Positions 1-64,000 of a DNA stretch of 64,000 nt are shown here, in pieces. The stretch comes from Pannonibacter phragmitetus DSM 14782 (GTDB lineage Bacteria > Pseudomonadota > Alphaproteobacteria > Rhizobiales > Stappiaceae): the NCBI RefSeq assembly GCF_000382365.1, contig NZ_KB908227.1, positions 62,001-126,000 of the forward strand. The letters are read 5' to 3'. Under the pieces are notes generated by a model. That model made no database searches, had not been told where the DNA came from, and saw only the letters and a list, made by a program, of their open reading frames with translations. Every line of letters begins with the position of its first letter. Positions within the stretch are counted from its first letter, which is position 1. The translations under genes and the position numbers were made by a program.

Positions 1-226
1 GCGGCAGCCGTTCGGCGATGTTGTATTTGCGCGCCAGGGGGCCGTCGATGCCATCCACCACCAGCGCAAGGCCGAGCCAGACGAACATTTCCTGCCAGTT
101 GCCGCGTGCGCCAGCCAGGAGCGCAGCAAGAGCAATCGGCGCGCCGGAGGCTGTCAGCACATGAATAAGGAACAGCGCCGGCACATGGGACCGCTTTTCA
201 GGGGTAATGTCAGTCACGGCGTTCAC
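1..226 (-). CDS. pcs: Phosphatidylcholine synthase, N-terminal part (cut by window edge)
   Basis: Only the first 75 codons are inside the window; the gene continues beyond base 1. The visible protein has a short polar N-terminus, two hydrophobic stretches (about residues 13-33 and 40-55) and ends in VDGIDGPLARKYNIAERLP. That is the start of the CDP-alcohol phosphotransferase signature as found in bacterial phosphatidylcholine synthase, which condenses CDP-diacylglycerol with choline in the inner membrane. The start is a GTG at 226 (a purine-rich GAAGGG lies just upstream) or a second in-frame GTG at 217. The family assignment is good; another CDP-alcohol phosphatidyltransferase is possible because the catalytic aspartates are outside the window. 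Confidence 0.8.
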   Translation of the reverse strand, partial: MNAVTDITPEKRSHVPALFLIHVLTASGAPIALAALLAGARGNWQEMFVWLGLALVVDGIDGPLARKYNIAERLP

Positions 227-534
227 TTTCCCTTCGCCCGGCCTGCCTTGCGGCAATCCGGATGCCGGTGCCTTCAACGGCACATCTGTCCACGCTTTCA
301 CGCTTCTTGCGCGCGGCAGGCAACAACCTGCCAAACCGGTTCTCTGAACCGGATGCTGGCACGCCCCTGCCCGCATCCGTGACTAAACACGCGACCTGGG
401 CATTGGTTCCCACCACGCCCGGCTCACACCTGCGCAAGCAAGATCAATGCACCTGTTTGGGCAATATTTCAATATCATGACAGGCAGCAATGCGGGATTT
501 TCCGGAAAACCGGCGGATTTCTGCGAATTTCAGC
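227..534. other. Intergenic stretch upstream of pcs
   Basis: About 308 bases between the pcs start and the end of the DUF2182 gene, both on the minus strand. I see no convincing gene. The part near 500-530 has a short dyad (CCGG AAAA CCGG) that could form a weak hairpin after the DUF2182 gene, without a clear T-run. The rest presumably carries the pcs promoter, but I cannot point to clear -35/-10 boxes. Confidence 0.4.
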
Positions 535-1479
535 TCAAATTTTCCCGCTGAGAACCAGCGTCGCCCCCATCAGGGACAGCCCCCAGAGCAGCAGGAAAAC
601 GCCGGTGGCCTTGTAGAACCAGCGGCTCGGCAGGTTCTTTTCCAATGCCATCACCGCCCCGAGCAGCCCAACCCAGATGATGTTCATGATGCCGACCGCA
701 AACATCACGGTCATCAGCGCCCAGCAGCAGCCAAGGCACGCCAATCCCTGAACGAGGCCTTCCCGGTAGAAAGAAACGGCAGATCCACCGGTGGCCGGGC
801 TTGACCAGCGCGGATACCAGCAGCGCAGCAGGCAGGCCTGTTTGGCCGGGGTGAACTGGTACAGCCCGGCGGCGATGAGCGTCGTCGCCGAGAACACCAG
901 CGACACCGGGGCCATCATGGACGACAGCAGGCCATAGCCGGTCAGCAGCCATTGAACCAGCGTCGCGGCAAGCGCATAGGCCGTCCAGATGGTGAGATAA
1001 CCGAGCGCCAGCAGGCTGACCGTCGCCGTGGCAGAAGGACCGGAGACGGCATGAGCTCGGCGTTTCGCATGGGCCAGAAACACCGGCATTGCCGATGGCA
1101 GCATCATGGCCAGCGTCATCATCATCCACATGAGGAAGACAAGCGCCGCTCCGCCCGCCCCCCAGTGCTCGGAGGGCATGCCGAATGTGGTGGCGCCAGC
1201 AGGAAGGCACAGCACGGCAAGTGCAGCGCGGACATCCTTCGGCAATCCGTCGAAAATATTGAAGGCGTTGAAGAGCCCCATGCCCGGCCCGGCTTCGCTC
1301 ATGTCCATGACCGGAACCATGGAGGCCAGCACGGCAGCAAGATACAGCCATCCGGCCACCGCCAGCAGACTGCACAGGAGGATGACGAGATGGCGTCCGC
1401 CGGATGCATCGCTGCCCCCGGTCTTTTCCCCAGCTTCCCTAGCCTTGACGTTCTCAGGCATTGGCGCACTGCTGCTCAT
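535..1479 (-). CDS. DUF2182-family integral membrane protein (predicted metal-binding)
   Basis: A 314-residue polytopic membrane protein with about seven hydrophobic segments between residues 28 and 310. It carries the features of the DUF2182 family: a Met-rich helix (MWMMMTLAMMLPSAMP, near residue 117), a QFTPAKQACLLRC stretch, and a Cys/Met-rich segment ending in GIMN. The family is described as predicted metal-binding membrane protein; its substrate is not established. The first 27 residues are polar and cytosolic. The ATG at 1479 follows GGAGCGGACAAG, a good ribosome binding site. The gene appears monocistronic, divergent from the UbiH-type gene, and a short dyad lies in the shared upstream region. 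Confidence 0.8.
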   Translation of the reverse strand: MSSSAPMPENVKAREAGEKTGGSDASGGRHLVILLCSLLAVAGWLYLAAVLASMVPVMDMSEAGPGMGLFNAFNIFDGLPKDVRAALAVLCLPAGATTFGMPSEHWGAGGAALVFLMWMMMTLAMMLPSAMPVFLAHAKRRAHAVSGPSATATVSLLALGYLTIWTAYALAATLVQWLLTGYGLLSSMMAPVSLVFSATTLIAAGLYQFTPAKQACLLRCWYPRWSSPATGGSAVSFYREGLVQGLACLGCCWALMTVMFAVGIMNIIWVGLLGAVMALEKNLPSRWFYKATGVFLLLWGLSLMGATLVLSGKI

Positions 1480-1586
1480 CTTGTCCGCTCCTGCCGTCCA
1501 CCGGTCAAGTGTTCCGGCCCCTGCAGCGAAAGCACTTGCCTGTCAGTGCCATACCCCTTACCCCGGCGCGGGGCGCGACGCTTTGC

Positions 1587-1604
1587 GCAAGGTCAAGGCC
1601 TTGC
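1587..1604. promoter_or_regulatory. Short dyad upstream of the DUF2182 gene
   Basis: GCAAGG, six bases, CCTTGC. On the minus strand it overlaps TTGACC, so a repressor or MerR-type activator could act here on the DUF2182 gene. The arms are only six bases long and chance is a real possibility. Confidence 0.25.
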
Positions 1605-1673
1605 ATTTCGCTCATGGGGCACCATCCTGTCCTCAACAGGTCAAAAGATCAGGCCACAGATCGGGCAAGAGAC

Positions 1674-2912
1674 ATGAACACAGCTTCCGCAGCAGGCACG
1701 ATGGACAAGGCAGAGGGCCAGAACCGCACCACGGATTTTGACGCTGCCGTCATTGGTGCGGGCCCGTCCGGCATGACCGCTGCGCTGCTGCTCGCCCGCA
1801 GGGGCTTGCGCACCGTTCTCGTCGCGCCGGAGGTGAACACCAAAGACGCCCGCACCACAGCTCTGTTGCAGGCCTCTGTTGCCCTGCTGGACGAAATCGG
1901 CGTCTGGGACAAGCTCGCGGGCCGGTCTGCACCTCTGGCCCATATGCGCCTCATCGACGACACCCGCCGCCTGATCCGCGCGCCCGAAACCACCTTCGAT
2001 GCCTCGGAGCTCGGACTGGAGGCCTTCGGCTACAATGTGCTGAACCGGGAGCTGAACGCGGAGCTGGAAGCTGCAATCAACGCGGCTGGCGGCCTCACAT
2101 GGATCAGGACCCGCCTTGCGAAGCTGGAGCCTGCCGAAACAGACGTGCGCCTGACGCTCGAAGACGGCACCACGCTGACGGCTGCCCTTGCCGTGGGCGC
2201 CGACGGCCGCAAATCCATGGTGCGGCAGGCTGCCGGGATTGATATCCGCGAATGGTCCTATCCGCAAATGGCGCTGGTGATGAACCTGGAGCATGACCGG
2301 CCGCATGGCTCGGTCTCCACCGAATTCCATACCCCCACAGGCCCCTTCACGCTGGTGCCGCTGCCGGGGCGCATGTCGTCGCTCGTCTGCGTCGTCACGC
2401 CGGAAACGGCCACCCATCTCAAGGCCTATGAAGATGGCGCGCTGGCGGTGGAGCTGGAACGGCGCGCCCATTCGGTGCTCGGCGCCTTTCGCATTGCCAG
2501 CCCGCGTCAGGTCTATCCGCTCAGCGGCATGATCGCCAGGAAAGCCGCCGCCAACCGCTGCGCCCTCATCGGCGAGGCGGCGCATGTGTTCCCGCCCATC
2601 GGTGCGCAGGGGCTCAATCTGGGCCTGCGCGATGTGGCCGATCTCGCCCGGATCGCAGGCGAGGCGAAGGCCCGCGGCGAGGATGTGGGCAGCGCTCTGA
2701 CGCTCGCCCGCTATGACAGCGCCCGCAAGCCGGACATCACCAGCCGCACCACGGCGGTGGATCTCCTCAACCGCTCGCTGCTGACGGATATGCTCCCCGT
2801 CCAGGCCCTGCGCTCCCTCGGCCTCTACGCCGCCGGCCGCTTCCCGCCCTTGCGCAAATTCCTGATGCGCGAGGGGATTACGCCAAAGGCAACCCGGCTG
2901 CTGCCGTTCTGA
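1674..2912 (+). CDS. UbiH/UbiF-family FAD-dependent monooxygenase
   Basis: The 412-residue protein has the layout of class A flavoprotein hydroxylases. The dinucleotide motif VIGAGPSG is at residues 27-34, the NAD(P)H/FAD motif VGADGRKS is in the middle, and the FAD-ribityl motif is GEAAHVFPPIGAQGLNLG. The usual Asp of GDAAH is replaced by Glu. The best match is the ubiquinone-ring hydroxylase group (UbiH/UbiL in alphaproteobacteria), which hydroxylates the aromatic ring of the quinone precursor at the membrane. The open frame extends upstream to 1461, but the ATG at 1674 (alternative 1701) gives the expected N-terminus just before the Rossmann fold. The gene is isolated, with no other ubi genes nearby, so the exact ring position modified is not inferable. 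Confidence 0.75.
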   Translation: MNTASAAGTMDKAEGQNRTTDFDAAVIGAGPSGMTAALLLARRGLRTVLVAPEVNTKDARTTALLQASVALLDEIGVWDKLAGRSAPLAHMRLIDDTRRLIRAPETTFDASELGLEAFGYNVLNRELNAELEAAINAAGGLTWIRTRLAKLEPAETDVRLTLEDGTTLTAALAVGADGRKSMVRQAAGIDIREWSYPQMALVMNLEHDRPHGSVSTEFHTPTGPFTLVPLPGRMSSLVCVVTPETATHLKAYEDGALAVELERRAHSVLGAFRIASPRQVYPLSGMIARKAAANRCALIGEAAHVFPPIGAQGLNLGLRDVADLARIAGEAKARGEDVGSALTLARYDSARKPDITSRTTAVDLLNRSLLTDMLPVQALRSLGLYAAGRFPPLRKFLMREGITPKATRLLPF

Positions 2913-2935
2913 CGGGAGCGCCCCTCCCCACCTCC

Positions 2936-2957
2936 GTCAAGCCGTGGCATGACGGAG
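2936..2957 (-). repeat. REP-like palindrome, family A (partial copy)
   Basis: On the minus strand it reads GTCATGCCACGGCTTGAC, then diverges. This is one arm and the loop of the family A element; the second arm is missing. It lies 23 bases after the UbiH-type gene. Confidence 0.6.
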
Positions 2958-3112
2958 GGTGGGTTGAGCGCTCTGCTCTACTCACCCCAAGCCTTGCCCC
3001 AGGCATCAGGCCCCCTGCCTCCATCGTACGGTCGCCCCGCCGCTCTGCCTCCCCGGCGTACTGTCTTCTCCCCGCTGCGCTGTCTCCCCGCACGGCATGC
3101 CCTCCCCGCTTT

Positions 3113-3143
3113 CGTCATGCCACGGCTTGACCGTGGCATCCAT
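3113..3143 (+). repeat. REP-like palindrome, family A (full copy)
   Basis: GTCAT, stem TGCCACGG, loop CTTGA, stem CCGTGGCA, TCCAT. A full 8-bp stem with the CTTG loop seen in other palindromes in this window. Confidence 0.75.
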
Positions 3144-3206
3144 TCCCCGAGCTCGCCGCACGGGGACAAAACACGAATGATTTGCTGGGTGGAGAGGCAA
3201 CGGCAT

Positions 3207-3236
3207 GGGTGCCACGGCCGAGCCGTGGCATGACGG
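3207..3236 (-). repeat. REP-like palindrome, family A (full copy, inverted)
   Basis: TGCCACGG CCGAG CCGTGGCA followed by TGACGG. It has the same stem as the copy at 3113-3143 but opposite orientation, about 60 bases away, so the two form an inverted pair. Confidence 0.7.
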
Positions 3237-3312
3237 AGCGGGTGGCGTGGCTCGTTCGTCACCTTCAACGGCCATGGCGTCTAGCCGTTTGAGCACCCAA
3301 TCCATATCCCCG

Positions 3313-3349
3313 AATACAAATCAGGCCCACGGTTTCCCGGAGGCCTGAG
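3313..3349 (-). terminator. Putative terminator of the polyamine operon
   Basis: On the minus strand CAGGCC ... GGCCTG encloses a shorter inner pairing around a GAAA loop and is followed by ATTTGTATT. It lies just after the stop of the carboxynorspermidine dehydrogenase gene at 3373. The T-run is weak. Confidence 0.5.
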
Positions 3350-3372
3350 AAGGTCTTGCGGTGCGGTCCGGG

Positions 3373-4620
3373 TCAGGCCGTGAAGGGCCGGGTGCCGGAG
3401 GCGTCCTTGATTTCGGTCGGCAGGCCGATGCGGTTGAGGATGGCGAGGAAGGGCTTGGGGTCAAGCTCCTCGACATTCTTCAGCGCGCCAACGTCCCAGG
3501 TGCCGTCGGCGATCAGCATGGCGGCAGCGACCGGCGGCACGCCGGCGGTGTAGCTGATGCCCTGCGAACCGACTTCGTTGTAGGCTTCCTTGTGGTCGGC
3601 CACGTTGAAGACGAGCACTTCGGCCGGCTTGCCGTCCTTCTTGCCCTTCACCAGCGTGCCGATGCAGGTCTTGCCGGTGTAGTCGGGCGCGAGCGAGGAC
3701 GGGTCCGGCAGCACGGCCTTGACCACCTTCAGCGGCACGACTTCCACGCCTTCCGCCGTCTTGACCGGCTGTTCGGACAGGAGGCCGAGGTTCTTCAGCA
3801 CGGTGAAGACGTTGATGTAATGGTCGGAGAACCCCATCCAGAAGCGCACGTCCGCCTGCGGATAGTTGGCCGAGAGCGAGTGCACCTCGTCATGGCCGGT
3901 CATGTAGGTCTGCTGCTCGCCGACGACCGGCATGTCCCAGACCTTGCCGACCTCGAACATCTTGTTCGACTGCCAGGCGCCCTGCTGCCAGGAATAGACC
4001 GTGCCGGTGAACTCGCGGAAATTGATCTCCGGATCGAAGTTCGTGGAGAACCAGCGGCCATGCGAACCGGCGTTGATGTCGATGATATCGATCGACTCGG
4101 GCTCGGTCACATATTCGTCGATGGCAAGGCGCGCATAGGCGTTGACGACGCCCGGGTCGAAGCCGACGCCCAGAATGGCGGTGACGCCCTTCTCAGCGCA
4201 GCGCTCGCGGCGCTGCCACTCGTAATTGCCGTACCAGGGCGGCGTCTCGCAGATCTTCTTCGGGTCTTCGTGGATGGCCGTGTCCATGTAGGCCGCACCG
4301 GTCTCGATGCAGGCTTCCAGCACGGTCATGTTGACGAAGGCAGAACCGACGTTGATGACAATCTGCACGCCGGTCTTGCGGATCAGGTCCGCAACGGCGG
4401 CAGTGTCCATCGCATTGAGGGCATGGGCTTGAAGAACACCCTCGACCTTCAGGCTGCCTTTTTCGCGGACGCTGTCCAGAATCCGCTCACACTTCGCAAC
4501 GGTGCGCGAAGCAATATGAATGTCGCCGAGCAGGTCGTTGTTCTGCGCACATTTATGCGCGACAACCTGCGCTACGCCACCGGCGCCGATGATGAGTACG
4601 TTGCGCTTCATTTCGCCCAT
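3373..4620 (-). CDS. Carboxy(nor)spermidine dehydrogenase (saccharopine dehydrogenase family)
   Basis: A 415-residue NAD(P)-dependent enzyme with an N-terminal Rossmann motif (VLIIGAGGVAQVVAHK, about residues 8-23) and the saccharopine-dehydrogenase fold. It would join aspartate semialdehyde to a diamine by reductive condensation, giving carboxyspermidine from putrescine or carboxynorspermidine from diaminopropane. The assignment rests on the family and on the adjacent decarboxylase gene, the standard partner in the alternative spermidine pathway. AAGGAGG lies three bases before the ATG at 4620; an in-frame ATG at 4611 (MKRNVL) is better spaced and may be the true start. It is the second gene of the pair, with a hairpin in the 50-base gap. 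Confidence 0.88.
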   Translation of the reverse strand: MGEMKRNVLIIGAGGVAQVVAHKCAQNNDLLGDIHIASRTVAKCERILDSVREKGSLKVEGVLQAHALNAMDTAAVADLIRKTGVQIVINVGSAFVNMTVLEACIETGAAYMDTAIHEDPKKICETPPWYGNYEWQRRERCAEKGVTAILGVGFDPGVVNAYARLAIDEYVTEPESIDIIDINAGSHGRWFSTNFDPEINFREFTGTVYSWQQGAWQSNKMFEVGKVWDMPVVGEQQTYMTGHDEVHSLSANYPQADVRFWMGFSDHYINVFTVLKNLGLLSEQPVKTAEGVEVVPLKVVKAVLPDPSSLAPDYTGKTCIGTLVKGKKDGKPAEVLVFNVADHKEAYNEVGSQGISYTAGVPPVAAAMLIADGTWDVGALKNVEELDPKPFLAILNRIGLPTEIKDASGTRPFTA

Positions 4621-4648
4621 AGTCCTCCTTGGGTCTCTAAGGGTTGCA

Positions 4649-4667
4649 CAGCCTCAAGCTGAGGCTG
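4649..4667 (-). promoter_or_regulatory. Intercistronic stem-loop in the polyamine operon
   Basis: CAGCCTCA AGC TGAGGCTG forms a perfect 8-bp stem between the decarboxylase stop and the dehydrogenase start. There is no T-run on the transcribed strand, so partial attenuation or mRNA stabilisation is more likely than full termination. Confidence 0.5.
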
Positions 4668-4670
4668 AAA

Positions 4671-5768
4671 TCACGACAGGGCCGCCGTGAAATCGTCATA
4701 GGTGAAGTCGCGGGCAAGGCGCACGGAGCCATCCAGTTCCTTCACCGCAATCGCCGGCATCTTCACGCCATTGAACCAGTTCTTCTTGACCATCGTGTAG
4801 CCCGCTGCATCCTGAATGGAGAGCCGGTCACCGGCAGCCAGCGGCTTTTCAAAGCGGAACTCGCCGAAAATATCACCCGCAAGGCAGGACTTGCCGCAGA
4901 CCATCCACTCGTGATCACCCGCATTGGGCTCAACCTTGGCGCTCTGCCGGTAGATCAGCAGATCCAGCATGTGTGCCTCGATGGAGCTGTCGACGATGGC
5001 AAGGTTCTTGCCGTTGTGCAGCGTGTCCAGCACGGTCACTTCCAGCGTGGCGGACTTTGTGATCGCCGCCTCGCCGGGCTCCAGATAGACCTGCACTTCG
5101 TTTTCGCCCGCAAAGCGCTTCAGCCGCTCGGCAAACTTCTCCAGCGGATAGCCCTCGCCGGTGAAATGAATGCCGCCGCCGAGGCTGATCCATTCCATCT
5201 GGCGGATGAGGAAGCCGAAACGCTGCTCGATATGGCCGAGCATGCCGTCGAACCGGTCAAAATTCGCGTTCTCACAGTTGTTGTGGAACATGAAGCCGGT
5301 GATCTTGTCCGCGACCTTTGCGATCGTCTCCGGGTCATGCTCGCCAAGGCGCGAGAACGGGCGCGCCGGATCAGCCAGATCAAAGTCCGAGGTGGATACA
5401 CCCGGATTGACGCGCAGGCCGCGCACATGGTTTGCCGACTGGCTCTCGAAACGCTCCAGCTGGCCGATGGTGTTGAAGATGATCTTGTCGGACGAGGCAA
5501 TCACCTCGTCGATCTCATCCGGCGCATAGGCCACAGAATAGGCGTGCGTCTCGCCGGGGAATTTCTCCCGGCCGAGCTTCACCTCATAGAGCGACGACGA
5601 GGTGGTGCCGTCCATGTAGTGGGACATGAAGTCGAACACGGACCAGGACGCAAAGCACTTGAGCGCAAGCAGCGACTTTGCGCCGGAGGCTTCACGCAGC
5701 CATGCGATCTTCTCCATGTTCGGCAGAAGCTTCGACTTGTCGATCAGATAATAGGGGGTGGAAATCAT
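4671..5768 (-). CDS. nspC: Carboxynorspermidine/carboxyspermidine decarboxylase
   Basis: The 365-residue PLP-dependent decarboxylase of the alanine-racemase fold removes the carboxyl group from carboxy(nor)spermidine to give the free triamine. Visible marks are LALKCFA with the likely PLP lysine at residue 37, the SLGGGIHFTGEGYP phosphate-binding loop, EPGEA, and a C-terminal VCGKSCLAGDIFGE with the substrate-site Cys/Asp. The open frame reaches 5849, but the ATG at 5768 has AAGGG seven bases upstream and gives the family N-terminus MISTPYYLID. It precedes the dehydrogenase on the minus strand and is likely co-transcribed with it. Confidence 0.9.
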   Translation of the reverse strand: MISTPYYLIDKSKLLPNMEKIAWLREASGAKSLLALKCFASWSVFDFMSHYMDGTTSSSLYEVKLGREKFPGETHAYSVAYAPDEIDEVIASSDKIIFNTIGQLERFESQSANHVRGLRVNPGVSTSDFDLADPARPFSRLGEHDPETIAKVADKITGFMFHNNCENANFDRFDGMLGHIEQRFGFLIRQMEWISLGGGIHFTGEGYPLEKFAERLKRFAGENEVQVYLEPGEAAITKSATLEVTVLDTLHNGKNLAIVDSSIEAHMLDLLIYRQSAKVEPNAGDHEWMVCGKSCLAGDIFGEFRFEKPLAAGDRLSIQDAAGYTMVKKNWFNGVKMPAIAVKELDGSVRLARDFTYDDFTAALS

Positions 5769-6170
5769 CTCGTGCCCTTTGCGGATCCGGTCCTGAGGAC
5801 AGGGACAAAACCTGTTGCGGGGGGGCTGTACCCCCTTTGGCCGCAACACTCAATGAAAATCGGTACGCGGGGATGAATTAGACGTCTTTTCCGTGCCAAA
5901 GGGCAAATAGGAAAAGCCCCGCTGCAAGGCCTCACGCGGGACGCCCCTGTAAAAAACAGAAAGCCATGGGCGCTGTAACGCAAGAAAAATTCAAAACTGA
6001 TTTTCAACACATGCCGGAGCGTGCCGCTGCTGCAAGAGGTGGCACAGCAAAACGAAAGAGACGGTAGAGGTTACGAAAGCACGCTGAATGTTTTTCTTGA
6101 GCCGGCCAATCAAGCAGCCGCGAACCTTCCGGCAGAGGAAGATGACAATGCGCCGGGAATGCAGGCAGCC
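5769..6170. other. Intergenic region between holC and nspC
   Basis: About 400 bases, all probably leader or spacer on the minus strand. I see no plausible gene. There are short dyads (for example around the ACAGG/CCTGT pair near 5800-5820) and an A/T-richer patch near 5985-6010 that may hold the nspC promoter, but no box I would stand behind. Confidence 0.35.
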
Positions 6171-6623
6171 TCAGGCCTTGCGCTCCCAGCCGCCGCCATC
6201 GCGCTGCTGCCAGTAGGTGACCTCAGCCCCCTGCCCCTTGAACAGCTTCCAGTGCTGACGGGCCTCGGCCAGAGCTTCCTGATCATTGCCATCGAACATG
6301 ACGACGACACGGCCATAGCCCTCGATGGGGGGCGGCGCGGCCCGGTCCACCAGAAAACGCACCTCAGCCCCATTGGGATTGTCCGGACCTGTGGTCAGGA
6401 ACACCGGCTGATGCTCGGGGAAGCCGTCGGCGATGGTACCGTGCGGCAGAAACTCATGATCGGAGAAGCTCCACAGATGCGCATCCAATGCGGCGCAGCG
6501 CTCATCCGAGCCGCATTGCACCACGGCCTTCCAGTCCCGCTCCAGGCATTTCATCAACAGGCCCGGCAGCACGTCTTCCAGCGGCTGGCGGGTCAGATGG
6601 TAGAACAGGACTTCCGTGCTCAC
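6171..6623 (-). CDS. holC: DNA polymerase III chi subunit
   Basis: A 150-residue protein matching the chi subunit family: an N-terminal EVLFYHL strand, a central CxxGSDERCAALDAHLWSF segment, HGTIADG, and FDGNDQEALAEARQHWK near the C-terminus. Chi belongs to the clamp-loader complex and contacts single-strand DNA binding protein at the replication fork. The start is a GTG at 6623 with GAGGA eight bases upstream; the in-frame extension to 6860 has no family character. It lies one gene downstream of pepA, an order common in Proteobacteria, here with a PaiB-like gene and a small plus-strand gene between. Confidence 0.85.
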   Translation of the reverse strand: MSTEVLFYHLTRQPLEDVLPGLLMKCLERDWKAVVQCGSDERCAALDAHLWSFSDHEFLPHGTIADGFPEHQPVFLTTGPDNPNGAEVRFLVDRAAPPPIEGYGRVVVMFDGNDQEALAEARQHWKLFKGQGAEVTYWQQRDGGGWERKA

Positions 6624-6857
6624 TGATGATTCCTCATGTGTTTCCCGGAGTTCATCCGGGTGGCAGGGTGCCATGCCTTCGCCCCGATTGCATCCGGCAC
6701 CGCGCCCTTTGTCACGGCATCGCCACAATGGTGATGCTGCCGCGCAACATTCCGGGGCAATCCGGCAGAGTGTGACGTAACCCGATAGACAAGGCACCCG
6801 GCATCTAGCATTAACCGCTCGCAAATGCGCGGCTGGTACGGTGAATAAACCGGAAAA

Positions 6858-6878
6858 CATTCAGATCGATTCTGAATG
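6858..6878. promoter_or_regulatory. Perfect dyad upstream of the small membrane-peptide gene
   Basis: Arms CATTCAGA and TCTGAATG are separated by TCGAT. The 8-bp perfect inverted repeat has an operator-like size and is centred 63 bases upstream of the ATG at 6931. No regulator gene is adjacent. Confidence 0.4.
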
Positions 6879-6930
6879 AACCGGCGCAGAAGTTTCAGGG
6901 CCGTTTGCGGCCGTTTCCCCGGGGGTTTTC

Positions 6931-7050
6931 ATGCTTGTTCGCGTTGCGTTGTTCTTCACAGTGGTCATGGGTCTGGCCGGGGCAACAGCAGCACTTGGGC
7001 TGGTGGTGACGGAAAACACCACGCAGTGCCAGTCCTACAAGGCCTGCTGA
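6931..7050 (+). CDS. Small predicted membrane or secreted peptide (39 aa)
   Basis: ATG at 6931 with a run of five G six bases upstream, then 39 codons to TGA. The product is a hydrophobic helix (residues 2-27, LVRVALFFTVVMGLAGATAA...) followed by a short polar tail with two cysteines, Cys33 and Cys39. It could be a single-pass membrane peptide, or a signal-like segment with a Cys-containing tail outside the membrane. The support is an upstream dyad, a ribosome binding site and a strong terminator 53 bases after the stop. I recognise no family. The gene could also be a chance frame within a small RNA. Confidence 0.45.
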   Translation: MLVRVALFFTVVMGLAGATAALGLVVTENTTQCQSYKAC

Positions 7051-7102
7051 GCACCTGTCCCGGCTTCGCGGAGCTTCCGCATCCTGTGAAGAAGTGGTCT
7101 GA

Positions 7103-7131
7103 AAACCCGCTGGAAAACCGGCGGGTTTTTT
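7103..7131 (+). terminator. Intrinsic terminator after the small peptide gene
   Basis: AACCCGCTGG AAAA CCGGCGGGTT followed by TTTT. The 10-bp stem contains one T-G pair and has a GNRA-size loop and a T-run on the plus strand. The reverse strand also ends in TTTT, so it may serve the convergent PaiB-like gene as well. Confidence 0.85.
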
Positions 7132-7177
7132 GTTGAAAACCTGTGGATAAAATGCGCCGCGCTTGACCTGCAGCGCC

Positions 7178-7798
7178 TCACTCGCCGCTCTTGCGGCGCA
7201 TCGCAGCTGCAAGCTCATCCTGTCCGTGTGCGGCAAGTTCCTGCGCGACGGCGCGGCGGTTTGCCTCGGGATGGTTCTGGTTCAGCTTGGACTTTGCCTC
7301 GATCCGCACGACAGAAATCTCCAGCGCAACGATCTTGCTGATCATGTCCTCAAGATAGTCGGCCGGGGCATCGCCCATCTTCCAGGCGCCTTCCCCGTTC
7401 AGCGCCTTTTCGCGGCGGCTGGTCAGCAGGCTGACGGCCCGGCGTTTCGCGGCGGGCTCCCGCAGCCAGCGGATATGGCCATGGACATGCACCACCTGAT
7501 AGTTCCAGGTCGGCACCACCCGGTGCGTCTCGGCTTTGCCCGGATACCAATTGGGGCTGACGTAGGCGTCCCCGCCCTGGAAAATGGCCAGCACCGGCGC
7601 ACCGTCCGGCACCTCTTCGTGCATGGCATTTGCCAGCGCCACATGGCCGGTGAGCCTGTCACCGGACCGCAAGAGCGGCAGATGATTGGCACAAAGCCCG
7701 CCCGGCGCATCAGCCACCACCGCCGCCAGCGGAAATGCGCTGATCAGGCGCTCGACTTCATCGGGATCGGCTTCGGCAAAATGCGCGGGCGTATACAT
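7178..7798 (-). CDS. FMN-binding negative transcriptional regulator family protein (PaiB-like)
   Basis: The 206 residues match the PaiB/FMN_bind_2 family throughout: MYTPAHFAE at the start, HLPLL, the FMN-site block GGDAYVSPNWYPGK, VPTWNYQVVHVHG and a charged C-terminal helix. Bacillus PaiB was described as a regulator of sporulation and protease genes; structurally these are split-barrel FMN proteins whose function in Proteobacteria is open. The gene sits 62 bases downstream of pepA in the same direction and may be read through from it. Confidence 0.85.
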   Translation of the reverse strand: MYTPAHFAEADPDEVERLISAFPLAAVVADAPGGLCANHLPLLRSGDRLTGHVALANAMHEEVPDGAPVLAIFQGGDAYVSPNWYPGKAETHRVVPTWNYQVVHVHGHIRWLREPAAKRRAVSLLTSRREKALNGEGAWKMGDAPADYLEDMISKIVALEISVVRIEAKSKLNQNHPEANRRAVAQELAAHGQDELAAAMRRKSGE

Positions 7799-7860
7799 CG
7801 CCTCCCCCGGCAGAAGTTAAGCAGGGGCGGCAGCAGCTAGGCCGCCGCCCCGGACCTGTA

Positions 7861-9360
7861 TCAGCTTTCGTAGTGGTCACGCACCAGCTGGTCGAGCAGG
7901 CGCACGCCGAAGCCGGACGCCCAGCCCTGGCTGATCTCGTCCTTGACGGAGCCCATGGCCGTGCCGGCCACATCCAGATGCGCCCAGGGCACATCATTGA
8001 CGAAGCGCTGCAGGAACTGTGCGGCCGTGATGGAGCCAGCGGTCCGCCCGCCGGTGTTCTTCACGTCCGCATTGGGGGTGTCGATCAGCTTGTCATAGGC
8101 CTTGGACAGCGGCAGACGCCAGACGCTTTCGCCAGTCGTCTCGCCAGCAGCAAACAGGCGCTGTGCCAGTTCGTCGTTGTTGGAGAACAGCCCTGCATTC
8201 TGGTTGCCAAGGGCGATGATGACGGCGCCGGTCAGGGTGGCCAGATCAATCATGAGCTTCGGCTTGAAGCGCTCCTGCGTGTACCAGAGCGCATCGGCCA
8301 GCACGAGGCGGCCTTCGGCATCCGTGTTGAGGATCTCGATCGTCGTGCCGGACATGGCACGCACGATGTCACCGGGACGCTGGGCATTGCCATCCGGCAT
8401 GTTCTCGACGAGACCGATGATGCCGATGGCATTGACCTTTGCCTTGCGGGCAGCCAAGGCATGCATGAGACCGGTGACGGCCGCGGCCCCGCCCATGTCG
8501 CCCTTCATGTCTTCCATGCCTGCAGCGGGCTTGATGGAAATACCGCCGGTGTCGAACACGACGCCCTTGCCAACGAAAGCGACCGGGGCCTCATCCTTCT
8601 TGCCGCCGTTCCAGCGCATGATGACAAGCCGCGGCGGGCGGACAGAGCCCTGCGCCACACCAAGAAGCGCTGCCATCTTCAGCTTCTTCATTTCCTTTTC
8701 GGTGAGGATCTCAATCTCCACACCGAGCTTTTCGAGCTTCGCAGCGCGGTCTGCGAATTCCACGGGCCCGAGCACGTTGGCCGGCTCATTGACCAGATCG
8801 CGCGCAAGCAGAACACCCTCGCCGACAGCCTCTGCATCTGCGAAGGCCTTCTTGGCAGCCTTGGATTCCGGGCCGATGATATTGAGCGTCAGCTCGACCG
8901 GCTGGCCATCCTCATCTTTCTTTGTCTTGTAGGCATCGAAGCTGTAGGAGCGCAGCTTTGCCCCGAGCGCGAACTGGGCAGCCGCATTTGCGCTCACCTC
9001 ACCACCGCCGGGAAGCTCCAGATAGACGATGGCATCGGCGGCACGGGCGCCGGCGAGCGCCGCCTGCACGGAACCGCCGAGCTTCAGCCAGTCGGTGTCC
9101 TGCATGTCCTGCGCCTTGCCGAGGCCGAAGACGAAAAGACGGTCGAGATCAAGCCCGCCGGGAGCCACGAGATCCAGCTTCGAGCCGCGCTTGCCCTTGA
9201 AGCCGCCGGCACCGGCCGCCCGGGCAAGACCGCCCGGCAGCGCATCCAGCAGGCCTGCGGCCAGCGGGCCGGCGGTCAGAGAATCATCGGCCAGAACGAC
9301 AGCGGCAGGAGCCGGCGCAGCCGAAGCCTTGCCGAATTGGATTTTCGTAAGCTTGTTCAT
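7861..9360 (-). CDS. pepA: Leucyl aminopeptidase (M17)
   Basis: A 499-residue cytosolic di-metal aminopeptidase that removes N-terminal residues from peptides. All metal and catalytic ligands known from the family are present: Lys265 and Asp270 in [11 protein letters not shown], Lys277, Asp288 in MKGDMGG, and Asp347/Glu349 in the signature NTDAEGRL (345-352). The N-terminal 160 residues form the variable domain. In some Proteobacteria PepA also binds DNA; nothing here shows that. It is divergent from lptF across a 210-base gap, the same arrangement as in many Proteobacteria. Confidence 0.95.
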
Positions 9361-9570
9361 TTTTCCATCTTGGGTTCACCCGCCCGTAAAAGACGGGCCA
9401 GGATGCTGCAAATTCCATCAATGTGGCCTGATATGCCTTGTGCAGCAAGCCTTTGCCGAATAAATCTGCAGGCGGGCAGTCAGCTGCAGGCCAGCCTCCG
9501 GTGGCATTCAATTGCCATGATCGGATGTGACAGGTCTGCGGTCCAACCGCATTGCAGTCCGGCAGAGAGA

Positions 9571-10758
9571 ATGAAGACACTCGAACGTTACATCATCCGC
9601 CGGTCTGTTTTCGTCTTCACGATGACCCTCGCTGCCATGACCGGCGTGGTGTGGGCGACGCAGGCCCTGCGCCAGCTGGATCTGGTCACGTCCAAAGGGC
9701 AGACCATCGTCCAGTTCATCTCCATCACGATGCTGGCGATGCCGTTTCTGGTGGTCATCGTGGCGCCTTTCGCGCTGATGATTGCCCTGATCCTCGTCCT
9801 GAACGCCTTGTCGAGTGACAGCGAGCTGATTGTCATCAATGCCACCGGCGGCTCCCGCTATCTCGTGCTGCGGCCTGTGCTCATTTTCTCTCTTGGTATC
9901 TGCCTGCTCACCGGGGTGATGTCGCTTTATGTTGCGCCGGAGGGGCTGGCGCGGCTGCGCGATGAAATCACGCGGGTGCGGGTAGATCTTGTGGCCAACA
10001 TCGTGAAGCCCGGCCGCTTCATTTCCATGGCAGATGGCCTGACCTTCCACATCCGCAACCGCTCCGGTGATGGTGCGCTGGACGGCCTCCTGCTGCACGA
10101 CACCCGTGATCCGGCGACGATTTTCACATATGAATCAGAGGTCGGACACATTGTGGAGATGGAAGGCCTTACTCTGCTGGTGATGCAGAATGGCACGATC
10201 CAGCGCCGTCCGAAGACGAGCGGCGACATATCGATTGTCCGTTTCCAGTCCTACGCCTTTGATCTTTCGAGCCTGATCCCGGATGCGGCAGAGCCAGTCT
10301 ACAAGGCAAGCGAACGTCCGACCTGGGCTTTGATCCACGATCCCGAGCCGGATGAATTCGCCCGCCTTTATCCGCTGCGCATCAAGGCCGAGCTGCATAA
10401 CAGGTTCAGCCAGCCGCTCTATGCCATTGCATTCGGCTTGATTGTGTTCGCGTTTCTGGGACAGGCGCGCACAACACGGCAGGACCGGGGGCTTGCCTTG
10501 CTGGGCGCGCTTGCAGGCTGCATCCTGCTGCGCACGGCAGGCTTCGGCGCAACCTCACTTGCAGGCAGTGAGGCAGCCCTCATCGCCGCCTATTATGTTG
10601 TGCCTGTGATAGGGATCATCCTGCCCGCCTGGTTCATCCTTCAGTCCGATACGGGCGCGGCGCCGCACTGGCTTGCGAGGCTGATCGAACGGATCACCGA
10701 CTTCAGCGAACGCACCCAGGCGAGGCTCGCTGGCCGCCGCATGTCGAAGGGAGCCTGA
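9571..10758 (+). CDS. lptF: Lipopolysaccharide export permease LptF
   Basis: A 395-residue member of the YjgP/YjgQ family: a first helix near residues 15-35, two helices between 50 and 115, a periplasmic beta-jellyroll region of about 170 residues, then three helices from about 300 on. LptF and LptG form the transmembrane part of the LptB2FG extractor that lifts lipopolysaccharide from the inner membrane. The start is the ATG at 9571 after GGCAGAGAGA; the frame is open far upstream only because it lies antisense to pepA. It is followed five bases later by lptG and then directly by lptD, forming one operon. Confidence 0.93.
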   Translation: MKTLERYIIRRSVFVFTMTLAAMTGVVWATQALRQLDLVTSKGQTIVQFISITMLAMPFLVVIVAPFALMIALILVLNALSSDSELIVINATGGSRYLVLRPVLIFSLGICLLTGVMSLYVAPEGLARLRDEITRVRVDLVANIVKPGRFISMADGLTFHIRNRSGDGALDGLLLHDTRDPATIFTYESEVGHIVEMEGLTLLVMQNGTIQRRPKTSGDISIVRFQSYAFDLSSLIPDAAEPVYKASERPTWALIHDPEPDEFARLYPLRIKAELHNRFSQPLYAIAFGLIVFAFLGQARTTRQDRGLALLGALAGCILLRTAGFGATSLAGSEAALIAAYYVVPVIGIILPAWFILQSDTGAAPHWLARLIERITDFSERTQARLAGRRMSKGA

Positions 10759-10763
10759 ACCTC

Positions 10764-11855
10764 ATGCTGGGAGCCACCCTCTCCTTCTATTTCTCGCGGC
10801 GGTTTCTGCGGTCCATCCTCGGGTTGTTCCTGCTCGCAGCGATCCTGATCTTCCTGTTCGATGTGCTGGAGCTCCTTCGCCGTGCCGGTGAGCAGGGAGA
10901 CCTGTCCGTCCTGCGTGTCAGCATCATTTCGCTTCTGCGCGTGCCCCTCCTGCTCGAACAGGTCATCCCTTTTGCTGTCCTGTTCGGCGCAATTTCGGCC
11001 TTCGTCACCTTGAGCCGCGGCCTGGAACTGGTCGTCACACGGGCGGCCGGCATTTCCGTCTGGCAGTTCGGCGCGCCGGCAGCCATGGTTGCGCTCATCC
11101 TCGGCGTACTTTCGGTTGTCGTTTACAATCCCGTCGCCGTCTGGATGCAGCAGCAGTCAGATCAGGTGGCAGCCGGTCTCTTTGGCGGTGAGGAAAGTTT
11201 TCTGCTGCAGACGACCAATGCCGTCTGGATGCGTCAGGATGGCCTGGATGGAGAATCCGTTCTCAATGCCGACCAGCTTCTTGCACAAGGCACCATCCTG
11301 CGGGGTGTGACCATCTTCACCTTCAATCGCCAAGGCCGCTTTGATGAGCGGATCGAAGCGCGGGAAGCCGAGCTGAACGAAGGTTACTGGGTGCTCAAGG
11401 ACGCGACTGTCTACCGCACCAATGCCGATCCGCAGCGCCACAACACCTATCGGGTCAGCACATTCCTGACTCCGACCGAAGTGCGGGAGAGCATCGGCTC
11501 GCCCGAATCAATTTCCTTCTGGAACCTGCCCCGCTTCATCGAACTGGCCAGCCGCGCAGGCCTGCCTGCCTATCGCTATACACTGCAATATCAAACGCTT
11601 CTGGCCCGTCCCCTGCTTTTATTAGCGATGGTTCTCATCGCAGCAGCAGTTTCTTTAAAGGTTTCGCGCTTTGGTGGGCTCGGCAAGATGATTCTGGGTG
11701 GAATCGCCGCCGGGTTCGTGCTTTACGTTCTCTCTGAGCTCGCACGCGATCTCGGAGGGGCTGGCATAGTCCCGCCGGTGGTAGCTGCCTGGGCCCCAGG
11801 TGTGTTTGGAGTTCTCATGGGATTGACGATCCTGCTCAATCAGGAAGACGGCTAA
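10764..11855 (+). CDS. lptG: Lipopolysaccharide export permease LptG
   Basis: The 363-residue paralogue of LptF has the same topology: three N-terminal helices (first about residues 15-37), a periplasmic domain, and three C-terminal helices (about 268-360). It includes the family loop ESISFWNLPRFIELASRAG, which contacts LptB. It completes the inner-membrane export complex with LptF. lptB, lptA and lptC are not in this window. Its stop codon is immediately followed by the lptD start (TAA then ATG), implying translational coupling. Confidence 0.93.
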   Translation: MLGATLSFYFSRRFLRSILGLFLLAAILIFLFDVLELLRRAGEQGDLSVLRVSIISLLRVPLLLEQVIPFAVLFGAISAFVTLSRGLELVVTRAAGISVWQFGAPAAMVALILGVLSVVVYNPVAVWMQQQSDQVAAGLFGGEESFLLQTTNAVWMRQDGLDGESVLNADQLLAQGTILRGVTIFTFNRQGRFDERIEAREAELNEGYWVLKDATVYRTNADPQRHNTYRVSTFLTPTEVRESIGSPESISFWNLPRFIELASRAGLPAYRYTLQYQTLLARPLLLLAMVLIAAAVSLKVSRFGGLGKMILGGIAAGFVLYVLSELARDLGGAGIVPPVVAAWAPGVFGVLMGLTILLNQEDG

Positions 11856-14246
11856 ATGGCGGATATCATGCGTCTCAAGTCGCGCTTTCTGAAGAAAGGT
11901 GCATGTGCCCCGGCTCGCGGTCTTATGATTCGCGGCCTCGGGACCGTTATTGCCTGCTCGCTGATCACGGCTCCCTGGGCAGCGCCTGTTGCTCTTGCAC
12001 AGTCTCCCACGTCTGCGTCCGTATCGACGAACGTCAATCCGAACGCAGACATGCTGCTGGAGGCCGATGATCTCACCTACGACTACGACCGGGACAAGAT
12101 TCTGGCGCGCGGCAAGGTGCAGATTTTCTACGACGGCTACACGCTGGAAGCGGACGAAGTGATCTTCGACCGCGGGTCTGCGCGCATGTTTGCCAAGGGT
12201 AACGTCAAAATGGCGGAACCTGATGGGAACATCATCACGACGCAGGAGATGGAGCTTACGGACAATTTCGCCGAAGGCTTCGCCCGTTCGCTGCAGGTGG
12301 ACTCGCCCCAGCGCACCAGGTTCATCGCTGAGAGTGCCAATCGCGAAGGCAGTAACGTAACGACCTTCAACAATGGTCTCTACACAGTGTACACGCGCCA
12401 GCCTGCAGAGAAGCCACCGCTCTGGCGTCTGCGTGCGCAGAAGATCATCCACAATCAGCAGGAAAAGGTTGTCCGGTTCGAGGACACCCGGCTGGAATTC
12501 TTCGGAATGCCGGTGGCCTACATTCCGTACCTGTCGATGCCGGACCCATCCGTCAAACGCAAGTCCGGCTTCCTGACGCCGATAGCCTCGATTTCGTCCA
12601 ATCTGGGTTATGGCGTGACCGTGCCCTATTATTGGGCGCTCAATCCGCATTATGACCTGACTGTTGCCGCTACCGGCTTTACCGAGCAGGGGGCTTTGGG
12701 AACCGCCGTGTGGCGCCAGGAGCTGGAACAGGGCAAGTACCTGATTTCGGGCGCGCTCATTTCGCAGAAAGATCCCTCCGCCTTCCTGACCAAGAGTGGG
12801 AACCGGACCTGGCGCGGCGTGCTGCACACGGAGGGTGACTATATCCTCTTCAACAGCTGGTCGCTGACATGGAACCTGACCTACAAGTCGGACCGCTCCT
12901 TCCTGTCGGACTATCAGCGCTTGAACATCGGCGGCGCCAGCGATCTTTCTGAGGTGGCCCTCTCCCGGAACTGGCAGAGAAACGCCATCAGCGTCCATGC
13001 CTACGCCTTCTCGATCTCTCAGGAAGACTACGACACCACCGCAAATGCACCCATCGGTCCGTTCGAACGGGTGGGGTCGAAGCTGCAGGACAAGCAGCCG
13101 TTCGTCTTCCCGGTTGCCGATGTCAATTACGTCTTCGATCAACCGATCGCAGGTGGAGAGCTGTCGTTCAAGAGCAACTTCACCAGCCTGACTCGCGCCG
13201 AAACCGACGCCTTTTCTGTTAATGGCGAGAACCGCTACCGCGGTGTGGACGGAACATTCTCGCGCTGGAGCATGAACACCCAGTGGCGGCGTACCCTGAT
13301 CGATCCGATCGGACAGATGTTCACGCCTTTTGCCTATGTGCGCGGCGATCTGTTCTTCCTTGGCTCACAGGACAAGAACGTCACCACGCTGACGGATGAG
13401 GCCTTTGTTGGCCGCGTCATGCCTGCTGTGGGCCTGGAGTACCGGTATCCCTTCATCGCCAGCTTCAGCGGCGGCAACCAGATCATCGAGCCCATTGCTC
13501 AGATCATTGTGCGCCCGGATGAACAGCGCATTGGGGAACTGCCGAACGAAGATGCCCAGAGCCTTGTCTTCGACACGACAACCCTGTTCGCCTATGACAA
13601 GTTCTCGGGCTACGATCGTGCAGAAGGCGGAAGCCGTGCAAACCTTGGCTTAAGCTACAAGTTCCAGCTTGATAGCGGCGAGTATCTGAGTACGTTGTTC
13701 GGCAGGTCCTTCCAATTGTCTGGCCGGAACTCCTTTGCCAAGCCGGATCTGTTTGGCTCAACACTCGAGTCAGGCCTTGAGACCGGTGAATCCGACTATG
13801 TGGCAGGCTTCGCGCTGGATACGCGGCGCGGAGTCACGCTCGGTTCGCAGGCCAGGTTCGACGAGAAGGATCTTTCCGTGCGTCGCCTGCAGGTGCAGGC
13901 AACCGGCAGCTATGGCCCTGTTGTCAGCACCCTTGCCTATGCATTCATGGACAAGCAGCCCAAGCTTGGCATCAATGCGGACCGGGAAGAAATTCTGGCC
14001 TCGAGCAGCCTGCGGATTGCGGAGAACTGGCGCCTCTTTGGCGGCGTGCGCTATGATCTGAAGAATGAGAACATTGTCCAGGATTCCGGCGGCCTTGGCT
14101 ATGATGACGAGGGCTTCTCCCTGTCCCTGTCGTATCAGCAGGATCGCAGCCGCAACAATGGCGAGCCGGTGAACCGGACTGTCTTCTTCCGCTTTGGTCT
14201 GCGCACCATCGGCGATACGCAGGTTTCAAGCTCTGCCAACGAGTGA
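11856..14246 (+). CDS. lptD: LPS-assembly outer-membrane protein LptD
   Basis: A 796-residue outer-membrane protein. A hydrophobic export segment (about residues 31-47, followed by ALAQS) ends near residue 50. An OstA/LptA-type jellyroll follows (LLEADDLTYDYDRDKI, then repeated strands to about 200), and then a large beta-barrel ending in FFRFGLRTIG. LptD inserts lipopolysaccharide into the outer leaflet together with LptE. The start at 11856 abuts lptG; an in-frame ATG at 11868 is an alternative. The signal region is longer than usual, so one of the later methionines (for example MIRGLGTV, residue 24) may be closer to the functional signal peptide. Confidence 0.93.
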   Translation: MADIMRLKSRFLKKGACAPARGLMIRGLGTVIACSLITAPWAAPVALAQSPTSASVSTNVNPNADMLLEADDLTYDYDRDKILARGKVQIFYDGYTLEADEVIFDRGSARMFAKGNVKMAEPDGNIITTQEMELTDNFAEGFARSLQVDSPQRTRFIAESANREGSNVTTFNNGLYTVYTRQPAEKPPLWRLRAQKIIHNQQEKVVRFEDTRLEFFGMPVAYIPYLSMPDPSVKRKSGFLTPIASISSNLGYGVTVPYYWALNPHYDLTVAATGFTEQGALGTAVWRQELEQGKYLISGALISQKDPSAFLTKSGNRTWRGVLHTEGDYILFNSWSLTWNLTYKSDRSFLSDYQRLNIGGASDLSEVALSRNWQRNAISVHAYAFSISQEDYDTTANAPIGPFERVGSKLQDKQPFVFPVADVNYVFDQPIAGGELSFKSNFTSLTRAETDAFSVNGENRYRGVDGTFSRWSMNTQWRRTLIDPIGQMFTPFAYVRGDLFFLGSQDKNVTTLTDEAFVGRVMPAVGLEYRYPFIASFSGGNQIIEPIAQIIVRPDEQRIGELPNEDAQSLVFDTTTLFAYDKFSGYDRAEGGSRANLGLSYKFQLDSGEYLSTLFGRSFQLSGRNSFAKPDLFGSTLESGLETGESDYVAGFALDTRRGVTLGSQARFDEKDLSVRRLQVQATGSYGPVVSTLAYAFMDKQPKLGINADREEILASSSLRIAENWRLFGGVRYDLKNENIVQDSGGLGYDDEGFSLSLSYQQDRSRNNGEPVNRTVFFRFGLRTIGDTQVSSSANE

Positions 14247-14252
14247 CAGAAC

Positions 14253-14280
14253 GAAAGGCAGCCTTCATGCTGCCTTTCGC
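14253..14280 (+). terminator. Stem-loop after lptD
   Basis: CGAAAGGCAGC CTTCAT GCTGCCTTTCG is a perfect 11-bp stem seven bases after the lptD stop. Only a CTTTC stretch follows inside the stem, so termination may be incomplete and expression of surA-pdxA-rsmA may mix read-through with a promoter in the 240-base gap. Confidence 0.6.
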
Positions 14281-14486
14281 GCATCCGGCCTCACCGGGAA
14301 AGTTCTCTGCCCATCGTTCACGAAATGGTGGCCAGCACTTGCGTAAACGGCTCAATTTGGCCATTGTTTCAGGGCATTGCGTGGATCGAACGACTGACCG
14401 TGACTGGTTTGAACATCGTTACACGTCAAAATCATGTCCACGACGTCATAAGGGAGACGCCGGGATCACGTGCCGGCTGGGATGAG

Positions 14487-15413
14487 ATGAAAAAATCACT
14501 GATGATCGCCTGCGCCGCTCTTTGCCTTGTGGCGGCAAACCCTGCCGGCGTTTATGCCCAGTCCGCCATCAAGGTGGTTGTGGATGACCAGGCCATCACC
14601 TCGTTCCAGATCGGGCAGCGCGCCCGTCTCATTTCCCTGACCGAACGCAAGAGCGGTGCGGCGGCAACGAAGGCCGCACAGGATGAACTCATCGACGAAG
14701 TGCTGAAGCTCAAGGAAGCCAAGCGCTACGGAATCACCGTGTCGAAGAAACAAGTCGACGATGCCTTTGCCACGATTGCATCCCGCGTCAAGCTCACCCC
14801 CGCCAATCTTGCAGCGGCTCTGCGCCAGAGCGGAGTTGACCCGGAAACGCTTCGTGACCGCCTGCGCACGGAAATCGCATGGTCCCAGATCCTGCGCCAG
14901 CGTTTTCAGGGCCGTGTCTCCGTCAGCGAATCCGATATTGCCGCGCAGCTTCAGAAGCTGAAAAGCGGCAAGGATGAGCCGCTGAAGAGCATCGAGTACC
15001 GGCTCGAGCAGGTGATCTTCGTGGTGCCTGAAAAGGCATCCGGCGGTTTCAAGGCTCAGCGCAAGAAGGAAGCCGAGCAGCTGCGCAAGAGCTTCACCAC
15101 CTGTGAGCAGAGTTCCGATCAGGTCCGCGCCTACAGCGAGGTCGTGGTCAAAACCGTCGGTTTCCGCCTGGAAACCGAGCTTCCGGCCGACATGAAGGAT
15201 GTGATTGCAAAGACGGCTGTTGGCCAGCTCACACCTCCGCAAGTCACACCGCGCGGACTTGAGATGATCGCTGTCTGCGGCAAGCGGGAGCTGACGTCCG
15301 ATGTGGCGGCCCGCACCGAGATCGAGGACGAGCTGCGCCAGAAGGAAGGCGAGCAGCTGACCCGGCGCTACATCCAGGATCTGCGCCGCCAGTCTGTGAT
15401 TTCCTACAGGTAA
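14487..15413 (+). CDS. surA: SurA-type periplasmic chaperone (N-terminal SurA domain)
   Basis: A 308-residue secreted protein. The signal peptide is MKKSLMIACAALCLVAANPAGVYAQ, cleaved near AYAQ/SA-type residues around 25. Next come a SurA N-domain (residues about 28-150, DELIDEVLKLKEAKRYG) and a single parvulin-like region (about 175-275, EYRLEQVIFVV). SurA escorts unfolded outer-membrane proteins such as LptD across the periplasm, which fits its place directly after lptD. The open frame reaches upstream to 14325, but the signal peptide sets the ATG at 14487. It is shorter than enterobacterial SurA, which has two parvulin domains. Confidence 0.85.
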   Translation: MKKSLMIACAALCLVAANPAGVYAQSAIKVVVDDQAITSFQIGQRARLISLTERKSGAAATKAAQDELIDEVLKLKEAKRYGITVSKKQVDDAFATIASRVKLTPANLAAALRQSGVDPETLRDRLRTEIAWSQILRQRFQGRVSVSESDIAAQLQKLKSGKDEPLKSIEYRLEQVIFVVPEKASGGFKAQRKKEAEQLRKSFTTCEQSSDQVRAYSEVVVKTVGFRLETELPADMKDVIAKTAVGQLTPPQVTPRGLEMIAVCGKRELTSDVAARTEIEDELRQKEGEQLTRRYIQDLRRQSVISYR

Positions 15414-15435
15414 CAAACCGGGCAAGGCTCCGCCG

Positions 15436-16464
15436 ATGGCTGACATCCGTCTTCCGCTTGCCGTGACAAGCGGCGAACCCGCAGGCATCGGACCGGATGT
15501 AACCCTGCAATGCTGGGCAGAGCGGAGCCTTATGGTGCTGCCGCCCTTCTATGTCCGGACAGATCCCGATCTCTTGCGCAGCAGAGCCGCGCGGCTTGGC
15601 CTCGACGTGCCCATCATCGAAGTTGCACCGGAAGATGCCTGCGAAGCATTCTCCAGCGCGCTTCCGGTGGTTTCGGCCGGTCAAAGCGTGGCTGATCTGC
15701 CGGGAACGCCGGATTCAGCAACCGCCGCCGCCGTAATAGCTTCGATTGATGCATGTGTGGCCGATGTCCGCGAAGGCCGGGCAGCTGCCGTCGTCACCAA
15801 TCCCATCGCCAAGAAGACGCTCTATGACGCGGGCTTCCGCCATCCCGGCCATACCGAATATCTGGGAGAGCTGGCCGCACAGTTTGGGGCCGGGCCCCAT
15901 ACACCCGTGATGCTGCTGGCGGGGCCTGAACTGATGGTGGTGCCTGTCACCGTCCATATTCCCCTCAGTGCCGTTCCCGCTGCCTTAACGGTTGACCTCA
16001 TTCTTGAGACCGCACGCATCGTGGACAGGGACTTCCGGCAACGCTTTGGCCTTTCAAGGCCACGCATCGCCGTTACCGGGCTCAACCCGCATGCCGGAGA
16101 AGGCGGCAGCATGGGACGGGAAGACATCGATGTCATTGCCCCTGCCCTTGAGCAGCTGCGGAACGAGGGCATGGATGTCAGTGGCCCCTGGCCAGCCGAT
16201 ACCCTCTTCCATCCGGAGGCGCGCAAGACCTATGACTGCGTGCTCGGCATGTATCACGACCAGGTTCTGATCCCGGTCAAGACCATCGCCTTTGATGACA
16301 CCGTAAACGTAACTCTCGGCCTGCCATTCGTGCGTACCTCGCCCGATCATGGCACGGCTTTCGATATTGCAGGAACAGGCAAGGCACGGCCGCAGAGCCT
16401 TGCAGCCGCCTTGCGCATGGCTGCCGTACTGGCTGAGCCGGAGCATCTTGCCGGAGAATCTTGA
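15436..16464 (+). CDS. pdxA: 4-hydroxythreonine-4-phosphate dehydrogenase
   Basis: A 342-residue enzyme of vitamin B6 synthesis that oxidises 4-phosphohydroxy-L-threonine with NAD, in the DXP-dependent pathway. Family blocks seen: AVTSGEPAGIGPDV at the N-terminus, TNPIAKKTLYDAGF, HPGHTEYLGELAA, the metal-site GLNPHAGEGGSMGREDIDVI, GPWPADTLFHP, and MYHDQVLIPVK with the catalytic His. It sits in the classical surA-pdxA-rsmA order, and its stop touches the rsmA start (TGA then ATG). Confidence 0.95.
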   Translation: MADIRLPLAVTSGEPAGIGPDVTLQCWAERSLMVLPPFYVRTDPDLLRSRAARLGLDVPIIEVAPEDACEAFSSALPVVSAGQSVADLPGTPDSATAAAVIASIDACVADVREGRAAAVVTNPIAKKTLYDAGFRHPGHTEYLGELAAQFGAGPHTPVMLLAGPELMVVPVTVHIPLSAVPAALTVDLILETARIVDRDFRQRFGLSRPRIAVTGLNPHAGEGGSMGREDIDVIAPALEQLRNEGMDVSGPWPADTLFHPEARKTYDCVLGMYHDQVLIPVKTIAFDDTVNVTLGLPFVRTSPDHGTAFDIAGTGKARPQSLAAALRMAAVLAEPEHLAGES

Positions 16465-17307
16465 ATGAGCCAGATCGACGATCTGCCCCCCCTGCGTGAG
16501 GTCATCCGCACCCATGGCCTCGACGCGAAGAAGTCGCTCGGTCAGAATTTCCTGCTGGACCTCAACCTGACATCCCGCATCGCGCGCTCGGCCGGTGACC
16601 TGTCCGCCTGCACGGTGGTCGAGGTCGGCCCCGGCCCAGGCGGTCTGACCCGTGCGCTGCTGGCCAGCGGCGCGCGCAAGGTGGTTGCCATCGAAAAGGA
16701 CAGCCGCTGCCTTCCGGCCCTTGCGGAAATCTCGGCGCATTATCCGGGCCGCCTGGAGGTGCTCGAAGCCGATGCGCTGACAATTGATCCGGCCACCTTG
16801 AGCGAAGGCTATCCGGTCAAGATCGTCGCCAACCTGCCCTATAATGTTGGCACCCAGCTCCTGCTCAACTGGATCACCTCCCCCACCTGGCCGCCTTTCT
16901 GGGAATCGCTGACGCTGATGTTCCAGAAGGAAGTGGCAGAGCGGATCGTGGCCACGGTTGAGGATGATCCCTATGGCCGGCTGGGCGTATTGGCGGGCTG
17001 GCGGACGCGGGCGAAGATCCTGTTCGACCTCAATCCGCAGGCCTTCACCCCACCACCGAAAGTCACCTCATCGGTGGTGCATCTCACGCCCAATCCTACG
17101 CCCCTGCCCTGTGATCTGAAGGACCTGGAGCGGGTGACGGCGTCGGCCTTCGGTCAGCGCCGCAAGATGCTGCGTGCCTCGTTGAAGGGGCTGAAGGCGG
17201 ATGCAGAGACGCGCATCAGCGATTGCGGTCTTGCCCCGACGGCACGGGCGGAAGAAATTGATATCGCCGGTTTCGTGGCGCTGGCCCGGCGCTTTGCCGA
17301 GGCCTGA
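16465..17307 (+). CDS. rsmA: 16S rRNA (adenine 1518/1519-N6) dimethyltransferase
   Basis: The 280-residue KsgA/RsmA protein dimethylates two adjacent adenines in the 3' helix of 16S rRNA late in small-subunit assembly. Motifs in order: [10 protein letters not shown] (about residues 25-34), the SAM-binding [16 protein letters not shown] (51-66), acidic EAD (about 98-100), and the catalytic [11 protein letters not shown] (about 126-136). The C-terminal half is the helical RNA-binding domain with [12 protein letters not shown]. It is the last gene of the lpt-surA-pdxA-rsmA series; a convergent gene starts 29 bases after the stop. Confidence 0.95.
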
Positions 17308-17336
17308 TCGAAACGCCTGGTCAGAAGCTGACCCGG

Positions 17337-18182
17337 TCAGCCCAGCAGACGCCGGGCACCGCGCCAGATCAGCCACTGGCGCCGCAGCTGGGAGAGGGAG
17401 ACCTCGGAGCGCAGCGGGTCATACCCCTTCTGCTCCATTTTCTCCAGAAACGCCTCGACAAGCGTAACCGGCAGGAAGGCTGGCACGATCGCAGGCGTGC
17501 AGACCGCTTTCAGGCTCTTCACGCGGCCGAGATGGTGGCGGATATGCTCGCGCATTTCGGCCAGAGCTGCCCCCAACTCGGGCGTTGCCTCACCCCGGAA
17601 CAGGGTTTCCCGGTCCACTCCATGCCGGTCAAGCACATCGGCTGGCAAATAAAGCTGCCGCCGGGACGCATGCCAGGGCAGAGCACGCAGCAGCCCCGTA
17701 AGGCCGTAGGCAACGCCCGCGTGTCCCGCAAGGTCACACGTGCCGGCCTCATCACCGCCCGCCAGAATGATCGAGGCCAGCTGCATCAGCGCGGAGGACG
17801 TCTCTCCGGCATAGCCCTCCAGATCATGCAGGGTTGGCATGGGATCGTCGTAAAGATCAAAGACGCGCGCATCAATCAGCCCCTGCAAGGCCGCGACAGG
17901 CAGGCGGTAGCGCTCAATGGTGCTGGCAAGTGCTGCGGCCACCGGGTTGGCATTGGCATCACCATGCGCGCTGCCGGCAAGAAAATCCCGCCACCACTGC
18001 AGGCGGACCTCGCCGGGCAGAGGATCCCGCACCAGCTCACGCACCCGTGCCACTTCCATGTTGAAGGCATAAAGGGCCATAAGCCCGCCGCGATGCTCGT
18101 CCGGTGCGAGCAATGCCGTCAGATAGCGGTCAGGGTCGAACTGGCGCACCAGCGCCTGTGCGTGGTCAAAATTCGTCTGCAT
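17337..18182 (-). CDS. Squalene/phytoene synthase family protein (NDUFAF6-like)
   Basis: A 281-residue helical isoprenoid-synthase fold. The region expected to hold the first Asp-rich motif reads LIDARVFDLYDD and the second region is weak, so true prenyl-condensing activity is doubtful. Position matters: it lies just after secD-secF and a Mth938/NDUFAF3-type gene. In alphaproteobacteria this member is the closest relative of mitochondrial NDUFAF6, a complex I assembly factor. I infer a similar role, or a carotenoid/hopanoid enzyme as the alternative. No other isoprenoid genes are nearby. Confidence 0.8.
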   Translation of the reverse strand: MQTNFDHAQALVRQFDPDRYLTALLAPDEHRGGLMALYAFNMEVARVRELVRDPLPGEVRLQWWRDFLAGSAHGDANANPVAAALASTIERYRLPVAALQGLIDARVFDLYDDPMPTLHDLEGYAGETSSALMQLASIILAGGDEAGTCDLAGHAGVAYGLTGLLRALPWHASRRQLYLPADVLDRHGVDRETLFRGEATPELGAALAEMREHIRHHLGRVKSLKAVCTPAIVPAFLPVTLVEAFLEKMEQKGYDPLRSEVSLSQLRRQWLIWRGARRLLG

Positions 18183-18276
18183 TCTTGCCTAGATAGGCCT
18201 CTTTCCAGCGTGGACCAGAGCGGTGAACTGCGGATGCAGCCGGATCACACGGCACCGCCCGGTGCTGCTTGACAGA

Positions 18277-18654
18277 TCATTCCACCGCAATCAGCGCTGC
18301 AGCCGCCGCACGGTCTTCCGAAAGAAGGACGTTGAGCGTGCGCACGGCCGCGCCTGTGGACATGGGTTCGGCCTTGATCCCGGCCTCGCGGAACAGGGCG
18401 CGCAACTCACTTCCGAGAGGCTTGAGCTCATTGCCGGTGCCGATCAGCAGCACTTCGATGTCTTCTGCCTGCTCCAGAACCCTGGAGAAAGCCCCGGGGG
18501 TGAGGCCAGCCATACCCGTCACGTCCCAGCCGTGAATGCCGCTTGGCAGGCACAGAATGGAACCGTGATGAGACATGCCTGCAAAGCGGAACCCGCCGCC
18601 TCCATAGGAGTCGACGGGCGCGCGTCCGGGGAAGTGAGCCTTGCGGATTTCCAT
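18277..18654 (-). CDS. Mth938-like domain protein (NDUFAF3 homologue)
   Basis: The 125-residue protein is a single Mth938 (DUF498) domain: GGGFRFAG near residue 18, HGSILCLPSGIHGWDV, EVLLIGTGNELKPL and AVRTLNVLLSEDRAAAAALIAV at the end. The mitochondrial relative NDUFAF3 helps assemble respiratory complex I. The open frame extends to 18789 but the ATG at 18654 gives the conserved start, ten bases after the secF stop, so it is probably part of the yajC-secD-secF operon. Linkage of this family with secDF is a known conserved arrangement in alphaproteobacteria. Confidence 0.85.
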   Translation of the reverse strand: MEIRKAHFPGRAPVDSYGGGGFRFAGMSHHGSILCLPSGIHGWDVTGMAGLTPGAFSRVLEQAEDIEVLLIGTGNELKPLGSELRALFREAGIKAEPMSTGAAVRTLNVLLSEDRAAAAALIAVE

Positions 18655-18664
18655 GAAACCGCCT

Positions 18665-19615
18665 TCAGGCCGTCTTGGCCGCTGACTTGCCGTCCTTGGC
18701 ACCATCCTCTTCCTCTCCACCGCCTGTGCCGCGCAGGTTGAACAGGATGAGCATGGGAGCCGCGAGGAAGATTGACGAATAGGTGCCAATCACCACGCCG
18801 ATGATCATCGCAAGCGTGAAGGACTGAATGACCTCACCGCCGAAGATGTAGAGCGCCAGCAGAGCGATCAGCGTCGTCACCGAGGTCATTGTCGTGCGGG
18901 CCAGCGTCTCGTTGATCGACAGGTCCAGAAGCTCGGGAAGCGGCATCTTCTTGTAGCGGCGCAGGTTCTCGCGGATGCGGTCATAAACCACGACCGTGTC
19001 GTTCAGCGAATAACCGATGATGGTCAGAATGGCCGCAATGCTCGACAGAGTGAAGTCCAGCTGCAGAATCACGAAGAGACCAATCGTCACGATCACATCG
19101 TTGAGCGTCGTCAGGATCGCTCCGGCGGCAAACTGCCATTCGAAGCGGAACCAGACGTAGAACAGGATGCAGATCAGGGCCACCGTGACGCCCATCGTGC
19201 CGGCGAAGGCCAGTTCACCTGAAACGCGCGGACCAACGATCTCAACGCGGCGGAACTCCACCTGACCTTCGAAGGCTTCGCGGATGTTGTTGATGGCAGC
19301 CTGCTGGGACAGCTCGCCGCCATCCTGCTGCTCGATGCGGATCAGCACTTCGTCAGGATCGCCGAACTGCTGCACCTGGACATCGCCGAGGTTCAGACCT
19401 GACAGATCGCCGCGGATGGCCGCAAGATCAGCGGGACCTTGCGTCTTCAGCTCGATCAGGCTGCCGCCCTTGAAGTCGATGCCGTAGTTGAGACCCACCG
19501 AGAAGAACAGGCCGAAGGAAGCGATGGCAATCAGGATGGACAGCGGAAAGCTGACCTTCCTGAACCACATGAAGCGGTACTTGGTGTTGTCCGGAAAGAG
19601 ACGGAGCAAAGCCAT
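18665..19615 (-). CDS. secF: Protein translocase subunit SecF
   Basis: A 316-residue polytopic protein with six expected membrane helices: the first at about residues 23-43, a periplasmic P1-type loop (about 50-135), and five helices from about 140 to 295. Family signatures are NYGIDFKGGSLIELK and YSLNDTVVVYDRIRENLRRYK. With SecD it uses the proton gradient to pull exported proteins through SecYEG on the periplasmic side. It starts 17 bases after the secD stop. The acidic tail (GGGEEEDGAKDGKS) is unconserved. Confidence 0.96.
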   Translation of the reverse strand: MALLRLFPDNTKYRFMWFRKVSFPLSILIAIASFGLFFSVGLNYGIDFKGGSLIELKTQGPADLAAIRGDLSGLNLGDVQVQQFGDPDEVLIRIEQQDGGELSQQAAINNIREAFEGQVEFRRVEIVGPRVSGELAFAGTMGVTVALICILFYVWFRFEWQFAAGAILTTLNDVIVTIGLFVILQLDFTLSSIAAILTIIGYSLNDTVVVYDRIRENLRRYKKMPLPELLDLSINETLARTTMTSVTTLIALLALYIFGGEVIQSFTLAMIIGVVIGTYSSIFLAAPMLILFNLRGTGGGEEEDGAKDGKSAAKTA

Positions 19616-19632
19616 AACGTGTTTCTCCCGGA

Positions 19633-21243
19633 TCAGAGCGCAAGCTTCGTCGGACGGGCCCTGCGGACCCAGATGGCGACGAGAAGCCGAGTGAAGGTGA
19701 AGGCGGTGAAAACCGTCGTCAGGATGCCGATGGCCAGCGTTACGGCAAAGCCGCGCACCGGACCGGATCCCAGCTGGAACAGCACGAGTGCCGCAATCAG
19801 CGTTGTCACGTTGGCGTCCACGATGGTGCCGAAGGCGCGGGAGAACCCGGCATCGATCGCCGAAATGGCCGAACGTCCGGCACGGTACTCTTCGCGGATG
19901 CGCTCGTAGATGAGCACGTTGGCGTCCACCGCCATGCCGATGGTCAGCACGATACCTGCGATGCCGGGCAGTGTCAGCGTCGCCTGCAACAGCGTCAGCA
20001 TCGCAAAGATCAGGATCACGTTGACGGTCAGTGCAATGTCCGCAAACAGCCCGAAGCGGCCATAGGCGAGGATCATGAAGATGACGACAGCAGCAGCACC
20101 GATGACGGAAGCCAGGCGGCCGGCATCAATGGAGTCCTGGCCAAGGCCCGGACCGATCGCCCGCTCCTCGATCACGGTCAGCTTAGCCGGCAGAGCACCG
20201 GCGCGCAGCAGCACCGCCAGATCGTTTGCGGTCTGAACGGTGAAATTGCCAGAGATCTGACCCGACCCTTGAGTGATCGGCTCATTGATGCGCGGAGCCG
20301 AGATCACCTCATTGTCGAGCACGATGGCAAAAGGACGGCCGACATTCTGAGTGGTGACCGTTGCGAACTTGCGCGCGCCCGCCGTATTCAGGCGGAAGCT
20401 GACAACAGGCTCGTTGTTCTGCTGGTTGATCGAGACCTGCGCGTCGGAAAGATCCTCGCCGGTCATCAGCGGCACTTCCTCAACGAGGTAAGGCATCGGA
20501 GGATCATCCACCGAGTTGATCACCACGGTACCTGCCGGCGGTCTGCCCTGCATCGCCTGTTCGGCGGACATGGTGGTATCGACGAGGTGGAAGGTCAGCT
20601 GCGCCGTCTGGCCGATCAGCGACTTCAGACGCTCGGGATTCTGCTCGCCCGGCGCTTCCACGAGAATACGGTCGGTGCCCTGGCGCTGGATGTTCGGCTC
20701 AGTCGTGCCCAGCTCATCCACGCGGCGGCGGATGACCTCGATCGACTGCTGAACAATTGATGCCATGCGCTGGTTGAGGCCGTCTTCGGTGAAGGTGAAG
20801 CGGACGAGGCCGTCATTGTCCACCGAGAGGGCAAACTCATTGACCGAGCCGCCGCCGAACAGGGAATTCACCAGCGGATTGACCAGCGGCTGCAGGCGCT
20901 CGCGCACATCGTTCAACCGGTCCATATCCCGGATGCGCAGCTGCACGCTCTCACCCTGGATGCCAAGACCTGTGTAGCCGATGCGCGGTTCCTTGCGCAG
21001 TTCATTGCGGATCTCACCTGTCAGCGTCGTCAGGCTCTTCTGGATGTAATCCTGCCGGTCGATCTCATAGAGCAGATAGGCACCGCCCTGAAGATCGAGA
21101 CCAAGCACAATCTGGCGCTGGGGAAGCCACTTGGGCCAGGATGCAAGTGTCGATGCCGGAAGAAAGTTCGGCAAGACGGACACAATGCCCGCAAGAATCA
21201 CACCAATGATCAGTGCGATCTTCCAGCGTGCGAAATAGAGCAT
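19633..21243 (-). CDS. secD: Protein translocase subunit SecD
   Basis: The 536-residue SecD has a first helix at about residues 8-27, then LGLDLQGGAYLLYEID, the large periplasmic P1 domain to about residue 350 (with PVVSFRLNTAGARKFATVT), and five C-terminal helices with AVDANVLIYERIREE. It forms the proton-driven SecDF complex with the following gene. It is located between yajC and secF, separated from yajC by a 64-base gap with a G/C-rich hairpin. Confidence 0.96.
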   Translation of the reverse strand: MLYFARWKIALIIGVILAGIVSVLPNFLPASTLASWPKWLPQRQIVLGLDLQGGAYLLYEIDRQDYIQKSLTTLTGEIRNELRKEPRIGYTGLGIQGESVQLRIRDMDRLNDVRERLQPLVNPLVNSLFGGGSVNEFALSVDNDGLVRFTFTEDGLNQRMASIVQQSIEVIRRRVDELGTTEPNIQRQGTDRILVEAPGEQNPERLKSLIGQTAQLTFHLVDTTMSAEQAMQGRPPAGTVVINSVDDPPMPYLVEEVPLMTGEDLSDAQVSINQQNNEPVVSFRLNTAGARKFATVTTQNVGRPFAIVLDNEVISAPRINEPITQGSGQISGNFTVQTANDLAVLLRAGALPAKLTVIEERAIGPGLGQDSIDAGRLASVIGAAAVVIFMILAYGRFGLFADIALTVNVILIFAMLTLLQATLTLPGIAGIVLTIGMAVDANVLIYERIREEYRAGRSAISAIDAGFSRAFGTIVDANVTTLIAALVLFQLGSGPVRGFAVTLAIGILTTVFTAFTFTRLLVAIWVRRARPTKLAL

Positions 21244-21262
21244 GTCGAAACGCCTGTATTAA

Positions 21263-21285
21263 GGCCCGGCACTAAGGGCCGGGCC
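21263..21285 (-). promoter_or_regulatory. Intercistronic hairpin between yajC and secD
   Basis: GGCCCGGC, seven bases, GCCGGGCC: a perfect 8-bp G/C stem 20 bases upstream of the secD ATG. No T-run follows. It may slow polymerase or protect the yajC message. Confidence 0.5.
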
Positions 21286-21307
21286 AATGGGATCCGCAGG
21301 GATTGGA

Positions 21308-21637
21308 TTATTCGCCGTCCTTGACCGGCTCGGACTTGGAACGCACTTCCTGCACCATGGAGCGCACCAGACGCACGCGCACGCCGTCAGACAGTTCAAC
21401 CTGCACTTCCGATTCGTCGACCACCTTGACCACCTTGGCAATGAGGCCGCCAGCGGTCACCACCGTGTCGCCGCGGCGCAGGTTGGCGATCATTTCCTGA
21501 TGCTTCTTCATCCGCTGACGCTGCGGGCGGATGATGAGGAAATACATGATGGCAAAGATGGCCACGAAGGGCAGCATCTGGATCAGGAAATCGGGGCCAC
21601 CGGCACCGGTCTGGGCATAGGCAGGGGTAATCAACAT
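21308..21637 (-). CDS. yajC: Preprotein translocase accessory protein YajC
   Basis: A 109-residue small membrane protein with one helix (about residues 14-34, FLIQMLPFVAIFAIMYFLIIRPQRQR) and a C-terminal soluble domain with the conserved LRRGDTVVTAGGLIAKVVKV. It associates with SecDF. ATG at 21637 follows GAGGAGAGCTTG; the TTG codon before it is a poor alternative. It is the first gene of the yajC-secD-secF-Mth938-synthase series on the minus strand. Confidence 0.95.
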   Translation of the reverse strand: MLITPAYAQTGAGGPDFLIQMLPFVAIFAIMYFLIIRPQRQRMKKHQEMIANLRRGDTVVTAGGLIAKVVKVVDESEVQVELSDGVRVRLVRSMVQEVRSKSEPVKDGE

Positions 21638-21886
21638 CAAGCTCTCCTCGCAGAAGGGCGATTCTCGCCAGTGGCGGATGGCACCACCAGTTTATTTCTG
21701 GTTTCGCCTTCATCAGATTGCGCGGACTATACCGAGGGAGCCCCGCAATTCAAGCCATGCTGCAATATTGAGCGTACCGATCCAGCCAAAACCGGCATTT
21801 CGGCCCCCTTCCCCGCATGCTAAGCCTGACGAAGACGCGTTTCCTCGCGCCATATAGGCACTCAGACCGCGAGTTACACCTGCAAG

Positions 21887-22783
21887 ATGACCCAAGGCGC
21901 CAAAGATTTTCCACAAATCAACCCGGATCTCCAGCTGCTGTCGGCAAAGCTCGACACACTGATCAGCCTCATCGCCCGGGCTGTTCCCGCTGAGCCGTCT
22001 GCCCCGGACTTTGCCGCTGCGGACGCTTTTGTCTGGCAGCCTCAGCCGGGCGAACTGTCGCCTGTGCCGAAGGTCAACCGGGTGGACCTGGATCTTCTGT
22101 GCGCCGTCTCGCGCGTGCGGGATCTCCTCTTTGAAAACACCATGCGCTTTGCCAAGGGGCTTCCGGCCAACAACGCCCTGCTGTGGGGCGCCAGAGGCAT
22201 GGGCAAATCATCGCTGGTGAAGGCCGTTCACGGGGCGATCAATTCTGACGGCGGCGTGCCCGCGCTGAAGCTGATCGAGATCCACCGCGAGGATATCGAC
22301 ACCCTGCCCGCCCTGATGAAGATCATCAAGGGCGCCCCGTACCGGTTCATCATCTTCTGCGACGACCTGAGCTTCGATCACGACGACACCTCCTACAAGT
22401 CGCTGAAGGCGGTTCTGGAAGGAGGCATTGAGGGACGGCCAGAGAATGTCATCTTCTACGCCACCTCCAACCGCCGCCACCTGCTGCCGCGTGACATGAT
22501 CGAGAACGAGCGCTCGACCGCGATCAATCCGGCCGAGGCGGTGGAAGAAAAAGTCTCCCTCTCCGACCGTTTCGGCCTGTGGCTCGGCTTCCACAACTGC
22601 AGCCAGGACGACTATCTGGAGATGGTCGGCGGCTATGTGCGCCATTTCGGGCTGGAGATCGATGCCGCAACGCTGCGGGCCGAAGCTCTGGAATGGTCGA
22701 CCACCCGTGGCGGACGCTCAGGCCGCGTCGCCTTCCAGTACATTCAGGATCTTGCGGGAAGGCTGGGCAAGCCTCTGTCGTGA
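21887..22783 (+). CDS. AAA+ ATP-binding protein, DUF815 family
   Basis: The 298-residue ATPase has a Walker A in LLWGARGMGKSSLVKAVHG (about residues 96-114), a Walker B-like FIIFCDDLSFD (about 157-167), and a sensor-like segment FYATSNRRHLLPRDM. The C-terminal third is a helical lid. Members of DUF815 are widespread in Proteobacteria, often beside yajC or pcm as here; no cellular role is established. The ATG at 21887 is preceded by CTGCAAG, a weak ribosome binding site. It is divergent from yajC over 250 bases and ends at a strong terminator. Confidence 0.85.
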   Translation: MTQGAKDFPQINPDLQLLSAKLDTLISLIARAVPAEPSAPDFAAADAFVWQPQPGELSPVPKVNRVDLDLLCAVSRVRDLLFENTMRFAKGLPANNALLWGARGMGKSSLVKAVHGAINSDGGVPALKLIEIHREDIDTLPALMKIIKGAPYRFIIFCDDLSFDHDDTSYKSLKAVLEGGIEGRPENVIFYATSNRRHLLPRDMIENERSTAINPAEAVEEKVSLSDRFGLWLGFHNCSQDDYLEMVGGYVRHFGLEIDAATLRAEALEWSTTRGGRSGRVAFQYIQDLAGRLGKPLS

Positions 22784-22802
22784 GACGCCAATGTTACGAA
22801 TC

Positions 22803-22843
22803 AAAAGGTCCCGGAGCGCTGAAGCACTCCGGGACCTCTTTTT
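22803..22843 (+). terminator. Bidirectional intrinsic terminator
   Basis: AGGTCCCGGAG, ten bases, CTCCGGGACCT, then CTTTTT on the plus strand and AAAA before the stem (TTTT on the minus strand). It separates the convergent DUF815 and nlpD-like genes. Confidence 0.92.
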
Positions 22844-22871
22844 CATATGAGCCTGGCTTGTTTGCCGGCCG

Positions 22872-24161
22872 TCAGCCCTTGGGCAGATAGCGCGTCGGAT
22901 CAACCGGACGGTTGCCCTGACGCAGCTCGAAATGCACCTGAGGCTGGCTGACGTTGCCGGTGGCACCCGCCTTGCTGATCACCTGACCGCGCTGGACTTC
23001 ATCTCCGCGCTTGACCAGTATCTCGCTGTTGTGGGCATAGGCCGAAACCCAGCCATCTGCATGGCGGATGAGCACCAGATTGCCGAAGCCCTGCAGTTCG
23101 TTTCCGGCATAGATGACAGACCCGTCACCGGCCGCCTTCACCGGCGTGCCTTCGGGAACCGCCAGATTGATACCGTCATTGCGCGCACCGCCCGGCTTGG
23201 AGCCGAACTCGGAGATGACGCGGCCACGCACGGGCCAGCGGAACATCGGGCCGCCAACAGTCTCTTCCGGATCGATGGAAGCCGTCTGCACCGGCTTGCC
23301 TTCACCTGCGGCAGAGTTCATCGCCTCTATGGCCGGCTGGGCATTGGCCGGCAGGCTGGATGCGGGAACCTCACGCAGGGCTGCAATCGGGGCTGCAGGC
23401 TTCGGCTCGTTTGTGCGGGCAACAGGCTGCGGCTGTGCAGGCTGGGCTGCCGCAGACTGACGCGCGCCTGCAGGCTTGCGATCCGGTGCGGACACGGCTG
23501 CAAGCTGCTGCGCCGCCGGCGCTACAGTGCCCGTTGTTGCAGGAGAAGCCCCGGCCGCGGGCAATGTTGTCTGCTGAGCAGAGACACCAGCCGTTGAATA
23601 GGTGGGAATCAGGACAGTCTGACCGGCCTGCAGCGGCGCATTCTTATCGATCCCGTTTACGGCTGCGATGGCATCGGCGGGGACACCGAAACGCTGGCCC
23701 ATGGAAGCGACAGATTCGTTCTGGCGGGCCGTCACACGGGTGCCGCCGGCACTGGACCAGCCGCGCCAGGACCGCTCGCCTTGCGCCTGCGAAAGATCAA
23801 GCGCAGACTGGGCAGGCGCAGGCAAAGCGGCAACCGGCTGCGGCGCCGGAGAACTTGAAGACTGCCCAAGCGGCGGCAGCGACGAACCGGAGACAGAACC
23901 AGTCGTGCGGGGCGAACCGCCCGAAGCAGGCAAGCCTCCATTGCTCCCGCCATTTCCGGCCACCACGTCCTGATAGGTCGGCTGACCGCCACCGGACTGG
24001 GCAAGAATTGAACGCTGATTGGGTGTGCTGCCCGTGTAAATGGGGCCGTCGGCGAAGCGCTCCATGCTTCCGCTGCAGCCCGCCCCGAAGGAGGCCAGTA
24101 CACAGATCGCTGCGACCCGCAAACGCAGGGAGCTGCGATACTCACGCATCGGATTTGCCAT
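22872..24161 (-). CDS. nlpD: NlpD-like LysM/LytM (M23-type) lipoprotein, degenerate catalytic site
   Basis: The 429-residue envelope protein has an N-terminal signal ending in ASFGAGC (probable lipid attachment Cys near residue 28) and a low-complexity Pro/Ala/Gln linker. A LysM domain follows (about residues 135-185, VTARQNESVASMGQRFGVP...). The C-terminal 115 residues are a LytM domain. The zinc ligands are altered: the HxxxD site reads NDGIN and the HxH site reads QVH. The domain is therefore probably inactive as a peptidase and may activate a cell-wall amidase, as E. coli NlpD does. The ATG at 24161 is preferred over 24224; it follows GAGTAGGGCG. It is last in the surE-pcm-nlpD order. Confidence 0.85.
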   Translation of the reverse strand: MANPMREYRSSLRLRVAAICVLASFGAGCSGSMERFADGPIYTGSTPNQRSILAQSGGGQPTYQDVVAGNGGSNGGLPASGGSPRTTGSVSGSSLPPLGQSSSSPAPQPVAALPAPAQSALDLSQAQGERSWRGWSSAGGTRVTARQNESVASMGQRFGVPADAIAAVNGIDKNAPLQAGQTVLIPTYSTAGVSAQQTTLPAAGASPATTGTVAPAAQQLAAVSAPDRKPAGARQSAAAQPAQPQPVARTNEPKPAAPIAALREVPASSLPANAQPAIEAMNSAAGEGKPVQTASIDPEETVGGPMFRWPVRGRVISEFGSKPGGARNDGINLAVPEGTPVKAAGDGSVIYAGNELQGFGNLVLIRHADGWVSAYAHNSEILVKRGDEVQRGQVISKAGATGNVSQPQVHFELRQGNRPVDPTRYLPKG

Positions 24162-24273
24162 CGCCCTACTCTGATCCACAGTTGAAAACCACTGGCAATG
24201 ATTAGAAGCGAGTAAGGTTGACAAAGCCTAAACGCAGCATCAACAAAAGGTAAACCGCTTGATTTCCGGGCGC

Positions 24274-24954
24274 TTACAGCACCTGCGCAATCCCATCACG
24301 CAAGGAAACAAGCCGGACTTCGCCAACTTTCGTGCTGTGGTACTCACCATCCGTCTTGCGCATGCGCATGAGATCCTGCTGCTGCCCGGCCGGGCCGACA
24401 GGGGCAAGCAGAATACCATCCGGAGCGAGCTGAAGACGCACAGAATCGGGGATGGACGGCACCGAACCAGTCAGGATGATCCGGTCATAAGGCGCACGCT
24501 CGCGCAGACCCGTCAGCCCATCGGCATGATGAAACTCGACATTCTGGATCTTCAGGGCGGCAATGCGCTGGCGGGCCAGATTGATCAGGGTTTGATACCG
24601 GTCCGCCGTGAAGACGTGCTGGCTCAAGTGAGAGAGAATCGCCGTCTGGTAGCCGGAGCCGGTCCCGATCTCCAGCACCCTGTGGTTCGGCGCAATCTCA
24701 AGGAGCTGAACCATTTTCGCCACCAGTGACGGCGCACTCACCACCTGACCGCATTCGATCGGCAGCAGCGAATCCTCATAGGCAAAACGGTGATGGCGGG
24801 CAGACAGAAACAGGCGTCGCGGCACCCGCTCGATGGCGGAAAGCACGCGCCTGTCGTTCAGCCCGCGCCGGCGCAGCGACAATACCAGCGCGGCACGAGC
24901 CTCCGACTCATCCTGTGTGACCGATTCCGGCCCGGTGTCGAACACCTGCGGCAT
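24274..24954 (-). CDS. pcm: Protein-L-isoaspartate O-methyltransferase
   Basis: The 226-residue enzyme methylates L-isoaspartyl residues in aged proteins using SAM, starting their repair. Motifs seen: FAYEDSLLPIECGQVVSAPS (substrate loop), the SAM site RVLEIGTGSGYQTAIL (about residues 96-111), and DRIILTGSVPSIPDS. Its place between surE and an nlpD-type gene is the classical stress/stationary-phase arrangement. Start ATG at 24954, 37 bases after surE. Confidence 0.93.
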   Translation of the reverse strand: MPQVFDTGPESVTQDESEARAALVLSLRRRGLNDRRVLSAIERVPRRLFLSARHHRFAYEDSLLPIECGQVVSAPSLVAKMVQLLEIAPNHRVLEIGTGSGYQTAILSHLSQHVFTADRYQTLINLARQRIAALKIQNVEFHHADGLTGLRERAPYDRIILTGSVPSIPDSVRLQLAPDGILLAPVGPAGQQQDLMRMRKTDGEYHSTKVGEVRLVSLRDGIAQVL

Positions 24955-24991
24955 GCCCCACCCCTTTCAGGCCGTCAATTGCATCTTGCAA

Positions 24992-25750
24992 TCAGGCCAG
25001 ATGCTCCGCCACCAGCCCGACCAGATCATGCGCGGTCAGATCCAGGCGCAGCGGCGTCACGGAGATGCAATTGGCATTGAGTGCGTTGAGATCGCTGTTA
25101 CCGACAGGATCATGCGTGCGGGCGGTAAAGCCAAGCCAGAAATACGGGAAGCCGCGCGCATCGACGCGCTCATCCACCATCAGGCCCGTCTGCTCGTGAT
25201 GGCCCTGCACCGTCACCCGCACGCCCGCCACCTGATCCGCCGGACAGGCGGGGAAGTTGACGTTCAAAAGCGTGTAACGCGGCAGGCTGAAGTCCAGAAG
25301 CTTGCGGAACAGCGCCGGGCCATGAGCCTCCGCCGTGGAGTAGTCCGGGTTGCGGCCCTGACCGTAGCCATAGGCCTGCGAGACGGCGATCGAGGGAATG
25401 CCGAGGATGGCGCCTTCCATGGCGCCTGCAACGGTGCCCGAATAGGTCACGTCATCGGCGACATTCTCACCCCGGTTGATGCCGGAGAGAATGAGATCCG
25501 GCATACCCGGCAGCACCTTGCGGGCTCCCATGATGACGCAGTCGGTCGGCGTGCCGCGCAGGGCAAAGTGCCGGTCGTTCACCTGACGCAGGCGCAGCGG
25601 CTCAGAGAGCGTCAGCGAATGGGCGACGCCGCTCTGGTCCGTCTCCGGCGCAACGACCCAGACATCATCGGACAGGGTCTTCGCAATCCGCTCCAGGGCA
25701 TAGAGCCCCGGAGAATGGATACCGTCATCATTGGTGATGAGAATGCGCAT
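24992..25750 (-). CDS. surE: 5'-nucleotidase SurE
   Basis: A 252-residue metal-dependent phosphatase that hydrolyses nucleoside 5'-monophosphates. The N-terminal [15 protein letters not shown] carries the paired Asp metal ligands (Asp8, Asp9); the conserved Ser ([15 protein letters not shown]) and Asn ([20 protein letters not shown]) ligands follow. It starts three bases after serS, so the two are tightly linked. Confidence 0.95.
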
Positions 25751-25753
25751 GGT

Positions 25754-27040
25754 TCACCCGATCTTTTCGAGGCCGCCCATGTAGGGGCGCAGAACCTCCG
25801 GCAAAGTGATGCTGCCATCGGCGTTCTGGTAGTTTTCCATCACCGCAATCATCGTACGGCCAACAGCGAGCCCCGAGCCGTTGAGCGTATGCACATAGCG
25901 CAGGCCCTTGGCCGCCGGATCGGACGGACGCAGGCGCGCGCTCATGCGGCGGGCCTGGAAGTCGCCGCAGACCGAGCAGGACGAGATTTCGCGGTAGGTG
26001 TTCTGCCCCGGCAGCCAGACCTCGATGTCATAGGTCTTCTGCGAGCCGAAGCCCATGTCGCCAGTGCAAAGGGTCATGACACGGTAGTGCAGGCCAAGCT
26101 TCTGCAGCACTATTTCGGCGCAGGAGAGCATCCGCTCCAGCTCGTCCTGCGAGGTCTCAGGCGTTGTCACCGACACCAGCTCGCATTTCTGGAACTGGTG
26201 CTGGCGCAGCATGCCGCGCGTGTCGCGGCCGGCCGAACCGGCTTCCGAACGGAAGCAATAGGTCAGCGCCGTAACGCGCAGCGGCAGCATGTCTTCCGTC
26301 AGGATCTCGCCCGCCACCAGATTGGTCAGCGGCACCTCTGCGGTCGGCACGAGATAGTGGTTGTCACCAGCCTTGAAGAGGTCTTCCTCGAACTTCGGCA
26401 GCTGGCCGGTGCCATAGAGGGTTTCGGAATTGACGAGCAGCGGCGGCGACACTTCGGTGTAGCCGTTCTGGGTCGTGTGCAGATCGATCATGAACTGGCC
26501 GAGCGCACGCTCAAGCCGGGCAAGCTGGCCCTTGAGCACGACGAAACGTGCGCCCGACAGCTTGGCCGCAACGGCAAAGTCCATGCCGCCGTTGGCCTCG
26601 CCCAGCTCGTAATGCTCCTTCGGCGCAAAGCCAAGGCTCAGTTCCGGCTTGTCTCCCCAGGTGCGGTAGACAACATTGCCGCTCTCATCCTCGCCATAGG
26701 GCACATCGTCCAGCGGCAGGTTGGGGATGACGCAGAGCGCCTTGTCGAGCGCCTCGTTCAGGCGGCGCTCTTCATCCTCGCCCTCCTGAATGAAGGTCTT
26801 GATCTTGGCGACTTCATCGATCAGCGCCTGAGCCGCTGCTTCATCCTTCGTGGCCTTGGCCTTGCCGATTTCCTTGGAGGCCGCATTGCGGCGCTCCTGG
26901 GCTTCCTGCAGGCGGGCAATGTGGCTGCGGCGCGCATCGTCGAGCGCGATGAGACGGGCGGATGCCTTGTCGAGGCCACGGCGTGCGAGGGCTGCGTCGA
27001 AGGCGTCGGGGTTGTCCCGGATCCACTTGATGTCGAACAT
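25754..27040 (-). CDS. serS: Seryl-tRNA synthetase
   Basis: The 428-residue class II synthetase has the long N-terminal coiled-coil arm (about residues 25-105) that grips the tRNA variable arm, motif 2 ([20 protein letters not shown], about 256-275) and motif 3 ([19 protein letters not shown], about 383-401). It charges tRNA-Ser and feeds selenocysteine charging where present. There is an 81-base gap to tatC upstream, with no T-box (none expected in Proteobacteria). Confidence 0.97.
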
Positions 27041-27121
27041 GTCAGGCTTCCGCTGAAAGACAGGAAAAGCGGCCCGGACAGACCGGCGGAAGGGGCAAAG
27101 GCAAGAAAGCCAGGAAGCGGT

Positions 27122-27910
27122 TCAGTCCGCCGCTTCGCTCTCTTCCTTCTCGGCCCGCTTGCGCTCGATCATCCGCACCGAAAGAATGGACACTTCGTAG
27201 AGAAGCAAGGTCGGGATCGCAAGGCCGATCTGACTGATCGGGTCTGGCGGCGTCAGGACAGCCGCAACGATGAAGGCGATCACCATTGCGTATTTGCGCT
27301 TTTCCTTGAGCGTTTGCGAAGAGAGGAACCCGGCGCGCCCCAGCAGTGTCAGCACCACTGGCAGCTGAAACACGAGGCCGAAGGCGAAGATCAGGGTCAT
27401 GATGAGACCGAGATATTCACTCACCTTGGCCAGATGCTGGATGGCCACCTTGCCCTCGCCGCCCGTCTGCTCCATCGAAAGGAAGAAGCCCATCGCCATC
27501 GGCATGACGAAGAAATAGACGAGGCATGCGCCCATCAGGAACAGCACCGGTGTGGCCGCCAGAAACGGCAGGAATGCATGCCGCTCGTTCTTGTAGAGCC
27601 CCGGCGCTACGAACATGTAGATCTGCGAGGCAATCACCGGAAACGCCAGGAACAGCGCGCCGAACAGCGCCAGCTTCATCTGGGTGAAGAACCACTCCTG
27701 CGGCGCCGTGAAGATCATCTCGACAGGCTTGGCCGATCCCACCGCCTTCAGATAGGGCACCGTCAGGATGTTGTAGATGTCCGTCGCGAAGTAGAAACAC
27801 ACGGCAAACATGATGATGAAGGCGATGACCGACTTCAACAGGCGGGAGCGCAGTTCGATCAGGTGCTCGATGAGCGGCGCCCGGGAAGCGTCGATGTCGT
27901 CCTGGCTCAT
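27122..27910 (-). CDS. tatC: Twin-arginine translocase subunit TatC
   Basis: A 262-residue protein with six membrane helices between about residues 22 and 245. Signatures are IEHLIELRSRLLKSV at the N-terminus (signal-peptide recognition) and FGLVFQLPVVLTLLGRAG in the middle. It binds twin-arginine signal peptides and assembles the Tat pore with TatA and TatB. Its ATG overlaps the tatB stop by four bases (ATGA). The charged C-terminal tail (RKRAEKEESEAAD) is cytosolic. Confidence 0.96.
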   Translation of the reverse strand: MSQDDIDASRAPLIEHLIELRSRLLKSVIAFIIMFAVCFYFATDIYNILTVPYLKAVGSAKPVEMIFTAPQEWFFTQMKLALFGALFLAFPVIASQIYMFVAPGLYKNERHAFLPFLAATPVLFLMGACLVYFFVMPMAMGFFLSMEQTGGEGKVAIQHLAKVSEYLGLIMTLIFAFGLVFQLPVVLTLLGRAGFLSSQTLKEKRKYAMVIAFIVAAVLTPPDPISQIGLAIPTLLLYEVSILSVRMIERKRAEKEESEAAD

Positions 27911-28416
27911 GCTGTCTTGTCCTGGGAAGCAGGTGCAGCCTGTGCTTCTGCGGGGTTGGCCGGAGCAGGCTCGGGCTTCGACGCTGTTTGAGGCTCAACC
28001 ACGGGCCCGGGCGCCTGAGGCCCCGTCACGGGAACCGCCAGCGGCTGGTCTTCCGTCGAGCTCGCGGCGGAAACGGGCACCGGCGGCGAAACGGGCACGG
28101 CAGCATCGGATGCCGGAGCCTGAGGCGCGGCGTCCTTGCCGGCTGCCTTGTCACCTTCAATTGCCTTCCTCAGGTCGCCCAGAGGATTGAAGTTCGAGGC
28201 AGCATCGGCGGCCTTGCGCATATCATCAATTTCGGCCTGACGCTCAGCCTCACGGATGGCGTCATTGAAGGTCGACTGAAACTCGTTCGCCATCCGCCGC
28301 ATCTTGCCGACGATCTGACCAAAGGTCCGCAGCATCCGCGGCAGGTCTTTCGGGCCAACGACAATGATCGCCACGCAGGCAATCACCATAAGTTCAGCCC
28401 ATCCGATATCGAACAT
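27907..28416 (-). CDS. tatB: Twin-arginine translocase subunit TatB
   Basis: The 169-residue protein has a single N-terminal helix (MFDIGWAELMVIACVAIIVV, residues 1-20), the GPKDLPRMLRTFGQ hinge, an amphipathic helix to about residue 70, and a long Pro/Ala-rich tail (about 90-169). It forms the receptor complex with TatC. It lies 39 bases after tatA. Confidence 0.95.
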   Translation of the reverse strand: MFDIGWAELMVIACVAIIVVGPKDLPRMLRTFGQIVGKMRRMANEFQSTFNDAIREAERQAEIDDMRKAADAASNFNPLGDLRKAIEGDKAAGKDAAPQAPASDAAVPVSPPVPVSAASSTEDQPLAVPVTGPQAPGPVVEPQTASKPEPAPANPAEAQAAPASQDKTA

Positions 28417-28454
28417 GAATAACCGCCATCCCTAGCGACAAAGCGACTGACGTA

Positions 28455-28691
28455 TCAGCCAGCCTTGGACTGGTCCTGTACCTTGTCGGCAGCAACCGGA
28501 TCGGCCGGCTTGTGTTCGATGGTCTTGGACACCTCGGGAGCCTTCTCGGCTGTGTCGTCCTCGGCCATGCCCTTCTTGAAGCTCTTGATGCCCTTGGCGA
28601 CGTCACCCATCAGATCGGAGATCTTGCCTCGCCCGAAGAGCAGGATGACGATCACTGCGATGATCAGCAGCTGCCAGATACCAATACTCAT
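28455..28691 (-). CDS. tatA: Twin-arginine translocase subunit TatA
   Basis: A 78-residue protein: transmembrane helix [20 protein letters not shown], then the [20 protein letters not shown] amphipathic helix and an acidic tail. It polymerises into the Tat conduit. The reading frame is open to a TTG at 28706; the ATG at 28691, eight bases after GGGAG, gives the family start and is preferred. Confidence 0.96.
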
Positions 28692-28826
28692 TCCCAGAAC
28701 TCCCAATGCGGGTCAGATACGCAATGCCCTGCCCTTGTGCACCCTTGCCCCTGGCGCAGGACGCTTGTCCACCAAGCGCCAGACTCAGGAGATGTGGGAC
28801 CCGGAACACGGCCCCGCAAGCTCCTT

Positions 28827-29972
28827 CTAGTCGGTTACGGCCTCTTTGGCAAAGGCAAGTACATCCCGTGGATCAAGCTCCACACTCACATCAGAACCTG
28901 CAGTAAGGCCCTCGTCACCACGCAACCGCGCCTTCAGGGGCTGGGACAGTCCTTCCACGTCCACAAGCACCAGATCTGCCATCCCGATGAAGCGGCGGCT
29001 GAGAATGCGCCCCTTGCAGCCCTTGCCCTCGGCGCCGGAAAGAATCACGCCTTCCGGGCGCACGCAGATGTCCAGCTTCGTGCCGGCAGGCAAGCAGCGC
29101 TCCGGTTCCAGCGCCAGCCGGCCCAAAGCGCACTCCAGCCCGTCTGCCGTGGCCACGCCTTCCAGTTCGTTGACCTCGGAGAAGAAGCGGGCCGCAAACC
29201 GGCTTGTGGGCTGAAGATAAAGCTCCCGCGCCGTACCGAACTGCACCAGCCGCCCGCGCCGCATGAGGGCGATCCGGTCGCCCATGCGCATCGCCTCTTC
29301 CGGGTCGTGGGTCACCATGATGCAGGTCGCCCGCGTCTCGCGCAGGATCATCAGGGTTTCCTCGCGCACATCGTCGCGCAGGCGCCGGTCGAGGCCCGAG
29401 AAGGGCTCATCCATCAGCAGGATGCCAGGGCGCGGCGCAATCGCGCGGGCCAGCGCCACGCGCTGCTGCTCGCCGCCGGACAAAGAATGGGGATAATCAT
29501 CCGCGTAGCCCGCCAGCCCCACCCGCGCCAGCATCTGCCCGGCCACCGAGCGGGCCGCATCCCGGCTCAACTGCGTCAGGCCGAACATCACGTTCTCACG
29601 GTTGGTGAGATGCGGAAACAGCGCATAGTCCTGGAACATCAGGCCCACACCGCGTTTCTCGGGCGGCAGGAAGCGGGCAGGCCCGGCAACTTCCTCGCCA
29701 TTGATCAGCACGCAGCCGGACGTTTGCGGCTCGACACCGGCCGCAATGCGCATCAGCGTTGTCTTGCCGCAGCCCGAATGGCCCAGAAGGCAGAGAATTT
29801 CACCCGGCTCGATGCTGAGGCTGACGCCGTGCAGCGTCGGCACGCCGTCATAGGCATGAAAGACATTCTCAAAGGCCAGACCAGCCGCAAAAGCTGCCCC
29901 CGCCGTGCCGCGCGCACCCCAGCCGGGGGTATCGCCGCTCTCGGGCCGTTCTTTCAGGGCGGTTGCGCTCAT
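28827..29972 (-). CDS. ABC transporter ATP-binding protein (FbpC/PotA-like, TOBE domain)
   Basis: The 381-residue ATPase has Walker A (GHSGCGKTTL, about residues 64-73), the Q-loop in LMFQDYALFPH, the signature SLSGGEQQRVALARA, Walker B LLMDEPFSGLD and the His switch MVTHDPEEAM. A C-terminal TOBE-type regulatory part starts about residue 270. The best resemblance is to ferric-iron or polyamine/thiamine importers. No permease or binding-protein gene is adjacent. Its ATG overlaps the scpB stop by four bases, so it is co-transcribed with the chromosome-segregation genes, an odd neighbourhood. The first 30 residues are an unconserved extension. Confidence 0.85.
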   Translation of the reverse strand: MSATALKERPESGDTPGWGARGTAGAAFAAGLAFENVFHAYDGVPTLHGVSLSIEPGEILCLLGHSGCGKTTLMRIAAGVEPQTSGCVLINGEEVAGPARFLPPEKRGVGLMFQDYALFPHLTNRENVMFGLTQLSRDAARSVAGQMLARVGLAGYADDYPHSLSGGEQQRVALARAIAPRPGILLMDEPFSGLDRRLRDDVREETLMILRETRATCIMVTHDPEEAMRMGDRIALMRRGRLVQFGTARELYLQPTSRFAARFFSEVNELEGVATADGLECALGRLALEPERCLPAGTKLDICVRPEGVILSGAEGKGCKGRILSRRFIGMADLVLVDVEGLSQPLKARLRGDEGLTAGSDVSVELDPRDVLAFAKEAVTD

Positions 29973-30628
29973 TGCTGCGGTTCCTCTGCTTCAAGCTCTT
30001 CGAAATCGAACAGTTCCCCCGTCTCCAGCGGATCTTCATCCGGGGCAAGCGTATCCGAATCGTCAGGCATCGGGACATGGAAGCTGGCGGGAATGGCACT
30101 GTCGAGCAGCCCTGCCCCCTTCAGCTCCTCAAGGCCCGGCAAATCGCCGATGACCTCCAGCCCGAAATGGTCGAGAAAGGCATCCGTGGTGCCGTAGGTG
30201 ACCGGGCGGCCCGGCGTCCTGCGGCGGCCGCGCATGCGGATCCAGCCGGTCTCCATCAGCACGTCCAGCGTGCCCTTGTTGGTCGAAACGCCGCGGATTT
30301 CTTCCACCTCGGCGCGGGTCACCGGCTGGTGATAGGCGATAATGGCAAGGGTTTCCAGCGCCGCCCGCGAGAGCTTGCGCTGTTCCACCGCCTCGCGCTG
30401 CAGCAGATAGGCCAGATCCTCGGCGGTGCGGAAGGCCCATTTTCCGGCCACCCGCACCAGATTGACGCCGCGCATCGCATAATGGCGCTTCAGCTCCGAG
30501 AGAAGGCCATCCACATCCATGCCCTGCGGCAGCCGGGCGGCAATGTCGTCCCGCGCCAGCGGCTCGGCAGAGGCAAAGAGCAGCGCCTCCACCATGCGCA
30601 GGCCATCCCGGTCGATCTCATCCGCCAT
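29969..30628 (-). CDS. scpB: Segregation and condensation protein B
   Basis: The 219-residue kleisin-complex partner has two winged-helix domains (about residues 5-80 and 85-170), with the conserved ALETLAIIAYHQPVTRAEVEEIRGV and YGTTDAFLDHFGL. The tail (about 185-219) is acidic. It works with ScpA and Smc in chromosome compaction. The start at 30628 (MADEIDRDG) overlaps the end of scpA by 11 bases; the frame extends further but without family character. Confidence 0.93.
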   Translation of the reverse strand: MADEIDRDGLRMVEALLFASAEPLARDDIAARLPQGMDVDGLLSELKRHYAMRGVNLVRVAGKWAFRTAEDLAYLLQREAVEQRKLSRAALETLAIIAYHQPVTRAEVEEIRGVSTNKGTLDVLMETGWIRMRGRRRTPGRPVTYGTTDAFLDHFGLEVIGDLPGLEELKGAGLLDSAIPASFHVPMPDDSDTLAPDEDPLETGELFDFEELEAEEPQQ

Positions 30629-31424
30629 CGCGGGAACCCTCCTGCCGTTTTCTGATATAGACCGGCTCAAACGGGCCGGACTGGCGCAGCTCGATATGCC
30701 CTTCACGGACCATTTCGAGGCTGGCGGAGAACGTGCTGGCGAGCACGGTCGCCCGTTCCTGATCGTCCATCAGATAGTCCATCAGATAGGAATTGATCGG
30801 CGCCCAGTCCGCCATGCTGCCGACAAGGCGCGTGAGGATTTCGCGCGCCTCCTGCAGTGACCACACGGTCCTGAGCCGCACCCGCACGTGGGTGACCGAC
30901 TGGCGCTGGCGCTGCGCTGCATAGGCGGTCAGAAGCTCGTAGATGGTTGCCGTCCAGACGCTCTTGCGCTGCACGGCCAGCTGCTGCGGCGCGCCGCGGG
31001 CAAACACATCCCGGCCCAGCCGGTTGCGCGCCATCAGCGCAGCAGCGGCGTTGCGCATCGCCTCAAGGCGCTGCAGGCGGAAGGCGAGCGCTGCGGCCAG
31101 TTCCTCGCCCGTCGGCTCATCCTCGTTCTTCTGCTCGGGGATCAGCAGCCGCGACTTCAGATAGGCGAGCCAGGCCGCCATCACCAGATAGTCGGCCGCA
31201 AGCTCCAGCCGCATCTTGTGGGCTTCCGAGACGAAGGCAAGATACTGCTCCACCAGCGCCAGAATGGAAATGCGGGTGAGATCGACCTTCTGACCGCGCG
31301 CCAGCGTCAGCAGAAGGTCGAGCGGGCCTTCAAAGCCGTCCACATCCACGACAAGCTGCGGATCGGACACCGCCCGCTCATTGTCGATGGGCGGGCCTTC
31401 CAGAAAGTCCGGCTGTGTCACCAT
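30618..31424 (-). CDS. scpA: Segregation and condensation protein A
   Basis: The 268-residue kleisin has its N-terminal block DVDGFEGPLDLLLTLARGQK (about residues 27-46), which binds the Smc neck, a helical middle with YLVMAAWLAYLKSRLLIP, and a C-terminal winged helix that binds the Smc head. It follows nagZ by 40 bases on the same strand and overlaps scpB. Confidence 0.93.
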   Translation of the reverse strand: MVTQPDFLEGPPIDNERAVSDPQLVVDVDGFEGPLDLLLTLARGQKVDLTRISILALVEQYLAFVSEAHKMRLELAADYLVMAAWLAYLKSRLLIPEQKNEDEPTGEELAAALAFRLQRLEAMRNAAAALMARNRLGRDVFARGAPQQLAVQRKSVWTATIYELLTAYAAQRQRQSVTHVRVRLRTVWSLQEAREILTRLVGSMADWAPINSYLMDYLMDDQERATVLASTFSASLEMVREGHIELRQSGPFEPVYIRKRQEGSRDGG

Positions 31425-31464
31425 CTGCCGTTTCCTTCACGCGCTGGTTCCGGGCCGCACAAAA

Positions 31465-32487
31465 TCAGGCAAGCCCCGCGCCGCCCAGCAGGTCATCCAT
31501 TTCCGCCCGCGCCGCAAGCGTATCAAAGCCCGTTTCCGGCACCGGGCGCACAGCGACGGCCCGCACGCAGCGGTCAAGGCTGGCGCCCTGCAGCACCGGC
31601 GCAACTGCCGCCACCTGCCGCATCTCTTTGAGATCCCCGTTGCAGTGAAGCGCAAGATCACAGCCCGCAGCAAAGGATTTCGCAGCCCGGCTGCCAATAT
31701 CGCCGCCCAGAGCCTCCATGGAAAGATCGTCACTCATCAACACGCCGTCAAAGCCGATCTGACGGCGGATAACCTCTTCAATGATTATCTGCGACTGGGT
31801 GGCCGGATGATCCGGATCGATATCCTCGAACAGCAGATGACAGGTCATGCCCAGCGGCAGATCCGCCAGCTTGCGGAATGGAAGCATGTCCACCGCTTCC
31901 AGATCAGTGCGCGGCGCCCGCACGCGCGGCAATTCCAGATGGCTGTCGACTTCAGCCCGCCCGTGTCCGGGAAGATGCTTGATCACCGGCAGCACGCCGC
32001 CTGCCAGCAGGCCGTCACAGGCGGCCCGGGCGAGCGCTGCCACCGTCTCCGGCTCACCCGCATAGGCCCGGTCGCCGATGGCATCCACCGTCTGCGGAAA
32101 CAGCACGTCCAGCACGGGCATGCAGTCCACGGTGATGCCAAGGGTGGCCAGGTCACTGGCGATCAGCCGCGCGCCGAGAAAAGCGGCGCGCAGGCCCTTT
32201 TCCCGGTCCAGCTCATAAAGCGCTCCGAAGCGGCGCGCAGGCGGATAGGACGGGGCGAGCGGCGGGCGCAGGCGCTGCACCCGCCCGCCTTCCTGATCGA
32301 TCAAAACGGGAGCATCGCTGCGGCCAACTGCCTCACGGAAGGCGGCTGTCAGCGCCCCGATCTGCTCGCGGCTCTCGCAATTGCGGCGGAAGAGAATGAG
32401 CCCCCACGGGTCTTCGGCAGCCAGAAAGGCGCGCTCATCCTGCGAAAGTTCCAGCCCCGCACAGCCCGTGATGAATGCCTTCGTCAT
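31465..32487 (-). CDS. nagZ: Beta-N-acetylhexosaminidase (GH3, NagZ)
   Basis: A 340-residue cytosolic family 3 glycosidase that releases GlcNAc from recycled muropeptides. Signatures: LIDQEGGRVQRL, the His/Asp acid-base loop IKHLPGHGRAEVDSHLELP, and the nucleophile region GVLMSDDLSMEALGG. In many Gram-negatives its anhydromuropeptide product controls beta-lactamase induction. The start at 32487 (MTKAFITG) is preferred over 32514. Its position between a SPOR protein and scpA is conserved in rhizobia. Confidence 0.93.
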   Translation of the reverse strand: MTKAFITGCAGLELSQDERAFLAAEDPWGLILFRRNCESREQIGALTAAFREAVGRSDAPVLIDQEGGRVQRLRPPLAPSYPPARRFGALYELDREKGLRAAFLGARLIASDLATLGITVDCMPVLDVLFPQTVDAIGDRAYAGEPETVAALARAACDGLLAGGVLPVIKHLPGHGRAEVDSHLELPRVRAPRTDLEAVDMLPFRKLADLPLGMTCHLLFEDIDPDHPATQSQIIIEEVIRRQIGFDGVLMSDDLSMEALGGDIGSRAAKSFAAGCDLALHCNGDLKEMRQVAAVAPVLQGASLDRCVRAVAVRPVPETGFDTLAARAEMDDLLGGAGLA

Positions 32488-32622
32488 CAAACACCTTTGC
32501 GGGCGTCCTTCCACAGGAACCGCCCGGATCTGTCAGGCCGCACAAAGGGCTGATTTGCACCCTCTGCGCGCCTGGCTCATAAACATGCCCTGAGACCCAT
32601 GTGCCAATCACAGGATGCCATC

Positions 32623-33630
32623 ATGCGCAAGCGCCACGACACACCCAAGGGACGTCTTCACAGCCTCACGGTCGCAAGCCCCCTGCTGGCAGCCAATCTC
32701 CTGGGCGATCCGGCAGAGCGCGAGGTCATCGTCTACGTGCCCCACGGCCTTGATGGCAAGGGGCTTCCGCTTCTCGTCGATCTTGCGGGCTTCACCGGAT
32801 CGGGCCCCGGCCACGCCGCCTGGAAGAATTTCGGCGAGAACCTGCCCGAGCGGCTGGACCGGATGATCGAAGATGGCATCCTGCCCCCGGTTGTCATTGC
32901 CATGCCCGACTGCTTTACCCGGCTGGGCGGCAACCAGTATGTCGATTCGGCCGCCATGGGCCTGTGGGCGCAATATCTCACCGGCCCGATGCTGGAGGCG
33001 GTCGAGAGCCGCTTCGGCTGCGGCGGCAAGGGCAAACGCGGGCTTTTCGGCAAGTCTTCCGGCGGCTATGGCGCCATCATGCATGCCATGCGGCACGCGG
33101 ATGTGTGGTCGGCGGCCGCCTGCCATTCCGGCGACATGGGTTTCGAGCTGTGCTACCTGCCCGACATGCCCAACGTGCTGCGCACGCTGGCACGCAAGGG
33201 CGGCTCGGTGGAGCGTTTCATCACCGACTTCGAGGCAGGACCGAAATTCTCCGGTTCCGACATGCATGTGCTGATGTCCCTCGCCATGGCCGCCAGCTAT
33301 GATCCGGACCCGGACAGTTTCTGCGGCATCCGCCTGCCGGTCACCTCGGGCACCTGCGAGCTCATCCCCGAACGCTGGGCCAACTGGCTGGCAAATGACC
33401 CGGCGCAGATCGTCACGCAGCACCTGGACGCGCTTGCAAGCCTCAAGGCGCTGTGGATCGATTGCGGTGACGTCGACCAGTACAATCTCCTCTACGGCGC
33501 CCGCCGCCTGCACCAGACGCTGACCGCAAGGGGCGTCGCGCATGTCTATGAGGAGTTCCCGGACAACCACTCCTCTATCGACTACCGGCTGGAGCGCAGC
33601 CTGCCGCACTTGGTGAAGGCATTGATGTAA
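32623..33630 (+). CDS. Alpha/beta-hydrolase fold esterase (Esterase D/antigen 85 type)
   Basis: The 335-residue predicted cytosolic esterase has its nucleophile elbow at LFGKSSGGYGAIMHA with Ser145, a likely Asp in DCGDVDQYNLLYGA and His in EFPDNHSSIDYR. The overall fold matches the putative esterase family that includes S-formylglutathione hydrolases; the substrate is unknown. The ATG at 32623 has AGGA eight bases upstream and is preferred over 32599. It is the only plus-strand gene in the long minus-strand series from dgt to nlpD and ends at its own terminator, so it may be a later insertion into that conserved order. Confidence 0.75.
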   Translation: MRKRHDTPKGRLHSLTVASPLLAANLLGDPAEREVIVYVPHGLDGKGLPLLVDLAGFTGSGPGHAAWKNFGENLPERLDRMIEDGILPPVVIAMPDCFTRLGGNQYVDSAAMGLWAQYLTGPMLEAVESRFGCGGKGKRGLFGKSSGGYGAIMHAMRHADVWSAAACHSGDMGFELCYLPDMPNVLRTLARKGGSVERFITDFEAGPKFSGSDMHVLMSLAMAASYDPDPDSFCGIRLPVTSGTCELIPERWANWLANDPAQIVTQHLDALASLKALWIDCGDVDQYNLLYGARRLHQTLTARGVAHVYEEFPDNHSSIDYRLERSLPHLVKALM

Positions 33631-33649
33631 GAGACTGTATTCAAATAAA

Positions 33650-33675
33650 AAACGCCGGTCAAATGACCGGCGTTT
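33650..33675. terminator. Bidirectional terminator between esterase and SPOR genes
   Basis: AACGCCGGTCA AA TGACCGGCGTT, flanked by AAAAAA on the left and TTT on the right. A perfect stem between convergent genes; the T-run is strongest for the minus-strand SPOR gene. Confidence 0.9.
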
Positions 33676-33692
33676 CTATTGGGCTATCTGTC

Positions 33693-36566
33693 TCAGTTGC
33701 GGCGGACGAAGCAATCGCCGCCGGCAGACTGCAGGCTGCCGCAGAGCGCGTCGGCGGCGTCCTTAGACCCGGCCGGAATGCGCACGCGGTAGAACGTGCC
33801 GCGGCCTTCGATCTCGATCGGCTCGATGACCGGCGTCTGGCTGCCCAGCACCGAAGGATAGCGGCGCTGAAGGGCAGAATAGGCTGTCTGCGCCTGCTCA
33901 GGCGTGCGCTGCGACGTCACCTGCACCACATAGGTGCCCGGTGCAATCGAGGACGCAGCAGGTGCGGAAGCCTGAGCCTGCTGCACGGGCTGCGCGGCAA
34001 CCGGCTGGGGTGCTGCCGGCTGGGTCAGATTGAGCGGCCCGGAATTGACAGGCTGCGGCGTGGAAGGCTGGGCCGGAACCGGCTGCGGCTGAACAGCAGC
34101 AACCTGTGCTCCTGGGCCCGGCTTCACGCGCGGGGATGCGCCCTTGAAAATCGCATCCGCTGCCCGCTGCTCTTCCGGGGTCACCGGCGTCAGCGCTCCT
34201 GCGGGTTCCTCTGCGCCCTGCGCGGGCGTCAGGGTTGCGACAGGGGCAAGCGCACCAGCTGCGCTGGGCATGCCCGGCGTTTCAAGTGCCGGGGCCTGCG
34301 CAACCGGCGTCGGCGAAACGGTTCTGACCGTCCCGGCCCCGGCCGTATCAGCGCCCGAGGCGCCGTTGATAATCGTGCCGTCAGGCCGCACCACAAGCGT
34401 GCGCACCCGCTTCGGCGCCCCCGGCGTCAGATCCGATGCAGAGCCATCCACCGGTGCGGGGGGAAGTTCGGCCGGCTCCGGGCTATCCTGCACGACCATG
34501 CGCTCACCATCGGCCGGCTCTCCGCCAACACGGTCATATATGAGCTTGGCGGGCTGGCCGGCACCGCTTTCAGCCGGTTCGGGATAGGTCTTCAGCGGCT
34601 CTTCGAGCCCTGCAATCACCTGCGGCGGGCCATCCGGCACGGACGAGCCGCCCGTTCCGAGCAACGCGAAGGCAGCTCCTCCGGCAACGGCCACGCCAAG
34701 TACAGCGGCAGCAATCTTCAGGCCCCGGCGGCTGTTGCCGGCATGCGGCGCCGCCTGCTCTTCATACGAGGAATGAGGCGGCAGGATACCGGCGCCCGCA
34801 AGGGTCGGATCACTCTCCTGCATGGCACGGGCAACCGCATCCAGATCATAGCCACCCGGAGGGGGGGGGGCCTCGTCCTCGTCATACAGCAACGGCAGTT
34901 GCTGCGCCTGCGGACGGCTTTGGGCAAAGATGTCCGCGATGTCGCCTTCAGACAGATTATCTTCGACAGGTCCCGCATCGCGCGGAAGATTGCGCAAGGC
35001 ATCCGGCCAGGCCATGTCATCGATATCGGCAGTATCAAGGCCGGAAGACATGCGCTCGGGCTCGCGGGCCTTCTGCAGCCTTTCATCGTTGAACAGGGAG
35101 CCGACGAGATCATCAAGCTCGGCAAAGCTGGCCGAAGCTTCCTTTGCACTGCGCACGGCTGCATCGGACGCCAGCGACGGCCAGGGCTGCGTTGCATCCG
35201 GCACGAAGGGAACAGCAGCGGTCGCCGCCTTGCTCGGCTGGGGCGCTGCAGCCAGCGCTTCGGGATCATAGCCTCCGTAGGACGGCGCGCTGGCGGGCTT
35301 GCTCACAGGCTCGGCCTTGGCCTGAGGCATCTGAGGTGTTGCACGCGGCTTGAAGGTCCGCTCTGCCGGTTTTTCTCCCGCAACCGGAGTTTCCTCACTC
35401 AGCGCGGAGACCAGCGATCCGGCGAGGGCTGCCGAAAGACTTGCAGCCATGGATCCCGTGCCTGCAGCGGAAGCAGACGAAGCAGGCTCCTCCTGGCCAT
35501 ATCCGGCAAAGGATGAGGCCGGCTGAGCACGGGGCTGCTCCTGAGAACCAGCTTCGATGGCACCCTGCAGCTCATCCTCAAGCCCCTGCTCCAGACTGGC
35601 AGCAAAATCAAAGCCGCTTCCCTGATCCAGGGACCCGCGCAAAGGGCTCTGGTCCGCAGCCTCATACCGGCTGCCAGCCGCCGTCAGATTGCCAGCATAG
35701 TCCCCGGAGGAATAAGCCTCTTCCGTATAGGTCTCTTCTTCCGGGTAAGCACCAGCATCTCCATAGCCTTCGTCAGCATAGGCAGACGCGGCATAGGGCT
35801 GGCTCGGGTAAACTTCGTCGCCATCCATGGCGGCATCGTCTTGCGGATAGCCTGCAAGCTCTTCCGGATCGAGAGACAGGTTCAGGTCAGGGCGCAGACC
35901 GGCAACAACCTCGTCCGGAGCACTCTCGCCGGCGTAATAGTTCAGCTCGCCGGAAGACAGCGACGAAGCAAAGGCATCCTCATCCAGCTGAAGGCCGGAA
36001 GAGCCGCGCAAGCTGTAGCTCTCCATTGACGGGGCATACTGCTCCGGCTCCGGCTCTTCATAGCGCAACGGATCTCCGCCGCTGCGCAGACCCGGCGTCA
36101 CGAAAGGCTGCGACACGACCTCAGGGTAGCCGCTTTCCTCGCTGCGGGGCGTGCCATATGGGTCTTCCAGATGAAAGTCTTCAGGCAGGGCTACGGCCGG
36201 AGCGCCATAATCCGGCTGCCCGGCATAGGCTTCGTACGGCTCATCCGCGTAGGATCCGGCGCCGGAATAAGCCTCGGCGCCAGCATAGCTCTCCGGCTGG
36301 CCGTAAGCGCCCGCTCCCTCGTCACCGCTGTAACCGGCAGACTGGGAAACCGGAGGCTGCCCCGCCGGCTCCCGCAGCAGGTCATCCTGATCCAGCGCTG
36401 CGAAGTAATCGCCGCCGGCTTCTGGAGATGCGGGACGGTTGCGGTTGACGATGCGCGCCAGCTGAACCAGCGGATCCTCAGCGCCCAGCTGATCGTCCGT
36501 ATGCCGTGCGGCAGAATCTGCCTCACGGAAAGAATCGGATCTGGGAAAGTCAGAGCGTTGAGACAT
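33693..36566 (-). CDS. Large SPOR-domain membrane protein
   Basis: The 957-residue cell-envelope protein has a very long acidic, Tyr/Gly/Pro/Ala-rich N-terminal region (residues 1 to about 610) with repeated SYADEPYEAYAGQ-like stretches. One membrane helix follows (about 613-637, GLKIAAAVLGVAVAGGAAF), then a Pro/Gln-rich linker and a C-terminal SPOR domain (about 875-957, YVVQVTSQRTPEQAQTAY). SPOR domains bind denuded septal peptidoglycan, so a division role is likely. The gene lies between argS and nagZ, as in other rhizobia. A run of 10 C at codons near 566 could slip. The start at 36566 (MSQRSDF) is the likely one; 36593 is possible. Confidence 0.85.
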   Translation of the reverse strand: MSQRSDFPRSDSFREADSAARHTDDQLGAEDPLVQLARIVNRNRPASPEAGGDYFAALDQDDLLREPAGQPPVSQSAGYSGDEGAGAYGQPESYAGAEAYSGAGSYADEPYEAYAGQPDYGAPAVALPEDFHLEDPYGTPRSEESGYPEVVSQPFVTPGLRSGGDPLRYEEPEPEQYAPSMESYSLRGSSGLQLDEDAFASSLSSGELNYYAGESAPDEVVAGLRPDLNLSLDPEELAGYPQDDAAMDGDEVYPSQPYAASAYADEGYGDAGAYPEEETYTEEAYSSGDYAGNLTAAGSRYEAADQSPLRGSLDQGSGFDFAASLEQGLEDELQGAIEAGSQEQPRAQPASSFAGYGQEEPASSASAAGTGSMAASLSAALAGSLVSALSEETPVAGEKPAERTFKPRATPQMPQAKAEPVSKPASAPSYGGYDPEALAAAPQPSKAATAAVPFVPDATQPWPSLASDAAVRSAKEASASFAELDDLVGSLFNDERLQKAREPERMSSGLDTADIDDMAWPDALRNLPRDAGPVEDNLSEGDIADIFAQSRPQAQQLPLLYDEDEAPPPPGGYDLDAVARAMQESDPTLAGAGILPPHSSYEEQAAPHAGNSRRGLKIAAAVLGVAVAGGAAFALLGTGGSSVPDGPPQVIAGLEEPLKTYPEPAESGAGQPAKLIYDRVGGEPADGERMVVQDSPEPAELPPAPVDGSASDLTPGAPKRVRTLVVRPDGTIINGASGADTAGAGTVRTVSPTPVAQAPALETPGMPSAAGALAPVATLTPAQGAEEPAGALTPVTPEEQRAADAIFKGASPRVKPGPGAQVAAVQPQPVPAQPSTPQPVNSGPLNLTQPAAPQPVAAQPVQQAQASAPAASSIAPGTYVVQVTSQRTPEQAQTAYSALQRRYPSVLGSQTPVIEPIEIEGRGTFYRVRIPAGSKDAADALCGSLQSAGGDCFVRRN
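34861..34870 (-). repeat. Ten-base C homopolymer inside the SPOR gene
   Basis: Ten consecutive G on the plus strand (C on the coding strand) encode Ala-Pro-Pro-Pro. Gain or loss of one base would truncate the protein before its membrane helix and SPOR domain. Confidence 0.8.
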
Positions 36567-36647
36567 ATTCGTGTTGCGTTCCACCGATGGCATCCGGCCA
36601 GGCCAACTGGCTATCCGGGATCACCCGGCCGGACACACTCTCCTGCC

Positions 36648-38414
36648 TCAGCGCATTTCCTGGGGGGCGTCGACTCCAAGAATTGCAAGCCCAGAAGCAA
36701 GAACCAAAGATACTGCCCTCACAAGAGCAAGACGCGCGAGAGTCAACTCTGTATTTTCAGGGTTAATAAAACGTAATTGCGGCATTTCCTTGCCACGGTT
36801 CCAGTGCGCATGCAAGGAACTTGCCAGATCGTGCAGGAAAAACGCGATTCTGTGCGGTTCGTGCGCCTCGGCGGCGGCGTCGACCATCTTCGGCCACATC
36901 GCAAGCTTGCCGATCAGCTCCAGTTCGCCAGAATCACTCAGGCCTTCGTAGCTCACCGCAGCCAGTGCAGCGTCCGACAGATCCTGCCCCTTCAGTTCCT
37001 CAGCCGCCTGACGCAGCACCGAGCAGCAGCGGGCATGGCCATACTGCACGTAGAAGACGGGATTGTCCTTCGACTGTTCCGTCACCTTCTGGAAATCGAA
37101 GTCGAGCGGCGCGTCATTCTTGCGGAACAGCATCATGAAGCGCACCGGATCGCGGCCCACTTCTTCCACCACATCGCGCAGGGTGACGAAATCGCCGGCA
37201 CGCTTGGACATGCGCACGGGCTCGCCCGCCCGGAACAGCTTCACCAGCTGGCACAGGCGCACGATGACCTCGGACGAACCGCCTGAGATAGCCTTGCCGA
37301 CCGCTTCCAGACGCTTCACATAGCCGCCGTGGTCGGCGCCCAGCACATAGACCATCTCCTTGAAGCCACGCTCGTATTTCGACAGGAAATAGGCGACGTC
37401 GGCGGCAAAGTAGGTGTAGGAGCCGTCGGACTTCTTCAGCGGGCGGTCGATGTCATCGCCAAAACCGGTGGCGCGGAACAGGGTCTGCTCGCGGTCTTCC
37501 CAGTCTTCCGGCAGCTGGCCTTTCGGCGGCGGCAGGGTGCCCTCATAGACGAGATCACGGCCGCGCAGCACGTCCAGCATCCGGTCGATGGGCGATTCTC
37601 CGCCTTCGTTACGCTCATGCAGGGTGCGCTCGGAGAAGAACACATCGTGATGCACGTTGAGGAGCTTCAGATCACCCCGGATCAGCTCCATCATGCCTGA
37701 GATCGCCGCTTCCTTGACGATCGGCAGAGCCGCATCCTCTCCCATCTCCAGCAGCGCCTTGCCATGGGCCTTGGCCAGCTCCTCGCCCACCGGCTTCAGA
37801 TAGTCGCCCGGATAGAGGCCAGCCGGAATCTCGCCGATCTCCTCGCCCAGAGCCTCGCGGTAGCGCAGGAAGGCGCTGCGGGCGAGCGTGTCGATCTGCG
37901 AGCCTGCGTCGTTGATGTAGTATTCGCGGGTCACCTCATAGCCGGCATAGGCCAGCAGGTTGGCCAGCGCATCGCCGAAGACCGCGCCGCGCGTATGGCC
38001 CACATGCATCGGGCCCGTCGGGTTGGCCGAAACATATTCCACATTGACCTTGGCGCCGCCGCCCAGTGCGGAGCGGCCGAAATCAAGGCCGCCGCTGACG
38101 ACAGCGCCCAGAATCCGCTGCCACACCACGGGCTTGACGCGCAGGTTGATGAAGCCGGGTCCGGCAACGCTGACCTCTGCAACTTCGGCATCCTTGGCAA
38201 GGGCTGCGGAAATCTGGTCGGCCAGATCACGCGGCTTCATGCCGAGCGGCTTGGATAGAACCATGGCCGCGTTGGTGGCAAGGTCGCCATGGGCCGGATC
38301 GCGCGGGCTTTCCACGGTGATGCGGGCAAGATCCTGATCGCTCAAGGGGCTGGGAAGATCGAGCGCCTTGACGGCAGCCTGCACCCGGGTGGTGAATTCA
38401 GCAAAGATGTTCAT
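36648..38414 (-). CDS. argS: Arginyl-tRNA synthetase
   Basis: A 588-residue class I synthetase: N-terminal additional domain (residues 1-105), then the HIGH-type motif in [15 protein letters not shown] (about 131-145), the KMSKS-type loop VRMSKRAGD, and the anticodon-binding helical domain with the C-terminal [10 protein letters not shown]. It charges tRNA-Arg. The ATG at 38414 (MNIFAEFTT) is preferred; the frame is open to 38480. It sits between dgt and the SPOR gene on the minus strand. Confidence 0.96.
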
Positions 38415-38494
38415 CGTATGGCCAATCTGGCTTGTCTTGAAAAGGAATGGCTTGAGCGCCCCGGTTTCATCCTGGGGCATGTCTGGCGGCGGGC

Positions 38495-39715
38495 CTAGCC
38501 CAAATCCGGTGTATCGTCAAACAGGCGGCGGTGTTCCTCGATGGCATAACGGTCGGTCATGCCGGCGATAAAGTCGCAAACCAGCCGCGCCCTCGCCTCT
38601 CCCGAGAGGTCTGCCGCCCCTGACGCCCACTCGCGCGGCATGTCGGACGGGCTGGCCATGTAGCGGGCAAACAGCTCGCGCGTGATCCGCGCCACCAGCT
38701 TGCGCACTGACAGCACATCCGGGTGCCGGTACATGCGGGCAAAGAGGAAGCGCTTCACTTCCTTCTCGGCCTTGCTCATCTCTGCGGAGAAGTCCACCAC
38801 CGCATGCCCTGCCCTGCGGATGTCCTCTGCGCTTTTCGGCTGCAGCTCGCGCAGGCGGCGGATGCCCTCGCGGATCACGTCTTCCACCATGCGGGTGATC
38901 TGGCGGCGGACGATCTCATGGATGCGCCGCGGCTCGTCCAGTCCCGGATAGCGGCTATCGACTTCCTGCAGGATGTCCGCCAGGAACGGCACTTCGGCGA
39001 TGTCCTGAATGTTGAACAGCCGCGCGCGCAGCCCGTCATCCAGATCGTGGGCGTCATAGGCAATGTCATCGGCAATGGCGGCGGCCTGCGCCTCTGCGCT
39101 TGGCCAGCTGTCGAAGCGCAGATCCTGCTTGTCCGAATAGGTGCGGATGGCGAAGGGCAGCACGCTGTCCTTGAACTTGCCAAGCGGCGCGCCGGAGGCA
39201 TCCACCAGCGGGCCATTGTGCTTCACAAGGCCTTCCAGCGTTTCCCAGCTGAGGTTCAGCCCGTCCCATTCCGCATAGCGGTGCTCCAGCGAGGTGACGA
39301 CGCGCAGCGACTGGGCATTGTGGTCAAAGCCGCCGTAAGGGGCCATGCACTCATGCATCACATCCTCGCCCTCATGTCCGAAGGGCGTGTGGCCAAGGTC
39401 ATGGGCGAGCGCCAGGCACTCGGCCAGATCCTCATCGAGCCGCAGGGCGCGGGCGAGCGCGCGGGCGATCTGCGACACCTCGATCGTGTGGGTCAGACGC
39501 GTGCGATAGTGATCGCCCTCGTGATAGACGAAAACCTGGGTCTTGTGCTTCAGGCGGCGGAAGGCGGTGGAATGAATGATGCGGTCCCGGTCGCGCTGGA
39601 AGGGCGTGCGCGTCGGGCTCTCAGGCTCGGGGTGAAGACGCCCCAGCGTCTGCGCCGGGTCCTGTGCATAGACGGCCCGTGCCTGCGCCCCATAACCAAG
39701 GCTCGCTACTGTCAT
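38495..39715 (-). CDS. dgt: dGTP triphosphohydrolase-like HD protein
   Basis: The 406-residue HD-domain phosphohydrolase has metal ligands in [15 protein letters not shown] and [16 protein letters not shown], and the conserved [24 protein letters not shown] at the N-terminus. It matches the type 2 dGTPase-like subfamily of alphaproteobacteria, which removes triphosphate from dNTPs. It is the first gene of the long minus-strand series and is divergent from erpA over 195 bases. Confidence 0.92.
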
Positions 39716-39910
39716 TCAAATCACCCCACCTGCAAGCAGACCGTACCGGACGGCATTCCTGACCTTGCGCTTCTGCAATTGACGCAGGCCCAATGCGTAC
39801 ATACCTATTAGTCAAGACAAGGCGCAACTGTGATGACACCCTGTGAATGGCTGGATATGGCCATTTTCCTGCAGAAATCCAGCGCCGCCCCCTTGATGGA
39901 AGCCGAAATC

Positions 39911-40261
39911 ATGAGCACAGACACCCTGGAAGCCGCCACTCCGGTCACCTTGAGCGCCCGCGCCGCCCGCCGTGTTGCAAAGATTCTCTCCGGCGAAACG
40001 CCCGGCTCCATGCTCCGCGTCAGCGTCGAAGGCGGCGGCTGCTCGGGTCTTCAGTACAAGTATGACGTGGTCACCGCCCGCGAGGAGGATGATCTGGTCA
40101 TCGAGCGCGACGGCGCCACGGTTCTGGTCGATTCGGTGTCGCTCCAGTACATGGAAGGCTCGGAGATCGACTTCATTGACGACCTGATGGGCCAGTCCTT
40201 CCAGATCCGCAATCCCAACGCCGTCGCCGGCTGCGGCTGCGGCACGAGTTTCACGATCTGA
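39911..40261 (+). CDS. erpA: Iron-sulfur cluster insertion protein (A-type carrier)
   Basis: A 116-residue A-type carrier with the three cluster-binding cysteines Cys44 (EGGGCSGLQY), Cys108 and Cys110 (GCGCG). It accepts clusters from the assembly scaffold and passes them to apo-enzymes. The frame is open upstream to 39830, but the ATG at 39911 has GGAAG eight bases before it and fits the family length. It is separate from the suf operon, which has its own A-type protein. The dgt/erpA divergence is common in rhizobia. Confidence 0.92.
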   Translation: MSTDTLEAATPVTLSARAARRVAKILSGETPGSMLRVSVEGGGCSGLQYKYDVVTAREEDDLVIERDGATVLVDSVSLQYMEGSEIDFIDDLMGQSFQIRNPNAVAGCGCGTSFTI

Positions 40262-40364
40262 GATCACATCACCCCTTCGCAGCGTATTGCCTTCGTGAGG
40301 TTGCCATCGTGTGGTCTGCTGCGAAGGCGAAACTGACCAGACTTGCAGACACCAAAACCCTCAC

Positions 40365-40396
40365 GGGTCCCGGCACAAGGCCGGGACGGCGTGGAG
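40365..40396 (-). repeat. REP-like palindrome, family C, copy 1
   Basis: Plus strand: GGGTCCCGGC ACAAG GCCGGGAC, then GGCGTGGAG. Read on the minus strand the loop is CTTGT, as in family B. It is inverted relative to copy 2. Confidence 0.75.
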
Positions 40397-40463
40397 AATG
40401 TGTCTCCTTTGCGAGCCCGCTGAACACGCTCTGTCCTCAGGCATAATATCCTCCAGAAGCATT

Positions 40464-40498
40464 TCCACCGCGCCGTCCCGGCCTTGTGCCGGGACCTG
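40464..40498 (+). repeat. REP-like palindrome, family C, copy 2
   Basis: CCACCGCGCC, then GTCCCGGC CTTGT GCCGGGAC. It has the same core as copy 1 in opposite orientation, and the pair could fold into one long RNA stem. Confidence 0.75.
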
Positions 40499-40679
40499 TT
40501 ATGGACGCACTGCCTGAAACACGCTGGCAGCTCCGGGGATACAGCCCCACCCCGCAATGGCGATACCCGAGCACGTTTTCCCGCACGTCCTCAATCCCCC
40601 CTCTCTGGCCATCCCCCCACGTGCCTGCTAACACTATCAGCCGGAAAACATGAGATCGGCAGAAGGACGGGCTGCGGGG

Positions 40680-41462
40680 ATGAAGATCGCCACCTGGAAC
40701 ATCAACGGGGTCAAGGCCCGCATCGACACGGCGCTGCAGTGGCTTTCCGAGGCAAAGCCCGATATTGCCTGCTTCCAGGAAATCAAGTCGGTGGACGAGG
40801 CCTTCCCTTCCGTGCCTTTCGAGGAACTGGGCTATCACGTCGCCACCCACGGGCAGAAGGGCTTCAACGGTGTTGCGATCCTCTCCCGCCAGCCGCTGGA
40901 GGATATCCAGCGCGGCCTGCCTGGCGATGACAGCGACGAGCAGGCCCGCTACATCGAAGCAACCGTTTCGACAGACGGCGGGGCGCTGCGCGTCGGCTGC
41001 CTGTACCTTCCCAACGGCAACCCGCTGGGCACGGAAAAATTCCCCTACAAGCTGCGCTGGATGGACCGGCTGATCGCCCATGCCCGCACGCGCCTTGCCG
41101 AAGAAACGCCCTTCCTGCTGCTGGGCGACTACAACGTCATCCCCGAGCCGAAGGATGCGCGCAATCCGCAGGACTGGCTGGGCGACGCCCTGTTCCAGCC
41201 CGAAAGCCGCAGCCGCTTCCGCAGCCTTGTCAATCTCGGCTTCACCGAAGCCGTGCGCGCCTCGACGGATGCTGCCGAAACCTACACGTTCTGGGATTAT
41301 CAGGCAGGTGCCTGGCAGCGGAACAACGGCATCCGCATCGACCACATCCTGCTATCACCGCAGGCAAGCGACCTGATGCGCGGCTGCGGCATCGACGCCC
41401 ATGTGCGCGGCTGGGAAAAGCCTTCAGACCACGTGCCTGTCTGGGTGGATCTTGCGGCGTAA
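40680..41462 (+). CDS. xthA: Exodeoxyribonuclease III
   Basis: A 260-residue Mg-dependent AP endonuclease/3'-exonuclease of the EEP superfamily for base-excision repair. Conserved blocks: MKIATWNINGVKAR, the metal Glu in ACFQEIKS, GFNGVAILSR, YLPNGNP, LLLGDYNVIP with Asp/Asn, and the C-terminal RIDHILLS and KPSDHVPVWVDL with the catalytic His. The ATG at 40680 gives the family start; 40650 is an in-frame alternative. Confidence 0.95.
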   Translation: MKIATWNINGVKARIDTALQWLSEAKPDIACFQEIKSVDEAFPSVPFEELGYHVATHGQKGFNGVAILSRQPLEDIQRGLPGDDSDEQARYIEATVSTDGGALRVGCLYLPNGNPLGTEKFPYKLRWMDRLIAHARTRLAEETPFLLLGDYNVIPEPKDARNPQDWLGDALFQPESRSRFRSLVNLGFTEAVRASTDAAETYTFWDYQAGAWQRNNGIRIDHILLSPQASDLMRGCGIDAHVRGWEKPSDHVPVWVDLAA

Positions 41463-41625
41463 GCCATAACGCCCTCATCTCTCATTGCAAGGCTCTGAGA
41501 CGCTGATGCATCACGCCTTGAAAAGGCTCAAGCGCCGCGCGGGCTTAACCGGCACTCGATGTGTCAAGCTCGTCATGCGGCGGCATCACGCCCTCAGGCG
41601 AAGCTGAATACCCGCCCCTGAATAG

Positions 41626-41654
41626 CAAAACGCCTGCGGCACGAACCGCAGGCG
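41626..41654 (-). terminator. Terminator of the ExoR-like gene
   Basis: CGCCTGCGG CACGAA CCGCAGGCG, preceded on the plus strand by AAAA, that is TTTT following the stem on the minus strand. It is 30 bases after the stop at 41685. Confidence 0.88.
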
Positions 41655-41684
41655 AAGGTGTCCGTTTGATGCAGATGGGTGGTG

Positions 41685-42539
41685 TTACCGCAGGGTCGCG
41701 GCGCTCAGTGCCTCGGCCGAAGGCGCACGCATCGGCTCGTGCTTGGCTATCCAGGCATCGGCACGGCGGGCAGCGGAGCGGCGGATGTCCTCACTTGCCA
41801 GCGAGAAATACCGCTCCTGCATGTCGACGACCCAGCTCAGATCGCCCACGCCCTCTTCAGCCGCATGGGCACGGGCAATGGTCATCCACATCAGCCCGCG
41901 TTCGCGGTTCTCCAGCGAGTCGGCCAGGTTGAACAAGGTCTCGCCCAGCAGCGCCTGCGCCCCGATGTGCCCCTTGAGTGCCGCAAGGTTGAACCAGCGC
42001 ACGGCCATCAGATCGTTGTTCTCGCGGTAGATCTGCCCCAGCTCATACTGGGCTTCCGCATCGCCGAAATACGAGGCGGCGTGGGTGAAGATCTGGCGGG
42101 CACGGGCCGGATTGGCCTTGACCTGCGTGTTCTTGATGCCGGTCATGTAGTACTTGCCGAGCGCTACGAAGGCGCTGGACACGAAAGGTGCCTGCGGAGA
42201 GGTGGGGCTTTCGTCGCCATAAAGGCTGACAACCTGATTGTAATATTCGAAAGCCTTATAGTCGTCCTCGGCAACGCCGTCACCGGCCGCATACATCTGG
42301 CCCAGCTTCCAGGCAGCCATCGGCTGGCCGTTTTCGGCCGCGTAGCGCAGGGAATCAAGGGCAGCCTGCTTGTCGCCGGAATAGTATTTCCTCGCGCCGA
42401 GACGCAGCGCCTCGCTCGCAGTCATGCGCTCCGGTGTGATCTGCTCATTGCTGGCCGGTGTTCCGTCGAAAGCATGAGCAGGCACCAGCAGCATGAGCTG
42501 CAGACCGGCGATCTGGACGAGATTCCGCAAGATACGCAT
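41685..42539 (-). CDS. ExoR-like periplasmic Sel1-repeat protein
   Basis: The 284-residue exported protein has signal peptide MRILRNLVQIAGLQLMLLVP with cleavage after AHA (about residue 23), then four to five Sel1/TPR-like repeats (for example AAWKLGQMYAAGDGVAEDDY, AEAQYELGQIYRENNDLMAV). The layout and several blocks (RYAAENG, the ARQIFTHAASYFGDAEAQ stretch, a C-terminal FSLASEDIRRSA) resemble rhizobial ExoR. ExoR is the periplasmic inhibitor of the ExoS-ChvI two-component system controlling exopolysaccharide and motility. The exoS/chvI genes are not here, so the regulatory role is inferred. The signal peptide sets the start at 42539; the frame is open to 42890. Confidence 0.75.
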   Translation of the reverse strand: MRILRNLVQIAGLQLMLLVPAHAFDGTPASNEQITPERMTASEALRLGARKYYSGDKQAALDSLRYAAENGQPMAAWKLGQMYAAGDGVAEDDYKAFEYYNQVVSLYGDESPTSPQAPFVSSAFVALGKYYMTGIKNTQVKANPARARQIFTHAASYFGDAEAQYELGQIYRENNDLMAVRWFNLAALKGHIGAQALLGETLFNLADSLENRERGLMWMTIARAHAAEEGVGDLSWVVDMQERYFSLASEDIRRSAARRADAWIAKHEPMRAPSAEALSAATLR

Positions 42540-43518
42540 GACTCTGGATCTCACCTTGGTGCGGACTGGCGCACCTTTTCCGGCCAAAGCTGCAGCGCGG
42601 CCGGCAGCCAGCCTGGCCGCCATGCCCGTGGCGCCGTGCGGCGCTGGCCCTGTGTGAATTCGATGGACAGAAAAATACTGCTGCATTCCGGCAGCATTTG
42701 GGCCAGCACCATTGAGGCTGTCAGTATTTGCGCTGGCAGCTGTGGCACCATGCGAAAAAAATCTGCGGGAGATGGAACCAAGGAAAGAGGAATGCGTTTC
42801 ACCGCTGTAAAGACAGACTCGGGATGTCACCCCGCCATTCCCTGTCCTGTTCAACGCAAAGATAACGCGCACACCAAACCCCTGATCCAAATGGCATACA
42901 CACTGATGCGTATGCCCGCTTGACTGCCTCGCTCTTCATGCCTGCCGCTCATTCCCCCAAGGGGCGGCGGCAATTTGCTGAAGATCATTCTGCCCTTCCA
43001 TGCCATAAAGGGTTGAAGCCCAATCGTGGCTGAACGGCGGCAATTCCGGCGCCACAAGTCATAGCGCATCACATCGCGTCTGACTGTTGCGGCGGCGCCA
43101 CAGACTCGCGTCTGTTTTTTGGCCGTTCCCACCACCCCGAGCCCTGCAAAGCTCAAGGTTTCTGCCGCTTCCAGCCTCCAGAGCACCTGCCAAAAAGCAA
43201 GCCGGGCAACCATTCACGGCTGCGCGGCGTCTGTTGCTGCTGCATGGCAGGGACTGGCGCGGGGCCGGACGGCCCTTGCACATACCCTGGACGAAAGCGG
43301 TTGACATTCGGTTGTCCAGACCGTTCAAAAGCGCCGTTTCGTTGGAAATCCGCGCGGTTCCGGGGCTTTCCCCTTTCGCCGCAGGCTGGCGGCTGAGACA
43401 ATCGCGCCGAATCGGGCAGCAGCGAATCGGGCTCCGGCAACGGGAACCGGACACACGGCACGGCCATTTGCGTCACACGCAAGGGCCTGCCCCACAGACT
43501 ATGGAACATGGAAACGGC
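42540..43518. other. Long divergent intergenic region before parE
   Basis: About 980 bases, the longest gap in the window. It holds the promoters of the ExoR-like gene and parE, a hairpin at about 42951-42972, and a strong orphan terminator at 43100-43120. Direct repeats of GGCGCCACA (near 43047 and 43094) and CGGCGGCAATT (near 42965 and 43035) flank the middle part. A TTGACA at 43301 could be the -35 of parE. Long frames cross it on both strands, but none has a start, composition or family feature I trust. Confidence 0.5.
43100..43120 (+). terminator. Orphan intrinsic terminator
   Basis: ACAGAC TCGC GTCTGT then TTTTT on the plus strand. No plus-strand gene ends nearby (xthA stops 1.6 kb upstream), so it may end a small RNA. 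Confidence 0.75.
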
Positions 43519-45642
43519 ATGAGCGCAGACGAGGATCTCTTCGCAGGATCAGCAGCAGCGGCAGGAAGTGCGGCAGCCCGGGCAGCCCCGAAGGCGGCCC
43601 GCAAGGCAGCCCTTGCAGCCGTCCCGTCCGCCCTGCAGGCAGAGACGGCACCGGCTGCCCCGGCCGAACCGGCACGCCCTGCCCCGCAGCGCAGCCCGGC
43701 ATCTTCTTCGGGCGAAGATTACACGGCAGCCGACATCGAGGTGCTGGAAGGCCTTGAGCCGGTGCGCCGCCGTCCGGGCATGTATATCGGCGGCACCGAT
43801 GAAAAGGCGCTGCATCACCTCTTTGCCGAAATCATCGACAACTCGATGGACGAGGCCGTCGCAGGCCATGCCACCTGGATCGACGTTGCCGTTGGCGCCG
43901 ATGGCTATATCACCATCACCGACAATGGCCGCGGCATCCCGGTCGATCCACATCCCAAGTTCAAGGACAAGTCCGCGCTCGAAATCATCATGACGACGCT
44001 GCATGCGGGCGGCAAGTTCGACAGCAAGGTCTACGAGGCCTCGGGCGGCCTGCACGGCGTGGGCTCGTCGGTGGTGAATGCCCTGTCGGAGGAAATGGTG
44101 GTCGAGGTGGCGCGGGCGCGCAAGCTCTACCGTCAGGTCTTCCAGCGCGGCAAGCCCGTGGGGCCGCTGGAACTCGTCGGCGATGTGCAGAACCGGCGCG
44201 GCACGCTGGTGCGTTTCAAGCCCGACTGGCAGATCTTCGGCAAGGAAGCAAAGTTCGAGCCGGCGCGTCTTTTGCGCATGGCCCGCTCCAAGGCCTATCT
44301 GTTCGGCGGCGTCGAGATCCGCTGGCATTGCGACCCGGCGCTTCTGGACGAGAAGGACAAGACACCGGCCGAAGCCGTGTTCCACTTCCCCGGCGGCCTG
44401 AAGGACTTCCTTTCCGAAAAGCTGGGCAAGGAGCGCAAGGTCATCGACGACATCTTTGCCGGCAAGCTGGGCCAGCCCGGCAAGCACGGCGCGGTGGAAT
44501 GGGCCGTCACCTGGTTTGCGGGCGACGGGTTCCTGTCCTCCTACTGCAACACTGTGACGACACCGGAAGGCGGCACGCATGAAGCGGGCCTGCGCTATGC
44601 GCTGCTGCGCGGGCTCAAGGCCTATGCGGATCTCGTCGGCAACAAGAAGGCCGCGATCCTCACCTCGGAAGACATCATGACCTCGGCCGCCGGCATGCTG
44701 TCGGTGTTTATCCGCGAGCCGGAGTTTGTCGGCCAGACCAAGGACAAGCTGGCCACCAACGAGGCAACGCGCATCACCGAAAATGCCCTGCGCGATGCCT
44801 TCGACCACTGGCTGACCGCCTCCCCCACCCAGGCCAACAAGCTGCTGGAATGGGTGATCGACCGGGCAGAAGAACGCCTGCGCCGCCGCCAGGAAAAGGA
44901 CGTGGCCCGCAAGACCGCCGTGCGCAAGCTGCGCCTGCCGGGCAAGCTGGCGGATTGTTCGGCCAACCAGTCGGAAGGCACGGAGCTGTTCATCGTCGAG
45001 GGTGACTCGGCCGGCGGCTCCGCCAAACAGGCCCGCAACCGCAACAATCAGGCCGTGCTGCCCCTGCGCGGCAAGATCCTGAACGTTGCCAATGCCGGGC
45101 GCGACAAGCTGGTGGCCAACCAGCAGCTGGCGGATCTGATCCAGGCGCTCGGCTGCGGCACCCGCACCCATTACAAGGACGCGGACCTGCGCTATGAGAA
45201 GGTCATCATCATGACCGACGCCGACGTGGATGGTGCGCACATTGCCTCGCTGCTGATCACCTTCTTTTACCGCGAGATGCCGGAGTTGATCCACAACGGC
45301 CACCTCTACCTCGCCGTGCCGCCGCTCTACCGCCTGACGCAGGGCGGCAAGACCATCTATGCCCGCACGGACGAGCATAAGGACGAGCTGATGGCCACCG
45401 TCTTCAAAGGCAAGAGCAAGGTCGAAATCGGCCGCTTCAAGGGTCTTGGCGAAATGCTGCCGGGACAGCTGAAGGAAACCACCATGGATCCGTCCAAGCG
45501 CACCCTGCTGAAGGTGCAGGTGGTGGCGGGCGACGAGGCGGACACAAGCGACACCGTCGAACAGCTCATGGGCAACAAGCCGGAAGCCCGCTTCCGCTTC
45601 ATCCAGGACCGCGCCGAATTCGCGCATGACCTCGACATCTGA
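43519..45642 (+). CDS. parE: DNA topoisomerase IV subunit B
   Basis: The 707-residue type IIA topoisomerase ATPase subunit has its GHKL fold starting at RRRPGMYIGG (about residues 83-92), IIDNSMDEAVAGHA, DNGRGIPVD, and GLHGVGSSVVNALS for ATP binding. The TOPRIM part follows, with FIVEGDSAGGSAKQARNR, PLRGKILN and IMTDADVDGAHI. With ParC it decatenates daughter chromosomes. Residues 5-65 are an Ala/Pro-rich extension before the conserved core. The ATG at 43519 is preceded by GGAAACGGC; 43501 is a second choice and the frame is open to 43087. GyrB is the alternative, but the QTKDKLATNEA and C-terminal length fit ParE. Confidence 0.9.
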   Translation: MSADEDLFAGSAAAAGSAAARAAPKAARKAALAAVPSALQAETAPAAPAEPARPAPQRSPASSSGEDYTAADIEVLEGLEPVRRRPGMYIGGTDEKALHHLFAEIIDNSMDEAVAGHATWIDVAVGADGYITITDNGRGIPVDPHPKFKDKSALEIIMTTLHAGGKFDSKVYEASGGLHGVGSSVVNALSEEMVVEVARARKLYRQVFQRGKPVGPLELVGDVQNRRGTLVRFKPDWQIFGKEAKFEPARLLRMARSKAYLFGGVEIRWHCDPALLDEKDKTPAEAVFHFPGGLKDFLSEKLGKERKVIDDIFAGKLGQPGKHGAVEWAVTWFAGDGFLSSYCNTVTTPEGGTHEAGLRYALLRGLKAYADLVGNKKAAILTSEDIMTSAAGMLSVFIREPEFVGQTKDKLATNEATRITENALRDAFDHWLTASPTQANKLLEWVIDRAEERLRRRQEKDVARKTAVRKLRLPGKLADCSANQSEGTELFIVEGDSAGGSAKQARNRNNQAVLPLRGKILNVANAGRDKLVANQQLADLIQALGCGTRTHYKDADLRYEKVIIMTDADVDGAHIASLLITFFYREMPELIHNGHLYLAVPPLYRLTQGGKTIYARTDEHKDELMATVFKGKSKVEIGRFKGLGEMLPGQLKETTMDPSKRTLLKVQVVAGDEADTSDTVEQLMGNKPEARFRFIQDRAEFAHDLDI

Positions 45643-45740
45643 GCGTGAAGCACCCGCTGCAAGCTGACGGCGAAGTCAAGCTGCTGCATTTGCGATGAGA
45701 GGCAGGCGCCCATGTGCCTGCTGATTTGCTCCCAACTGGC

Positions 45741-45762
45741 GCCCTGTTAGCATTAACAGGGC
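45741..45762. promoter_or_regulatory. Perfect 9-bp inverted repeat between parE and the helicase
   Basis: GCCCTGTTA GCAT TAACAGGGC. No T-run follows. It lies 98 bases after parE and 131 bases before the helicase ATG. It could be an operator or an mRNA hairpin in a long helicase leader; a TTGACA at 45792 is a possible -35 downstream of it. Confidence 0.5.
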
Positions 45763-45892
45763 CGTTTCAGGGTCAAAACCTCAGGAAAACATTGACAAGG
45801 GGGCCTTTAACTGTAGGGTGGCGCCAATTCCGGACCCGGGCAAGGCTTGGGGCCGGCCGGCTACAGCGACCCAGAATCGGATCCCGTTCTCA

Positions 45893-47503
45893 ATGTCATT
45901 TGACACTCTCGGCCTCAGCGAGAAAGTCCTCCAGGCAGTTACCGCTGCCGGTTATAACGAACCGACCGCCATCCAGAAGGGCGCCATTCCCCATGTGCTG
46001 GAACGGCGCGATGTTCTGGGCATCGCCCAGACAGGCACCGGCAAGACGGCTTCCTTCACGCTGCCGATGCTCACCCTTCTCGAAAAGGGCCGCGCCCGTG
46101 CACGCATGCCCCGCACCCTGATCCTTGAGCCGACGCGCGAACTCGCAGCGCAGGTTCAGGAGAATTTCGAGCGGTATGGCGTCAACCACAAGCTGAATGT
46201 CGCCCTGCTGATCGGCGGTGTTTCTTTCGGCGAGCAGGACAAGAAGATTGACCGCGGTGCCGACGTTCTGATCGCCACCCCGGGCCGCCTGCTGGATCAC
46301 GTCGAGCGCGGCAAACTGCTGCTGCAGGGCGTTGAGATCCTTGTGATCGACGAAGCCGACCGCATGCTCGACATGGGCTTCATCCCGGATATCGAGCGGA
46401 TCTGCAAGCTGATCCCCTTCACCCGCCAGACCCTGTTCTTCTCGGCCACCATGCCGCCGGAAATCCAGCGCCTGACGGAAACCTTCCTGCAGAACCCGGC
46501 CAAGGTTGAAGTTTCGACACGCTCTTCCACGTCCTCGACCATCACCCAGCATCTGGTGGCGACCGGCGGCGAAGACTATGAGAAGCGCCAGACCCTGCGC
46601 GATCTTCTCGCCCAGGCCGAAGATCTGCAGAACGCCATCGTCTTCTGCAACCGCAAAGTTGACGTGGCCACCCTGTTCCGCTCTCTGGAGCGGCATGGCT
46701 TCAATGTCGGCGCGCTGCATGGCGACATGGACCAGCGCACCCGCATGACCATGCTGGACAATTTCCGCAAGGGGAACCTGAAGCTGCTCGTCGCCAGCGA
46801 TGTGGCTGCCCGTGGTCTCGACATTCCGGACGTGAGCCACGTGTTCAATTTCGACGTGCCGATCCATGCGGAAGACTATGTTCACCGCATTGGCCGCACG
46901 GGCCGCGCCGGACGCCTCGGCGTTGCCTATACGCTGGTTGACGGCGACGACCAGAAGTATCTGGGCGCCATCGAGAAGGTGATCGGCAAGAGCATCGACT
47001 GGCTGGGCGAGCCGCTGGACTTTGAAGCTGCCATTGCCGAGCGCAAGGAGCGCCGCAAGGCTGCCCGCTCCGGCGGCGCCAAGACTGAACGCCCTGCCCG
47101 CCGCACCCGTGGCAGCAGCCGCACCCAGGAGGCTGCGCCGGAGGAAAGCCCGCGCGAGGAAGCCGCAGAGGTTGCCGAGGCAAAGGCACCCGCACGCACC
47201 CGGACACGCCGCCCGCGCAAGAGCGAGACGGCCGAGGTGCAGGATGCTGCACCGGCCGTGATGGCCGAAGATGCACCGCAGCCGCGCATTGCCCCGCAGC
47301 AGGCACAGCCGCAGGACACCGGCCGCGAGCGCAACGACCGGAACCCCCGCGACGGCAACCGCAATCAGCCGCAGCAGCGCGACCGCAACGGTGGCAACAA
47401 TCGCCGTGGCCGTCATCAGGATGATGACCAGCCGGTCATCGGTCTCGGTGATCACATTCCCGCCTTCCTGCTCCGCGATCCGCGTGCCAAGAAGGCATCC
47501 TGA
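45893..47503 (+). CDS. DEAD-box RNA helicase
   Basis: A 536-residue helicase: Q motif (PTAIQKGAIP), Walker A AQTGTGKT (about 45-52), PTRELAAQV, DEAD at 153-156, the SAT motif FFSATMP, and the second RecA domain with VATDVAARGLDIP-like DVAARGLDIP and HRIGRTGRAG. From about residue 385 the tail is highly basic and disordered, with KTERPARRTRG-type and ERNDRNPRDGNRNQPQQRDR stretches typical of RhlE/CsdA-type tails that hold RNA. It probably acts in ribosome assembly or cold adaptation; I cannot choose between RhlE and other subtypes. The ATG at 45893 is preferred over the open frame to 45818. Confidence 0.92.
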   Translation: MSFDTLGLSEKVLQAVTAAGYNEPTAIQKGAIPHVLERRDVLGIAQTGTGKTASFTLPMLTLLEKGRARARMPRTLILEPTRELAAQVQENFERYGVNHKLNVALLIGGVSFGEQDKKIDRGADVLIATPGRLLDHVERGKLLLQGVEILVIDEADRMLDMGFIPDIERICKLIPFTRQTLFFSATMPPEIQRLTETFLQNPAKVEVSTRSSTSSTITQHLVATGGEDYEKRQTLRDLLAQAEDLQNAIVFCNRKVDVATLFRSLERHGFNVGALHGDMDQRTRMTMLDNFRKGNLKLLVASDVAARGLDIPDVSHVFNFDVPIHAEDYVHRIGRTGRAGRLGVAYTLVDGDDQKYLGAIEKVIGKSIDWLGEPLDFEAAIAERKERRKAARSGGAKTERPARRTRGSSRTQEAAPEESPREEAAEVAEAKAPARTRTRRPRKSETAEVQDAAPAVMAEDAPQPRIAPQQAQPQDTGRERNDRNPRDGNRNQPQQRDRNGGNNRRGRHQDDDQPVIGLGDHIPAFLLRDPRAKKAS

Positions 47504-47529
47504 TCAGGAAGACCGGATATAAACAATAG

Positions 47530-47566
47530 CGCCGCCGGATCTGTACCTGAACAGAGCGGCGGCGTT
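47530..47566 (+). terminator. Intrinsic terminator of the helicase gene
   Basis: CGCCGC ... GCGGCG with inner pairing TCTGT/ACAGA and loop ACCTGA, followed by GTTTT. It is 27 bases after the helicase stop. Confidence 0.85.
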
Positions 47567-47681
47567 TTGCTGCAAAAATCAGCCTGCACCAAATATTTCT
47601 GGTGTTGACGCCTTGCGGTACATGACCGCACGGCAAGCATTGTATACCGTAGACAGCAGAGCGCCTGCGGCAGATTTATGC

Positions 47682-47706
47682 GTAATTTAACCCAGCGTTA
47701 AATTAC
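47682..47706 (+). promoter_or_regulatory. CtrA-type binding site (TTAA-N7-TTAA) within a perfect dyad
   Basis: TTAACCCAGCGTTAA (47687-47701) matches the full CtrA consensus TTAA-N7-TTAA and is embedded in a 10-bp perfect inverted repeat, GTAATTTAAC/GTTAAATTAC. A -10-like TAATAC follows at 47708-47713. It lies 70 bases upstream of the diguanylate cyclase ATG. Confidence 0.75.
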
Positions 47707-47732
47707 ATAATACTAGTGTTACACCATATCGA

Positions 47733-47762
47733 AGCGCCCCTTTGCAAGTGGCGCTCTTTTTT
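47733..47762 (+). terminator. Leader terminator just before the diguanylate cyclase gene
   Basis: AGCGCC, eleven bases, GGCGCT, then CTTTTTT. It stands between the CtrA-site promoter and the ribosome binding site, 15 bases before the ATG, so it would attenuate the gene or end a very short RNA. The helicase already has its own terminator further upstream. Confidence 0.8.
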
Positions 47763-47776
47763 GGTGGGGGGCCAGG

Positions 47777-48844
47777 ATGGCGGATGCGGAGGACTTTAAG
47801 AGAACCATCACCTATGGTGAAGCGGCGCTCTCATATATCCGGCGCAATGTCATTCCCGCCCATCCGCGCAATTACGAGACCTGGTACACCTATGCAGCCG
47901 GTTTCAACCAGGCGCTCAACCGCGCGATCAACGATCTGATCGCGACGAAGGGCTCGATTTCAGCCGACGATCTGCAGCGGATCTACTCGCGCTTCCTGTC
48001 TCCAAACCGGCTTGGTGACCGGGTAGACGAGGTTGGAACGCGCGTTGCCGAAGAGGTGCAGGACCTTGTCGATGCCATCCGCATCAGCACGGATGCCACG
48101 TCAGACTTCGGACGCGCCCTTGATGGTGTTCTGGAACGGCTGCATGAGACGCTGAACGACGAGAAGCTGCGTGACCTGACCTCTGCCATGGTCAAGTCAA
48201 CCCACGCCGCCATTGCAGCCAACCGCAATCTCGAAAGTCAGCTGCTCGAGTCCAACCGGCAGATCCGGACGCTCAAGGAAAACCTCGAAGCGATCCGCTA
48301 CGAGTCCCTCACCGACGAGCTGACCACACTCAGCAACCGGCGGCATTTCGACCTTGCCATTGACCGGGCCATTGAGCTGGCCGCACGTACCGGCGAAGGC
48401 TTCGCCCTGCTGCTGACGGATATCGATCACTTCAAGAGCTTCAACGACCGGTTTGGCCATCAGACGGGCGATCAGGTGCTGCGGCTCGTGGCTCTGGCCG
48501 TGAAGCAGAGCATCAAGGGACAGGACATTGCCTGCCGCTACGGCGGAGAAGAATTCGCCATTATCCTGCCGGAAGCGCAGATCCTCGACGCCATGCACGT
48601 GGCCGAACAGATCCGCAAGGCCGTCATGGGCAAGGAACTGGTGAAGCGCTCGACGGGTGAAAATCTCGGCCGCCTGACCCTGTCGATCGGCGTCAGCCTT
48701 TATGAAGGCGGCGATACGAGCCAGATGATCATCGGCCGCGCCGATGCTGCGCTTTATGCCGCCAAGCACAGCGGGCGCAATGCAGTCCGCTGCCTGCAGA
48801 GCAACGAGATGGCCGCCAATCAGACCGGCAGCCGCGTCGCCTGA
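47777..48844 (+). CDS. Diguanylate cyclase (GGDEF)
   Basis: The 355-residue soluble protein has an N-terminal helical sensor of unknown type (residues 1-150, Trp/Tyr-rich RNYETWYTYAAGFNQAL near 31-47), a coiled-coil linker (about 150-175), then a GGDEF domain. The active site GGEEF is intact at 256-260, with LTDIDHFKSFND for magnesium, so it should make c-di-GMP. The inhibitory I-site RxxD is replaced by KGQD at 247-250. Upstream lie a perfect CtrA site and a leader terminator, pointing to cell-cycle control and attenuation. It is monocistronic. Confidence 0.92.
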   Translation: MADAEDFKRTITYGEAALSYIRRNVIPAHPRNYETWYTYAAGFNQALNRAINDLIATKGSISADDLQRIYSRFLSPNRLGDRVDEVGTRVAEEVQDLVDAIRISTDATSDFGRALDGVLERLHETLNDEKLRDLTSAMVKSTHAAIAANRNLESQLLESNRQIRTLKENLEAIRYESLTDELTTLSNRRHFDLAIDRAIELAARTGEGFALLLTDIDHFKSFNDRFGHQTGDQVLRLVALAVKQSIKGQDIACRYGGEEFAIILPEAQILDAMHVAEQIRKAVMGKELVKRSTGENLGRLTLSIGVSLYEGGDTSQMIIGRADAALYAAKHSGRNAVRCLQSNEMAANQTGSRVA

Positions 48845-48869
48845 CACCCGTCAGCGGACAGCGCCCCGT

Positions 48870-49532
48870 TTACGCTCCATCCAGCCCCATCTGCCAGAAA
48901 TCAGCCTCCAGAACGCTTGCCTGCCGGAACAGATGCTCCAGCCGCTTCTTGCGTGCCGGTGTCTCATAATCTGCCGCGAGCCGGTCCATCCAGGCGGCAA
49001 AGCCGGCGGCGACGTCCTGATAGGCTTCACTGGCGTATTCGCTGATCCAGCGGGCATAAGGGTTCTGCGGGTCTGAGCCGGACGGAGTCTTTGCGAGCCT
49101 TGCGCCGATCTCGGCATAGCCCAGCACGCAAGGGGCCAGCGCGACGAGAAGATCCAGCAGATCCCCCTGCCCGCCTGCGTCCAGCACGAAGCGGGTGTAG
49201 GCCATGGTCTGGCGCTCTTCCCGCGCCTTTTCCAGATCCTCGCGCGAAAGCCCCCAGCCGGCGCACAGCTCGACATGAAGATCCATCTCCATGTCGAGAA
49301 TGGCCTTCACCCCGGCAAGCGCGTGGCGCATGTCGCCGAGCGTCGGGCTCTTGTAGATGGCCAGCGCATAGGCCCGGGCAAACTGGATGAGGAATAGATA
49401 GTCCTGCACCAGATAATGCCGGAAGGCGGCTTGCGGCAGCGTGCCGTCCTGCATCTGGCGGACAAAGGAATGCTCGACATAGGCCGTCCAGTCCGGACCG
49501 GCGGCCTCGCGCAGGCGGGCAAAGAAACTCAT
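48870..49532 (-). CDS. tenA: TenA-family aminopyrimidine aminohydrolase
   Basis: The 220-residue all-helical protein has the TenA catalytic residues in place: Asp44 (HYLVQDYLF), Cys135 (ALAPCVLGYAEIG) and Glu209 (VLEADFWQMG). The class salvages the thiamine pyrimidine (hydrolysing aminomethyl-pyrimidine to HMP) rather than degrading thiamine. No other thiamine gene is adjacent. It starts 75 bases before the suf operon ends on the same strand, so it may be read through from sufA. Confidence 0.9.
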   Translation of the reverse strand: MSFFARLREAAGPDWTAYVEHSFVRQMQDGTLPQAAFRHYLVQDYLFLIQFARAYALAIYKSPTLGDMRHALAGVKAILDMEMDLHVELCAGWGLSREDLEKAREERQTMAYTRFVLDAGGQGDLLDLLVALAPCVLGYAEIGARLAKTPSGSDPQNPYARWISEYASEAYQDVAAGFAAWMDRLAADYETPARKKRLEHLFRQASVLEADFWQMGLDGA

Positions 49533-49580
49533 GGATCTGCCTTCTGAAGATCTTGGCGAAGGTATCAGGCGAAAGACGTG

Positions 49581-49958
49581 TCAGGCGGAAAGCGCAGCCG
49601 GATCGGCCGCCTTGAGCGACACGGATTCGCCGCAGCCGCAGGAAGACACTTCATTGGGATTGCGGAAGACAAAGCCGGAGCGGAACTTCGTCGTCTCGAA
49701 ATCCATCTCGCTGCCGATCAGATACAGCACCGCAGACGGATCGATGAAGACCTTTGCGCCATCGGCTTCAATCACATCATCGCCCGGCTGGACGCCGTCC
49801 ACCAGCGCCATGGCATATTCCATACCTGCGCAGCCGCCCTTCTTGATGCTGATGCGCAGACCGGCCTTGGGCTCACCGGCGCCGTCCACCAGCTCGCGCA
49901 CGCGCTCTGCGGCGGCGGGGCTCACCTTCATGATCTGCATCTTGCGGGCCAGTGCCAT
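49581..49958 (-). CDS. sufA: A-type iron-sulfur carrier SufA
   Basis: The 125-residue A-type carrier has Cys43 (KKGGCAGMEY), Cys107 and Cys109 (SCGCG) as cluster ligands. It is the last gene of the suf operon and receives clusters from SufBCD. The ATG at 49958 follows AAGGA at eight bases; the frame is open to 49994. Confidence 0.93.
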   Translation of the reverse strand: MALARKMQIMKVSPAAAERVRELVDGAGEPKAGLRISIKKGGCAGMEYAMALVDGVQPGDDVIEADGAKVFIDPSAVLYLIGSEMDFETTKFRSGFVFRNPNEVSSCGCGESVSLKAADPAALSA

Positions 49959-50061
49959 GGGCTTGTTCCTTTGCGGGGGAGATGCCCCCTTCAAATAAAC
50001 CGGTGGGTATTATATGGGGATTCCGCTCAGCTTTCCAACCGGCTGCCTCCCCTGCCCGCGC

Positions 50062-50448
50062 TCAATACCAGTTGAGCGCGACGCGGGCTTCCTCGGACAT
50101 GCGGTCCGGCGTCCACGGCGGGTCAAACACCATGCTGACGTCCACGGCGCCGATGCCGGGCACCGCGCTGATGGCGTTCTCCACCCAGCCCGGCATTTCC
50201 CCGGCCACCGGGCAGCCCGGCGCGGTCAGCGTCATGTCCACCTTCACCGAGCGGTCATCCTCGATATCGACCTTGTAGATGAGGCCAAGCTCGTAGATGT
50301 CGCAGGGGATTTCCGGGTCATAGACGGTCTTCAGCGCCGCGATGATGTCATCGGTCATCCGCGCCAGTTCCTCGGCCGGAATGGCGGAGGCCGTGTTTCC
50401 GGCGGCGGTTTCCGGCTCAGCGGAAACGTGAGCGGGACTGTCATTCAT
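50062..50448 (-). CDS. sufT: SufT/MIP18-family protein (DUF59)
   Basis: The 128-residue protein has an unconserved 25-residue N-terminus and a DUF59 domain: VYDPEIPCDIYELGLIY, TLTAPGCPVAGEMP with the conserved Cys, and VFDPPWTPDRMSEEAR. Its role is iron-sulfur maturation, probably handing clusters to target proteins. The start at 50448 has AGGA seven bases upstream. It is in the suf operon between sufS and sufA. Confidence 0.9.
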   Translation of the reverse strand: MNDSPAHVSAEPETAAGNTASAIPAEELARMTDDIIAALKTVYDPEIPCDIYELGLIYKVDIEDDRSVKVDMTLTAPGCPVAGEMPGWVENAISAVPGIGAVDVSMVFDPPWTPDRMSEEARVALNWY

Positions 50449-50458
50449 GGGTCGATCC

Positions 50459-51712
50459 TCAGGCAAAGAAGTCCTGCGCCTTCTGCAGGGCCGCCGCAAG
50501 GGCGTCCACTTCCTCGAAGGTGTTATAAAGGCCGAAGCTGGCACGGCAAGTGGAGGTGACGCCATAGCGGGCCAGCAGCGGCTGGGCGCAATGGGTGCCG
50601 GCACGCACCGCGACCCCTGCCCGGTCCAGCACGGTGGCCACATCATGCGCATGGGCACCCTTCATCTCGAAGGAGATGATCGCGCCCTTGCCCGGCGCCG
50701 AGCCGAAGATGCGCAGGGAGTTAAAACCGGCCAGCTTCTCCGTGGCATAGGCCAGCAGCGATGCCTCATGCCGGGCGATGTTCTCGCGGCCGAGACTATC
50801 CATGTAGTCGAGCGCAGCGGCAAGGCCGATCGCCTGCACGATGGGCGGCGTGCCTGCCTCAAACCGGTGCGGCGGCTTCGCATAGGTGACGATCTCCTCG
50901 GTCACATCGGCGATCATCTCACCGCCGCCGCAGAACGGGCGCAGCCGCTCCAGCGCCTCCGGCTTGCCATAGAGCACGCCGATGCCGGTCGGGCCATAGA
51001 CCTTGTGGCCGGTCAGCACATAGTAGTCACAGTCCATGTCGCGCACATCGACGGGCATATGCACGGCAGCCTGACTGCCATCCACCAGCACCTTGATGCC
51101 GCGCGCATGGGCGATGCGGCAGACGTCCTTCACCGGAACCACGGTGCCCAGCACGTTGGACATCTGGGTGATGGCGACGAGCTTGGTCCGTTCCGTGAGG
51201 GCAGCTTCAAAGGCCTCCAGATCGAAGGAGCCATCCTCGCGTACATAGACCCACTTCAGCACCGCGCCGTTGCGCTCGCGGTGGAAGTGCCAGGGCACGA
51301 TGTTGGAGTGGTGCTCCATGATCGACAGGACGATCTCATCGCCCGGGCCGAACGTGTCCGGGCCAAGGCCGTAGGACACGAGATTGATGGCCTCGGTCGT
51401 GGAGCGGGTGAAGACGATCTCGTCCACGGATCCCGCATTGAGGAAGCGGCGCACGGTCTCGCGCGCGGCCTCGTAATTCTCCGTCGCGGTGTTGGAGAGG
51501 AAATGCAGGCCCCGGTGCACGTTGGCGTATTCCTGCGAATAGGCCTTCACCATGGCATCGATGACCGCCTGCGGCTTTTGCGCCGAAGCGCCGTTGTCCA
51601 GATAGACGAGCGGCTTGCCGTAGACTTCCCGCGACAGGATCGGGAAATCACGGCGCACGGCGGCAACGTCATAGCCGGTGGCAGGGGCAGCAGCAGTCTG
51701 GCTGGCGGTCAT
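50459..51712 (-). CDS. sufS: SufS-type cysteine desulfurase
   Basis: A 417-residue PLP enzyme. Lys237 in LTGHKVYGPTG binds PLP and Cys375 in RAGTHCAQPLL carries the persulfide. YLDNGASAQKP, the group II mark, is near the N-terminus. It supplies sulfur to SufBCD. The ATG at 51712 has GGAG six bases upstream; an ATG at 51715 and a TTG at 51724 also precede it in frame. No sufE or sufU gene is in the operon, so the sulfur acceptor is unclear. Confidence 0.94.
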   Translation of the reverse strand: MTASQTAAAPATGYDVAAVRRDFPILSREVYGKPLVYLDNGASAQKPQAVIDAMVKAYSQEYANVHRGLHFLSNTATENYEAARETVRRFLNAGSVDEIVFTRSTTEAINLVSYGLGPDTFGPGDEIVLSIMEHHSNIVPWHFHRERNGAVLKWVYVREDGSFDLEAFEAALTERTKLVAITQMSNVLGTVVPVKDVCRIAHARGIKVLVDGSQAAVHMPVDVRDMDCDYYVLTGHKVYGPTGIGVLYGKPEALERLRPFCGGGEMIADVTEEIVTYAKPPHRFEAGTPPIVQAIGLAAALDYMDSLGRENIARHEASLLAYATEKLAGFNSLRIFGSAPGKGAIISFEMKGAHAHDVATVLDRAGVAVRAGTHCAQPLLARYGVTSTCRASFGLYNTFEEVDALAAALQKAQDFFA

Positions 51713-51741
51713 CATTCTCTCCAATCAACAGCAGCTAAGGA

Positions 51742-53049
51742 TCAGCCGGCGATCGCCAGCCACTCCCGCACGCGGGTCTCCAGCAGCTCGGTCACGCTCT
51801 CGCTGCCGAATTCCTCGATGGCTTCCGACAGGAAGGCGAGCACCAGCAGCGTGCGGGCTTCCGCTTCCGGAATGCCGCGGGCGCGCAGGTAGAACAGCAG
51901 GTCTTCATCGATCTGGCCGCTCGTGGCACCGTGAGCGCACTGCACGTCATCGGCGAAGATTTCCAGTTCCGGCTTGTTGGCCATCTCGGCATCTTCGGAC
52001 AGAAGCAGCGCCTGCGTCATCATCTGGCCGTCCGTCTTCTGGGCGTGCGGCCGCACGATGATCTTGCCCTGATAGACGCCCTTCGCACCGGCGTCGATCA
52101 CCGTCTTGAAGAATTCCCGGCTCTCGCAGTTCGGCACCGCATGGTCCACCACCAGCGTCTGGTCGCCCAGCTGCTGGCCGCGCACCATGGTCACGCCATA
52201 GAGCTTGGCCGTGGAATGCTCACCGGCAAAGGTGACGTAGGACTGGTTGCGGGCAAAGTCGGTCCCGGCGATGAAGCCGAGCGTCTTCAGCTCTGCCTTT
52301 GCACCAAGATGCGAGAAGGCGGTGGAGATATGCGGCGCACGGCCCGAGCCCACGATCAGGCGGGTTGCGGTCAGCGCAGCTTCATCGGCCAGCACCTGAT
52401 CGGAGACGGCGTTGACGACGGCATCCTCACCGGCGGTGACGAAGCTTTCCAGCAGGGTCAGGCTCGCGCCCTTGCCCAATTCGGTCCGCACGCGGGCATA
52501 AACCGCGCCGCCAAGCGCCAGATGCACGATTTCGACCGGCAGGTCCACGGCCGTGCCCGCCTTGACCTTCAGCACCACACCGCCCTGCAGCAGCGCCGTA
52601 TTGAGTTCAAGTGCCGGATTAACTCCGGAAATTTCCGGATTGGAAAGAAGGGCTTGCGCAGAATTTTTCACAGCGTCATTGAAGTTTGAAACCTCAACGC
52701 CAGCCGCTTCCAGCTTCGCCAGATCGGACACTTCGGCCACAAGACGGCCATTGGCGAGCACGATGCGCAGGCGCTCCAGCTCCGCATAGGTCTCGGCGTC
52801 TGCGAGAGCAGCCTTGACCGCCTCCAGGGAAGCCGCGGCTGCCGGGGCAGCGTAGCTCTTCAGGAAGGCGCGCAGGTCCGTGTACTTCCACTCCTCGATC
52901 CGCCGGTGCGGCAGGCCGGTCGCCCGGAACCGGGCGAAGGCGGCTTCCCGCAGGCTGATCAGATCGGCGCCACCGTCCTTGAGCGCAGCAAAATGCGCCT
53001 CAAGATCGGTTTCGGCCTGTGTCGAGACGACACGCAGGTTCGCAGTCAT
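51742..53049 (-). CDS. sufD: Iron-sulfur assembly protein SufD
   Basis: The 435-residue SufD carries a beta-helix core. The FRATGLPHRRIEEWKYTDLRAF block (residues about 35-56) is typical of the N-terminus, and the C-terminal AHGATSGQIDEDLLFYLRARG is the SufB/SufD signature. It forms the scaffold with SufB and SufC. The start at 53049 (MTANLRV) follows GGGAGTGACC; the frame runs open to 53175. Confidence 0.94.
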   Translation of the reverse strand: MTANLRVVSTQAETDLEAHFAALKDGGADLISLREAAFARFRATGLPHRRIEEWKYTDLRAFLKSYAAPAAAASLEAVKAALADAETYAELERLRIVLANGRLVAEVSDLAKLEAAGVEVSNFNDAVKNSAQALLSNPEISGVNPALELNTALLQGGVVLKVKAGTAVDLPVEIVHLALGGAVYARVRTELGKGASLTLLESFVTAGEDAVVNAVSDQVLADEAALTATRLIVGSGRAPHISTAFSHLGAKAELKTLGFIAGTDFARNQSYVTFAGEHSTAKLYGVTMVRGQQLGDQTLVVDHAVPNCESREFFKTVIDAGAKGVYQGKIIVRPHAQKTDGQMMTQALLLSEDAEMANKPELEIFADDVQCAHGATSGQIDEDLLFYLRARGIPEAEARTLLVLAFLSEAIEEFGSESVTELLETRVREWLAIAG

Positions 53050-53065
53050 GGTCACTCCCCGTGGC

Positions 53066-53821
53066 TCAGGCCGCCGCGCCGACGTAATCGGCGTAGCCGT
53101 TCTTCTCCAGCTCAAGCGCCAGTTCCTTGCCGCCGGTCTTGACGATCTTGCCCTTGGACAGAACATGGACGACATCCGGCACGATATGGTCGAGCAGGCG
53201 CTGGTAGTGGGTGATGACGATCATCGAACGCTCCGGCGAGCGCAGCTTGTTGACGCCTTCCGAAACGATGCGCAGGGCGTCGATGTCGAGGCCGGAGTCC
53301 GTCTCATCCAGCACGCAGAGGCTGGGTTCCAGCAGCGCCATCTGCAGGATTTCCGAACGCTTCTTCTCGCCGCCGGAGAAACCGACGTTGAGCGGGCGCT
53401 TCAGCATGTCCATGGTGACGTTAAGGTCAGCCGCCTTGGACTTGACCAGCTTCAGGAAGTCCGGAACCGACAGCTCGGCCTCGCCGCGCGCCTTGCGCTG
53501 TGCGTTGAGGGCGGTCTTCAGGAACTCCATCGTGGCAACGCCGGGGATCTCGATCGGATACTGGAAGGCAAGGAACACACCGGCAGCCGCACGTTCGTCG
53601 GCTTCCATCTCCAGGAGGTTCTCACCATTGAACAGGATCTCGCCCTCGGTGACCTCATAGTCTTCCTTGCCCGCCAGAATGTAGGACAGGGTCGACTTTC
53701 CGGAGCCGTTCGGGCCCATGATGGCGTGAATTTCGCCTGCCTTCACGGTCAGGTCGATGCCGCGCAGAATCTCGGTGCCGTCTTCGGCGATGCGGGCGTG
53801 CAGGTTCTTGATCTCAAGCAT
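53066..53821 (-). CDS. sufC: Iron-sulfur assembly ATPase SufC
   Basis: A 251-residue ABC-type ATPase with Walker A (GPNGSGKSTLSY, about 34-45), signature FSGGEKKRSEILQM, and Walker B CVLDETDSGLD. It drives cluster assembly on SufB and SufD. The start at 53821 has GAGGA upstream. In most genomes it is very close to sufB; here about 890 bases separate the genes, filled by repeats and a GIY-YIG gene. Confidence 0.96.
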   Translation of the reverse strand: MLEIKNLHARIAEDGTEILRGIDLTVKAGEIHAIMGPNGSGKSTLSYILAGKEDYEVTEGEILFNGENLLEMEADERAAAGVFLAFQYPIEIPGVATMEFLKTALNAQRKARGEAELSVPDFLKLVKSKAADLNVTMDMLKRPLNVGFSGGEKKRSEILQMALLEPSLCVLDETDSGLDIDALRIVSEGVNKLRSPERSMIVITHYQRLLDHIVPDVVHVLSKGKIVKTGGKELALELEKNGYADYVGAAA

Positions 53822-53942
53822 TGAGATGGTCCTCATTTCGGTCCGGATTCAAGGTCCGGTGTGTGTCATCAGTCTCAGGAGCCGGATGGCGGGCATCTGC
53901 CTGTATCCGGCGTTCAATCACGTTTGGCCAAGGCCTTGCTTC

Positions 53943-53973
53943 CGTCATCCCCGGGCTTGTCCCGAGGGTCTAC
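53943..53973 (+). repeat. REP-like palindrome, family B, copy 1
   Basis: CGTCATCC, then CCGGG CTTGT CCCGAGG, then GTCTAC. It is the left boundary of the decayed GIY-YIG remnant and points in the opposite direction to copy 2. Confidence 0.85.
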
Positions 53974-54086
53974 ATCAGTTTTCACCCGAAGGCCGGTCCG
54001 ACTGATTGCAGTCATTCCACGTCCTCGTGTTTTGATTTGGCATTCCCGATCCCGTCCCATAACCCATACCTGCTGATCCAGTCTGG
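53974..54086 (-). pseudogene. Apparent 3' remnant of a second GIY-YIG nuclease gene
   Basis: Read on the minus strand, the 60 bases running from TGGAATGACT into copy 1 align without gaps to the 60 bases covering the end of the intact GIY-YIG gene and its flank at copy 3: I count about 43 identical positions. The last 14 or so belong to the repeats, so the test is the first 44. The stop codon position falls 28 bases from the repeat in both places; here TAG is CAG. The rest of the gene is gone and a REP copy sits at the break. The alternative is a shared extension of the repeat rather than a gene. Confidence 0.5.
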
Positions 54087-54116
54087 CAGATCCTCGGGAC
54101 AAGCCCGAGGATGACG
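54087..54116 (-). repeat. REP-like palindrome, family B, copy 2
   Basis: CAGATC CTCGGG ACAAG CCCGAG GATGACG on the plus strand, the inverse of copy 1. It closes the unit that contains the remnant. Confidence 0.9.
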
Positions 54117-54233
54117 AAGGGAGAGCCCGGTCATCAGCCGACGCCCCCTTCCAGGCAGATCGAAATCAACTGTCCGGCAGCTATGACGGCACCGGGTTTC
54201 ATGCCTCAACACTCCCACGAAAGTTCCCGCATC

Positions 54234-54264
54234 CGTCATCCTCGGGCTTGTCCCGAGGATCTAC
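54234..54264 (+). repeat. REP-like palindrome, family B, copy 3
   Basis: CGTCATC CTCGGG CTTGT CCCGAG GATCTAC. It lies 28 bases downstream of the GIY-YIG stop, in the same orientation as copy 1. Confidence 0.9.
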
Positions 54265-54292
54265 AGAGCCTTCAGCACGAAGATAGTTCCGG

Positions 54293-54634
54293 CTAATTGT
54301 AGTCATTCCACATCTGCGTATTTTCGTGCGGGTTATAGACATTTTCGATTTCGCCCATTCTTTCGTACAGATCGAGCCAGGTCGGGTTCAGTCCTTCAAT
54401 CAGCCTGATTTTCCATTCGCGCAGATAACGCTTCAGGGACTTCTCCCGCTGTATCGCCAGAACGATATTGGGGTGGCATTCAAACCAGACGAGGCTCTTG
54501 GCCTTGTACTGAGACGTGAACCCCTTCCTTATTCCTTCCCGGTGCTCCCAGATGCGCTTCTCCAGGTCGCTGGTCACGCCGGTGTAGATCACCCCTCGCG
54601 GCTTGTCGGACATCATGTAGACATACCCTGCCAT
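54293..54634 (-). CDS. Single-domain GIY-YIG nuclease family protein
   Basis: The 113-residue protein is a bare GIY-YIG domain of the YhbQ/UPF0213-like type: GYVYMMSDK (GIY strand), GVIYTGVTSDLEKRIWEHR (YIG strand and catalytic Arg region), SLVWFECHPNIVLAIQREKSLK (Glu region) and PTWLDLYERM at the end. The second core motif reads YTG instead of YIG. The start at 54634 follows AAAGGGAGGGC. It sits inside the suf operon between sufB and sufC in the same direction, bounded 28 and 21 bases away by inverted family B palindromes. The base composition looks lower in G+C than the suf genes. The role is not known; I infer a selfish or repeat-associated nuclease. Confidence 0.88.
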   Translation of the reverse strand: MAGYVYMMSDKPRGVIYTGVTSDLEKRIWEHREGIRKGFTSQYKAKSLVWFECHPNIVLAIQREKSLKRYLREWKIRLIEGLNPTWLDLYERMGEIENVYNPHENTQMWNDYN

Positions 54635-54655
54635 GACGCCCTCCCTTTGCCGCCG

Positions 54656-54685
54656 CAGATCCTCGGGACAAGCCCGAGGATGACG
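54656..54685 (-). repeat. REP-like palindrome, family B, copy 4
   Basis: CAGATC CTCGGG ACAAG CCCGAG GATGACG, identical in its core to copy 2. It lies 21 bases upstream of the GIY-YIG start and 28 bases after the sufB stop. Confidence 0.9.
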
Positions 54686-54712
54686 CAGTGGGTGTTCGGC
54701 TTCTCTCTTACG

Positions 54713-56185
54713 TTACCCCACGCTGCCTTCCAGGCTGATCGAGATCAGTTTCTGGGCTTCGACGGCGAATTCCATCGGCAGCTGCTGGATCACGTCCTTG
54801 ACGAAACCGTTGACGATCAGTGCGACCGCCTCTTCTTCCGACAGGCCACGGGCGAGGCAGTAGAACATCTGGTCGTCAGAGATCTTCGAGGTGGTGGCCT
54901 CGTGCTCGAAGACGGCCGATGCGTTCTTGCTCTCGATATAGGGCACCGTATGCGCGCCGCAGTCCTGGCCGATCAGCAGGCTGTCGCACTGGGTGAAGTT
55001 GCGGGCGTTCGAGGCCTTGCGGTGCGCCGAGACGAGGCCGCGGTAAGTGTTCTGCGACTTGCCGGCGGAAATGCCCTTGGAAATGATGCGGCTCGACGTG
55101 TTCTTGCCGAGGTGGATCATCTTGGTGCCGCTGTCGACCTGCTGATAGCCGTTCGAAACGGCGATCGAGTAGAACTCGCCGCGCGAATTGTCGCCGCGCA
55201 GGATGCAGGACGGATACTTCCAGGTGATGGCCGAGCCGGTTTCCACCTGCGTCCAGGAGATCTTGGAGTTCCTGCCACGGCAGTCGCCACGCTTGGTGAC
55301 GAAATTGTAGATGCCGCCCTTGCCGTCCTTGTCGCCGGGGAACCAGTTCTGGACGGTGGAATACTTGATCTCCGCATCATCGAGCGCGATCAGCTCGACG
55401 ACAGCCGCATGCAGCTGGTTCTCGTCGCGCTGCGGCGCGGTGCAGCCTTCCAGATAGGACACATAGGCGCCCTTGTCGGCAATGATCAGCGTGCGCTCGA
55501 ACTGGCCGGTGTTCTTCTCGTTGATACGGAAGTAGGTGGACAGTTCCATCGGGCAGCGCACGCCCTCCGGCACATAGACGAAGGAGCCGTCGGAGAAGAC
55601 CGCCGAGTTCAGCGTCGCATAGTAGTTGTCCGTCACCGGAACCACGGAGCCGAGATACTTGCGGACGAGGTCCGGGTACTCGCGCAGGGCTTCGGAGATG
55701 GAACAGAAGATGACGCCCGCCTTCTTCAGCTCGTCCTTGAAGGTCGTGACAACGGACACGCTGTCGAACACGGCATCCACGGCGACGCGGTTCTTCGGCT
55801 CGACGCCAGCAAGGATTTCCTGCTCGCGCAGCGGAATGCCCAGCTTCTCGTAGGTCCGCAGCAGCTCCGGGTCCACCTCGTCAAGGCTCGTGGGCCCTTC
55901 GACGGACTTGGGCGCGGACCAGTAATAAAGCTCCTGCAGGTCAATCGGCGGATAGCTGACACGGGCCCACGTGGGCTCTTCCATGGTCTGGAAGCGGCGC
56001 AGTGCATCGAGGCGCCACTCGGTCATCCACTCCGGCTCGTTCTTCTTGGCCGAAAGGAAGCGCACGGTTTCCTCGGAAAGGCCCTTTGCCGCCGTTTCCG
56101 ACTCGATGTCGGTGACGAAGCCATATTTGTACTGGTCGACGTCAATCGCTTTGACCCGGTCGATCGTTTCCTGCACAGCGGGCAT
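54713..56185 (-). CDS. sufB: Iron-sulfur assembly scaffold SufB
   Basis: The 490-residue scaffold protein has the conserved C-terminal [32 protein letters not shown] signature and an N-terminal helical part. The middle is a beta-helix with [18 protein letters not shown] and [22 protein letters not shown], which holds a cluster-ligand Cys region. It takes sulfur from SufS and iron to build the 4Fe-4S cluster. The start at 56185 follows GGAGACAAAG. A 156-base gap with a GCCCCG/CGGGGC hairpin separates it from the upstream desulfurase. Confidence 0.96.
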
Positions 56186-56309
56186 GTCTTTGTCTCCATT
56201 CCGCCGCCCTCAGATCCGGGGCGGACCATCTTCCCTGCCCCCGTTCTACGGCGGCAAGGTCATCTCAGGTTCAGCCAGCAGGCACAAAACTGGCCGCAGG
56301 CGGTTTCAG

Positions 56310-56323
56310 GCCCCGTTCGGGGC
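56310..56323 (-). promoter_or_regulatory. Small hairpin between the desulfurase gene and sufB
   Basis: GCCCCG TT CGGGGC, a perfect 6-bp stem in the leader of sufB. It lacks a T-run and probably tunes relative expression, if it matters at all. Confidence 0.3.
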
Positions 56324-56341
56324 AATTTCAAAGCCGTATCT

Positions 56342-57511
56342 TCAGGCTGCCTTGCCGGTTGCCGAAGGGTTGAGCGTGGCTGCCACCTTCGACCAGACCT
56401 CCAGGAAGCGGGTGATATCCGCTTCCTGCGTCGTCCAGCCAAGACTGACCCGCAGCGCACAGCGTCCCAGATCCTCATCAACGCCCATGGCGGTGAGCAC
56501 GTGCGACGCGCCGACCTTGCCCGAGGAGCAAGCCGAGCCGGAGGAAAGGGCGATGCCGTTGAGGTCCAGAGCCATAAGCGCCATTTCGGACGGAACGCCC
56601 GGAACGGCAAAACACGTCGTGTTCGCAAGGCGGGGCGCATCCGCGCCAAACACCACCGTTGAACCAGATATAAGGCGCAAACCCTTTTCGAGAAGCCCCT
56701 GAAGCCTTGCGAGACTTGCAAATTCCTCAAGCATTGTGGAGCCATCGCGCGCAATGGCACCGAAAGCAGCAATGGCGGCGGCATTTTCCGTGCCCGCACG
56801 CCGGTGCTGCTCCTGCCCGCCACCAATCAGCAGAGGCGCAGGTGCCAGCGCAGATGTGCGCAGCACAAGTGCGCCGATGCCCTGCGGGCCGCCCATCTTG
56901 TGGGCCGACAGGCTCACCGCATCAGCCTGCCATGCGGCAATATCCACCGGCAGACGGCCGCCGAACTGCACGCCATCCACATGGAAGATGCCGCCAGCGG
57001 CCTTCACCCGGGCACCGATTTCGGCGAGCGGCTGAATGACGCCCGTTTCATTGTTCGCCGCCATCACCGACACAAGCGCCGGACCACCAGCGGCCAGCAG
57101 CTCGTCCAGATGATCAAGCCGCAGCACGCCGTTTTCACCGGTGGCGATATGGGAAATCTCGCGCGCAGCAAAGCGTCCGCCCGCGCGCACGCTCGGGTGC
57201 TCAACGGCGGACATCAGCAGCCGGTCCAGATAGACCGGACCGTCATTGCCCTGCCAGCGCGGGCTGAGGGCCAGCACGTTGGCTTCCGTCGCACCGCTGG
57301 TGAAGATGACGGAGCGGGCCTTGACGCCGCACATGGCGGCCAGCGCCTCGCGCGCATCCTCGACGACGCCGCGCAGCTTGCGCCCTTCCCCATGCACCGA
57401 AGACGGGTTGCCCGTGACGCCCAGCACCTCGACCATGCGCGCAAGCGCCTGCGGGCGCAGAGGCGCGCTCGCATTGTGATCCAGATAAAGCCGCTCGGTT
57501 CCGCCGTTCAT
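56342..57511 (-). CDS. Cysteine desulfurase (NifS/IscS type)
   Basis: A 389-residue PLP enzyme. YLDHNASAP is near the N-terminus, Lys205 in SAHKMGGPQG binds PLP, and Cys328 in LSSGSACSSGKV is the persulfide carrier on the longer, flexible group I loop. It is the first gene of the suf operon, which also encodes the group II enzyme SufS. This pairing is typical of rhizobial suf operons. The start at 57511 (MNGGTERLYLD) follows GGAACCGGGCC; the frame is open to 57571. It may serve sulfur transfer to SufB or to tRNA thiolation. Confidence 0.92.
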   Translation of the reverse strand: MNGGTERLYLDHNASAPLRPQALARMVEVLGVTGNPSSVHGEGRKLRGVVEDAREALAAMCGVKARSVIFTSGATEANVLALSPRWQGNDGPVYLDRLLMSAVEHPSVRAGGRFAAREISHIATGENGVLRLDHLDELLAAGGPALVSVMAANNETGVIQPLAEIGARVKAAGGIFHVDGVQFGGRLPVDIAAWQADAVSLSAHKMGGPQGIGALVLRTSALAPAPLLIGGGQEQHRRAGTENAAAIAAFGAIARDGSTMLEEFASLARLQGLLEKGLRLISGSTVVFGADAPRLANTTCFAVPGVPSEMALMALDLNGIALSSGSACSSGKVGASHVLTAMGVDEDLGRCALRVSLGWTTQEADITRFLEVWSKVAATLNPSATGKAA

Positions 57512-57692
57512 GGCCCGGTTCCAACTCCATTCAGCCTGGTGTGCCCTCCTCGCCTGCTGGCGTTCGGACAAGGCCGGTAGCGCCTCTTTTTCAAGTCAAG
57601 TCAACGGAAAACTTGAAATTCCCCGCCCACATGATGATAAGTGCGCCAAGCGCCCGAATTCGAACCGGCACGCTTCACGCGGCTGCATTCGA

Positions 57693-57722
57693 ATTTGAAG
57701 CATTCTAAAGAAGCTTTTAGAA
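57693..57722. promoter_or_regulatory. Irr/ICE-like iron control element candidate
   Basis: ATTTGAA GCA TTCTAAA (57693-57709) matches the rhizobial ICE motif TTTAGAA-N3-TTCTAAA at 12 of 14 arm positions as I align it. A further TTTTAGAA (57715-57722) forms an inverted pair with the TTCTAAA arm. It lies about 180 bases upstream of the first suf gene and 107 bases upstream of the divergent hydrolase. Control of suf genes by Irr/RirA-type regulators is known in rhizobia. Confidence 0.45.
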
Positions 57723-57828
57723 ACTCGGAACCTCAGAGTCAAGTTTCCTGCTCAGGGATTCCACGTACAAATTCCTCATTTTTTCCGGACCAGAAGGCCC
57801 GGAAAGCGAGAAAAGGACATCGCGCTTC

Positions 57829-58548
57829 ATGCCCGAGGTGATTTTCAACGGCCCTGCCGGACGTCTGGAAGGCCGTTTCCATCCCGCCAAAAAGCGGAAC
57901 GCGCCCATCGCACTGGTGCTGCATCCGCATCCGCAGTTCGGCGGGACGATGAACAATCAGGTCGTCTACCAGCTGTATTACATGTTCGCTCAGCGTGGTT
58001 TTGCCGTGCTGCGCTTCAACTTCCGTGGCGTCGGCCGGTCGCAGGGTTCCTTCGACCACGGCCAGGGCGAGCTTTCGGATGCCGCTGCCGCGCTTGACTG
58101 GGTGCAGACGGTTCATCCCGATGCGCGCGGCTGCTGGATCGCCGGCTTCTCCTTCGGCGCCTGGATCGGCATGCAGCTTCTGATGCGCCGTCCGGAAGTG
58201 GAAGGCTTCATCTCGGTCGCCCCTCCGGCGAACCTTTTCGACTTCTCCTTCCTCGCCCCCTGCCCGTCGTCCGGTCTGCTCATCCATGGCGACAATGACA
58301 AGGTCGTGCCGCAAAAGGACGTGCAGAACCTCGTCGACAAGCTGAAGACGCAGAAGGGCATCGTCATCGATCACGAGACAATTCCCGGCGCGAACCACTT
58401 CTTCGAGAACAGTGTCGAGGAACTGATGCTGCGCTGCGGCACCTATCTCGACAAGCGCCTCGGCGTTGACGCCCTCCCCGTCCTGCCGCCGCCTCCCGCG
58501 GACGCGGGCGAGGAATTTGCCGAAGATCTGGACGAAGACGAGGAGTAA
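57829..58548 (+). CDS. Alpha/beta hydrolase of the COG2945 type
   Basis: The 239-residue hydrolase has VLHPHPQFGGTMNNQVVYQL at the start (oxyanion region), LRFNFRGVGRSQGSFDHG, the nucleophile elbow AGFSFGAWIGMQLL with Ser, an Asp in IHGDNDKVVPQ and the catalytic His in PGANHFFENSV. The acidic tail (EEFAEDLDEDEE) is unusual for an enzyme core. This subfamily lies next to the suf operon in other rhizobia; its substrate is not known. It is divergent from the suf operon over 317 bases and ends at its own terminator. Confidence 0.85.
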   Translation: MPEVIFNGPAGRLEGRFHPAKKRNAPIALVLHPHPQFGGTMNNQVVYQLYYMFAQRGFAVLRFNFRGVGRSQGSFDHGQGELSDAAAALDWVQTVHPDARGCWIAGFSFGAWIGMQLLMRRPEVEGFISVAPPANLFDFSFLAPCPSSGLLIHGDNDKVVPQKDVQNLVDKLKTQKGIVIDHETIPGANHFFENSVEELMLRCGTYLDKRLGVDALPVLPPPPADAGEEFAEDLDEDEE

Positions 58549-58590
58549 TCCCCGTCATTTGTCCGGCGAAAGGCGTTCACGGCGTATCGA

Positions 58591-58620
58591 AACCCGTCAG
58601 AGCAATCTGGCGGGTTTTTG
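58591..58620 (+). terminator. Intrinsic terminator of the hydrolase gene
   Basis: AACCCGTCAGA GCAA TCTGGCGGGTT followed by TTTG, with one T-G pair in an 11-bp stem. The sequence is close to the one at 7103-7131. Confidence 0.9.
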
Positions 58621-58723
58621 TTATGGGGGATGCAGCGTTCCTTCCATTTTTGCGTAGCCTCTGCATCGTCCACGCCGTCCCGGCTTCCGGGTCTGGACCC
58701 GTCAGGTGCACGTCTCCCCTCCG

Positions 58724-58787
58724 CCGTCATCCCGGTTTGCCGCACAGCGGCAAGACCGGGATCTAGTAACCCCGGCGGAGATGACGG
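58724..58787 (-). repeat. REP-like palindrome, family D, copy 1 (nested)
   Basis: Minus strand: GATCCCGG TCTTGCCGC TGT GCGGCAA ACCGGGATGACG; an inner stem GCGGC/GCCGC lies inside the outer CCCGG pairing, flanked by GATGACGG on both sides. It is a longer relative of the CTTG-loop palindromes. Confidence 0.7.
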
Positions 58788-58804
58788 CAAAGACCGGGGA
58801 TACT

Positions 58805-58831
58805 TGATCCCCGCATGCGCGGGGATGACAA
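58805..58831 (-). repeat. REP-like palindrome, family D, copy 2
   Basis: TTGATCCCCGC ATGC GCGGGGATGACA. A simple palindrome with GATGAC at one end, as in the other families, but without the CTTG loop. Confidence 0.7.
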
Positions 58832-58916
58832 GGTGAAGCGCTTTGGCAGCTACCCGGGGTGGCCGCAGAGGCATGCGCCGTCTGTCCGGGCGAACTCAGC
58901 ACCTCCGCGCGCACAA

Positions 58917-58947
58917 CAAAAAACCCGCCGGATCACACCAGCGGGTT
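58917..58947 (-). terminator. Intrinsic terminator of the NDUFA12-type gene
   Basis: On the minus strand AACCCGCTGG TGTGAT CCGGCGGGTT then TTTTG. It is about 50 bases after the stop at 58999. Confidence 0.9.
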
Positions 58948-58998
58948 CTTCGAATTCAGGCAGCACTGCGCGGCTTACTGGCCCAGTTGCTGGCCCAA

Positions 58999-59385
58999 TT
59001 ACTGGCCAGGCGTCCAGGCCTGATAGTCGCCGGTCACTTCCGGGCGCTTTTCCGGGGTCAGGATCGAGCCCTTGGGACGGTAAGCATCCGGCGTGCCCGT
59101 GCGGTTGCCATGATGCGGCGCCTGCCAGGACTTGGCGTGATAGTTCTCTTCCGTCGGCGGCGTATCGACGCGGTGATGCATCCAGCCATGCCAGCCCGGA
59201 GGGATCATCGAGGCTTCGGCAAGGCCATTATAGATGACCCAGCGCTTCTTGCCGCCCCGCTCCTTGTAATAGGTGTTGCCGAACTCGTCCTTGCCAACGA
59301 GTTCGCCCTTGCGCCAGGTGAAGAACCGGGTGCCCATGGTCTGGCCGTTCCACCAGGTGAAGATTTGCAGGAGAAGGGTCTTCAT
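58999..59385 (-). CDS. NADH:ubiquinone oxidoreductase subunit, NDUFA12 family
   Basis: A 128-residue protein of the NDUFA12/B17.2 family: FTWWNGQTMGTRFFTWRKGE near the N-terminus, VGKDEFGNTYYKERGGKKRWVIYNG, WHGWMHHRVDTPP, and a Pro-rich tail ending GSILTPEKRPEVTGDYQAWTPGQ. In alphaproteobacteria it is an accessory subunit of respiratory complex I on the cytosolic arm. Complex I core genes are elsewhere. The start at 59385 gives the family N-terminus; the frame is open to 59496. Confidence 0.9.
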   Translation of the reverse strand: MKTLLLQIFTWWNGQTMGTRFFTWRKGELVGKDEFGNTYYKERGGKKRWVIYNGLAEASMIPPGWHGWMHHRVDTPPTEENYHAKSWQAPHHGNRTGTPDAYRPKGSILTPEKRPEVTGDYQAWTPGQ

Positions 59386-59563
59386 CCGCTGTCTGCTCCG
59401 AATCGGGCGGACCAACTGCCGCCCCCGAAAAGGACTGGCTGCCAATGCAGCCCGATGTTGCGGCAACATGTAGCTGGAATTCTCCGGCCCGTCCACACGG
59501 CTGCGGCATTTTGCGCCGCTTCGCCGCAGCGCCGGAACATAAAACCGCCGCCTCGCACCGGAT

Positions 59564-60307
59564 CTAGCTCAAAGCCTTGCGCAGCGCGGCAAATCTGGGC
59601 CCCGGCACCGGAGGCTTCGGCTCGTCCGTCTTTGGTTTCTGCACCGGCTTCTGGGCGGTCCGGGCAACGGCCGCCATGCGGCCGGCCTGCGAATCAAGCG
59701 CCGCTGCGGCGGTCGAGCCGTCCTCGTTGAAGACGTGCTCCACCGTCTCCTTCACCTCCTGATAGCGGCGGGTCGCCCGCTGGTGATAGGCGCGCGCACC
59801 ATCCAGCGTCTTCATCTTGCCCGCCTGCTGCTGCAGCAAAAGTCCAACACCTTCAATAGAATAGAAGCCGTTCTTGTCAGGGATCATCTCCCTGGCATCA
59901 CTGAGCAGCCAATTCAGCCGGGCGTGGATCATTGAGGGCGAAACGGGTTTGGCCAGGAGATGATGCGCCCCGGCCCGGAAAGCCTTTTCCACAAAGGCCC
60001 GCGTGCCATGGGCGGTGACGAACAGCAGCGGCACAAAACAGAGCGGTGCCATGTTCTTGTGCCGGATCAGCCGCAACATCTGGTAGCCCGTCGCCGGTTC
60101 CATACGCCAGTCGGAAAGAATGAGATTGGGCGGCTCGGTGAGCATGGATTCCAGTGCCGCATCCACCGTATCGAACACGCGCACCCGTTCCACCTTGAAA
60201 CTTAAAAGTATCGAACGAAGAATGGTCTGCATCTGCCTTGAATCCTCGACGACAACCACGTCGAGTTCCTCGAAGGTCAGGCCATAGGCCGCATGATGGT
60301 TGGACAT
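59564..60307 (-). CDS. Response regulator with C-terminal extension
   Basis: The 247-residue protein has a receiver domain (residues about 15-135): acidic pair Glu21/Asp22 in VVVEDSR, phospho-acceptor Asp66 in LILSDWRM, Thr98 and Lys120 in LLAKPVSP. The remaining 110 residues are a helical stretch and a Pro/Lys-rich tail (QKPVQKPKTDEPKPPVPGP) with no DNA-binding or enzymatic domain. It would act by protein contacts, as chemotaxis or stress-type single-domain regulators do. No kinase is adjacent. The start is 60307 (MSNHHAAYG), or 60352 with a less typical N-terminus. Confidence 0.85.
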   Translation of the reverse strand: MSNHHAAYGLTFEELDVVVVEDSRQMQTILRSILLSFKVERVRVFDTVDAALESMLTEPPNLILSDWRMEPATGYQMLRLIRHKNMAPLCFVPLLFVTAHGTRAFVEKAFRAGAHHLLAKPVSPSMIHARLNWLLSDAREMIPDKNGFYSIEGVGLLLQQQAGKMKTLDGARAYHQRATRRYQEVKETVEHVFNEDGSTAAAALDSQAGRMAAVARTAQKPVQKPKTDEPKPPVPGPRFAALRKALS

Positions 60308-60531
60308 GAAATCAGGGCCCCTGCCGGAGATGAACCGCTCCTCTTCTCGCATGCCGCGCTTAAGCCCGCTTGAAATGCGGTTGCGGCCTTTTCGTCAAAT
60401 TGTCACCATCAATCAGCAACATGGCAGGCATTGCTGGCATCATCACAAGCTCCCTGCGGGCGCGCTCCGGCCTGATGCAGAATTGCAATGACCTGCGTCA
60501 AATCACGGGTTTCCCCCGCTCTCCCCGATTT

Positions 60532-60588
60532 CCACAAGAGCTACTAGATTTAGATTGCCGGGCAACTTTTGCACACAAGCGATAGTCT
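60532..60588 (+). promoter_or_regulatory. Candidate NrdR box pair
   Basis: Two 16-base segments, starting at 60532 and 60573, partly match the NrdR consensus ACACWATATATWGTGT: about 9-10 of 16 and 11 of 16. They are 41 bases apart, near four helical turns, as required for NrdR pairs. NrdR is the universal repressor of ribonucleotide reductase genes. The match is weak, especially for the first. Confidence 0.4.
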
Positions 60589-60625
60589 CCCAAACTTGAC
60601 GGTAACCGATGATTCACACTAATGT

Positions 60626-60651
60626 CCGGAACGTCACGATGAGTGTTCCGG
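60626..60651. repeat. Dyad in the nrdJ upstream region
   Basis: CCGGAAC, twelve bases, GTTCCGG. It is a 7-bp inverted repeat between the candidate NrdR boxes and the start; it could be an operator or an RNA stem. Confidence 0.4.
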
Positions 60652-60838
60652 CGGGCAGGCAGGCGTCTGTTTCCGCCCAGTAGAACCGGCTTCCGGCAGC
60701 ATCACGGACCAGCGGCAGCGGCCTCCCGCGCGCCGCTTCCGCCGCGCTGGCAGCCTGGACATCGCGGCACCCGGCCTCTGGCCGTCCGCATGCGGAAACA
60801 CCAGTGGCAGGCCACCAGGGTGGCAGGATCAGGAATTC

Positions 60839-60873
60839 CTCACTGAAAGAGTGAGCCCGGCTCTGAACCGGGC
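60839..60873 (+). promoter_or_regulatory. Tandem hairpins in the nrdJ leader
   Basis: CTCACT GAAAG AGTGAG immediately followed by GCCCGG CTCTGAA CCGGGC, sharing one G. No T-run follows. They are about 120 bases upstream of the start and look like a structured leader. Confidence 0.5.
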
Positions 60874-60996
60874 CTCGATTGACAGAGTAGCGGCACTATG
60901 AACGTCCGGGATGCGTCTGCGCCCGGGCAACGGATTTTTGCGGCCTGACGCAAGGCGGATCGCCTGCCGGGCCGGCACGTTGAAGGGGGCATGGGA

Positions 60997-63900
60997 ATGC
61001 GGATTGAACGGCGTTACACCAAGGATGGACAGTCCCCTTACGCTGAGATCGACTTCACCACGACCACGAGCGAGATCCGCAATCCGGATGGCTCCGTCGT
61101 GTTCCGTCTCGCGGACATTCAGGTTCCGGCCCAGTTCTCGCAGGTCGCCTCCGACATTCTCGCCCAGAAGTATTTCCGCAAGGCCGGCGTTCCGGCCCGC
61201 CTGAAGCCGGTGGAAGAGAACACCGTTCCCTCCTGGCTGTGGCGCCGCGAGGCCGACATGGCCGCTCTCGAAGCCCTGCCCGAGGGCGAGCGCTTCGGCT
61301 CCGAGACCGACGCACGCCAGGTCTTCGACCGTCTGGCCGGCACCTGGACCTACTGGGGCTGGAAGGGCGGCTATTTCGACGGCGAGGCCGATGCCCAGGC
61401 CTTCTACGACGAGCTGCGTTTCATGCTGGCGACCCAGAAGGTGGCGCCGAACAGTCCGCAGTGGTTCAACACCGGCCTGCACTGGGCCTATGGCATCGAC
61501 GGCCCCAGCCAGGGTCACTTCTATGTCGATTTCCAGACCGGCGAGCTGGTGAAGTCCGCCACCGCCTATGAGCACCCGCAGCCGCACGCCTGCTTCATCC
61601 AGTCCGTCGAGGACGATCTCGTCAACGAGAACGGCATCATGGACCTGTGGGTGCGGGAGGCGCGCCTGTTCAAATACGGCTCGGGCACCGGCTCCAACTT
61701 CTCGCGCCTGCGCGGTGAAGGCGAGAAGCTGTCCGGCGGCGGCCGCTCCTCCGGCCTGATGAGCTTCCTGAAGATCGGCGACCGGGCTGCGGGCGCCATC
61801 AAGTCCGGCGGCACCACCCGCCGTGCCGCCAAGATGGTGGTCGTGGATGTGGACCATCCGGACATCGAGGACTACATCAACTGGAAGGTCAAGGAAGAGC
61901 AGAAGGTGGCCGCCCTCGTCACCGGCTCGAAGATCTGCCAGAAGCACCTGACCGCCATCATGAAGGCCTGCGTCAACTGCGAGGCGGACAATGGCGATTG
62001 CTTCGACCCGGCCAAGAACCCGGCCCTGAAGCGCGAAATACGCGCGGCCAAGAAGATGATGGTGCCGGAAAACTACATCCGCCGCGTCATCCAGTTCGCC
62101 CGCCAGGGCTACACCTCCGTCGAATTCCCCGCCTACAACACCGACTGGGATTCGGAAGCCTATCTGACCGTTGCCGGCCAGAACTCCAACAACTCCGTGC
62201 GTGTGACCGACGGCTTCCTGAAGGCCGTGACGGATGACGGCACCTGGGACCTGACCGCCCGCAAGGACGGCAAGGTGATGAAGACGCTGAAGGCGCGCGA
62301 GCTGTGGGAGCAGATCGGCTACGCCGCCTGGGCCTCGGCCGATCCCGGCATCCAGTATCACACCACCATCAACGACTGGCACACCTGCCCGGCCTCGGGC
62401 GAGATCCGCGCCTCCAACCCCTGCTCGGAATACATGTTCCTGGACGACACGGCCTGCAATCTGGCGTCCCTGAACCTGATGCAGTTCCGCCGCGAAGACC
62501 GCTCCTTCGACGTGGACGCCTATGAGCATGCGGTGCGCCTGTGGACCGTGGTGCTGGAAATCTCCGTGCTGATGGCGCAGTTCCCCTCCAAGGAAATCGC
62601 CGAGCTGTCCTACCGCTTCCGTACCCTCGGCCTTGGCTATGCCAACATCGGCGGCCTGCTGATGACCTCCGGCATTCCCTATGACAGCGATGCGGGCCGC
62701 GCCCTTTGCGGTGCCCTGTCAGCCATCATGACCGGCGTGTCCTATGCCACCTCCGCCGAAATGGCCGGTGAGCTGGGCGCCTTCCCGGGCTATGGCGATA
62801 ACGCTGCCCACATGCTGCGCGTCATCCGCAACCACCGCCGCGCCGCCCATGGCGAGGCAGCGGGCTACGAGGCGCTGTCCACCAATCCGGTGCCGCTGGA
62901 CCATGCCTCCTGCCCCGACAAGGTGCTGATCGAGCGGTCGAAGCTGGCCTGGGACCGGGCGCTGGAGCTGGGCGAAAAGCACGGCTACCGCAATGCGCAG
63001 GTCTCCGTCATTGCCCCCACCGGCACCATCGGCCTGGTGATGGACTGCGACACCACCGGCATCGAGCCCGACTTCGCGCTGGTGAAGTTCAAGAAGCTGG
63101 CCGGCGGCGGCTATTTCAAGATCATCAACCGCGCCGTGCCCGAGGCCCTCGAAGTGCTGGGCTACAAGCCGAGCGAGATCGCCGAGATCGAGGCTTTTGC
63201 CGTCGGCCATGGCTCGCTGGATCAGGCGCCCGGCGTCAATCCGTCCAGCCTCAAGGCCAAGGGCTTCACCGAGGAGAGCCTTGCCAAGCTCAAGGGCTCG
63301 CTGAAGTCGGCCTTCGACATCAAGTTCGTCTTCAACCGCTGGACGCTGGGCGATGAACAGCTGGCTGCCCTTGGCGTCACGGCTGAGCAGATGAACGACC
63401 CGGCCTTCGAGCTGCTGCCGTTCCTCGGCTTCTCCAGGGCCGAGATCGAGGCTGCCAACGTCCACGTCTGCGGCGCCATGACGCTGGAAGGCGCGCCCTT
63501 CCTGAAGAAGGAGCATTACCCGGTCTTCGACTGCGCCAACCCCTGCGGCAAGACCGGCAAGCGCTACCTTTCGGTGGAAAGCCACATCCGCATGATGGCC
63601 GCCGCCCAGCCCTTCATCTCCGGCGCCATTTCCAAGACGATCAACATGCCGAACGAGGCGACGGTTGACGACTGCAAGGAAGCCTACATGCTGTCCTGGC
63701 GGCTGGCGCTGAAGGCCAATGCGCTCTACCGCGACGGCTCCAAGCTGTCCCAGCCGCTGAACTCGCAGCTCATCGCCGATGAGGACGAGGACGCGGAAGA
63801 GGCCGCCGAGGCGATTGCCGCCAAGCCCGCCGCTGCCAAGGCCGAAGTCATCGCCGAGCGCATCGTCGAGCGGATCATCGAGCGCACCGTCCGTGCCCGC

Positions 63901-64000
63901 GAGAAGATGCCGGACCGCCGCAAGGGCTACACCCAGAAGGCCCGCGTCGGCGGCCACAAGGTATATCTCACCACCGGCGAGTATCAGGATGGCCGTCTCG
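60997..64000 (+). CDS. nrdJ: Adenosylcobalamin-dependent ribonucleotide reductase (class II), C-terminal end outside window
   Basis: About 1,000 codons are visible; the family is usually about 1,200. The N-terminus is [18 protein letters not shown]. Active-site features: Cys199 in QPHACFIQ, a [15 protein letters not shown] loop, Cys476 in SNPCSEYMF and Cys487 in [12 protein letters not shown], and [13 protein letters not shown]-like [11 protein letters not shown] near residue 670. The C-terminal CxxC shuttle region is beyond the edge. The enzyme reduces ribonucleotides with B12 as radical source. The ATG at 60997 is preferred over 60991; AAGGGGG lies nine bases upstream. About residues 927-970 form an Ala/Glu-rich linker before the C-terminal part. 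Confidence 0.95.

Follow-up and report, generated by a model that had tools for sequence, protein, structure and literature searches.

The window analyzed here, a 64-kb stretch of the Pannonibacter phragmitetus genome, carries a small GIY-YIG nuclease gene between two open reading frames that we take to be sufC and sufB, as in the initial annotation (Table 1). Its product has one GIY-YIG domain (PF01541, E 4.7e-14) and no other Pfam match, in keeping with the earlier description of a 113-residue single-domain protein. On either side stands a REP palindrome of the form CGTC-ATCCTCGGG-CTTGT-CCCGAGGAT-CT; the two are alike at 29 of 29 nucleotides, their tags point outward, and with the bounds used here they lie 30 nt past the stop codon and 22 nt ahead of the start codon. 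The inverted arrangement had been noticed before, and the distances then given, 28 and 21 nt, differ from ours according to where the short tail is cut. The unit was also said to split two genes that are normally almost adjacent, and this is borne out: the sufB and sufC frames are 876 nt apart in the window, and the interval counted from 15 nt inside sufC is 32–76 nt in 11 of 19 relatives (19 of 20 were readable).

A second, gene-less inverted pair, which the initial annotation overlooked, adjoins the gene-bearing unit. The stem pattern, sought across the 64 kb with at most three mismatches, matches four times, where 0.05 matches are expected by chance and none of 100 shuffled sequences reaches four; all four matches lie in the sufC–sufB gap. 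At its left end, the gene-less pair is identical to the left end of the unit at 77 of 97 nucleotides (79%), a stretch that takes in the REP and the last GIY-YIG codons (QNTRTWNDCN in the remnant, ENTQMWNDYN in the intact gene), and the alignment score of the part between the REPs was reached by none of 500 shuffles. By this alignment, the gene-less pair is an internal-deletion derivative of the GIY-YIG unit, and the window thus carries a cassette next to its own deletion derivative.

Table 1. Features of the sufC–sufB region, in window coordinates.
Feature	Position	Strand	Basis
GIY-YIG nuclease gene, 113 aa, Slx1/UPF0213-type (putative)	54293..54634	-	ORF list, Pfam, structure search
CGTC-tagged REP palindrome, 3' of stop codon, tag outward	54234..54262	+	
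CGTC-tagged REP palindrome, 5' of start codon, tag outward	54657..54685	-	
Left REP of the gene-less derivative, stem pattern with two mismatches	53943..53971	+	
Right REP of the gene-less derivative	54088..54116	-	
3'-end remnant of GIY-YIG gene within the gene-less derivative	54002..54033	-	
sufC (presumed), left neighbor, used as anchor	53066..53836	-	
sufB (presumed), right neighbor, used as anchor	54713..56185	-	

The flanking palindromes fit the CGTC superfamily of REPs, which, as described (PMC3733652), has a CGTC or TGTC tag, a stem of 8–9 bp starting with AT, a loop of 4–5 nt, mostly a CCA tail, and an arrangement in opposed pairs. Those of the window have a 9-bp stem starting with AT, the loop CTTGT, and the tail CTA or CTG; among 304 REPs scanned in other loci, 175 end in CCAG, CCAT, or CCAC. 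That 2013 paper reports CGTC REPs from all alphaproteobacterial orders and describes them as apparently lacking a dedicated transposase, tyrosine and other transposase classes having been examined (Di Nocera, PMC3733652). No transposase is associated with the repeats there, and the string "giy" occurs zero times in its text, so that a link to GIY-YIG genes is new relative to it. Reports of CGTC REPs extend to Bacteroidota, Rickettsia, Wolbachia, and Neisseria.

What the initial annotation had called a family B stem is not, in its exact form, abundant. Genome-wide, at up to three mismatches, the window stem is confined to its four sites, three exact and one with two mismatches, and the other 15 matches of that search have a different inner stem; the window's own REP stem has not spread within its genome. 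The abundant REP core of this genome is CYCGGCCTTGNGCCGRG, with 58 sites, and it fits the core pattern of the locus L002. There are three small GIY-YIG genes in the genome, in addition to one domain in a 709-aa frame, and all three adjoin palindromes, each with a different stem. That of L002 is CGTCCCGGCCTTGTGCCGGGACC, with gene-less pairs on both sides of the gene; that of L001 is CGTCATGCCATGACTTGATCATGGCATCC, with REPs on the 3' side only. Elsewhere in the window there is a second pair of CGTC REPs, of another family (CGTCATGCCACGGCTTGACCGTGGCATCC; 3113-3145 on the plus strand and 3203-3235 on the minus strand), whose tags point outward and which, being about 60 bp apart, leave no room for a gene. 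A lone REP-like palindrome with a 4-nt loop, the other loop class, lies at 58801-58830 on the minus strand (TGTCATCCCCGCGCATGCGGGGAT).

Five residues of the window protein, Y6, Y17, R27, H31, and E64, are invariant or nearly so across 30 relatives and have catalytic roles in this class of nuclease; the Y, Y, R, H, E set conserved in UPF0213/Slx1-type GIY-YIG proteins is present. (Alignment A2 leaves out L032, whose frame is broken, and L030, whose first frame is a fragment only.) The dN/dS of the gene is 0.14 against L056/L039, and against L057, L058, L062, and L063 the proportions of synonymous and non-synonymous differences are 0.71-0.92 and 0.13-0.16, values that indicate purifying selection. 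In a Foldseek search with the predicted fold (pLDDT 84), beside which a profile search was also run, the sole match with E below 0.001 is the UPF0213 protein BH0048 (8e-4), and the branched-DNA nuclease Slx1 comes next at E about 0.01. On this model, the protein has the fold of UPF0213 and, at weaker E-values, of Slx1. It resembles the stand-alone prokaryotic Slx1-type GIY-YIG/UPF0213 proteins (structures 1zg2 and 1ywl) in having a single GIY-YIG domain and the same fold, and we infer that the gene belongs to the Slx1 cluster of PMC1564403. In that paper, stand-alone prokaryotic Slx1 orthologs are predicted to be double-strand break repair enzymes and are linked to methyltransferases; the string "palindrom" occurs zero times in this text, unlike the situation here, where the gene is flanked by REPs.

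By the measure used across genomes, which starts 15 nt inside sufC, the sufB–sufC interval is 891 nt in the window and 120-905 nt in the 8 relatives without the short form. All nine close homologs examined (the window, seven other loci, and Shinella L137) lie between sufB and sufC. The REPs are identical at 29 of 29 positions between the window and the Rhizobiaceae loci L057, L058, L062, and L063; such identity is not universal, because the suf-site loci L056/L039, L059, and L061 show one to a few differences from the window's REP, and at L060 no matching REP pair lies within 200 bp. Within the window's own genus, where sufB is 91-96% identical, the unit and the gene-less pair occur together at suf in one genome (G200), the genome nearest to the window (G116) has a single hybrid palindrome that looks tagged at both ends, and two more (G199 and G201) have neither unit nor gene-less pair. 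The suf synteny, together with presence and absence in near relatives, means that the unit is old at this place and yet variable among near relatives. The window unit is thus an old resident of the gap, probably passed on by vertical inheritance, and not a recent arrival. At the L002 site, the same gap holds different GIY-YIG units with different REPs within the one genus (G000 on the one hand, G116 and G201 on the other), a gene-less pair in G200, a remnant in G199, and a further unit in G203, which belongs to another genus.

The residence of the gene at sufB–sufC in Pannonibacter, the seven other loci, and Shinella, as well as the signs of purifying selection, would suit a domesticated host enzyme, a nuclease that processes REP hairpins or cruciforms for genome maintenance, with the REPs as regulatory elements or by-products. 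The modeled resemblance of UPF0213 relatives to the branched-DNA nuclease Slx1 points the same way, as does the precedent of TnpAREP, which is described in PMC8266576 as a domesticated transposase. We nevertheless consider this distinctly unlikely. The gene occurs in only 113 of the 199 genomes of the order, as found with a profile of the three proteins of the window's genome, and members of a single genus differ in whether they have it at suf. Moreover, a host gene would have no need of matching inverted REPs that vary with the type of protein, and in the genus g64, discussed below, cassettes are multicopy and dispersed.

The association of small GIY-YIG genes with inverted matching REPs is established across several samples. 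To score flanking, the 200 bp before a gene were compared with the 200 bp after it and the best inverted match without gaps was taken, and the controls were ORFs of the same loci, called greedily by length, with some false ORFs among them; for mismatched pairs from a first set of 32 frames, the 95th and 99th percentiles of the score were 16 and about 21. First, in 80 named loci, the best among 583 confirmed relatives, 48 of 84 GIY-YIG genes score at least 20, against 2 of 1049 control ORFs. Second, in 60 loci from multi-copy genomes, the counts are 31 of 60 and 2 of 221. Third, at a score of at least 18, they are 21 of 28 and 1 of 124 in other alphaproteobacterial orders and 13 of 34 and 0 of 112 in other classes of the phylum. 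With the three samples pooled at a score of at least 18, 117 of 202 GIY-YIG genes are flanked, against 5 of 1495 control ORFs (p about 1e-117), and the remaining 85 genes fall below the threshold. Flanked members occur in 83 of 121 protein clusters at 70% identity and in 8 of 11 at 60%. The initial annotation had predicted that these genes would be REP-flanked far more often than others, and the prediction holds; the palindromes are not equally common beside unrelated small genes, only 1 of the 366 pooled control ORFs of up to 150 aa being flanked.

Before these counts, frames with a domain match shorter than 180 nt were dropped (200 nt in the survey of loops and REP types), as were genes within 60 bp of a locus end in the first sample or 100 bp in the second, third, and pooled ones, frames longer than 600 bp in the first sample, and exact duplicate loci in the pooled count. 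Both over-threshold controls of the first sample are frames on L082 that cross REP arrays, not real genes; they are counted all the same, and one of them stays in the pooled count once duplicates are removed. A chance neighborhood of common palindromes could appeal to the commonness of REPs and to nothing beyond; set against the stem enrichment in the window and the control counts of all samples, it has a negligible probability, and the control ORF counts lead us to reject chance and a REP-rich neighborhood as such.

Locus L082 itself (Rhizobium bangladeshense, 2200-5200) holds two near-identical GIY-YIG units, whose proteins are 95% identical, and after them several gene-less palindrome pairs; its REPs extend into open frames, in which peptides such as VIPGLDPGIH recur. 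On plasmids, the GIY-YIG gene is REP-flanked at loci of CIAT894 and Shinella WSC3-e and is without REP flanks at the one R. tumorigenes locus read (L421); among the matches listed (the best 40 of 124 and 30 of 169 records), there was no clean filled/empty plasmid pair.

In RAYT systems, according to PMC2817692, the gene sits between two inverted REPs, gene and REP co-evolve, and REP abundance is linked to the gene. Nuclease and REP also co-vary here. Matched REPs on both sides were found for 90 of 175 genes (87 distinct proteins), with CTTGA/CTTGT or GAAG/GAAA/GCAG as the prevailing loops. When each protein is compared with its nearest counterpart in another genome, the REP loop lengths agree for 71 of 87, where 45 are expected; a Mantel test gives rho 0.24 (0 of 2000 permutations); and the protein tree requires 15 changes of loop length, whereas 200 shuffles needed 27.5 on average and never fewer than 22. 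A paralog test is weaker, with 17 of 28 cases for co-variation, 3 ties, and 8 against.

As to abundance, at least five copies of the CGTC/CTTG pattern are present in 55 of the 113 genomes that have the gene, against 16 of the 86 that do not (p 1.2e-5), in a comparison that covers the 5-nt loop type only and whose genomes are not independent; a reversed control pattern has 2 matches over the 199 genomes. REP load is thus higher with the gene, yet 16 REP-rich genomes are without it, and the window's own stem is rare. Those 16 (G022, G031, and G076 among them) hold 5-28 CGTC REPs each; negative for the GIY-YIG gene at E 1e-8, they gave 0 of 16 matches even at E 1e-3 with an alignment that does find the gene in other genomes. 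REPs can therefore persist without the gene, or depend on something else, and the 16 exceptions count against a strict dependence of REPs on it; their CGTC REPs are either relics of a lost gene or due to another driver.

If another enzyme moved the REPs, with the GIY-YIG genes as passengers or simply lodged in REP-rich intergenic space, these 16 genomes would be accommodated, as would the crowding of REPs and other repeats into the same intergenic spots. Such an account seems very improbable to us, given that symmetrical flanking is almost absent among control ORFs of the same loci and that nuclease and REP types co-vary. Y1 transposases, moreover, occur in 33 of the 199 genomes of the order and show no link to REP load, 15 of those 33 genomes being REP-rich against 56 of the 166 others (p 0.23), and a Y1_Tnp search found no Y1/RAYT transposase in the window's genome. 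At 30 Y1 loci, with gene bounds set by crude open frames, a CGTC palindrome was never the best inverted end match. A RAYT or other Y1 transposase as the agent is rejected on these grounds, both for this genome and as a general driver.

Copies of a cassette at unrelated places are found in g64, a genus that is presumably Mesorhizobium, since loci named as Mesorhizobium have this unit too. A single 513-bp unit was searched against 41 genomes. Among the matches listed, its flanks occur at one locus in most genomes, while the unit itself occurs in many other places with the same sharp ends. Both ends, located with a short tag pattern, are present at 39 of the 46 loci examined, two of these 46 belonging to a named Mesorhizobium strain. 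The units measure 497-541 bp from tag to tag, mostly with the boundaries CTT-CGTCAT...ATGACG-AAG, and the third base outside is G at 67 of 78 ends. By comparison of flanks, the 39 two-ended copies represent about 20 different sites. One genome (G226) has three copies; another (G237) has four at four sites, 91.7-92.9% identical to one another, with unrelated flanks. The unit has thus dispersed to unrelated loci in this related genus, and since copies within a genome are at most 93% identical, no very recent jump is seen. Six end-only matches that were examined include gene-less copies that retain subterminal unit sequence. At three sites (L239/L248, L119/L206, and L249/L259), the unit stands in opposite orientations in different genomes.

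No target-site duplication was found at the tag boundary (0 of 39 copies at offset 0, five offsets tried), where the conserved CTT/AAG beside the tags leaves little room for a duplication match at offsets 0-2. Dinucleotides match in 8 of 39 copies at offset 4 (2.4 expected) and tetranucleotides in 2 of 39 at offset 2 (0.15 expected), and no longer matches support the excess of short ones at offsets 2-4 among the 39 copies. The two flanks of a copy do resemble each other in inverted form, with 5.62 of 12 positions matching within copies and 3.90 between copies (0 of 5000 permutations), the 39 copies representing 20 sites and so not all being independent. To the left of the L237 unit, 33 bp repeat the right flank in inverted form (94%); L246 is filled at the same site, but its left flank differs. 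Inverted flanks of this kind fit hairpin-templated repair across inverted ends, or insertion into palindromes.

Two of the g64 sites show, across the genus, filled alleles, a dual-tag solo palindrome, and alleles without any such palindrome; in all, filled, solo-palindrome, or empty alleles are found at three sites and different units at one. The sufB–sufC interval of close relatives had been proposed as the place to look for an empty site. Filled, collapsed, and empty intervals do occur there; an exact empty site was not found at suf, at the two g64 sites, or in the plasmid collection. The flanks of empty alleles align until roughly 10-60 bp short of the tags and differ by tens of bases beside them.

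GIY-YIG is a classical homing-nuclease domain, and GIY-YIG homing endonucleases are selfish small genes, free-standing or intron-borne. In a homing-like element, the nuclease would cut solo palindromes or other REP-bearing alleles, the unit would enter by homologous repair, and the REPs would be homing sites. The dual-tag solo palindromes are suggestive of this, as they lie exactly at unit sites (G116 at suf, L219, L227, L231, and L298) and are rare elsewhere, with 2 among the 304 REPs of the loci scanned; the absence of target-site duplication in g64 also agrees with it. But deletion between the two REPs of a unit would also leave a solo palindrome, so that the dual-tag palindromes are either deletion scars or targets, and the empty alleles L216, L218, L223, and L224 are without any palindrome of this kind. 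Further, where homing invades one specific homologous allele, the copies here occupy about 20 non-homologous sites in one genus, with unrelated flanks and several per genome. The unit shares with homing endonucleases the character of a selfish small gene and departs from them in its palindromic ends, its many unrelated sites, and its want of a second domain. We judge homing to be unlikely, though credible.

Insertion sequences and their MITE derivatives are a second point of comparison: they have inverted ends, occur in many copies, and give rise to internal-deletion derivatives, all of which the GIY-YIG unit shares. Unlike them, it has no transposase of a known class and no target-site duplication, and it is about 0.5 kb long; target-site duplication is absent in some IS families as well. 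Discrete inverted ends combined with copies at unrelated loci are seen in g64 and not for the window copy. In g64, the reading of the unit as a mobile cassette is well supported.

For the system as a whole, the explanation that we find quite probable is that a REP, a GIY-YIG gene, and an inverted REP would together form a minimal mobile cassette, a counterpart of the RAYT REPtron with an unrelated enzyme. The Slx1/UPF0213-type nuclease would recognize its cognate CGTC-tagged hairpin and nick the DNA at or beside the palindrome once this has folded out into a hairpin or cruciform. New copies in other intergenic positions, either of the whole cassette or of gene-less palindrome pairs that stem from it, would then be made by host repair or replication, with co-evolution between the nuclease and its REP stem. 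The GIY-YIG nuclease as the mobilizing agent would be the simplest account of the data, and hairpin nicking with repair is the presumed step. Of the RAYT-like role that the initial annotation had proposed for the nuclease, the cassette association is supported and the enzymatic part is what we infer. As in the RAYT/TnpAREP REPtrons, as described (PMC2817692, PMC8266576), a small gene lies between inverted REPs, enzyme and REP co-vary, and gene-less REP pairs lie elsewhere in the genome; the RAYT REPtron, however, has an HUH/Y1 enzyme and a GTAG tag, in place of the GIY-YIG enzyme and CGTC/TGTC tag found here. Because enzyme and tag differ, the window unit would work like a REPtron without being one. 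Most likely, it is a REPtron-like mobile element with a Slx1/UPF0213-type GIY-YIG enzyme.

There is an open chance that this REP-mobilizing cassette forms a class of its own. In the fullest form of that idea, which we hold tentatively and at slightly less than an even chance, it would be a new class of autonomous transposable element of about 0.5 kb, whose sole enzyme is a hydrolytic, structure-specific GIY-YIG nuclease, and the CGTC REP superfamily of Alphaproteobacteria and other Proteobacteria would have its origin here. The enzyme would nick hairpins of its own CGTC-REP ends (or palindromic targets), host replication and repair would make the copies, and the process would do without any covalent transposase step. 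Among the matches listed from open-licence papers, preprints not included, none connects GIY-YIG genes with REPs, which does not prove absence from print; the keyword passages of PMC12306157 contain no occurrence of GIY.

If the mobile-cassette explanation is true, REP-type repeats arose at least twice, with unrelated nucleases, and a nuclease of about 100 residues may suffice for a mobile element. Many genes annotated only as "GIY-YIG nuclease family protein" would then become candidate mobility genes. A candidate enzyme, its cognate sites, and a many-copy genus can now be named for CGTC REPs, so that the idea is directly testable at the bench.

At L015, L117, L395, and L408, from g64 and other genomes, some units have inverted ends of 40-70 bp, longer than a plain REP, and in some of these what appears to be extra hairpin sequence replaces the short loop. 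In some species of g64, a larger palindromic repeat (CTGTCCTGCCGGACATCTCCCCC...) replaces the unit, as at L212, L214, L217, L225, L279, and other loci, and the units at L250 and L252 seemingly lie inside this larger repeat.
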